Counted from the first letter of the stretch, positions 1 through 36,980 are shown. The stretch: DNA of 36,980 nucleotides from an uncultured Elstera sp. (GCA_903931835.1 CAIZEE010000611.1:1-36980), one strand, 5' to 3'. Notes: generated by a model not told the origin, from the sequence alone. Program-made: numbers and translations.

Positions 1-4
1 CGCA

Positions 5-877
5 TCAGCGCGTTGGAACCGGCGTTTCGCCCCGATAGTCGTAGAAGCCACGCCCGGTCTTGCGGCCAAGCCAACCAGCCTCGACATATTTCACCAGCAG
101 CGGGCAGGGACGGTATTTGGAATCCGACAGGCCTTCATACAGCACCTGCATGACCGCGAGGCAGGTATCGAGGCCGATGAAATCGGCCAGCTCCAACGGT
201 CCCATCGGGTGGTTGGCGCCGAGCTTCATCGCGGTGTCGATTGCGATGACGGAGCCGACGCCTTCATACAGCGGATAGACCGCCTCATTGATCATCGGCA
301 GCAGACTGCGGTTGACGATGAAGGCCGGAAAATCTTCCGCCACCGCAGCGGTCTTGCCGAGCGAGGTGGTCAATTCGCGCACGGCGGAGAAGGTTTCCTC
401 CTCCGTGGCGATGCCGCGGATCAGCTCCACCAGCGCCATGACCGGCACCGGGTTCATGAAATGCATGCCCATGAACTTGGCCGGGCGATCGGTCGAGGCC
501 GCGAGTCTGGTGATCGAAATCGACGAGGTATTCGATGCGATCATTGCATCCTTGTTCAGGTTCGGCACCAGCTTTTTGAAGATTTCGCGCTTCACCGACT
601 CGTTTTCGGAAGCGGCCTCGATCACGAAGTCGCAATCACCGAACATGGCGAAATCGGTGCCCGTCGTAATCTTCGCCAGCGCGTCCTGCTTGGCCTTTTC
701 GGTGGTTTTGCCCTTGGTAACCTGACGGGTGATGTTCTTGTCGATCAGCGACACGGCGGCGCTCAGGCGCTCCTCCGTCACATCGCTCAATTTGACGTCA
801 AAGCCCGACATGGCACAGACATGGGCAATGCCGCTGCCCATCTGGCCGGCACCAATGATGCCGATGGTTTTAATCAT
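5..877 (-). CDS. hbd: 3-hydroxybutyryl-CoA / 3-hydroxyacyl-CoA dehydrogenase
   Basis: N-terminal Rossmann GIIGAGQMGSGIAHV, GMHFMNPVPVM, GRKTGRGFYDY C-terminus; follows etfBA on the same strand. Confidence 0.95.
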   Translation of the reverse strand: MIKTIGIIGAGQMGSGIAHVCAMSGFDVKLSDVTEERLSAAVSLIDKNITRQVTKGKTTEKAKQDALAKITTGTDFAMFGDCDFVIEAASENESVKREIFKKLVPNLNKDAMIASNTSSISITRLAASTDRPAKFMGMHFMNPVPVMALVELIRGIATEEETFSAVRELTTSLGKTAAVAEDFPAFIVNRSLLPMINEAVYPLYEGVGSVIAIDTAMKLGANHPMGPLELADFIGLDTCLAVMQVLYEGLSDSKYRPCPLLVKYVEAGWLGRKTGRGFYDYRGETPVPTR

Positions 878-892
878 GCGTTTTCCTTGATG

Positions 893-1846
893 TCATGAAG
901 GTTTCCCGACCGCGAGACGGTCGAGTTCGGCCTGCAATTCGGGGATAGCGGTAAACAGATCGGCAACCAGGCCGTAATCTGCGATCTGGAAGATCGGAGC
1001 TTCTTCGTCTTTGTTGATCGCGACGATGACCTTGCTGTCCTTCATGCCGGCCAGGTGCTGGATCGCACCCGAAATGCCGACGGCGATGTAAAGATCGGGG
1101 GCGACCACCTTGCCGGTCTGGCCGACCTGATAATCATTCGGCACGAACCCGGCATCGACCGCAGCCCGACTGGCGCCAACGGCGGCACCTAAGCGATCGG
1201 CGATGGCATCGAGCAGGTGGAAATTATCGCCGCTCTGCATGCCGCGACCGCCCGAAATGATGATCTTGGCGCTGGTCAGTTCTGGGCGTTCCGATTTGCT
1301 GAGTTCAGCGCTTTCGAATTTGGACAGGCCGCTATCGGGCGCCGGCGTAACCTTCTCAATTGTCGCGGACCCGCCGGTTTCGGCTGCTGCTGCAAACCCA
1401 GTCGCGCGCACGGTCAGAAGCTTTATCGTGTCGAGCGATTGTACGGTGGCGAGCGCATTGCCGGCATAGATCGGACGCACGAAAGTATCAGGCGCCTTGA
1501 TCGCGATGATTTCGGAGATTTGCTGGACGTCGAGCAAGGCGGCTGCGCGCGGCAAGACATTCTTGCCGGTCGTGGTCGCCGCAGCCAATACGTGGCTGTA
1601 TGACGGAGCGAGCGAGACGATCAGGGCCGCCAAGGGTTCCGCCAGATCATGCGCGTAATAGGGCGCCTCGCTCAGCAGGATTTTGGTGACGCCTGCGACC
1701 TTGGCGCCTGCTTGCGCCGCAACGCCTGCATCGGCACCGGCAACCAGCAGATGAACCTCGCCCAACTGGGCGGCAGCGGTGACGGCTGACAGGCTCGCAG
1801 CCTTGATTTTTCCGCCGTCATGCTCGGCAAGGACGAGAACGGGCAT
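893..1846 (-). CDS. etfA: electron transfer flavoprotein alpha subunit
   Basis: [13 protein letters not shown]-terminus; VSGGRGM-like IISGGRGMQ and [26 protein letters not shown]-binding region. Confidence 0.96.
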
Positions 1847-1848
1847 TT

Positions 1849-2598
1849 CTAGAACACCTTCGCTTCGTTGCGCAGCTTCGCCACCAATTCGGCGACATCG
1901 GCGACCTTGGCGCCACCCACGCGCTTCGGCGGCTCGTCGACCGACAGCGTCTTGAAACGCGGGGCGATGTCGACGCCCAGAGTATCAACGGCCAGCGTGT
2001 CGATCGGTTTCTTCTTCGCCTTCATGATGTTGGGCAGCGAGGCGTAGCGCGGTTCGTTTAAACGAAGGTCGGTCGTCACGATCGCCGGCAGCGCCAGCGA
2101 CACCGTCTCCAACCCGCCATCAATCTCGCGCGTCACCGATAGGTGATCGCCCGAGATCACAAGTTTGGAGGCAAACGTACCCTGTGCCCAGCCAAGCAGC
2201 GCCGCCAGCATCTGACCCGTCTGATTGCTGTCGTCGTCGATTGCCTGCTTGCCCAGAATGACCAGCTGCGGCTGTTCCTGTTTGATGATCGCGGCAAGCA
2301 GCTTGGCGACGGCGAGCGGTTGTACTTCGGCATCGCTTGGCACATGGATGCCGCGATCGGCCCCTATCGCAAGTGCGGTACGGATGGTCTCCTGCGCCTG
2401 GGTGGGCCCGATCGAGACGGCGACGACCTCGGTAGCCACGCCCTTTTCCTTCAGGCGGACAGCCTCTTCCACGGCAATCTCGTCGAATGGGTTCATCGAC
2501 ATCTTCACGTTGGCGAGATCTACCGCAGTGCGGTCGGCCTTAACCCTGATCTTGACGTTATAATCGACGACCCGCTTGACAGCGACCAGAACCTTCAT
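1849..2598 (-). CDS. etfB: electron transfer flavoprotein beta subunit
   Basis: [61 protein letters not shown]. Confidence 0.96.
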
Positions 2599-2696
2599 GC
2601 TGAAAGCTCCAAAATCCTATGCCTCATGACCATCCGCGCCTGACGTTACCCGGACGGTTGTTACCGCTGATTTTTTGAAACTTGTCAACGCGGCTG

Positions 2697-3299
2697 TTAT
2701 GCGTCGCGATTGGCGCCGGGGACCCATAAAACATCGGCAGCACCATCGTCATTGGCCGTGCGCGACAGGACAAAGAGTAGGTCCGACAGACGGTTAAGGT
2801 ATTTCAACGCCGGTTTGTTGACGACCTCGTGCTGGGTCAGGCTGACAACGCGCCGCTCGGCCCGACGCACGATTGTCCGCGCCAGATGCAAAGCCGCCGC
2901 AGTCGGCGCGCCCGCTGGCAGAACAAACGAGTTAAGCGGCGCCAAGCTCGCGTTATAGGCATCGATCCGCGCTTCCAGCCAATCGACCTGGGCCTCCGCC
3001 ACGCGCAGCTTGCCGTCGCCGGCATCGCCTGGTCGGCACAGATCGGCGCCGAGATCGAACAAATCATTCTGGATGCGCGCGAGATCGGCGTCGATCGATG
3101 GGGATGCCTGAAGCCGGGCGATGCCGATGGCGGCATTAGCCTCATCGACGGCGCCATAGGCTTCGACCCTAAGATCGTCCTTCGGTTTGCGCGATCCGTC
3201 GCCGAGCGACGTTTCACCCTCATCGCCGCCACGCGTATAAATCTTTGTCAGAAGGACCAAATCGTTACCCACTCCCGTTGGGATCTGGAGCGTGAGCAT
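2697..3299 (-). CDS. ATP:cob(I)alamin adenosyltransferase (PduO type)
   Basis: TKIYTRGGDEGETSLGDG and FVLPAGAPTAAALHLARTIVRRAERRV, LNRLSDLLFVLSR; true start may be a downstream GTG/TTG near LTKIYTR. Confidence 0.93.
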   Translation of the reverse strand: MLTLQIPTGVGNDLVLLTKIYTRGGDEGETSLGDGSRKPKDDLRVEAYGAVDEANAAIGIARLQASPSIDADLARIQNDLFDLGADLCRPGDAGDGKLRVAEAQVDWLEARIDAYNASLAPLNSFVLPAGAPTAAALHLARTIVRRAERRVVSLTQHEVVNKPALKYLNRLSDLLFVLSRTANDDGAADVLWVPGANRDA

Positions 3300-3347
3300 T
3301 TCAGAGTGAATCAGCCTGAAACGAACGCGCTCAATTATATCTCGGTG

Positions 3348-3385
3348 GGGTCTGATTCACGGTTCAATTTGAACCGATCAGACCC
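3348..3385. repeat. hairpin-forming inverted repeat (GGGTCTGAT tca CGGTTCAA t TTGAACCG ATCAGACCC)
   Basis: Arms 3348-3356/3377-3385 and 3360-3367/3369-3376 are exact reverse complements. Confidence 0.85.
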
Positions 3386-3582
3386 TAGCGGCTGGAATAC
3401 CACATGACGAGCATGAACAGCAGGATCGCGACCCCCTGAAAGACGATGCGCGCCTGCATCAGCTTGTTGCTGCGTGAACCGGCCTTCGGGTCTGAGCGTC
3501 CCATGCCGATCACCCCGGTTGCAAGCACGGCGACGGTCGCGGCCATCGCGATGACGAGCAGGAAAATGAGAAGCTTGTGCAT
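3385..3582 (-). CDS. HIG1-domain-like twin transmembrane protein
   Basis: 65 aa, two hydrophobic helices flanking a basic loop (KAGSRSNKLMQARIVFQGVAILLFMLVMWY). Confidence 0.75.
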   Translation of the reverse strand: MHKLLIFLLVIAMAATVAVLATGVIGMGRSDPKAGSRSNKLMQARIVFQGVAILLFMLVMWYSSR

Positions 3583-3647
3583 CTCCTTTAGATAGATCAG
3601 TTAGGGCGACTTGGCGAGGGCGTGCGACGCAAATAGGGGAGAAGGCT

Positions 3648-4493
3648 TTGAGTTATCTGCGCCACTGTGTCGCATGCAATGACTACGATCCGAGCCAATT
3701 CGTGCCCTTTGTGTTGGACGGTGTTGGGCTTGGCCAGGTGCACCGGGCGAGCCTAAAGCGGTTATCGGATTTCCCCGATCTCGTGTCGGTCGGTAACGCC
3801 TCGGTGACGCTTCCCGAATCGGCAACGGATTTCTGGTCGCGCAGTGCCGCCCTCGACAGGTTGGCCGATCGGCTGGTCCAGGCGGGCGATATCCGCGAGA
3901 AGCATAACGAGCTCTATCCGATAGCCCCGTCATTTCATGCGGCGCCAGTCTGCGCGCTCGATCGCAAGCTGGTGCCGCTCTTCGGCATCAAGGCCTATGG
4001 CGTGCATGTCAATGGCGTGGTGCGAACCTCCGCCGGGATTGAATTATGGATTGGCAAACGCGCCGCAGATAAGGCGATCGCCCCCGGCAAACTCGACAAT
4101 CTAGTCGCGGGCGGCCAGCCGATGGGCCTCAGCGCCATCGATAATGTCGTGAAGGAATGCGCTGAGGAGGCGGATATCCCCGAAGCTCTGGCGCGAACCG
4201 CCGTCCCGGTCGGCGCCATCACTTATCGCATGATGATGGAACGCGGCCTGCGCGACGACGTGTTGTTCGTCTACGATCTGGCCCTGGGCGAGGACTTCAC
4301 GCCGCGCAACACCGATGGCGAGATCGAAAGCTTTGAGCGCTGGCCGCTGGCACGGGTCGCGGAAAGGGTGCGCGATACCGATGATTTCAAATTCAACGTG
4401 GCGCTGGTGATCATCGATTTCCTGATCCGTCACGGAGTGATCGATTCCGAGCACCCCGATTATCAGGCCCTGGTAAAGGGGCTACACAGCTAA
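3648..4493 (+). CDS. NUDIX hydrolase, DUF4743-type
   Basis: MSYLRHCVACNDYDPSQFVPF N-terminal domain plus NUDIX-like GLSAIDNVVKECAEEADIP. Confidence 0.85.
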   Translation: MSYLRHCVACNDYDPSQFVPFVLDGVGLGQVHRASLKRLSDFPDLVSVGNASVTLPESATDFWSRSAALDRLADRLVQAGDIREKHNELYPIAPSFHAAPVCALDRKLVPLFGIKAYGVHVNGVVRTSAGIELWIGKRAADKAIAPGKLDNLVAGGQPMGLSAIDNVVKECAEEADIPEALARTAVPVGAITYRMMMERGLRDDVLFVYDLALGEDFTPRNTDGEIESFERWPLARVAERVRDTDDFKFNVALVIIDFLIRHGVIDSEHPDYQALVKGLHS

Positions 4494-5357
4494 TCCGACC
4501 ATCACCCTGACGTCCGCCGGCGTGGCACCGCCGGCGCGCAGCGACGCCAGGGTCGCCGAATGATCGCGCTTGGCCAGACGCTTGCCATCGGCACCCAGCA
4601 TCAGTCGGTGATGATGATAATCAGGGACCGGCAGCTCGAGCAGGGCTTGCAGCAGCCGGTGGCAATGGGTGGCCGCCAGCAGATCGACGCCGCGCGTGAC
4701 CAACGTGACGCCTTGGGCGGCGTCATCGACGGTGACGGCAAGGTGATAGCTGGTCGGCGTGTCCTTGCGCGCCAGCACGATATCGCCGAAGGGGGCCGCG
4801 TCGCAGGCGATCGTGCCGGCATCGGCATCATGGAAGTTGAGCGGTCCGACTTGGCCAAGTGCCAGCGCCATATTCAGGCGGATGGCGTAGCTGTCACCCC
4901 GTGCCACGCGCATTGCTGCGTGATCTGGGTCGAGCGTCCGGCACGTACCGGGATAGACCGGCCCGTCAGGTCCTTGCGGTGCGCCACCGGCGGCTTCGAT
5001 TTCCGCCTTTATCTCCGCACGGGTGCAAAAGCACGGATAGAGCAGGTTTTGCGCTGCCAGCCGGTCGAGTGCCGCGCGATACTCAGGCAGGCAATCCGAT
5101 TGGTAGCGCACCGGGCGCGACCATTCCAATCCCAGCCAGGCGAGGTCGGCTTCAATGCTGGCGACGAATTCGGGTCGGCATCGCGCCCCGTCGATATCCT
5201 CGATGCGCAACAGGAACTCACCACCCCGACGCGTCGCCGCGTCGAAGGCGAACCAGGCCGCATAGGCATGGCCCAGATGCAGCTCGCCTGTCGGACTGGG
5301 TGCGAAGCGGGTGATGACGGGTGACATGGCGGGATGATACTTAAGCGGCGGGGGCAT
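4482..5357 (-). CDS. gluQ: glutamyl-Q tRNA(Asp) synthetase
   Basis: RFAPSPTGELHLGHAYAA, LLRIEDID, KRLAKRDHS class-I GluRS-like catalytic core lacking the anticodon domain. Confidence 0.93.
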   Translation of the reverse strand: MPPPLKYHPAMSPVITRFAPSPTGELHLGHAYAAWFAFDAATRRGGEFLLRIEDIDGARCRPEFVASIEADLAWLGLEWSRPVRYQSDCLPEYRAALDRLAAQNLLYPCFCTRAEIKAEIEAAGGAPQGPDGPVYPGTCRTLDPDHAAMRVARGDSYAIRLNMALALGQVGPLNFHDADAGTIACDAAPFGDIVLARKDTPTSYHLAVTVDDAAQGVTLVTRGVDLLAATHCHRLLQALLELPVPDYHHHRLMLGADGKRLAKRDHSATLASLRAGGATPADVRVMVGLAV

Positions 5358-5365
5358 TAACGCAA

Positions 5366-6010
5366 ATGAACGCCATCATCAACGACGAAGCGGGGCTGTG
5401 CCAGGGGCTGGATGCCTTATGCGATCTTGACCCGCTGTTTGCCGCCGCGCGCCGGCGGATGGGCGAGCCTAGCTTGCGTCGCTGGGAGCCGGGATTCCAA
5501 ACGCTCCTCGACATCATTCTGGGTCAACAGGTCTCGACTGCGTCGGCCCGGGCGATCCGGGCAAAGATCGGTGCCGCCTTTGATCCGCTGACGCCGGAGG
5601 CAATCGCGGCTGCGTCGCCTGAGGCCTTGCGGGCCTGCGGGCTTAGCCGGCAGAAAATGGCCTATGTCGGCGATCTCGCGGCGCGGGTTGTTGATGGGCG
5701 ATGCCGGCTGGAGTTGCTACACGATATGGATGATGAAGCGGCGATCGTGGAGCTGGTCCAGATCAAGGGCATCGGGCGCTGGACGGCGGAAATCTATCTT
5801 CTGTTTTGCCTGGGGCGCGCCGATAGCTGGCCGGCGGCCGATTTGGCGCTGGCCGTCGCCTTTCACCATCTGCATGACCTGCCCGAGCGGCCGAACGAAA
5901 AGCATTTACGGCATCTGGCGGAGAAATGGCGGCCATGGCGGGGTGCGGCCGCGCATTTTCTCTGGCATTATTACCACCGACTGTCGCAGCGCGACGCGAT
6001 CATCAAATAG
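5366..6010 (+). CDS. DNA-3-methyladenine glycosylase II (AlkA-like HhH-GPD)
   Basis: IILGQQVSTASARAI, HhH motif VQIKGIGRWTAEIYLLF, ADLALAVAF. Confidence 0.92.
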   Translation: MNAIINDEAGLCQGLDALCDLDPLFAAARRRMGEPSLRRWEPGFQTLLDIILGQQVSTASARAIRAKIGAAFDPLTPEAIAAASPEALRACGLSRQKMAYVGDLAARVVDGRCRLELLHDMDDEAAIVELVQIKGIGRWTAEIYLLFCLGRADSWPAADLALAVAFHHLHDLPERPNEKHLRHLAEKWRPWRGAAAHFLWHYYHRLSQRDAIIK

Positions 6011-6025
6011 GAAGGACCGCCTGGA

Positions 6026-6712
6026 ATGACCGCATCGCTGAGCCTGACCACCTACGCCGCCCAACCCTTGATGGGCGGGAAGCCGACTTCGCTGGTGGTG
6101 TTGCTGCACGGGCTCGGCGCCAATGGCGAGGATTTGCTCGGGCTGTCGGAATTGTGGGAGGCGATGATGCCGAACACGGAATTCGCCGCCCCCGACGCGC
6201 CGGAGCCGTGCGACATGGCGCCGATGGGATTTCAATGGTTCAGCCTGGCCGAGCGGACCGAGGCCGCCATGTTGGCCGGCGCTCGCGCTGCCGCACCGTT
6301 GCTCGATGCCTATCTCGACGAATTGCTGAATTTCCATCAACTCCCCGACAGCAAGTTGGCGCTGGTAGGATTCAGCCAGGGTACGATGATGGCGTTGCAG
6401 GTCGGTCTGCGGCGTAAATATCCGCCGGCTGCGATCCTTGGCTATTCAGGTGTGCTCTTGGGCGGCCCCGGTTTTGACGGCGATGCCTTTGCGGGCTCGA
6501 TCACCGCCCGTCCGCCAGTGCTGCTGATCCATGGGACGCATGACTCAGTCCTGCCGTTTGCCGCAATGGCGGCGGCCGAGGCCACATTGAAGGCGGCAGG
6601 CGTGCCGGTTGAGACCTCCACGCGACCCGGCGTCGGGCATAGTATCGACCAGCAGGGAGCCTTTGACGGCGGGACATTTTTAGCCCGGTCGCTGGGGCAT
6701 ATTGTAACCTAA
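6026..6712 (+). CDS. alpha/beta hydrolase, phospholipase/carboxylesterase family
   Basis: VVLLHGLGANGED, GFSQGTMMAL nucleophile elbow, HGTHDSVLPF, GVGHSID. Confidence 0.92.
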   Translation: MTASLSLTTYAAQPLMGGKPTSLVVLLHGLGANGEDLLGLSELWEAMMPNTEFAAPDAPEPCDMAPMGFQWFSLAERTEAAMLAGARAAAPLLDAYLDELLNFHQLPDSKLALVGFSQGTMMALQVGLRRKYPPAAILGYSGVLLGGPGFDGDAFAGSITARPPVLLIHGTHDSVLPFAAMAAAEATLKAAGVPVETSTRPGVGHSIDQQGAFDGGTFLARSLGHIVT

Positions 6713-6877
6713 CCGCCATATCTGGTGGGCCGGCGATCTTTGGCGTGCAATGCTTGTGTTAGCTCTTCGTCTCGGGTACAAAGGCGGCAGGTTTCGTTGA
6801 GGGTTTTCGCCGGATCGGCGCCCGACTGATCCGCCGCCGACCCTTCTCGGACCTGCGCCCGAGGGAGAGCGGAACGT

Positions 6878-7429
6878 ATGGAAAACTGCCCTGCGCTTGT
6901 TCTGAATGCCGATTTCCGGCCGCTCAGCTATTTCCCCCTCTCGCTGTGGTCCTGGCAGGAAGCGGTCAAGGCTGTGTTCCTTGGCCGCGTCAACATCGTG
7001 TCTGAATATGACCGGACCGTGCGCTCCCCCACTTTTGAGATGCGCCTGCCCAGCGTCATTGCGCTGAAGGACTACATCCCGACCGCGCGGCGCCCGGCCT
7101 TCACCCGCTTCAACGTGTTCCTGCGCGACCGGTTCGACTGCCAATATTGCGGTGACGGCTTTCCGACACATGAACTGACCTTCGACCACGTCATCCCGCG
7201 CTCACGCGGCGGGCGCACCTCTTGGCACAATGTCGTCACGGCCTGCGGCGACTGCAACCTCGCCAAGGCCAATATGATGCCGGCCGAAGCCAAGATGTTT
7301 CCGATCCAGGCGCCACGCCAGCCGACCACCTATGAGCTGCAGGAAAACGGCCGGCGCTTCCCGCCGAATTTCCTGCATCAAAGCTGGCGCGATTTCCTGT
7401 ATTGGGACGAAGAGCTGGAAGTTGGCTGA
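6878..7429 (+). CDS. HNH endonuclease
   Basis: CQYCGDGFPTHELTFDHVIPRSRGGRTSWHNVVTACGDCN. Confidence 0.93.
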   Translation: MENCPALVLNADFRPLSYFPLSLWSWQEAVKAVFLGRVNIVSEYDRTVRSPTFEMRLPSVIALKDYIPTARRPAFTRFNVFLRDRFDCQYCGDGFPTHELTFDHVIPRSRGGRTSWHNVVTACGDCNLAKANMMPAEAKMFPIQAPRQPTTYELQENGRRFPPNFLHQSWRDFLYWDEELEVG

Positions 7430-7432
7430 TCT

Positions 7433-8041
7433 TTAGGCGTTCTGTGCGAGCACGCGCGCGACGATCGGCAGCTTTCCGACCGTCTCGGCCAGATGCTTCA
7501 GCTTCGGCATGGATTCCGGTACGCCGTCAGGCAGCCAGCTTAGCAGCATGACCAGATAGAGATCCGCCGCTGTGAATGTTTCGCCAAGCAGGTAGGGCGC
7601 CAATACCGCCTCCATCACGCTGAGATGATGGTCGATATGCAGCAGCGCCTGCTGTTTGACATCAGCCGCATGCGCGTCCCCGCCCGCCGAGTAGCGATGC
7701 GCGTAATAGACGCGCAAGATCGCCTCGTAGACATTGGCCGACAGAAATACCATCCATTGCAAATACTTGGCGTGCGCCGAACTGCCGATCGTCGGCGACA
7801 ATCCTGGATTTGTGTTGGTCAGATGCAGGCAGATCGCGGCTGACTCCAGCACGATCGTTCCATCTGGCAGCACCAGCGCCGGAATCTTGCCAGACGGGTT
7901 GATCCGCTTGTAGTCAGGTTGGGCGGCTTGTTCCTGGCTAACCCATACGACGTCATGGGCAATGCCGAAGGTTTCGAGCAGAAATTGAACGACGATCGAA
8001 CCGCCGCCTTGCCGCCCATAAAGTGTGTAGCGATCGGACAT
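7433..8041 (-). CDS. glutathione S-transferase family protein
   Basis: N-terminal thioredoxin-like fold signature (GKIPALVLPDGTIVLESAAICLHL) and GST-C region FTAADLYLVMLL. Confidence 0.9.
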   Translation of the reverse strand: MSDRYTLYGRQGGGSIVVQFLLETFGIAHDVVWVSQEQAAQPDYKRINPSGKIPALVLPDGTIVLESAAICLHLTNTNPGLSPTIGSSAHAKYLQWMVFLSANVYEAILRVYYAHRYSAGGDAHAADVKQQALLHIDHHLSVMEAVLAPYLLGETFTAADLYLVMLLSWLPDGVPESMPKLKHLAETVGKLPIVARVLAQNA

Positions 8042-8202
8042 CGTTGAGGCTCCTCATGTTATGCGAAGGCTGACCGTTCGCCGAAGCCCCGATTGGCCGG
8101 TCGACAGGACCGCCTGTTTCACGTTAAGGCTTTGACCTGGAGCTTATCGGCTCGGTGCTCACAGGGCAATCGAGCGGGCGCCGGTTTATGGCAAGAGGTG
8201 AA

Positions 8203-8985
8203 ATGACCCAACCCCCGATCAAGCTTGTCGTCGCAACCCCGTGTTTTGGCGGCATGGTTACACATCATTTTATGGTGTCGGTGCTCGATCTGCAGCGGGC
8301 GACCGCAAGCTGGGGCTGGAAGATGCATTTTACCTGCATCGGCGGCGATGCGCTGGTGCAGCGGGCGCGCAATACGTTGGTGACGCTGTTTCTGAATGAT
8401 CCGGACGCGACGCATCTCATGTTCATCGATGCGGATATCGGGTTTCAGTCGGCCCAGGTGCGGCGCTTGCTCGCCTTCGACAAGCCGCTGGTCGGCGGCG
8501 CCTATCCGATCAAGCATATCGATTGGAACGCCGTCCGCGAGAGGGTTGCAGACGGCACGTCGCATCTTGAGGCGGCCTCGCTGCAATACGTCATCGGCAT
8601 GCCGGAAAGCGGTGCGCCGTATGAGGAGGTCGACGGCTTCGCCAGCGTCGACCATGTCGGTGGCGGGTTCATGCTGATCCAGCGCGCGACCTTGCTGGCG
8701 ATGATCGAGCATCATCCTGAACTGACATACATGACGGCGTTGGCCGGTCAGAACCGGGTCATCCCGGAGGATGAGAAGAACGTCGCGCTCTTCGAGAGCC
8801 TGATCGATCAGAAGACGCGCCGCTATTTGCCAGAGGATTACAGTTTCTGCAAACGCTGGAAGGACATGGGCGGTGAGGTCTGGATCGATCTGCGCAGCAA
8901 GCTGACCCATGTCGGAGCATATGCGTATAACGGCGATCTCGACAGTCTGACCCGCGTTCCGGGCGTCATGCCGGACGAGGCCTGA
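8203..8985 (+). CDS. putative glycosyltransferase-like protein
   Basis: [37 protein letters not shown] (DxD-like); ATG 8203 preceded by AGAGG; ORF-track start is 8155. Confidence 0.65.
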
Positions 8986-9085
8986 CGCTGCTCCGCATTG
9001 TAATTTAACGGGGTTTCACACAAACGTCCGTTTACGGCCGGCTGGTCCTGTCCTACCATTGTTCAGAACTTTGGAAGGACTGCCC

Positions 9086-9538
9086 ATGCTTACGCTCAAT
9101 ATCAACGGCGAAAGTCACAAGCTCGACGTCCCCGAAGACATGCCGCTGCTCTGGGTGCTGCGCGATGTCATCGGGTTGACCGGCACGAAATTTGGCTGCG
9201 GCATTGCTCAATGCGGCGCCTGTACGGTTCATATGGATGGGCAGGCGGTGCGCTCCTGCGTGCTCGCGGTCGGATCCATCGGCGACGCGCCGATCCGCAC
9301 GATCGAGGCGGTCGGCGCCAGCGTAGTCGGGGCCAAGGTCCAGAAAGCGTGGCTCGACAGCGAAGTGGTCCAGTGCGGCTACTGTCAATCCGGGCAGATC
9401 ATGTCGGCAACGGCGTTGATCGAGGCGACCGCGCATCCAAGCGATGCCGATATCGATTCCGCGATGGCCGGCAATATCTGTCGCTGCGGCACCTATGTGC
9501 GCATCCGCGCCGCGATTAAGCAAGCGGCGGGGGTCTGA
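9086..9538 (+). CDS. 2Fe-2S subunit of molybdenum hydroxylase (isoquinoline 1-oxidoreductase alpha-like)
   Basis: [16 protein letters not shown] and [10 protein letters not shown] / GNICRCGTY double 2Fe-2S motifs; ATG 9086 with GGAAGGA SD. Confidence 0.94.
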
Positions 9539-9541
9539 GCC

Positions 9542-11698
9542 ATGGATCTCAATCGCCGCGATTTCTTCACCCGCAGCGCGCTCGCGACGGGTGGCTTGGT
9601 CATCAGCGTTGCGTTGCCCTCACTGCTGCGCGGGCCCGGTAGTGCCAAGGCCGCAACGCCTGTGGGCCTGGCGCCAAACGCCTTCGTGCAGATCGGCACC
9701 GACAACACGATCACGCTGATCATGCCGCATACCGAGGTTGGGCAGGGTATCTATACCTCGGCCGCGACGCTGCTTGCCGAGGAGTTGGAAGTCGGCCTCG
9801 ACCAGGTGACGTTGCTGGCGGCCCCGCCCGACAATGCGAAATACGCCGATCCATTCCTGGGCGAGCAGGCAACCGGCGGGTCGACATCGATCCGCGCCGA
9901 TTGGCAGCGTCTGCGCGCGGCTGGTGCCGCTGCTCGGATGATGCTGATCCAGGCGGCCGCTCAGCGCTGGCAGGTTCAGCCGGCCAGCTGCCGTGCCGCA
10001 CTCGGCGTCGTTTATAACGATGCCGGCAAGCATCAGGCGACCTATGGGCAATTGGCCGATGCGGCCGGCAAGCTCGCCGTACCCGATAAGCCTGTGCTGA
10101 AGCAGCCCTCGGAATGGCGGCTGATCGGCAAGTCGTTGAAGCGCATCGACACACCGTCCAAGGTCAATGGCACGGCGGTATTCGGCATCGACGTCAAGGT
10201 GCCGGGTATGAAGATCGGCACGGTCGCGGCCAGCCCCGTCATCGGCGGCACGGTCAAGAGCTTCGACGAGGCGGCGGCGCGCAAGATTCCGGGCGTGGTC
10301 GATGTCGTGAAGCTCACCGATGCGGTAGCCGTGATCGGCGATCACATGTGGGCGGCGAAGCAGGGTCTTGAGGCGCTGCGGGTCCAGTGGAATCCGGGTC
10401 CCAACGCCGGCATGTCGACCGACCAGCTGATCAAGGCGCTCGACGCGGCATCGCTCGGGCCGAAAGGCGTCGTCGCCAAGGACGAAAACAACGCCCCGGC
10501 GGCGATCAAGGGCGCCAAGACACAGCTTTCGGCAATCTATCAACTGCCGTTCCTGTCCCATGCGCCGATGGAGCCGATCAATTGCACGGTGCATGTGCGT
10601 CCCGATGGCTGCGACGTCTGGGTCGGCACGCAGGTGCCTGTACGCGCGCAGCAAGCCGCCGCCGAGGCTACCGGATTGCCGCCCGAGAAAGTCACCATCC
10701 ACAACTACATCATGGGCGGTGCCTTTGGCCGGCGGCTCGATATCGACAGCATCACCCAAGCAGCGGCATTGGCGAAGCAGGTTTCCTATCCGGTCAAGTT
10801 CATCTGGACCCGGGAAGAGGATATTCAGCACGACCTGTTCCGGCCCTATTACTACGACCGCGTGTCTGCGGGTCTCGACGCCAATGGCAAGCTGGTCGGC
10901 TGGACGCATCGGGTGACCGGGTCATCGGTGCTGGCGCGCTGGGCGCCGGCCTTCTTCAAAAAGGCGGGCGATTTCGACGCGATCGAGTGCGCGGCGGAGA
11001 CGCCCTATGAGGTGCCGGCGGCTTTTGTCGATTACGTTCAGGCCGAACCGCAAGGCGTTACGACCGCCTGGTGGCGGGGTGTCGGGCCGACGCATAACGT
11101 CTTCGTCGTCGAAAGCTTTGTCGACGAATGCGCGCTTGCCGCCGGCAAGGATCCGATCGAGTTCCGCCGGGCGATGTTGGGGAAGAACCCGCGCGCTCTC
11201 GCGGTGCTGAACCTGGCGGCGGAGAAATCCGGTTGGGGCAGCAAGCTTCCGGCCGGTGTCGGTCGCGGGGTGTCGCTGCAATTCGCCTTCGGCTCCTATG
11301 TCGCGCATATCCTCGAGGTCGAGGTGACGGCGTCGTCGGAGATCAAGCTGCGTCGGTCGGTGGTTGCCATCGATGCCGGCCAGCGGGTCAATCCGGACAC
11401 GATCGAGGCGCAGATCCAGGGCGGCGTGATCTTCGGCCTGACCGCAGCGATGTATAGCGAGATCCATCACAAGGATGGTCGCGTGGTGCAGAGCAATTTC
11501 AACGATTACCGCATGCTGCGCATCGACGAGGCGCCGAAGATCGAGGTCTATCAGATCGAGAGCTCGGAAGCGCCCGGCGGCATCGGCGAAACCGGCACGG
11601 CGGCCTCGGCGGCCGCCCTCGGCAACGCCATCCATGCTGCGACCGGCAAGCGATTGCGAACGCTTCCCTTCGGCAATGGCGCCCTGGTGTCAGCATGA
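9542..11698 (+). CDS. xanthine dehydrogenase-family molybdopterin-binding subunit (isoquinoline 1-oxidoreductase beta-like), TAT signal
   Basis: NRRDFFTRSALATGG TAT motif; PHTEVGQGIYTSAATLLAEEL; GAFGRRLDID; GGIGETGTA. Confidence 0.94.
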   Translation: MDLNRRDFFTRSALATGGLVISVALPSLLRGPGSAKAATPVGLAPNAFVQIGTDNTITLIMPHTEVGQGIYTSAATLLAEELEVGLDQVTLLAAPPDNAKYADPFLGEQATGGSTSIRADWQRLRAAGAAARMMLIQAAAQRWQVQPASCRAALGVVYNDAGKHQATYGQLADAAGKLAVPDKPVLKQPSEWRLIGKSLKRIDTPSKVNGTAVFGIDVKVPGMKIGTVAASPVIGGTVKSFDEAAARKIPGVVDVVKLTDAVAVIGDHMWAAKQGLEALRVQWNPGPNAGMSTDQLIKALDAASLGPKGVVAKDENNAPAAIKGAKTQLSAIYQLPFLSHAPMEPINCTVHVRPDGCDVWVGTQVPVRAQQAAAEATGLPPEKVTIHNYIMGGAFGRRLDIDSITQAAALAKQVSYPVKFIWTREEDIQHDLFRPYYYDRVSAGLDANGKLVGWTHRVTGSSVLARWAPAFFKKAGDFDAIECAAETPYEVPAAFVDYVQAEPQGVTTAWWRGVGPTHNVFVVESFVDECALAAGKDPIEFRRAMLGKNPRALAVLNLAAEKSGWGSKLPAGVGRGVSLQFAFGSYVAHILEVEVTASSEIKLRRSVVAIDAGQRVNPDTIEAQIQGGVIFGLTAAMYSEIHHKDGRVVQSNFNDYRMLRIDEAPKIEVYQIESSEAPGGIGETGTAASAAALGNAIHAATGKRLRTLPFGNGALVSA

Positions 11699-12903
11699 GG
11701 GCGCTGATCGCGGCAATGGCAGGGGTGGCGCTCGCTACCCTGCCGCAACTTGGATTCGCGGCCGAGACGGGCATGGGCAAGGGCGAGTATCTCGCCCGGG
11801 CTGCCGATTGCGTAGCCTGCCATACGGCACCCGGCGGCCAGCCTTTCGCGGGTGGTCGAGCCTTCCAGACGCCGTTCGGCGTGATCTACTCGCCCAACAT
11901 CACGCCCGATGCCAAGACCGGTATCGGCGGCTATAGCGACGAGGAATTCATTTCAGCGCTGCAGAAAGGCGTGGCGCGGGGCGGCAAGCATCTCTATCCG
12001 GCGATGCCCTATTCCTCCTACACGCTGATGACGCGCGAGGATGTGCTGGCGGTGAAGGCCTATATCATGGGGCTCGCACCCGTCTCGAACCAGGTGGCGG
12101 AGGACAAGCTCAAATTCCCCTATAATCAGCGCGCGCTGATGATCGGCTGGAATATGATCAACAACTCCGACCATCGCTTCGAACCCGATGCGAAGCAGAG
12201 TGCGGAATGGAATCGCGGCGCCTATGTGACTGAGGCGCTCGGCCATTGCCAGCAATGCCATACGCCGCGCAATTTCATGCAGGGGCTGAAATCGTCATCC
12301 GCCTATGCCGGCGCGCCGATCCAAGGCTGGAACGCCTATAATATCACGAGCGACAAGACCGCCGGCATCGGCGGATGGAGCGATGCCGATCTGGCCTCGT
12401 ACCTGTCGACCGGTCATGCCGATGGTCACGGCTCGGCTTCCGGCCCAATGGCGGAGGCGATTGAGAACTCGCTGCGCTATCTGACGCCGGACGATATCAA
12501 GGCGATGGTGACCTATCTGAAGACGGTACCGCCGCAGCCGGGCAACGCTGCGCCTGCCCCGGTATCCGCCAAGCCCGACATCGCGCTCGGCGGTAAGATC
12601 TTCGAAGAGGCCTGCCAATCCTGCCACCGCGCCAACGGTACGGGATCGGCGACGCCCTATGCCGCCTTGCTCGGCAGCCCGAGCGTCACGGACCCGAGCG
12701 GCACCAATCTGGTGGCCGTCCTGCTCTATGGCAGCCATATTGATACCGCGACTGGGGCCAAGGCCATGCCCGGATTTGCGCATGGCTATACCGACGTGGA
12801 ACTGGCGGCCGTTGCCAATTACACGATTGCGCAGTTCGGCAAGGGAACCGGCGCTGTCACCCGCGAGGCGGTGGCGAAGGCAAGAAGTACCGTAACCGAC
12901 TAA
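11695..12903 (+). CDS. exported tri-heme cytochrome c (dehydrogenase cytochrome subunit-like)
   Basis: Signal peptide; three CxxCH motifs CVACH, CQQCH, CQSCH; ATGA overlap with preceding gene. Confidence 0.93.
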   Translation: MRALIAAMAGVALATLPQLGFAAETGMGKGEYLARAADCVACHTAPGGQPFAGGRAFQTPFGVIYSPNITPDAKTGIGGYSDEEFISALQKGVARGGKHLYPAMPYSSYTLMTREDVLAVKAYIMGLAPVSNQVAEDKLKFPYNQRALMIGWNMINNSDHRFEPDAKQSAEWNRGAYVTEALGHCQQCHTPRNFMQGLKSSSAYAGAPIQGWNAYNITSDKTAGIGGWSDADLASYLSTGHADGHGSASGPMAEAIENSLRYLTPDDIKAMVTYLKTVPPQPGNAAPAPVSAKPDIALGGKIFEEACQSCHRANGTGSATPYAALLGSPSVTDPSGTNLVAVLLYGSHIDTATGAKAMPGFAHGYTDVELAAVANYTIAQFGKGTGAVTREAVAKARSTVTD

Positions 12904-12911
12904 GGTTGGTA

Positions 12912-12958
12912 TCGTTCAACGCAGGGCGGTTTTAAGCAAACTTCCCTGCGTTGAACGA
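12912..12958. repeat. perfect 15-bp inverted repeat between convergent genes (possible bidirectional terminator / 3' hairpin)
   Basis: TCGTTCAACGCAGGG (12912-12926) and CCCTGCGTTGAACGA (12944-12958) are exact reverse complements; no T-tract seen. Confidence 0.85.
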
Positions 12959-13579
12959 CGCTTCGGTCTTCGCCTTGATCTCGGCGAGGGTCACTTCCGG
13001 CGCCATCTCAACGAGCGTCAGCCCGCCTTGCTTGCGGTCGACATCGAAGACGCAGAGATCGGTGATCACCATGTCGACGCAGGCAGCCCCGGTCAGCGGC
13101 AAGGTGCAGCGCTTCAGCACCTTGGACTGGCCCTGCTTGTTGGCGTGTTCCATGACGACGATGACGCGCTTGACGCCGGCGACCAGATCCATCGCGCCGC
13201 CCATGCCCTTGACCACTTTGCCCGGGATGGTCCAGTTGGCGATGTCGCCATTCTCCGCTACTTCCATCGCCCCCAGCACGGTCAAATCGATATGGCCGCC
13301 GCGGATCATCGCGAAACTGTCCGATGACGAGAAATAGCTCGAGGTCGGAAGCTCGGTGATGGTCTGCTTGCCGGCATTGATCAGATCGGCATCCTCTTCC
13401 CCCTCGTAAGGGAAGGGGCCCATACCGAGCATGCCGTTCTCGCTTTGCAGCGTCACGTCCAGGCCATCGGGAATATAGTTCGCCACCAGCGTCGGGATGC
13501 CGATGCCGAGATTGACGTAGAAGCCGTCCTCCAGCTCCTGTGCGGCGCGCGCTGCGATCTGTTCGCGGGTCCAGCCCAT
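12932..13579 (-). CDS. scoB: 3-oxoacid CoA-transferase subunit B
   Basis: [46 protein letters not shown]. Confidence 0.94.
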
Positions 13580-13593
13580 GGTTCAGGTCTCCT

Positions 13594-14304
13594 TCAGGCT
13601 GTCGGGCGCGGACGGGTGGTCACGCGCTCGATCAATTTCTTATAATTGTCGCCTTGTATGATGCGATCGACATAGATGCCGGGCGTGTGGATGTGATCAG
13701 GGTTGAGTTCGCCTGCCTGCACCAGATGTTCGACCTCGACCACGGTCACCTTGCCGGCCGTCGCCATCACCGGATTGAAGTTCCGCGCGGTCTTGCGATA
13801 GATCAAATTGCCGGCGGTATCGGCTTTCCACGCCTTGACGATGGCGAGATCGGCAGTCAGCCCGCGCTCCATCACATAGCCAACGCCGTCGAATTCCTTG
13901 GTTTCCTTGCCATCCGCCACGACTGTGCCGTAGCCGGTGCGGGTGTAAAAGGCGGGGATGCCGGCACCGCCCGCGCGGATGCGCTCGGCCAATGTCCCTT
14001 GCGGGTTCAACTCAAGTTCGAGCTTCCCGTCGAGATAGAGCTTCTCGAACAGTTTGTTCTCACCCACATAGGACGAGATCATCTTTTTGACCTGACCGTT
14101 ATTGAGCAGGACCCACAACCCGTGGCCGTCCGTACCGCAATTATTCGAGACAACGGTCAGGTTTTTGGTGCCCGCTTCCAGGATTGCCTGAATTAAATGC
14201 TCAGCATTGCCCGACAGACCAAAGCCGCCCGATAGGATGCTCATCCCATCGAACAGGATACCGTCAAGGGCCGCTGCAGCATTCGGATAGATTTTGTTTT
14301 TCAC
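13594..14304 (-). CDS. scoA: 3-oxoacid CoA-transferase subunit A
   Basis: KIYPNAAAALDGILFDGMSILSGGFGLSG; likely GTG start at 14304 (ORF track extends to 14331). Confidence 0.92.
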   Translation of the reverse strand: MKNKIYPNAAAALDGILFDGMSILSGGFGLSGNAEHLIQAILEAGTKNLTVVSNNCGTDGHGLWVLLNNGQVKKMISSYVGENKLFEKLYLDGKLELELNPQGTLAERIRAGGAGIPAFYTRTGYGTVVADGKETKEFDGVGYVMERGLTADLAIVKAWKADTAGNLIYRKTARNFNPVMATAGKVTVVEVEHLVQAGELNPDHIHTPGIYVDRIIQGDNYKKLIERVTTRPRPTA

Positions 14305-14613
14305 GGCCTCACTCCAATGGCTAGCCGACACCGGTCACGGTTGAAGTTAATGCGCATGGCCGACCAAGGCGACTCGAATCGTGTAAGCGCGTCTGAAATC
14401 TGTCGGTTGCCTGGGAATCCACAGAGGTATCCCGATACCATAGCTGATGGAATTCTCGCGATCGGTGGGGAGTTTCAATTGTCAGCCCCGACGCGCGCAT
14501 GCTTCGTATCAGTACTTTTCCAGTTCGATTGTGGTGATTCCGATTGGATTTTTAAAAGGTTCCCTATAGAAGATGTTGGAATCGCAGGTGGTTCAGAACA
14601 GAAGATTTGAAAT

Positions 14614-15492
14614 ATGCCATCAAAGCTGAAGCCCACACAGTTAGGTTTTCTTGTTGCCGCGATCGCTTATTGCGTCGGCGTCTTCTTTCTAGATATCTCC
14701 ACCCCATCGACCTACAACGAATCGTTGTTGCTGGTTCTGGCCTTCGCGCTGATCTATCCGGTGCGGCGGACCTGGGCGACGATCCTTATTTTCGCCTGCA
14801 CCATCATCGCCGCGATCATGACCGCGTTCTTCGAACCGGGTGCGGATAGCGATGCCGGCACCTGGGTCAATATCTGGATATTGATCGTTGCTGAATGCGG
14901 CATCGCCTTCATGACGTGGCGCGTCACCACGGTCGAGAATGCACTTTATCAGTTGTCGACGACCGATCCGCTGACCGGCGCCTATAACCGCCGTCATTTC
15001 ATGGTGCTGATGGACCGCGAGCGCAAGATATCGGAGCGGTACGGCACCGGCCTGTCTCTTTTATTGCTCGATATCGATCATTTTAAGAAAATCAACGACA
15101 CTTACGGGCATCCGACCGGCGACGAAGCGATTAAAGCCATCGCTGAAACCTGCCATCGTCAGGTTCGCTCGACCGATACGTTCTGTCGCTATGGTGGCGA
15201 GGAATTCGTTGTGGCATTGCCCAATACCGATGAGGCGGGGGCTGCGATCGCGGCCGAATATCTGCGCAAGGCCGTGTCAAAAATCGAGCTGATTGCGGAT
15301 GGCAATCGCACGGTGCAGTTTACCGTCAGTATCGGCGTCGCCAGTTTCGTTCGGAAATCGACGATCGAACAATTGATCGAATGTGCGGACCAGGCACTCT
15401 ATGCAGCCAAATTGGGTGGCCGCAATCAGGTGCAGATCGGTCGTTACGACAGCATCGACTCTGCGCTCAGCACAAAGAAGGCCGAGGCTTAG
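14614..15492 (+). CDS. membrane-anchored GGDEF diguanylate cyclase
   Basis: Hydrophobic N-terminal half; TDPLTGAYNRRHF, RSTDTFCRYGGEEFVVALP (active-site GGEEF with RxxD I-site). Confidence 0.93.
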   Translation: MPSKLKPTQLGFLVAAIAYCVGVFFLDISTPSTYNESLLLVLAFALIYPVRRTWATILIFACTIIAAIMTAFFEPGADSDAGTWVNIWILIVAECGIAFMTWRVTTVENALYQLSTTDPLTGAYNRRHFMVLMDRERKISERYGTGLSLLLLDIDHFKKINDTYGHPTGDEAIKAIAETCHRQVRSTDTFCRYGGEEFVVALPNTDEAGAAIAAEYLRKAVSKIELIADGNRTVQFTVSIGVASFVRKSTIEQLIECADQALYAAKLGGRNQVQIGRYDSIDSALSTKKAEA

Positions 15493-15502
15493 CCTTACAG
15501 AG

Positions 15503-15587
15503 TGGTGCGGGCGGTCGGAATCGAACCGACACTCCTCTCGGAACCGGATTTTGAGTCCGGCGCGTCTACCAGTTCCACCACGCCCGC
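15503..15587 (-). tRNA. tRNA-Leu (CAA), CCA encoded
   Basis: Acceptor GCGGGCG/CGCCCGC, anticodon stem-loop CCGGA-CTCAAAA-TCCGG, long variable arm, TPsiC GTCGGTTCGATTCCGAC, ACCA 3' end. Confidence 0.95.
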
Positions 15588-15647
15588 GTTCGACTGTGTG
15601 GTTTGAGCGGCCTATGTGCCACAACGACGGGCTGGAGGTCTAGTGGT

Positions 15648-17546
15648 TTGACCACCCCTTCATCGGCGCAATCGCTGCGTGATGACGCAGGCGCTGCGAT
15701 TGGCCAGCGCAAATTCACCGAAGCGGCTAGGCTTGCCGACCAGCTGGAGCGGCTGGGCGAGCCAGCAGAGGCGGCCAATCTAAGGGGCCGTATCGCGCTG
15801 ATGCGCAATCGTTCGATCGATGCTGCGGCCTGGTTCCGCAAATGCATCGCGATCAAATCGGACCACATCGGTGCGTGGGCCAATCTCGGCACCGCCTTGG
15901 CGGAGACGAAAGCCTTCGATGAGGCCTGGACGGCCTTTACCCGGGCGATCGAGCTTGGTCTGCCGGTCCGGCTGATCCTGCATAATTTTGGTATCGTCGC
16001 GGCTGAGGCCAAGCAAGTGGAGGCGGCGATCCGCCTGATCGCACGCGCGGTGGCCGATGGGCTTGATGAGCCGGAGGTTTATACCGTCCTGGCCGATCTC
16101 TATGGCGAACTCGGCGATATCGAGCGGCAGATCGCGGTGCTCGACCAAGCGTTGATCCGCTATCCGACGCGCGCCGATTTTCTCGACCGGCTCTACCAAC
16201 TAAAGACGGCGATCTGCGATTATCCGGGACTGGCTGTCATCGAGGATCGCGTCAGATCGCATCTGGCGTTCTGCGTTGCCGGGTCATTGCCCCCCGGCAT
16301 GCCGAGCTTCAGCTTCCTGATGACGCAGGGTGACGGCGCCCATGCGCGGCTCAACCAGTCTGCCTGGGACCGCCCAGAGTATCGCCGCCGTCCGGCCAAG
16401 GCGAAAGCCAAAGCCGGCCGGAAACGGCTGGCCTACCTCTCCGCCGATCTGCATGATCACCCGGTTGGCCGTCTGATGCTCGACATCATCGGCGCGCATG
16501 ATCGCAACCGGTTCGAAATCGTGATCCTGTCCGCCGCAATGCCCAGCGACGAGTCGCGTCACCGCCGTATCGCCGATGCGATCGCAGCACGGGCGGATCA
16601 GGTCATTTTGGTGCAGGATCTGGCCGACGATGAACTGGCGAAGCTCATCCGGCGCGAACGGATCGACATATTGGTCGAGCTCGGCGGCCATATGATGGCA
16701 AGCCGCGTTCAGGCGCTGTGGGCGCATGAAGCGACAGTGCAAATCTCATTCATGGGCTATGCCGGCAGCACCGGCATGCGCTGCATCGATTACATCGTCG
16801 CCGATCCGGTGATCCTGCCACCAGCGGCAAGCAGCGACTTTGTAGAACGGGTGATTCGCCTGCCGCATCCCTGGCTGCCGGTGTCGCCCGAACCGGTATC
16901 GCCGCCGCCATCGCGCGATGCGCTATTCGCTACGCAAGCCAGGGTGATTGTCTCGCTGCAGACGCCGCAGAAATTGTCGCTCGACACGGTCACTGCCTGG
17001 GCGCGCATTCTGGCGCGAACCGACGCCATACTATGGCTCTTTCTGTTCGCGACCACGCCAGGGCGTGACGCGTTGGCTGAGCGCAATCTCAGGCGGTTTT
17101 TTGCCGAGCGAGGCATTGCTGCCGATCGCCTGCGCTTCACCCATGACTGGCTCGATCGGCCAGATCATCTGGGACGCATCGCGGCGGCCGATCTGGCGCT
17201 TGATGCGCTGCGGTGGGGTGGGCATTCGACCACGCTGGATGCGCTCAATGCCGGCCTGCCGGTGCTCACAATCGCCGGGCCAGCCTGGCCATCGCGCGTT
17301 GCCGCCAGCCTGTTGAGTGCGGGCGGGCTAGGCGACGCGCTGGTTGCGCGATCGGTGGATGATTATGTCGAGCGCGCCGTCCGGCTATTAAACGAGCCAG
17401 CGCGTTTGACTGCAGTGCGTGCTCAGACGCAGGCGGCGTTCGCTGCCGGCAACCTCGCATCCTGGGTGGCGGCCTATGAGCGTGGGCTCTTACAAGCCTA
17501 TGAGGATACGGTGGACGGCGTGCATCGCGACATCATCGTCGCCTGA
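15648..17546 (+). CDS. TPR / SPINDLY-like O-GlcNAc transferase (GT41 family)
   Basis: TPR-like N-terminus; KRLAYLSADLHDHPVGRLM; VQISFMGYAGSTGMRCIDYIVAD; GHSTTLDALNAGLPVLTI. Likely TTG start at 15648 after GGAGG. Confidence 0.88.
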   Translation: MTTPSSAQSLRDDAGAAIGQRKFTEAARLADQLERLGEPAEAANLRGRIALMRNRSIDAAAWFRKCIAIKSDHIGAWANLGTALAETKAFDEAWTAFTRAIELGLPVRLILHNFGIVAAEAKQVEAAIRLIARAVADGLDEPEVYTVLADLYGELGDIERQIAVLDQALIRYPTRADFLDRLYQLKTAICDYPGLAVIEDRVRSHLAFCVAGSLPPGMPSFSFLMTQGDGAHARLNQSAWDRPEYRRRPAKAKAKAGRKRLAYLSADLHDHPVGRLMLDIIGAHDRNRFEIVILSAAMPSDESRHRRIADAIAARADQVILVQDLADDELAKLIRRERIDILVELGGHMMASRVQALWAHEATVQISFMGYAGSTGMRCIDYIVADPVILPPAASSDFVERVIRLPHPWLPVSPEPVSPPPSRDALFATQARVIVSLQTPQKLSLDTVTAWARILARTDAILWLFLFATTPGRDALAERNLRRFFAERGIAADRLRFTHDWLDRPDHLGRIAAADLALDALRWGGHSTTLDALNAGLPVLTIAGPAWPSRVAASLLSAGGLGDALVARSVDDYVERAVRLLNEPARLTAVRAQTQAAFAAGNLASWVAAYERGLLQAYEDTVDGVHRDIIVA

Positions 17547-17550
17547 CCGG

Positions 17551-18837
17551 TTATTCCGCCGGCGCCAGCCGGTGTGCCGCAGCGGCGCCAGGCGGATTGA
17601 TGGCCAGCGCCAGGGCAGCAGCACCTATGCAAATCCCACCCGAGATCATGAAGGCGGCCTGGTAATCGCCCAACCCGTTGCGGAGCGCACCGGCCGCCAA
17701 TGCGGCAACGGACGCTCCAAGCTGATGGCCGCAAGCGATCCAGCCGAACACCATGCCGACCTTCTCGCGTCCCAGCACATTGGCCGCCAGCCGGACGGTG
17801 GGCGGCACGGTGGCGATCCAGTCCAGGCCATAGATGACGGCAAACAACGGCAGGCCCCAGATGCTGTCGGTGAAGGCGAAGGGCAGATACAGCAGCGACA
17901 AACCCCGCAAACCGTAATACCAGGCGAGCAGGCGGCGATTATCCAACCGGTCGGACAGCCAGCCTGATCCGGTCGTGCCGAAGAAATCCAGAACGCCGAT
18001 CGCCGCCAGCAGCCCTGCCGCCTTGGTTTCGGTGATGCCGCTTTCCACACAGGCCGAAATCAAATGGGTCCCGATCAAGCCGTTTGTGCTGGCGCCGCAA
18101 ACCGCGAACGTGCCGAAGAGTAGCCAGAAATCCCGGCTGCGCGAAACCTGGCGCAGCGTCAGCAAGGGGGCAAGCAGCGGGTTGCCGGTGGCGATCGGGG
18201 GCACCTCGATCGTCGTGGCGCCGAAGGGCTGCAGGCCGATATCCTGGGGGCGGTTACGCATGAGGAGGGCGACGACGGGTAGGACGAGTGCTGTCGTCCC
18301 GGCAACCGTCAATGCGGCTCCCCGCCAGCCATAAATGCCAATCACCTCCGCCAACATGGGCAGGAAGACCAATTGGCCAGTCGCGGTGCTGGTGGTCAGG
18401 ATGCCGGTGACGAGACCTCGCCGTTCGGTAAACCAGCGATTGGCAACCAAGGCGGCCAGCGAATTCGCCACCATGCCGCTGCCAACCCCAATAACCACAC
18501 CCCAGACCAGAAAGAATTGCCACAGCGTGGCGACCAGCGGCGCAGCCGCCACCCCGCTACACAGAACGACAAGGGCCAAGCTTACGACCCGACGCAGACC
18601 ATAGCGGTCGACCAGGGCAGCGGAAAACGGTCCGACCAGGCCGAACAGCAGGATGTTGACGGAGATCACCGCGGAAATCTGCGCCCGGTTCCAGCCGAAC
18701 TCGTGCTCTAGCGGCACGATCATCACGGACGGCGTCGCGCGCACACCCGCTGCGGCGATCAGCGCCAGGAACGTCACGGCAACGATAATCCAGCCGTAAT
18801 GCAGGCGCCCTTGCGCCATCCGGGTCGGAGAAAACAC
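17551..18837 (-). CDS. MFS transporter
   Basis: 12-TM-like hydrophobic pattern, LRRVVSLAL, ANRWFTERRGLVTGI. Confidence 0.9.
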   Translation of the reverse strand: MFSPTRMAQGRLHYGWIIVAVTFLALIAAAGVRATPSVMIVPLEHEFGWNRAQISAVISVNILLFGLVGPFSAALVDRYGLRRVVSLALVVLCSGVAAAPLVATLWQFFLVWGVVIGVGSGMVANSLAALVANRWFTERRGLVTGILTTSTATGQLVFLPMLAEVIGIYGWRGAALTVAGTTALVLPVVALLMRNRPQDIGLQPFGATTIEVPPIATGNPLLAPLLTLRQVSRSRDFWLLFGTFAVCGASTNGLIGTHLISACVESGITETKAAGLLAAIGVLDFFGTTGSGWLSDRLDNRRLLAWYYGLRGLSLLYLPFAFTDSIWGLPLFAVIYGLDWIATVPPTVRLAANVLGREKVGMVFGWIACGHQLGASVAALAAGALRNGLGDYQAAFMISGGICIGAAALALAINPPGAAAAHRLAPAE

Positions 18838-18839
18838 GA

Positions 18840-19562
18840 TCAGCGGTCGCCTTGGTTGAGGTCGATCGGGGGCGGTTCGGCCGAACTGATTTCGGTAACG
18901 AATTTGTGGCGCATGGCGTTCGCGATATCGTTGAACCCTGCGGCCGGCAGAACGAAAGCACCGGCGCCGGCAATAACATGGTTGGTGTACCAGGCCTCCA
19001 GCGTCGTCGCCTCGTCGCCTTCGAGGATCGGCAGGCCGTTTACGATGGCGCCGCTTGCCGCAAGTTCAGCGCCGACAGTCTCAACCGGTTTGGCCGGATT
19101 GCAATTGTCATGGCCATCGCCCGATACGTCGATAACGACGCGATCTGCCGGCACCGGCATCTGCGCCAGCAATTTGTCAGCGATCTGGCGCATCGCCACC
19201 GACATGCAGGTGAATTGATCGCCGTTGCGTGGCGCCGCCCGGATTTTGGCCGCAAACTGGGCAATATCGGCCGGGCTGCTCAGCAAGGTCCAGGGGATGG
19301 TGACATTGGACTTGGTCGACCATTCGACCAATATCACCTCCATGGATTGGTGGGCGCCACCCAATATCGCGTGCTCAACCTCCGGCGTTTCCAGTGCTGC
19401 GGCGATCCCCTCCATCTGCAAGACGTAGCGCTTGCCGTCGACCGAGCCTGAAACGTCAACGGCCAGGACGAGAGCGATATCTGCGCGCTCATCGCGCGCG
19501 GCGGCGGGGCCGATAACCGAAGCCAAAGCCGCTAGCGCGACGAAGATCTGCCAATGCTTCAT
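18840..19562 (-). CDS. secreted DUF1194 / von Willebrand factor A-like protein
   Basis: Signal peptide; MIDAS VLAVDVSGSVDGKRY; VVIDVSGDGHDN. Confidence 0.9.
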   Translation of the reverse strand: MKHWQIFVALAALASVIGPAAARDERADIALVLAVDVSGSVDGKRYVLQMEGIAAALETPEVEHAILGGAHQSMEVILVEWSTKSNVTIPWTLLSSPADIAQFAAKIRAAPRNGDQFTCMSVAMRQIADKLLAQMPVPADRVVIDVSGDGHDNCNPAKPVETVGAELAASGAIVNGLPILEGDEATTLEAWYTNHVIAGAGAFVLPAAGFNDIANAMRHKFVTEISSAEPPPIDLNQGDR

Positions 19563-20341
19563 GGCAGTCCCTTAGCCTTGGTCAGGCCCTCGGCACCGGA
19601 CAGGTTGATGCCCTTCATGCTGGCGCCGGTCAGATCGGCATCGGTCAGGTCGGCATCGCTGAAATTGGCATTATCGAGCTTGGCCCCGGTAAATTTGGTC
19701 GAGTCCAGGACGCTGTGATTGAGATCAGCACCGGCGAGATTCGCTTGGCTGAGGTCGGCCATCTCCAACACCATCCGAGCGAGCTTGGCATTTGGCAGAT
19801 TGGCATGCATCAGTTGCACCCCCGTCAGATCGGTGCGCGCCGGCCCATGCAGCCGATTGCGTCCTCCGTCGAACTCGGCACCGGTGAAATCGGCGCCGAT
19901 CATATTCGACCAGCACAATTTGGCGAGGATATGGGCGTTGCGAAAGATGGCGCCTTCAAAATTCGGCGCTTCACTCGGAATCGCGGTAAGAGTTGAGAAG
20001 GCGGCGGGCAGATACATGGTCGTTTCGGTCAAGTCGGCATGTGAAAAATTGGCGCGGATAATGGTGACCCGGCTCAGATTGGCGTGGGTCAAATTCGCAT
20101 GGGACAGATTGGCGCCGGTCAGATCGACACCGAACATATTGGCGCCGACCAGCTTTGCCCCTTTGAAGTCGATACCGCTCAGATCGAGTTCGGTCATATC
20201 GAATCCGGAGAAATCGGCCGGATGGTCGGGCGTCGCCTTCGCCAGCGCCTCAACGATCTGGCGAATGGTGACGGGCGCCGCGTAAGACGGGGCGCAGAGA
20301 GCGATGCTCAGCAGGGCGAGCAGGGTCAGTCGAATAAGCAT
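19559..20341 (-). CDS. secreted pentapeptide-repeat protein
   Basis: Signal peptide MLIRLTLLALLSIALCAPSYAA; many A(D/N)LxX repeats (GANLSHANLTHANLSR, ADLTDADLTGASMKG). Confidence 0.93.
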   Translation of the reverse strand: MLIRLTLLALLSIALCAPSYAAPVTIRQIVEALAKATPDHPADFSGFDMTELDLSGIDFKGAKLVGANMFGVDLTGANLSHANLTHANLSRVTIIRANFSHADLTETTMYLPAAFSTLTAIPSEAPNFEGAIFRNAHILAKLCWSNMIGADFTGAEFDGGRNRLHGPARTDLTGVQLMHANLPNAKLARMVLEMADLSQANLAGADLNHSVLDSTKFTGAKLDNANFSDADLTDADLTGASMKGINLSGAEGLTKAKGLP

Positions 20342-20462
20342 TCCTTATCGTGGCGTGCCGCGCGTCGCGGGGCAACGATCTTCGTTAACATGGGGCGGTC
20401 GAGCGGCTATCGACTCCGTGGTAACGTGGCACCAGAACAACACAAAGCGGCGGTGAGGCGTC

Positions 20463-21023
20463 ATGGGCACGGTCGATCAGGCAATCCAGACCTTCGAGCG
20501 CAATATCGAGGCGGCGACCGGTCGCTCTGTTGCGCAATGGGGCGATCTCATCCGGGCGGAGGCGCTGGAGAAACACGGCCAGATTGTCGCCTGGCTGAAA
20601 TCGGCGCACGGGCTTTCGCATGGCCATGCCAACCACGTTGCCAAGCATGCGTTGCAGGCGGCAGCTCCCCGCTCATCCGACGATCCTGTGGCGCATCTCT
20701 TTGAGGGCGACAAGGCCAGCCTTCGCCCGCTTTATCACCGCCTGGTCGACGTGGCGCTCGATCTCGGCGCTGATGTCGAGATCGCACCGAAAAAGGCCAA
20801 TGTCAGCATCCGTCGGCGCAAGCAATTCGCGCTGATCCAGCCGAGCACCAAGACGCGGCTCGATCTCGGTCTGATCCTGGTTGGTGTCGAGCCCAAGGGA
20901 AGGCTTGAGGCATCGGGCAGTTTCAACGCCATGTTCACCCATCGCGTGAAACTGACGAAACTGGACGATGTCGACGACGAAATCGAAGCCTGGCTGAAGC
21001 AGGCTTATGAGGGAGCTGCCTGA
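20463..21023 (+). CDS. DUF4287/DUF5655-type domain protein
   Basis: MGTVDQAIQTFERNIEAATGRSVAQW..KHGQIVAWLKSAHGLSHGHANHVAKHAL and C-terminal KTRLDLGLILVG. Confidence 0.85.
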   Translation: MGTVDQAIQTFERNIEAATGRSVAQWGDLIRAEALEKHGQIVAWLKSAHGLSHGHANHVAKHALQAAAPRSSDDPVAHLFEGDKASLRPLYHRLVDVALDLGADVEIAPKKANVSIRRRKQFALIQPSTKTRLDLGLILVGVEPKGRLEASGSFNAMFTHRVKLTKLDDVDDEIEAWLKQAYEGAA

Positions 21024-21907
21024 GCTCGGCCGCGCACCAGGGCTGGGCCATAAGTGACGGCCAGCATCAGCGCGAAGGTTGCTGTCAGGCCGATAACATC
21101 AATCCAGTCGGCGCGGGGCGCCGGCGGCAGGCGCATCAGCGACGGCCAGTAATGCCGTGGGCCATTCAAGCCGAACACGACCGCGATCATGACGTTGAGG
21201 GCGGTGTGCAGCCCCATCGCGCGCTCCAGCCGTCGATCAATCAGCCGCACCAGCGAACAGCCGAGACCGAGTAGGAATATCTGCGCGGTTCCGGCGGCGT
21301 GGTAGAAATGGATAAGCGCGAAGGCGGCGGAGCTGCCAATCACGCCGATTGCGGTGGGCAGGACGCCGCGCAAAGGCACCAGGGCGGCAATGCGCGTGGT
21401 CAGATAGCCGCGAAAGATCATCTCTTCCGCTGGTGCCTGGATCAGGAAGGTCGAGGCGACAAGGCAGAGTGTGTCGAATCCTGGCGTAAGGCGGGCGACC
21501 AGCGGCGTTCGCAAGCCGGCGAACGACAGCGCTACCCGGACGATCGTCATCGCGACGACCCAGACCGCAAAACCACGCATGAACAGGGAGAAGCGGAAGC
21601 GCCGGTCAGGGGACAGTAGTTCGGCAAAAGACCGCCGTTCGAGCAGGCGAACCCCCAGCCACAATACGATCAGCGTCAGCCCGACTGCGATGTTGTTGGC
21701 GCCAAAATCCCAAAGCGGGTCGTAGATGCGAAACGCGTCTACGGTCATGCCGTCCAGCTTGGCGAGCACGATTGGCACGGCGAACTGAAACCAGCTGAAG
21801 CTGAACCACAAGACGCCGCATATCCCGGCGAGCCTGGCCGATTCCCGCACCCAGCCGAGCACGCCCCCCTCGGCCGCCGTGCCGGCCCGCCATTCGTAAT
21901 CCGCCAT
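21005..21907 (-). CDS. CPBP-family intramembrane glutamic endopeptidase
   Basis: APAEEMIFRGYLTTRI (EExxxR) and FALIHFYH within multi-TM protein. Confidence 0.88.
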   Translation of the reverse strand: MADYEWRAGTAAEGGVLGWVRESARLAGICGVLWFSFSWFQFAVPIVLAKLDGMTVDAFRIYDPLWDFGANNIAVGLTLIVLWLGVRLLERRSFAELLSPDRRFRFSLFMRGFAVWVVAMTIVRVALSFAGLRTPLVARLTPGFDTLCLVASTFLIQAPAEEMIFRGYLTTRIAALVPLRGVLPTAIGVIGSSAAFALIHFYHAAGTAQIFLLGLGCSLVRLIDRRLERAMGLHTALNVMIAVVFGLNGPRHYWPSLMRLPPAPRADWIDVIGLTATFALMLAVTYGPALVRGRAQAAPS

Positions 21908-21918
21908 GATAAGTCACC

Positions 21919-22133
21919 CTAGCGCGGCGGCGCCCGGATGGCCTCATCTTTAACGCGTTGTTGCGCCCACGATACCAGCGAAATCATGCCGCCCTGGGTG
22001 TCTTTCCACTGGACGATCCACTGTCCGCCCGGCACCTGCATCGGCCCGTTTACGATCTGGCCGGCGGCATCGGTAACGCGTGAAGCCGCAGCGCCGATCG
22101 CCCCGACCTTGTGGTAGAAACCCCAATAGGCCC
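21919..22133 (-). pseudogene. C-terminal remnant of a VOC/PhnB-like glyoxalase-family protein
   Basis: Minus-strand reading GAYWGFYHKVGAIGAAASRVTDAAGQIVNGPMQVPGGQWIVQWKDTQGGMISLVSWAQQRVKDEAIRAPPR*; no start codon or N-terminal half; abuts the stop of the next VOC gene; not in the ORF track. Confidence 0.75.
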
Positions 22134-22499
22134 CTAACCACTAGACAGCACGAAACTATTGCCGTCGGGGTCACGGAACTTGGCGAAGGTACCCCAGGGC
22201 TGCTTTTCCGGCAGTCCCTCGAAGACGACGCCTTTCGCGGTCATCTGCTTATAGGTGTATTCAACGTTGTCGCAGGCAAACGAGCCGTTGAAGAACGTGC
22301 CGATCCGCTCCTCATGGCCCGGCGGCGTGAATAGAACAATGCACGTATCGGCACCCTTGATGCCAAGCTCGATCCACCGTTTGCCCGGTCCCATCGGCTG
22401 GTCCGTCAGAACTTTGAAGCCTACCTTGTTGGTCCAGAAATCAACCGCTGCATCCTGATCGCTGGTTGGGATCGAAGCAAATTTCAGCTTTGTGATCAT
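22134..22499 (-). CDS. VOC family (glyoxalase/bleomycin resistance-like) protein
   Basis: MITKLKFASIPTSDQDAAVDFWTNKVGFKV, FRDPDGNSFVLSS. Confidence 0.9.
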   Translation of the reverse strand: MITKLKFASIPTSDQDAAVDFWTNKVGFKVLTDQPMGPGKRWIELGIKGADTCIVLFTPPGHEERIGTFFNGSFACDNVEYTYKQMTAKGVVFEGLPEKQPWGTFAKFRDPDGNSFVLSSG

Positions 22500-22573
22500 C
22501 TGCACCTCCGAGCTTTCGATCTTTCTAGGATAGGAGGTTGACGGACGGTAGTTGCGATCTCAATGCTATAGTA

Positions 22574-22873
22574 ATGAACGACACCGTCACGCTCGACCGT
22601 TATATCCTCGATACGCTCATGGCCGATCTGGTCGAGCATGACCGACGGCCATCGGCCTTTCTGGTTCTGCTGGCGATCTGGTCGTCTGGCGAGGGCGATC
22701 GCGTAGCGTTGAGTTATCAAGACCTCGCCTGGAAGACGGGCTTATCGAAACGCGCCGCGCAGATGGCGGTCGCTCATCTGGCTCAGCGGGGGCTTATCGA
22801 AGTGACGAAGACCGGCCCGACTGACCCGCCGCGCTACAAGCCGATGACGCCCTGGCGGCGCTGGCAGAAGTAG
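22574..22873 (+). CDS. small winged-helix (HTH) protein
   Basis: LSYQDLAWKTGLSKRAAQMAVAHLAQRGLIEV; ATG at 22574. Confidence 0.75.
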   Translation: MNDTVTLDRYILDTLMADLVEHDRRPSAFLVLLAIWSSGEGDRVALSYQDLAWKTGLSKRAAQMAVAHLAQRGLIEVTKTGPTDPPRYKPMTPWRRWQK

Positions 22874-22912
22874 CCGTGATATCCGTCGGTTGGTTACGTC
22901 GTCTATCGATCG

Positions 22913-23686
22913 CTACTGGGCGACCGTGTAGGATTCCAGTTCGCTCGAATAGCGTGAGGTTAGTACTTCGTTGGAGCCGTAATATTCTTCGACGCTCTTA
23001 ACCCAGCGTTTCACCTCAGGCACATACCAGAATGCCTTGTATGTGCGTCCAGTGCCGATCGTGGCTTGAACCTTGTTTGCTTGAACAATGGCCGTTGCCC
23101 CCTGACCATCCGCGCGGGTAGTTGATGCCGTCGATACAGCGGGCGCGTTTTCGGCTGTCCATTGCCCGTCGGACTCAATCTTCAGTGCGTTGAATGTGCC
23201 GGCCGGAACGGTCACTTGTTCCCAGCCCGTTACGACAAATTTCGAGTGAAAAATTTCGTATTTATGCTCTCTGTTGGGGTTGTCCTCCCGGTAGTCGATG
23301 ACCCAATTTTTCCCCTCGCTAAGCGGGAATGCCAGCGGCCTGTTGACGACTTTGTCTACGCCGTTGACGCTTCGGGATCTGCTCCAATCCGATCCCACTA
23401 ATTGTTCTTTCGGTGGCAGGTTCGATCCGAGTGTTCTGGTAGCCATCAGAATGCCGCCGGCGGAGACTCGCACGACCGTTGATTCATCCTCGCTCGGATG
23501 TCCGACGCCATTGACTTCATGGTTGTTTTTGTAGAGCCAGCGGTCCTGGGCGTGAACCAATGGCGCCGTCACATCTCCGGCAAGCACCGGCAGGGCGACC
23601 AGTGCGCTGAGCACAGCTCCAAGAAGACTGAGTCTACTCACACCGAAGCGTCGCCGACCTGCTGCCATCAAAGTCACCCTCGTCAA
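22913..23686 (-). CDS. exported hypothetical protein (DUF3108/TapB-like beta-rich)
   Basis: N-terminal signal peptide; VPAGTFNALKIESDGQW and AFWYVPEVKRWVKSVEEYY pattern. Confidence 0.6.
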   Translation of the reverse strand: MTRVTLMAAGRRRFGVSRLSLLGAVLSALVALPVLAGDVTAPLVHAQDRWLYKNNHEVNGVGHPSEDESTVVRVSAGGILMATRTLGSNLPPKEQLVGSDWSRSRSVNGVDKVVNRPLAFPLSEGKNWVIDYREDNPNREHKYEIFHSKFVVTGWEQVTVPAGTFNALKIESDGQWTAENAPAVSTASTTRADGQGATAIVQANKVQATIGTGRTYKAFWYVPEVKRWVKSVEEYYGSNEVLTSRYSSELESYTVAQ

Positions 23687-23795
23687 AACAAATCCACATC
23701 TATGGGCCTATACAACGAGAAGTTTATTTGAGACGCAGCCTCATCGCAATATGCCGACCGCTATAGATTGGCGTGCGGGATGTGGACGAGGTCCG

Positions 23796-24605
23796 TCAGT
23801 CCCGTACCCGCCGCCATGGCGATGTCGCGCGGTGGCGCCAGGGCGTGGCGACATACTCGATCACCAGCAGGGTGACGAAGGATCCGACGCCGATCAGGGT
23901 CATCAGCAGCATCGCGCCGTAAACACCCGGCGTGTTCATCTGGGCGTTGGCGGAGAGCAGATAGGTGCCGAGCCCCATTCGCGACGAGGCGGTCCATTCG
24001 CCGATCACTGCACCGGTAACGGCGTAGGATGCCCCGATCTTGAGTCCGGAGAAAAGCGGGCCGAGGCAGGCCGGCAGCTTGACGATCAGGAATGTGCGCA
24101 GCCGTGTGCCGCCGAGCAGCCTAGCCAAGTTGATCTGATCCTGATCGACCTGCGCCAAGCCATCCATGACATTGACCACAACCGGGAAAAACACGATCCA
24201 GCCGACGACGATCAGCTTCGGCGTCATGCCGAAGCCGAAAATGATCACCAGCGGGGCCGCGATACCGACGATCGGAATTGCCTGTGAGGTTACCAACGCC
24301 GGATAGATGAGGCGGCCCATCAACGGCAACTGCGACATGAAGACGGCGAGCAGGAAGCCGACTGCGGCGCCGATAATGTAGCCGCTGACAGTCTCCTTGA
24401 AGGTCTGCCACAGGAGTTCGCGGACCATTGGGCCGTTATTGAACAGCATCTCGATGGTCGCGGCCGGCGTCGGCACGACGAAGCGCGGCACCTCGAACAT
24501 CACGACCGCCCCTTGCCACAGCACGCCGATTAGCAACAGGGCGACGATCCAGAAACAGATCTGGGCGATGACCGGATGGCGGATGATAGCCTTCGATAGG
24601 GTCAT
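23796..24605 (-). CDS. ABC transporter permease (SsuC/ThiX-like)
   Basis: Multi-TM BPD_transp pattern, QAIPIVGIAAPLVIIFGFGMTPKLIVVGWIVFFPVVVN. Confidence 0.93.
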   Translation of the reverse strand: MTLSKAIIRHPVIAQICFWIVALLLIGVLWQGAVVMFEVPRFVVPTPAATIEMLFNNGPMVRELLWQTFKETVSGYIIGAAVGFLLAVFMSQLPLMGRLIYPALVTSQAIPIVGIAAPLVIIFGFGMTPKLIVVGWIVFFPVVVNVMDGLAQVDQDQINLARLLGGTRLRTFLIVKLPACLGPLFSGLKIGASYAVTGAVIGEWTASSRMGLGTYLLSANAQMNTPGVYGAMLLMTLIGVGSFVTLLVIEYVATPWRHRATSPWRRVRD

Positions 24606-24620
24606 GTCGCGGTCACTCTC

Positions 24621-25370
24621 CTAATCATAGAGCAGCTTCAGCACATCGGCCTTCAACGCCATGAAGGGCGCGGATGCCATGCAGTCCACCTCTCTCGGGC
24701 GTGTCAGATTGACGTCGAGGATACGCGCGATCCGCCCCGGGCGGGGCAGCATGACGACGACGCGGTCGGCCAGGAACAGCGCTTCGTCAATGTCATGCGT
24801 CACGAACAGGATGGTGCGTTTCGTCTCGCCCCATACCTGCAGCAGCCAGCGCTGCATGGTGAAGCGTGTCTGGCTGTCGAGCGCGCCGAACGGTTCGTCG
24901 AGCAGCATCACCTCGCGCCCCGCCGCGATCGTGCGCATCAGCGCCACGCGCTGGCGCATGCCGCCCGACAGAGCGCTCGGATAGTGATTTAGGTAACCGC
25001 CGAGGCCGTAATGCGTCGCCAGCGCCGCCGCCTTGTCCTTGTCCGCTCGTGTCGCACCCCGCGTCAGCGATGCGCCGAGCACGATATTGTCGAGCGCCGT
25101 CCGCCAGGGCAGCAGCAAATCCTTCTGCAGCATGTAGCCGACCTGTCCCGGCTTGCCGATGACATCCTCAGCCCCAAGTCTGATCGAGCCGCTATCGACC
25201 TTGAGCAGGCCTGAAACGGCGTTGAACAGCGTGCTCTTGCCGCAGCCCGATGCGCCTAGCAGACAGACAAATTCACCCTCGGCTATATCGAGGTTGATAC
25301 CGTCCAGCACCTGATTATCACCGAAGCGATGGGACAGGTTGGTGATCGATAGTTTCGGGTGGGAGTTCAG
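24621..25370 (-). CDS. ABC transporter ATP-binding protein (SsuB/ThiZ-like)
   Basis: Walker A GASGCGKST, ALSGGMRQRVALMR, Walker B EVMLLDEPFGALDSQ. ORF track starts at GTG 25310, but conserved N-terminus KLSITNLSHRFGDNQ extends upstream to CTG 25370. Confidence 0.94.
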   Translation of the reverse strand: MNSHPKLSITNLSHRFGDNQVLDGINLDIAEGEFVCLLGASGCGKSTLFNAVSGLLKVDSGSIRLGAEDVIGKPGQVGYMLQKDLLLPWRTALDNIVLGASLTRGATRADKDKAAALATHYGLGGYLNHYPSALSGGMRQRVALMRTIAAGREVMLLDEPFGALDSQTRFTMQRWLLQVWGETKRTILFVTHDIDEALFLADRVVVMLPRPGRIARILDVNLTRPREVDCMASAPFMALKADVLKLLYD

Positions 25371-26068
25371 AGCATCCTCACAGCGCCGTCATCGAAATAA
25401 TACACCTCTTCCAACTTGACCGCGTAGCGGCTGCCCGGCCGGGCGATATGCGGCTCAAAAGTGAAATAGGACACGCTGCCGAGCGTTCGATCGTTCTTGC
25501 CGTCCATCAGGATGAAATCGGCCGGTTCCTTTTCCAGGCTGTGCCCGTAATTGTCGAGCAGGTCGAGATTCTCGAACCCGGCATCCTGAACCAGCGCGTT
25601 CATTTCGCGGTAAATCTCGGCGAAAGTCGTGGTCGGCGTGACGCGTTTGACGAAGGCGGCATGCAGCATCGCCTCCAGCGCCATGCCGGCCGCCTGTTCC
25701 TCGCCCGCCTGTTCCGCCGTCACCAATTTCCCGCGTTTCAGGAAATACGACCGGGCGCAGTCGCCCAGGCAATCGCCGATGCGCGGGCCGACATCGATGG
25801 TAATCATCTCGTCCTCGCCGAACGGGATCTCGGCCGGCTTGTAGCGATGGTCGAACACCGAATCGCGTAACCGATCGCCGGCCAATACAAAGGCCGGCGT
25901 ATTGCCCCAATAGCCCGATGCGCCATGGGCCAGCATCAAACGGTGGCATTCCTGGTGCAGCAGCGCCTCCGTGGCGCCCGGCACGATATAGCGCGTGATT
26001 TCGGCCAGAACCGACCGGGCGATGTCCTGCGCGGCCTTGAATGTCTCGAGTTTAGTGGGGACGGTCAT
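25367..26068 (-). CDS. compact M24-family metalloenzyme
   Basis: TIDVGPRIGDCLGDCARSYF, NYGHSLEKEP, FEPHIA, LEEVYYF - metal-ligand motifs of the pita-bread fold. Confidence 0.9.
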   Translation of the reverse strand: MTVPTKLETFKAAQDIARSVLAEITRYIVPGATEALLHQECHRLMLAHGASGYWGNTPAFVLAGDRLRDSVFDHRYKPAEIPFGEDEMITIDVGPRIGDCLGDCARSYFLKRGKLVTAEQAGEEQAAGMALEAMLHAAFVKRVTPTTTFAEIYREMNALVQDAGFENLDLLDNYGHSLEKEPADFILMDGKNDRTLGSVSYFTFEPHIARPGSRYAVKLEEVYYFDDGAVRML

Positions 26069-26072
26069 GGCG

Positions 26073-27044
26073 TTACCTCGGCAGGAATTCGTTGGTGTAG
26101 TACGTCGAAAGCGGTTTGACAGTCGGGATCAGCCCAGCCTCCTTCATGCCGTCAGCCAGGACTTGCCAGGACGCGTCGGTCTGACGCAAAAACGCGCCCG
26201 GATCGCCGAGATAGGGCAGGGTGGCGACCCAGCCGACATCGTCATAAAGCGGGCTATCGACCAGCGGATAGGTCTCGGCGAACAGTTGTGCGGCCTCTTT
26301 CGGATGGGCGACACTCCACTCCAGCGCCTCATTCGTTGCCGCGAGCCATTCTCTGGCATCGCTGCCATGCGCCTTCAGCCAGCCAGGCGTGGCGGTGAAC
26401 GACCAGACGGGGATGTCGGCGATACCGATACGATCGGCGCATGCCATGCTCGGCTCTTTGCCGAGGGCGACGACCGACTCGGCGATCGCGAACGGGGCGG
26501 TGTTGGTCGAGAAATCTATGCGGCCGGCGAGCATCAGCGGCATGTCCTCGAACTGGGTGATGATCTGTTCGACATCGTCGGGATTGGTGATGCCGGTCCG
26601 GTCAAACAGCATGCGCATCATCACGGCCGACCAGGAATCAGAGAAGATGCCGATCTTCTTGCCCTTGAGCGAGGTCAGGTCCACCGCATGCCCGGGCCGG
26701 GCTATTACGCACCAGCTATTATGCTGGTCGTAATTCGCGATGGAGATCAGCGGCAGGTCAATATCCGCAGCGAATACGACATCGGTGCGCGGCTCCATCG
26801 CGATCTCGGCCTGGCCAACCGCCAGCATGCGCGCCGTGGTCTGCGCATCGGGCGGCAACACGATCGATACATCCAGCCCGTGCTTCTCATAGAGGCCATG
26901 CTTCTGGCCGACCACGATCGGGATCAGCAGAAACCCCTGAACCGGCCAGAAATAGACGAGGCGGACAGGATGCAGGGGCTCGGCTTCGGCCGTCTGCCCA
27001 ACGGTGCAGAGAAAAATCAGGAGCAGGCCGATCGCTGCCCGCAT
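26073..27044 (-). CDS. ABC transporter substrate-binding protein, NMT1/THI5-like
   Basis: Signal peptide MRAAIGLLLIFLCTVGQTAEA; PVRLVYFWPVQGFLLIPIVVGQKHGLYEKHGLDV; start ATG 27044 in an ATGA overlap. Confidence 0.92.
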   Translation of the reverse strand: MRAAIGLLLIFLCTVGQTAEAEPLHPVRLVYFWPVQGFLLIPIVVGQKHGLYEKHGLDVSIVLPPDAQTTARMLAVGQAEIAMEPRTDVVFAADIDLPLISIANYDQHNSWCVIARPGHAVDLTSLKGKKIGIFSDSWSAVMMRMLFDRTGITNPDDVEQIITQFEDMPLMLAGRIDFSTNTAPFAIAESVVALGKEPSMACADRIGIADIPVWSFTATPGWLKAHGSDAREWLAATNEALEWSVAHPKEAAQLFAETYPLVDSPLYDDVGWVATLPYLGDPGAFLRQTDASWQVLADGMKEAGLIPTVKPLSTYYTNEFLPR

Positions 27045-27820
27045 CAGGCGTCTTTGACGAGCCAGGCGACCGCGTTGCGCCACAGAGTGGCGTAGGCCGG
27101 CCAGTTCACAAAATCCCTCGGCGCCCAGTGCGGCCCAATATCGGACGTCCAGGCGATCGTGCGTCCCTCGCCCCATGTGCCGGCGACGAGAAGCGGATGG
27201 CCGCCATTCTCATCTGGCAAGCGGGCCAGAACCTGACAGTCGGGCCGATCCCGCACGACCACCTCATTCGCCCCCAGCAGCACTGGCCAGGATGCCGGCA
27301 TGTCCCGCAGCACCGGATGGTCCGGACCCGTGACCACGGCCTGAAACCCCTCCGGCACCTCCAGCCGGTCGTCATAGGGCAGGCAGGTGACGGGCAGCGC
27401 CTGCTCGACCGCCGTGCGTCCCCAGCGCGCTTTACCGTCAATTCCTTGAAAGGTCAGGTAGCCGCCGATCATCATCAGCCCGCGGCCCTTCGCTACCCAG
27501 TCGCGCAACAGGGTCAGGCGATTAGGTGCTGGCTTGCCGTGCAGCCACACGGCAGGCGGTAACAGCAGCGTGTTCGCCCCGATATCGGACAACAGAACCG
27601 CGTCATAGGCGTCGAGTGCCGCCATCGTATCGGGGAATTTCTCCGCGCATTCGTGGTTCGGCATGTGGTCGACTTGGATGCCGGTGCCGTCAAAGGCCCG
27701 CAGGAAATCGCCAGCACCGGAGTGATAAGAGGCGCTGTAGAACTGGTCGAAGCCTTTGACATGGGTGGCAGAGCTGACCCAGGTCTCCCCCGCCAGCAGG
27801 ATTTTCCGCGTTTTACCCAA
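27044..27820 (-). CDS. glutamine amidotransferase-like protein (PF07090-type)
   Basis: KTRKILLAGETWVSSATHVKGFDQFYSASYHSGA, DAYDAVLLSDIGANTLLL, GRGLMMIGGYLTFQGIDGKARW. Likely TTG start 27820 after GGGAGGAG; ORF track starts at GTG 27850. Confidence 0.85.
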   Translation of the reverse strand: MGKTRKILLAGETWVSSATHVKGFDQFYSASYHSGAGDFLRAFDGTGIQVDHMPNHECAEKFPDTMAALDAYDAVLLSDIGANTLLLPPAVWLHGKPAPNRLTLLRDWVAKGRGLMMIGGYLTFQGIDGKARWGRTAVEQALPVTCLPYDDRLEVPEGFQAVVTGPDHPVLRDMPASWPVLLGANEVVVRDRPDCQVLARLPDENGGHPLLVAGTWGEGRTIAWTSDIGPHWAPRDFVNWPAYATLWRNAVAWLVKDA

Positions 27821-27830
27821 GATCTCCTCC

Positions 27831-28550
27831 CTAGATGCCCGGACAGGCACTCGCCTTGGTTTCGGGCAAAGGCGCCCAGCCCTGATCGGTCAGGCCGAAT
27901 AGCGGTATATGTCCCAGCGACCGAACCAAACTTGGCATGCCCGAATCGATCCGCGCCAGCTCGCCAAACCAGTCCCACCCTTCGGTCAGAACGGCGGTGA
28001 TGGCGACGATCGTTGCATTGGCCCTCTGCAACAATCGGATTGCCGCCGCCATGGTGGCACCGGTATTCAGCACATCGTCGACCACCACGACGCGCTTGCC
28101 ATTCACGCGTTCGAGCAACGCCGGATCGAGATAGAGGCGTTTGGTCTGGTCGGGGCTGGTGGAGGAGACGACGGCTTCCGACAGCGCATCGTCGTACCAG
28201 AATTTTCGGCTGTGGCCCAAGGCGACATAGTCGGCAAGGCCGATCGCTTCGGCCATCGGTCTTGCATAGATAAGGCCCAGGGTTGGTATGCCGACCACTG
28301 CTTCGGGGGCCGCTTCGCGCGCTAAGTCGGTCATGCGCACCGCGATGTTCCGTTCAACCTCAAAGCTGGTTTGGTTGGACATCAGCAGAGCGATGGCCTT
28401 TTCGCCGCCCGGCAGTGGGACCAGCGGCAAGGTCAGGTGACAGCCATCCTTCAGCCGCACCGGATAGTGGCCGATGAAATGCGCTGGCTCGGCCTCGCCG
28501 AATACGCCAGCAGGCGACCAGTCAACGCGATAAGGCGACGGCAAAGTCAT
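27831..28550 (-). CDS. type I phosphoribosyltransferase-like protein
   Basis: PRPP motif RVVVVDDVLNTGATMAAAIRLL; ATG at 28550 (MTLPSPYRVDW). Confidence 0.85.
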   Translation of the reverse strand: MTLPSPYRVDWSPAGVFGEAEPAHFIGHYPVRLKDGCHLTLPLVPLPGGEKAIALLMSNQTSFEVERNIAVRMTDLAREAAPEAVVGIPTLGLIYARPMAEAIGLADYVALGHSRKFWYDDALSEAVVSSTSPDQTKRLYLDPALLERVNGKRVVVVDDVLNTGATMAAAIRLLQRANATIVAITAVLTEGWDWFGELARIDSGMPSLVRSLGHIPLFGLTDQGWAPLPETKASACPGI

Positions 28551-28555
28551 GATGG

Positions 28556-29299
28556 TTATCCCGCGATGGCTATTGGTTGTTCGGCGGACCAATCGTCGCC
28601 CGATCCTGGGCGACAGAAACCGGGTGGAAAATGCTGGGCGACCAGATCAAAGCAATGTCGATCGATCCGGCCAAGGTTGACATGGAGCACGCGCGAGCGC
28701 AGGCCGCGTCCACGATCGAACAGATCGGTTGCGAGCAGCGTCTTGATCGACAGTCCCGTCATTTCCGCGACATGGGCGCGGCCGCCATTCTCCGTCTTCT
28801 CGCCAATGGTAAAGATCTCCACCACCTTCCCGCCGGCGAGGGTGATCGCCTCGGCCAGGGCGACCAGCGTGCCGCCGGTACTGACCAGATCGTCGACCAA
28901 CAGGATCTTATCGTCCGGCCTGACACCGTTCAGGTAGAGCTGGGTCGAGCCCTCCGCCAGATATTCATTGGCGATGCCGACCGCGACTTCACCCGGTGCG
29001 CCTGACGGCGTCCAGCGGGCCAGTGTGCGCGGCAGGCGATATTGGCGCAGGATATCGGCGGTGATCATGGCGCCGCGATCTTCCTCCCCCACGCCCAGCG
29101 TCGCGTCTGCGCCATGTTCGATATGCAGGCGCGCGAGCAGACAGATCGCCTCAGACAAGGCATGGGAGAGCGGCGGGATGTTGTCCGTCACAGCGGTCGG
29201 GAAAAAGGAGAAGGTTCGTCCGCCCTTGCCGGAAACCTCGTTGGTCGCGCGGTCGTCAAAATCGCCGACGACCAGTTTGATTGCCTCGACGATCGCCAC
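28556..29299 (-). CDS. second type I phosphoribosyltransferase-like protein
   Basis: PRPP motif KILLVDDLVSTGGTLVALAEAI; GTG start in track, frame is open upstream to CTG 29368 (MEIKIQIPPTESS...). Confidence 0.83.
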   Translation of the reverse strand: MAIVEAIKLVVGDFDDRATNEVSGKGGRTFSFFPTAVTDNIPPLSHALSEAICLLARLHIEHGADATLGVGEEDRGAMITADILRQYRLPRTLARWTPSGAPGEVAVGIANEYLAEGSTQLYLNGVRPDDKILLVDDLVSTGGTLVALAEAITLAGGKVVEIFTIGEKTENGGRAHVAEMTGLSIKTLLATDLFDRGRGLRSRVLHVNLGRIDRHCFDLVAQHFPPGFCRPGSGDDWSAEQPIAIAG

Positions 29300-29380
29300 G
29301 CAGTCGTCGGGGACGCTGGGCTCAGCAATGGAACTTTCCGTGGGCGGGATTTGAATCTTGATCTCCAGTGAAACGGCAGA

Positions 29381-29392
29381 TAAACCGGTTAA
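29381..29392. promoter_or_regulatory. candidate LacI-family operator TAAACCGGTTAA
   Basis: Near-palindrome with central CG (AACCGGTT core) in the divergent region between the PRTase operon and the lacI-family gene. Confidence 0.5.
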
Positions 29393-29466
29393 CTAAAGCT
29401 CCCTTGGCGCCGCCGGCCTTGTCAACTCGAAACCTTGTCACAGGGGCGAGTTTAGCAGCGAAAGCG

Positions 29467-30486
29467 ATGAAGATGGCCGAGAAGGAAACCACGATCCAGG
29501 ACGTCGCCGATCTGGCCGGCCTGTCGAAGGCTGCCGTCTCGCGCTACCTCAACCACAAGATAACCCTGCCGCCGAAAACGGTGGAGCGGATCGAAGCCGC
29601 CATTCAGACGCTGGGATTTCGCCGCAACCTCTTGGCGCAGCGGCTCAGCACCGGGCGCAGTGAGACGATCGGCCTGGTGGTGCCTGAAATCTCCAACCCG
29701 TTTTATGCCGAAATGGCGGAGGGGGCGGAGGATGAGGCGGCAAGGGCGGGATATAGTCTGATCCTCGGCATAGGCCGCAACGACGTGGATCGCGAGATCG
29801 AGTTCCTGCGCTGGCTCGATACGCATATGGTCGATGGACTGCTGTTTGCCTCCAACCGCCCGGATGACGGGTTGCTGCGCGACCAGATGAACCGCTACCG
29901 ACCGGTCATCCTGTTGGATGAGGATATTCCGGGTACGGCTGTCACCAAGATTTTCTGCGACAACCGGCAAGGTGCTTTTGAGGCCGTGCGGCATCTGACC
30001 GAACACGGCCATCGCCACATCGCCCATGTCACCGGCCCGGCCCCGTTGATGAGCGTGGGGGAACGCTTGAGCGGCTACCGGGCGGCGCTGATGGAGGCGG
30101 ATATCCGGTTCCGTGACGAACTGGTGTTCCACGGTTTCTTTAGCCGCGAGTTTGGTCAGCAGGCCGCCTCCCTCATCCAGGCATTGCCTGCTCGCCCGCA
30201 TGCGATTTTTGCGGCCAGCGACTATATCGCCATCGGCCTGCTGGAGGGGTTGCGCGACGCCGGCATCCGCGTGCCCCAGGACTTATCGATCGTGGGATTC
30301 GATGATATCTCCTCGGCCGATCTTGTAACGCCGCGCCTGACGACGATCCGCCAGGACGCCGAGGCAATGGGGCGGCAAGGGGTGCTGCAGTTGCTGGCGA
30401 CGATCAACGATCCGGGGATGGCGGTGCGGCAAACGCGGATTCCGGTGAGTTTGACGGTACGGGATTCGGTGATCGTTCGGGCGTAG
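29467..30486 (+). CDS. LacI-family transcriptional regulator
   Basis: TTIQDVADLAGLSKAAVSRYLNHKITLPPKTVERIEAAIQTLGFRRN; periplasmic-binding-like effector domain to SIVGFDDISSADLVTPRLTTIRQD; probable ATG 29467 (track start GTG 29368). Confidence 0.95.
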   Translation: MKMAEKETTIQDVADLAGLSKAAVSRYLNHKITLPPKTVERIEAAIQTLGFRRNLLAQRLSTGRSETIGLVVPEISNPFYAEMAEGAEDEAARAGYSLILGIGRNDVDREIEFLRWLDTHMVDGLLFASNRPDDGLLRDQMNRYRPVILLDEDIPGTAVTKIFCDNRQGAFEAVRHLTEHGHRHIAHVTGPAPLMSVGERLSGYRAALMEADIRFRDELVFHGFFSREFGQQAASLIQALPARPHAIFAASDYIAIGLLEGLRDAGIRVPQDLSIVGFDDISSADLVTPRLTTIRQDAEAMGRQGVLQLLATINDPGMAVRQTRIPVSLTVRDSVIVRA

Positions 30487-30618
30487 GGGAAGAGAGTCTG
30501 GTGATCAGAGCGCGATAATTTGGTTGGTGCATTGGTCAGCTGAAGTTGAAGCCCGATACAGACGCTATCGAGAGGAAATAGACGACAAGCGATCGCACCG
30601 TAGACGCGCTTCACGAGG

Positions 30619-31152
30619 CTATGCCGGCGGCTTCCAGCGTCGCAATGGGGTCGTAGCCTCGTAACCTTGCGGCGAGGGATAGCAGATGAGTTCGACAAGC
30701 ACGCCGAAGGGCGTCTGAACAAAACAGACTCGATTACCCCCGCCCCCTTCTATGCCGGGGAGGAGCCATGGCTCACTGAGCGCTCGGCCACCCGCAGCGA
30801 CTAATCGTTCGAGTGCGGCGTCGAGATCGTCGGCATAGACGGCGATGTGCTGCCAGCCGTAATCCGAAGCGCGCGCGGCCGGTCGCTGCCCATCTGCTTG
30901 ATATTGGAAGAGTTCGACGCCCGGGCCGGTCCCGAGCTTGTACATCCTGATCGCGGTTAGCCGGGTTCCGGGCGGGACATTGAGTGCTGCTTCAAATTGC
31001 GGACCTGCGAAGGGCGGATCGGACGGGCCATGCAGTTGATAAATTAGTTGGGCGCCGAGCCCTTCCTCAAGGAAGCGCCCGGCCGCGTCGATATCCGGCA
31101 CGGAAAGCCCGACATGATCGAGGCCACGAAACTTGACCGGCTCCAACGCCAT
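30619..31152 (-). CDS. VOC family protein
   Basis: RGLDHVGLSVPDIDAAGRFLEEGLGAQLIY; RVCFVQTPFGVLVELICYP. Confidence 0.9.
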   Translation of the reverse strand: MALEPVKFRGLDHVGLSVPDIDAAGRFLEEGLGAQLIYQLHGPSDPPFAGPQFEAALNVPPGTRLTAIRMYKLGTGPGVELFQYQADGQRPAARASDYGWQHIAVYADDLDAALERLVAAGGRALSEPWLLPGIEGGGGNRVCFVQTPFGVLVELICYPSPQGYEATTPLRRWKPPA

Positions 31153-31166
31153 CGCTCACTCCCTGC

Positions 31167-32432
31167 TTAGTTGCTCCATTCCACATCGAGCCCCTGAAGC
31201 CCCGTCACGGTCATCAAAGGCAGATAGTGCCGCTGGAAACCGGGTACGACGCGAAGCGTCGGCAGACGACGGTAGAGCTCCTGGATGGCTATCCGCGCCT
31301 GCAGCCGGGCAAGGCCGTTGCCGATGCAGCTATGCCGGCCAAAGCCGAAGGCCAGATGCCGGGATGCATTCACCCGGCGAACATCGAAGCGCTCTGATTG
31401 AGGGAAAACCTCGTCGTCATGTCCGCCGGCGGCGGATAGCAGATAGACCAGCGAGTTTTTGGGTATCGTGACGCCGCTCATTTCGACATCGACCGTGGTA
31501 ACCCTGAAATTACCCGGAACCGAGCCGCGCATGCGCAGCCCCTCTTCAACCGCGTTGGCGGTTAGGGATGGGTCGGCGATGATCAGGTCGCGCTGGTCGG
31601 GCCAATCGGAGAAATTCTGCACGAGATGCGCGATCGTGTTGGCGGTCGTGTCGTGACCGGCACCGATCAGGGAAATCAAGTGGCGGATCACCGCACTTCG
31701 GCCAATTGACGGTGTCCCGTCCGCCTCATGCGCCAGTAGCATGGCCGAGATCACGTCGTCGCCCGGCTCGCGCTGACGCAAATCGACATAATCCGACAGA
31801 AATCGGTTTGCCTCAGCCAGACGCGACCAGCGCGCGTGCAATTCCTCAGGCGGAACGACGCGCAATTCGGTGTCATTGGCGGCACCCAGAACGCGCGGCG
31901 TCAGCAGGAAGAAGAAATCCTCGCTCCATTGGCGGTAATCCGGCTTGCGCTCAGGCGGGACGCCCAGGATTTCGACGATCGTGTTCATCGTCAGCGGCAC
32001 GGCGTACTCCGCCATGACATCGATCCGGCCACGATGAGCAAACCCGTCGATCAGCTGATTGGCATGAGCGCGGACGACATCCCCCATGCGCATAATGACG
32101 GCGGCCAGGAAGCCCTGCGCCATCGCATTACGGTGCCGCGAGTGATCGGGCGGATCGATCGTGATGATGATCTCTTCGACGCTGAGATCGGGAACCAGCG
32201 GTGCCAGATCGGCGGGCGGGCGAATGAAGCCGGTCGCACGCGATGAAAACCTGTCGACGTCCTTCAGTGCTTCCGTCAAATCCTTGTATCGGGTGACCAC
32301 CCAGCAATCGAGTGGCGCATAGTGAAAGACCGGGCTCTCCCGCTGCAAGCGCTTCAAGGTCGGGGTCGGGTCTCTGAGATAGTCCGGGGAGAGTGGCGCA
32401 AATCCGGACGACGCTTCCGCCGTTGTGCTCAT
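31167..32432 (-). CDS. cytochrome P450
   Basis: I-helix GAGHDTTANT, K-helix EGLR, heme-binding LAFGFGRHSCIGNGLARLQ. Confidence 0.96.
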   Translation of the reverse strand: MSTTAEASSGFAPLSPDYLRDPTPTLKRLQRESPVFHYAPLDCWVVTRYKDLTEALKDVDRFSSRATGFIRPPADLAPLVPDLSVEEIIITIDPPDHSRHRNAMAQGFLAAVIMRMGDVVRAHANQLIDGFAHRGRIDVMAEYAVPLTMNTIVEILGVPPERKPDYRQWSEDFFFLLTPRVLGAANDTELRVVPPEELHARWSRLAEANRFLSDYVDLRQREPGDDVISAMLLAHEADGTPSIGRSAVIRHLISLIGAGHDTTANTIAHLVQNFSDWPDQRDLIIADPSLTANAVEEGLRMRGSVPGNFRVTTVDVEMSGVTIPKNSLVYLLSAAGGHDDEVFPQSERFDVRRVNASRHLAFGFGRHSCIGNGLARLQARIAIQELYRRLPTLRVVPGFQRHYLPLMTVTGLQGLDVEWSN

Positions 32433-32468
32433 TATGGTTTGGTCCTCCGGCTGGTGAAGGAGTTCGCT

Positions 32469-33311
32469 TCAGAGTTCGACCGTTCCGATATACTGGCTGG
32501 CGCTGAGCTCGCCCGAGATATCGCGGGTGCCGTGGTCTGGATGGCTGATGCGCAAGGTGAACTTGCCGGCATTTGGGGCCAGCCCGTCGATTTTGAAGTC
32601 GCCGTAGAGATCGCTCTCAGCCTTGATGCGGTCGGCGCGATCAGCGAGCTCCAGCTCAATCAGCGCGCCCTCGACATTCTCGGCCAGGCCTTGGCTGGTC
32701 CGGGTCGACACATTGCCGCCGAGAAAGCAGGTCTGCGTCTTTCCCAGGCCGCGATAATACACGCGCGGTTTGGTGTTGAGTTCGGGCGACAGCACGCTCA
32801 AGTCCTCGTCATCGGCCTTCGCCTTCATCGCCGCATCGGAGATTTTGACGGAAATCAGCGCGCCGGTCGGGCAAGCCTGAACCGGGCGCGGTTCTATCCA
32901 GCCGTCATCCAGCAGATGTGCGTCGAAGATCCAATGCTGCGGCAGTTGCTGTGCCTCATTCCAGAAGATCGCACCGTAAGGGCAGCTATCGACAACATCC
33001 TTGCGGCCCTTGGCCTTTGCCGGATCGATGACAACGATGCCGTCGGGGCGCTTGGCGACCACGCCGCCGCCCGCTTTGATGCAGGGTGCATCATCGCAGT
33101 GATTGCAGGTGCGCGGGACATAGGTCACGTCGACCATCGGCTGGTCGCCGCGGATATGCCGATCAATCGTGAACCAGCCATGGCCTTGTTGCGGCTGGGC
33201 GGCGGCGTAGCCCGGGAAGTCGTTGCCGACATACTCGTCATTCACCGCCATCACGCAGTTGTTGCAGTTGTTGCATTTCTCGACATCGACAATCAGGTTC
33301 CAGCGGTTCAT
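32469..33311 (-). CDS. [4Fe-4S] electron-transfer beta subunit of DMSO-reductase-family molybdoenzyme (transhydroxylase beta-like)
   Basis: CNNCNNC, CNHCDDAPC, DSCPYGAIFW, QACPTGAL; C-terminal Cna-B-like segment SDLYGDFKIDGLAPNAGKFTLRISHP. Confidence 0.9.
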   Translation of the reverse strand: MNRWNLIVDVEKCNNCNNCVMAVNDEYVGNDFPGYAAAQPQQGHGWFTIDRHIRGDQPMVDVTYVPRTCNHCDDAPCIKAGGGVVAKRPDGIVVIDPAKAKGRKDVVDSCPYGAIFWNEAQQLPQHWIFDAHLLDDGWIEPRPVQACPTGALISVKISDAAMKAKADDEDLSVLSPELNTKPRVYYRGLGKTQTCFLGGNVSTRTSQGLAENVEGALIELELADRADRIKAESDLYGDFKIDGLAPNAGKFTLRISHPDHGTRDISGELSASQYIGTVEL

Positions 33312-36280
33312 GCGACCTCCTTCGCGACATGCGTCCATCGCTGCACTTCGACCAGGCATGAATTGGGCGCGATCCCGTCAGCGGTTTTCGACATGGTGCG
33401 GGGCGGGGTGAGTAGGTTGAGGCAGCCGCCGCGATCCACCTGGCCGTCCGGCGTGTCGATCAGATCGTAGACGGCGCAGGATTCGAATGCCTTGACCACG
33501 CCTGGCGCCATCAAGGGGGCTATATCGACGGCGCAGATCACGGCACCGCGGTCGTTATAGACTTTGACCAGATCGTGCTGCCGAAGGCCGCGCTTCGCCG
33601 CGTCCTCCTTGCCCATCCGCAAGATCCAATAGTGGTAGCCGTCGACCAGGATGCGGTGATCTTCGACCGAGTTGACCTGGCTATCGGCGCTGCCGCCATA
33701 GGTGTGGAAACTATAGGTCGGATGCACCGTGATCAGTTGCAGGCTGAATTTCTTGAACAGTGCCGCGCTATGGCTGCCCTCCCAGGACGGGATGTAGCGG
33801 TTGACGGCGGGGCGGTCGGGATCGTTCTGCTCGATCCTACGCAGGGTCGAGGGCACGAATTCGAACTTCGATGATTGCGTGCCAAGACCCTGGCCGACCG
33901 TGCCCGCGTATTGCGACGGCAAGGGGTTCATTTCCGGCGTGTCCTTGGCACGCCCTTCGGCGAACCAGCGCATTTCCACCGGCGTGCGCATGGTGTCCGG
34001 GTCGGGCGGAATGACGTGGTAGCCCTTGCGCAGGAATTCCTTCCAGCTGACGATTTTCGACAAATCCGATCCGTCGAAGATGCGCTTGCACCAGGTCAGC
34101 TCGTCGCATCCACCCTCGGAGAACATGGCGCCCGCGCCAAGCCTGGTCAGAATATCGAGGAAGATCTGATAGTCCGATTTGGATTCGCCCAGCGGCTCGA
34201 TGCATTTGTGCTGCATCACGACGACGCGGTGATTGAGCTGGTTCTGGCTATGGGTAACGAAGCCCGAGCAATTGCCGGATTCCGCGATATCCCACCGCTC
34301 GAAACTGGTGCAGGCCGGCAGGATGATGTCGGCGAACTCGGTCTCGTTTTCCTTCAGGATCGATTGGTTGACGACGAATTCGAGTGAGGGATGCCGGTAG
34401 GCCTCGATATAGCGCTGCGCGTTGACGACCGTCCCCAGCGATGATCCACCGAAGCGATACAGCATGTGAATGTTCGAATATCCGGGAAGCGGGTATTGGT
34501 ATTCTGGGAACTGGCCCTCAAGCGACATGCCGTCCCACAGATGCCCGGAACACTTGCCCTCGATGATGCCTTCGGGAAAATGCTGGCGCGGGATGATCTG
34601 CTTGACCGTGTTCATGGTCAGGATATGCGGCATGCGCTGATAGTTGTGCAGTGCTGCGGCGGTGTTGACGACGTCGCCGGAAATCCCGCCATCGGCATAG
34701 CCCGGGAAGTAGAAATTGAGGTCCATCGGCGTGCCGAACTGAAGATTGCCGAAATTGACACCCGGTTTGCCCCAGCCCTGCATCGCCATCATCTGTACCA
34801 TGCAGCGCGCCCATTGCGCGCCGGTTGCCGATCGACACGCGCCGCCGAGACCAATGCCGATACCGCCGGCGGCGAGATAGGTTTTGCGCTTGCCCCAGGC
34901 GCGCGCCAAGCTACGCACATCCTTCGCCGGGATGCCGGTCTCCGCCTCCTGCCATTCCGGCGTCTTCGGCACGCCGTCCGAGACCCCCAGAAGATAGTCG
35001 CGCCATTCGTCGAAGCCGGTTGAGTTCTTCGCGACATAGTCCTGGTCGTAGAGCCCCTCCAGCACCCACTGATACATGATGGCGATCGCCAGTGCCGGAT
35101 CAGTTCCAGCCTTCACCGGCAGCCATTTGCCGCCGAGAAACTGTGCCGTCTGATTGAAATTCGGATCGATATGCACGAACTCGATGCCGAGATCCTTAGC
35201 CCATAGCCGCCGCTGGCTACCTTCGCCGCCGCCATAGAGTCCGCCGGTGCTCTCAGGATCGCTCGACCAGAAGACCACCATCTCGGCCTCCTTAAGACAG
35301 TCTTCGAGCGTGCCGTAAGGGCTGGCGCAACCGAGGCGCAGATTATTGCCGAAATGATGCTGTGCGCCCCAATACCAGCCCTCCCAACTGATCGGGCTGA
35401 ACGCCATGCGTGTGGTGCCGATCAGATTGGAGAAGCGGATGAGGGCCGAGAGCCAGTAATTGATATTGCCCCATTGCTGATGGGCCGCGTGGAGGACCGA
35501 TATGGCGCCGGGCCCATGCTCGCGCTTCATCCGCTGGATTTCGCCCGTCACAATATCGAGCGCTTCTTCCCAGCTGATGCGGACATAGCCTGAGATGCCG
35601 CGGTTCTGCACATTGCGTTCGCCGTTCGGATCGAAATCGACCCGTTTCATCGGGTAGAGCAGGCGCTGCTCGGAATAGACCAGCGATTTCAACGTCAGGG
35701 CGTGGGGGCTAACCGTTGCCTGCCGTTTCGGCTGGAAGCTTCGGCCACGCGCTTGGATGGTCCAACTCGCCGCGTCGGTCGCGTCAAGATCGACCGGCGT
35801 GGTGCGGATGATCCGCCCACCTTTGACATAGACATGGACCGGCCCGCCATTGGTCAGGTTGGTATAGCGCTTCGTGCCGTCGCGCATGCGCGTGCCGTAT
35901 TTCCAGCCGGCCGATGTCACCATGTTCATGAGTTGGCCGAACCACACCAGACAGTCGTCCCGGCCCGACGCCACGACCTTGAAGTTTTTCAGCGCGTCGA
36001 TGACCACGCCGTAGTCAGGATTGGGCTTCATCATCGCCAGCGCGGTGTCGACCGTCTTGAAGGTCATCGCGGCATCGGGCTTTGGATGAAAGCCGGGTCG
36101 GCCGCTCACCCGCCCGTCGCGAACGATCAGATGCCGCGCGATGCTGCGGTCGCGCAGGCTGATCTGCAGCACCATGTCCTTGGATTTCAGCTTGTCTTTG
36201 ACCGCTGCGTGTTTCCGGGCCGCCTGGCCGATGATCAGCGGCAGAGCTTTGAGGAGGGAGCTCAAGACTATTTTCTTCAT
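33308..36280 (-). CDS. molybdopterin oxidoreductase large subunit, pyrogallol/phloroglucinol transhydroxylase-like, with N-terminal SCP2-like extension
   Basis: LLYPMKRVDFDPNGERNVQNRGISGYVRISWEEALDIV, SPISWEGWYWGAQHHFG, VVFWSSDPEST, C-terminal MGD-binding domain SFHTYGG..RMGKEDAAKRGLRQHDLVKVYNDRG; ATGA overlap with beta subunit. Confidence 0.88.
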   Translation of the reverse strand: MKKIVLSSLLKALPLIIGQAARKHAAVKDKLKSKDMVLQISLRDRSIARHLIVRDGRVSGRPGFHPKPDAAMTFKTVDTALAMMKPNPDYGVVIDALKNFKVVASGRDDCLVWFGQLMNMVTSAGWKYGTRMRDGTKRYTNLTNGGPVHVYVKGGRIIRTTPVDLDATDAASWTIQARGRSFQPKRQATVSPHALTLKSLVYSEQRLLYPMKRVDFDPNGERNVQNRGISGYVRISWEEALDIVTGEIQRMKREHGPGAISVLHAAHQQWGNINYWLSALIRFSNLIGTTRMAFSPISWEGWYWGAQHHFGNNLRLGCASPYGTLEDCLKEAEMVVFWSSDPESTGGLYGGGEGSQRRLWAKDLGIEFVHIDPNFNQTAQFLGGKWLPVKAGTDPALAIAIMYQWVLEGLYDQDYVAKNSTGFDEWRDYLLGVSDGVPKTPEWQEAETGIPAKDVRSLARAWGKRKTYLAAGGIGIGLGGACRSATGAQWARCMVQMMAMQGWGKPGVNFGNLQFGTPMDLNFYFPGYADGGISGDVVNTAAALHNYQRMPHILTMNTVKQIIPRQHFPEGIIEGKCSGHLWDGMSLEGQFPEYQYPLPGYSNIHMLYRFGGSSLGTVVNAQRYIEAYRHPSLEFVVNQSILKENETEFADIILPACTSFERWDIAESGNCSGFVTHSQNQLNHRVVVMQHKCIEPLGESKSDYQIFLDILTRLGAGAMFSEGGCDELTWCKRIFDGSDLSKIVSWKEFLRKGYHVIPPDPDTMRTPVEMRWFAEGRAKDTPEMNPLPSQYAGTVGQGLGTQSSKFEFVPSTLRRIEQNDPDRPAVNRYIPSWEGSHSAALFKKFSLQLITVHPTYSFHTYGGSADSQVNSVEDHRILVDGYHYWILRMGKEDAAKRGLRQHDLVKVYNDRGAVICAVDIAPLMAPGVVKAFESCAVYDLIDTPDGQVDRGGCLNLLTPPRTMSKTADGIAPNSCLVEVQRWTHVAKEVA

Positions 36281-36338
36281 GGCCGGACGCTTCCCATCTT
36301 CGTTTTTTTGAGCCGTTCACATCCACGTTTTGGAGATC

Positions 36339-36356
36339 ATAAGTGGATGCACTTAT
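36339..36356. promoter_or_regulatory. candidate operator palindrome ATAAGTG-GATG-CACTTAT
   Basis: Perfect 7-bp inverted repeat, 4-bp spacer, 58 bp upstream of the molybdoenzyme start, in a low-GC divergent intergenic region. Confidence 0.5.
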
Positions 36357-36601
36357 TTCGTTATGAAGAAGATGTCCCACGATATGGCCTGTCCGTCTCA
36401 AAGGCAATTGCCAAGATAGCGGGTTCTTTTCTAGTACCAAAACCGCTCAGAAAAGGCTGATTTTCGGTGTTTGCACGCGTTTAAATAGGACGTATAAGTC
36501 TATTCTTGACAAGCGATTTTCAGCGCTCCAGAGTGTACCCACTTTGATAAAGCCCGCGCCATCTTAAGGCCACAAGCGGGCGCATCGAAGGGAGGGATCA
36601 G

Positions 36602-36980
36602 ATGGGCAAGTCGGGCGGCGCTGCGCCGCACAAGAAGAATGCCGGAAAGGCTGCGGCCAAACGGGCGCGACCGTCAGGGTCAACCCAGTCGCCGCGCTAT
36701 GATTTCGAACCGATTATCAATCGCAAACCTGTCCCGTTTCCTGACGGCAAGCGGCTTGCCGTCATGATCTACGTCAATATCGAACATGTGCCGTTCGGCT
36801 CGACGGCACTGGCCCATGCGGTTTATCCGGGCACGCTGCAATTCAGCCCGGATATCCTCAATCATGGCTGGCGCGACTATGGCAATCGCGTCGGGCTTTG
36901 GCGGATCATGCGGGCGATGGACCGCTACGGTTTCCGCGGAACGGTCAATCTGAACAGCGATGTCTGCCGCGAGTATCCCC
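36602..36980 (+). CDS. polysaccharide deacetylase-family protein (PuuE-like), truncated by window end
   Basis: ATG 36602 after GGAGGGATCAG; open to the edge: MGKSGGAAPHKKNAGKAAAKRARPSGSTQSPRYDFEPIINRKPVPFPDGKRLAVMIYVNIEHVPFG...NHGWRDYGNRVGLWRIMRAMDRYGFRGTVNLNSDVCREYP. Absent from the ORF track (no stop in window). Confidence 0.88.
   Translation, partial: MGKSGGAAPHKKNAGKAAAKRARPSGSTQSPRYDFEPIINRKPVPFPDGKRLAVMIYVNIEHVPFGSTALAHAVYPGTLQFSPDILNHGWRDYGNRVGLWRIMRAMDRYGFRGTVNLNSDVCREYP

Follow-up and report, generated by a model that had tools for sequence, protein, structure and literature searches.

The window, by which we mean the whole 36,980-nucleotide stretch of DNA from an uncultured Elstera sp. 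that was analysed, carries a compact operon of four genes on the minus strand. In the order of transcription, these encode a large (Mo-bisPGD) subunit of 990 aa (33308..36280; PF00384, PF01568 and PF21423), a ferredoxin-like small subunit of 280 aa (32469..33311), a cytochrome P450 of 421 aa (31167..32432; PF00067) and a single-domain, methylmalonyl-CoA-epimerase-like VOC protein of 177 aa (30619..31152; PF00903/PF13669). The genes were called with a codon-usage model; longest-ORF calling put the small subunit under an antisense ORF. The best start for the small subunit was at 33311, where its ATG overlaps the TGA of the large subunit gene, with an AAGGAGG just upstream, and this agrees with the ATGA overlap reported in a preliminary description of this DNA. 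A longer ORF from 33359 is a less likely alternative. The gaps that follow are also short (about 37 nt between the small subunit and the P450, and 14 nt between the P450 and the VOC gene). Convergent with the operon lies a gene for a LacI-type regulator (29368..30486, plus strand; PF00356, PF13377), whose link to the operon is a candidate only. The E-values, intact frames, conservation and matching composition (GC of 0.610 in the operon and 0.614 in the remaining contig) ruled out an origin by chance or artefact. The source genome (774 contigs, 93% complete, 5.2% contaminated) contains two heme-copper oxidase genes, and aerobic respiration is therefore likely.

The likeness of the large subunit to the pyrogallol-phloroglucinol transhydroxylase (TH) of Pelobacter, which had been suggested in the preliminary description, was borne out by both sequence and fold. 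Residues 138-983 aligned with Pelobacter TH (4v4c_A) at an E-value of 6e-282 and 941 bits, while the next-best solved relative, DMSO reductase, gave 6e-61 and 210 bits. The domain PF21423 (AhtL-like domain 1) was found at 6e-26, with a score of 90.2 bits against a cut-off of 27. The large subunit was also modelled with AlphaFold (mean pLDDT of 80.7), and in a Foldseek search with this model 4v4c_A was again at the top (E 8.6e-93), as compared to 3e-52 for the DMSO/TMAO reductases. In the tree, too, the subunit fell with TH rather than in a different DMSO-reductase clade. Neither an FS0 Cys motif nor a twin-arginine signal was present in the large subunit, as had been noted earlier. From the domain score, the nearest fold and a Ser ligand without the FS0 Cys, the large subunit belongs to the transhydroxylase family (PF21423) in the wide sense. 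It lies outside pyrogallol-phloroglucinol transhydroxylase proper, since the Cys of one [4Fe-4S] cluster (FS2), Asp174 and Tyr560 of TH are replaced and an N-terminal extension is present. The preliminary description contained neither the domain at the N-terminus (residues 1-137) nor the FS2 loss, nor the changes at TH positions 174 and 560.

Residues 1-137 of the large subunit (35870..36280, minus strand) have no counterpart in Pelobacter TH, and a Pfam search with this domain (including PF02036) gave no match even at an E-value of 10. The domain was modelled with AlphaFold from 65 relatives, with plasmid-derived rows left out of the input, and the model had a pLDDT of 87 and a pTM of 0.75. 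A Foldseek search of the PDB with this model yielded 34 matches at E<=1e-3, all of which were SCP2-type proteins or proteins bearing an SCP2 domain. The top matches were the SCP2 domains of the alkylsulfatases SdsA1/Pisa1, UbiJ-SCP2 and AF1534, and rabbit and human SCP2 were also recovered. The query TM-scores were mostly 0.57-0.59 for UbiJ-SCP2 and 0.56 for AF1534, with a probability of 1.00. As modelled, the N-terminal domain has an SCP2-like (lipid-carrier) fold, and we refer to enzymes of this kind as SCP2-TH. SCP2 proteins are lipid binders. Among them, UbiJ binds intermediates of ubiquinone synthesis, which are lipophilic phenols, for hydroxylases, placing SCP2 in phenol-lipid hydroxylation, and UbiT is a proposed binder of such intermediates for O2-independent hydroxylation (PMC6747719). 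The fusion of this fold to a phenol-(trans)hydroxylase scaffold suggests that the substrate is a lipophilic phenol. The domain may instead have a role in assembly or membrane contact rather than in substrate delivery.

The active-site motif was identified by alignment with TH (residues 291-306, SPISWEGWYWGA; 35363..35410, minus strand). It contains the SWEGWYWG region pointed out earlier, together with the Mo ligand Ser298 (Ser175 in TH). In 2004, Messerschmidt is said to have assigned substrate-site roles in TH to His144, Asp174, Tyr404 and Tyr560. His144 and Tyr404 are kept in the window enzyme as His267 and Tyr528, and the equivalents of His144, Ser175 and Tyr404 were invariant in 86 SCP2-TH rows. 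The other two residues are not kept. Ile297 stands at the position of Asp174, a replacement that appears as a single change on the tree, and Tyr560 is replaced by Phe. The latter was also seen in L033, L046 and L057, and, outside the subclade that carries Ile at position 174 (D174I), in L063 and L196. Because of these two replacements, the substrate is probably other than pyrogallol. The broader proposal of a polyhydroxylated or hydrophobic ring compound is still plausible, the more so in view of the SCP2 domain.

The small subunit aligned with 4v4c_B at an E-value of 5e-61. Its C-terminal domain, earlier called Cna-B-like, gave no Pfam match, but can be aligned with the corresponding domain at the C-terminus of the TH small subunit. 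In the TH small subunit, which has three [4Fe-4S] clusters with 12 Cys, we take the Cys ligands to be 13, 16, 19 and 149 for FS1, 23, 126, 129 and 145 for FS2, and 68, 71, 76 and 109 for FS3, a pairing derived from homology to the ferredoxin pattern of NarH/DmsB. At the four FS2 positions the window protein has V, W, D and P, while the other eight Cys are retained. Among 103 SCP2-TH proteins, the FS2 motif (CxxC in TH) was WxxD in 79, WxxE in 1 and CxxC in 21, and all eight FS1/FS3 Cys were intact in 100. The loss of FS2 is one change on the tree. Three alphaproteobacterial proteins (L102, L189 and L190) show CWDC, in which C23 and C145 are kept with W and D between them, and a Rhodocyclaceae-group protein (L169) shows CWDG; these are possible evolutionary intermediates in the loss. 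With FS2 absent, the FS1-FS3 chain is interrupted, which points either to a redox-neutral reaction or to electrons leaving at FS1 only. FS2 loss alone is no proof of redox neutrality, as FS1 could pass electrons to a partner.

We further evaluated the distribution of these enzymes, using a tree computed without the N-domain columns. The locus set was picked by similarity to the window and is biased to the best matches, so that proportions within it are not population estimates. SCP2-TH formed one clade (support 100/99), separate from the short TH. Within it, the FS2-less clade (99/98) consisted of Pseudomonadota as far as its members were named, and nested inside this was the D174I subclade (100/98), which holds the window; the window and L033 are sisters (100/99). 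The clade that retains FS2 (FS2+), as is the case in anaerobe lineages, included Bacillota, Chloroflexota, Thermodesulfobacteriota, Myxococcota, Actinomycetota and Acidobacteriota, and one unplaced proteobacterial MAG. A short TH and an SCP2-TH were found on one contig, about 1.4 to 13 kb apart, in Moorella, a Dehalococcoidia MAG and a Peptococcaceae MAG. In even samples of genomes, PF21423 was above the cut-off in 1 of 399 Pseudomonadota (the window's own genome) and in 12 of 250 from the family of L051, and a strong whole-protein match was seen in 9 of 385 from the window's class, with its own genome counted. At least 540 related stretches turned up in a scan of genome contigs. The known cases of transhydroxylase chemistry come from a few anaerobes, and the preliminary description had treated this enzyme type in the same way. 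SCP2-TH genes are, however, present in many Pseudomonadota, and the family is therefore not confined to anaerobes. In Paraburkholderia, Caballeronia, Rhizobium and Ensifer, the annotation of these genes goes no further than that of a generic molybdopterin oxidoreductase, and no description of a TH that is fused to SCP2 or is aerobic was found in the literature searched. The anaerobe/aerobe contrast is not independently replicated, since it rests on one change on the tree.

When we examined the genes within 8 kb of the SCP2-TH loci, we observed that FS2-less loci with Asp174 often carried a two-domain VOC protein (extradiol dioxygenase; 35 of 53), an FAH hydrolase (40 of 53) and an AMP ligase (29 of 53). 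None of the three was found at any of the 19 FS2+ loci. In 37 of 37 cases, the two-domain VOC protein retains His161, His218 and Glu269 (the His-His-Glu iron triad), as well as His250 and Tyr259, a pattern that in sequence is that of a type I extradiol dioxygenase. These residues we equate with those of homoprotocatechuate dioxygenase, the similarity matches being distant. SCP2-TH at the FS2+ locus L083 is accompanied by cyclase, cupin, BKACE, SDR and 3HCDH genes, and a gene set of this kind has been described for anaerobic phloroglucinol degradation (PMC10470551). Judging from these gene assignments, an FS2+ SCP2-TH can form part of a complete operon of the phloroglucinol type. In the window's own subclade (14 rows) the aerobic module was nearly absent, with FAH in 2 and the two-domain VOC in 1. 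In the window's sister L033, the enzyme genes are preceded by a ferredoxin reductase and followed by a Rieske oxygenase, and SDRs, a P450 and a LigB-type dioxygenase occur together at L057. The window itself lacks the extradiol/FAH module, and its 93%-complete genome yielded no more than a weak extradiol relative.

The P450 of the window has the heme-Cys motif FGFGRHSCIG and the I-helix motif AGHDTT, and its nearest solved chains include 7x53, the CYP125/CYP142 type and vitamin D hydroxylases. The VOC protein was closest to methylmalonyl-CoA epimerase (1jc4, E 1e-5). Close relatives of it adjoin the small subunit in just two other loci, L171 and L172 (36-39% identity); in L188-L190, a different single-domain VOC gene follows the small subunit. 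A P450, at a distant identity of about 30%, was present at 1 of 86 loci. After the scan of these 86 loci, the P450 and VOC were rejected as conserved partners. The preliminary description had rested the aerobic tie of the enzyme on this linkage, and the tie of this enzyme type to O2-dependent aromatic metabolism is real, but draws instead on the extradiol/FAH genes near sister-clade loci. The VOC protein had also been put forward as possibly ring-cleaving. As a two-domain ring-cleaving dioxygenase it was rejected, being a 177-aa single domain with epimerases as the nearest structures and without the two-domain His-His-Glu arrangement of type I extradiol enzymes; it may yet be a one-domain dioxygenase.

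The best explanation, to which we give a probability of about 0.5, is that the window encodes a cytoplasmic, O2-independent and probably redox-neutral Mo (trans)hydroxylase or isomerase of a lipophilic phenol. The SCP2 domain would bind the tail of the phenol and deliver the ring to the Mo site; there, a Mo-oxo centre (with Ser298 as ligand, and His267 and Tyr528) would add or move a ring hydroxyl without O2. Lacking FS2, the middle Fe-S cluster, the small subunit would no longer be a continuous electron wire, and for this reason the reaction is probably a redox-neutral hydroxyl transfer or isomerisation. In the sister clade, the extradiol dioxygenase and the FAH-type hydrolase would then take over the product. 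The window's subclade probably has a different substrate, and here the P450 and the VOC protein would act on the same compound.

A less probable explanation, which we nevertheless take seriously, is an enzyme of the resorcinol hydroxylase (RhL) type, in which an (alkyl)resorcinol is hydroxylated with water in a net oxidation and FS1 passes the electrons on to an acceptor, either soluble or in the membrane. RhL, a hydroxylase of resorcinol, is a close relative of PgtL, and both are Ser-coordinated (PMC10100899). In a net oxidation the electrons must have a way out, yet FS2 is lost, FS3 is stranded, and no conserved redox partner was found beside SCP2-TH. In favour of this explanation, the extradiol and FAH partners would fit a classical aerobic route of the orcinol type. 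We consider it unlikely that the enzyme is an ordinary TH that acts on pyrogallol in low-oxygen periods, with the P450 and VOC as accidental neighbours. Most catalytic residues are retained, the P450/VOC arrangement is unconserved and FS2+ relatives occur in phloroglucinol-type operons; however, the window has Ile and Phe at the positions of Asp174 and Tyr560, its extra SCP2 domain points to a lipophilic substrate, and no phloroglucinol-pathway gene set adjoins it. Drift to a non-aromatic reaction on the TH scaffold (such as dehydration or S/N-oxide chemistry) is very improbable, even though the DMSO-reductase superfamily switches reactions easily and two substrate-site residues are substituted, as His144, Ser175 and Tyr404 do not vary among the SCP2-TH rows and the sister-clade neighbours are aromatic-degradation genes.

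For the redox-neutral enzyme on a lipophilic phenol, long-chain alkylresorcinols would by analogy explain the sister-clade genes, through hydroxylation, extradiol cleavage, FAH-type C-C hydrolysis and fatty-acid activation. The classical orcinol route parallels this sequence. The two substituted residues and the different neighbours of the window appear to point away from an alkylresorcinol-type substrate. The preliminary description had proposed an undescribed oxidative route. For the clade, such a route is plausible, though the evidence for it is different from the unconserved P450/VOC linkage that was cited. We offer it tentatively as a widespread aerobic route, in which an O2-independent SCP2-Mo enzyme with an interrupted Fe-S chain would move or add a hydroxyl on the lipophilic phenol and O2-dependent enzymes would finish (extradiol and FAH in most of the clade, or P450/VOC/Rieske-type ones in the window's subclade). 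Should the substrate indeed be a lipophilic phenol, the clade would stand for a degradation route that combines hydroxylation without O2 and ring cleavage with O2, in soil and plant-associated bacteria such as the four genera named above. The presence of an Fe-S chain in a redox-neutral transhydroxylase has been a puzzle, and a large clade that lost FS2 once but retained the other clusters makes it testable.

Among known systems, the TH of Pelobacter acidigallici (AthL/AthS, PgtLS, 4v4c) shares with the window enzyme the fold, the Mo domains, PF21423, the Ser ligand, the equivalents of His144, Tyr152 and Tyr404, the FS1 and FS3 ligands, the C-terminal domain of the small subunit and the lack of an export signal. 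Besides the SCP2 domain, the missing FS2 and the two substitutions, the window differs from it in the P450 and VOC neighbours and in a genome with terminal oxidases. The resorcinol hydroxylase RhLS of Azoarcus anaerobius is, by description, similarly TH-related, Ser-coordinated and active in O2-free phenol hydroxylation, but differs in being an electron donor in anaerobic respiration (PMC10100899). The catechol dehydroxylases (Dadh, Hcdh and Cadh) are likewise Mo-bisMGD enzymes acting on a phenolic ring; they form a separate clade, which lies apart from TH and has acetylene hydratase as its nearest neighbour (PMC7028382). UbiJ and UbiT resemble the N-terminal domain in their SCP2 fold and in the context of lipophilic phenol hydroxylation (PMC6747719), but are separate proteins with no fusion, and their partner hydroxylases are not Mo enzymes. 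The alkylsulfatases SdsA1/Pisa1, the best Foldseek match, do have an SCP2-like domain within a catalytic chain and act on alkyl-chain substrates, but they are sulfatases with a quite different catalytic fold. Their SCP2-like domain lies at the opposite end of the chain from that of the window enzyme.

We observed that genes for short relatives of the Pelobacter transhydroxylase (short TH, without the SCP2-like lipid-carrier domain) lie ~1.4 to 13 kb from genes for SCP2-TH, the form with this domain, in Moorella and in one MAG each from the Dehalococcoidia and the Peptococcaceae (loci L136, 4571-7105 and 14429-17455; L134/L135; L137). This proximity suggests that the two enzymes have paired roles, on short and on lipophilic phenols. 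Another short TH relative (G491 of locus L170, 5673-8249; 858 aa, 37%) has retained the cysteines of the FS2 [4Fe-4S] cluster site, and the same genome also encodes an SCP2-TH. G491 is possibly a resorcinol-hydroxylase-type enzyme.

In the small subunits of L102/L188, L189, L190 and L169, the FS2 positions read CWDC or CWDG, and these proteins may be intermediates on the way to FS2 loss.

The closest relative of the window enzyme (L033, 74%) has a ferredoxin reductase immediately upstream, and an SDR and a Rieske oxygenase downstream (549-1796 and 10600-12000). In several betaproteobacteria, SCP2-TH is adjoined by YCF48/BNR and MMPL transporter pairs (L032, 13419-16945; L041; L081; L168; L173), which are frequent among hydrophobic-compound degraders. 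Salipiger, Ensifer, Rhizobium, Paraburkholderia, Burkholderia and Cupriavidus plasmids also carry SCP2-TH genes (NZ_CP015090, NZ_CP083373, NZ_AP023183, NZ_CP156687 and others; L025-L031).

The window encodes a second Mo enzyme unrelated to SCP2-TH: a Mo subunit of the xanthine oxidase family (MoCoBD), with a gene for a cytochrome c protein after it (9542-12903, forward strand). A gene cluster on the reverse strand (23796-29299) encodes two phosphoribosyltransferases, an M24 peptidase, ABC transporter parts, and GATase1-like and NMT1-type binding proteins (one of each); it may be an operon through which a nucleobase-like compound is taken up and salvaged.
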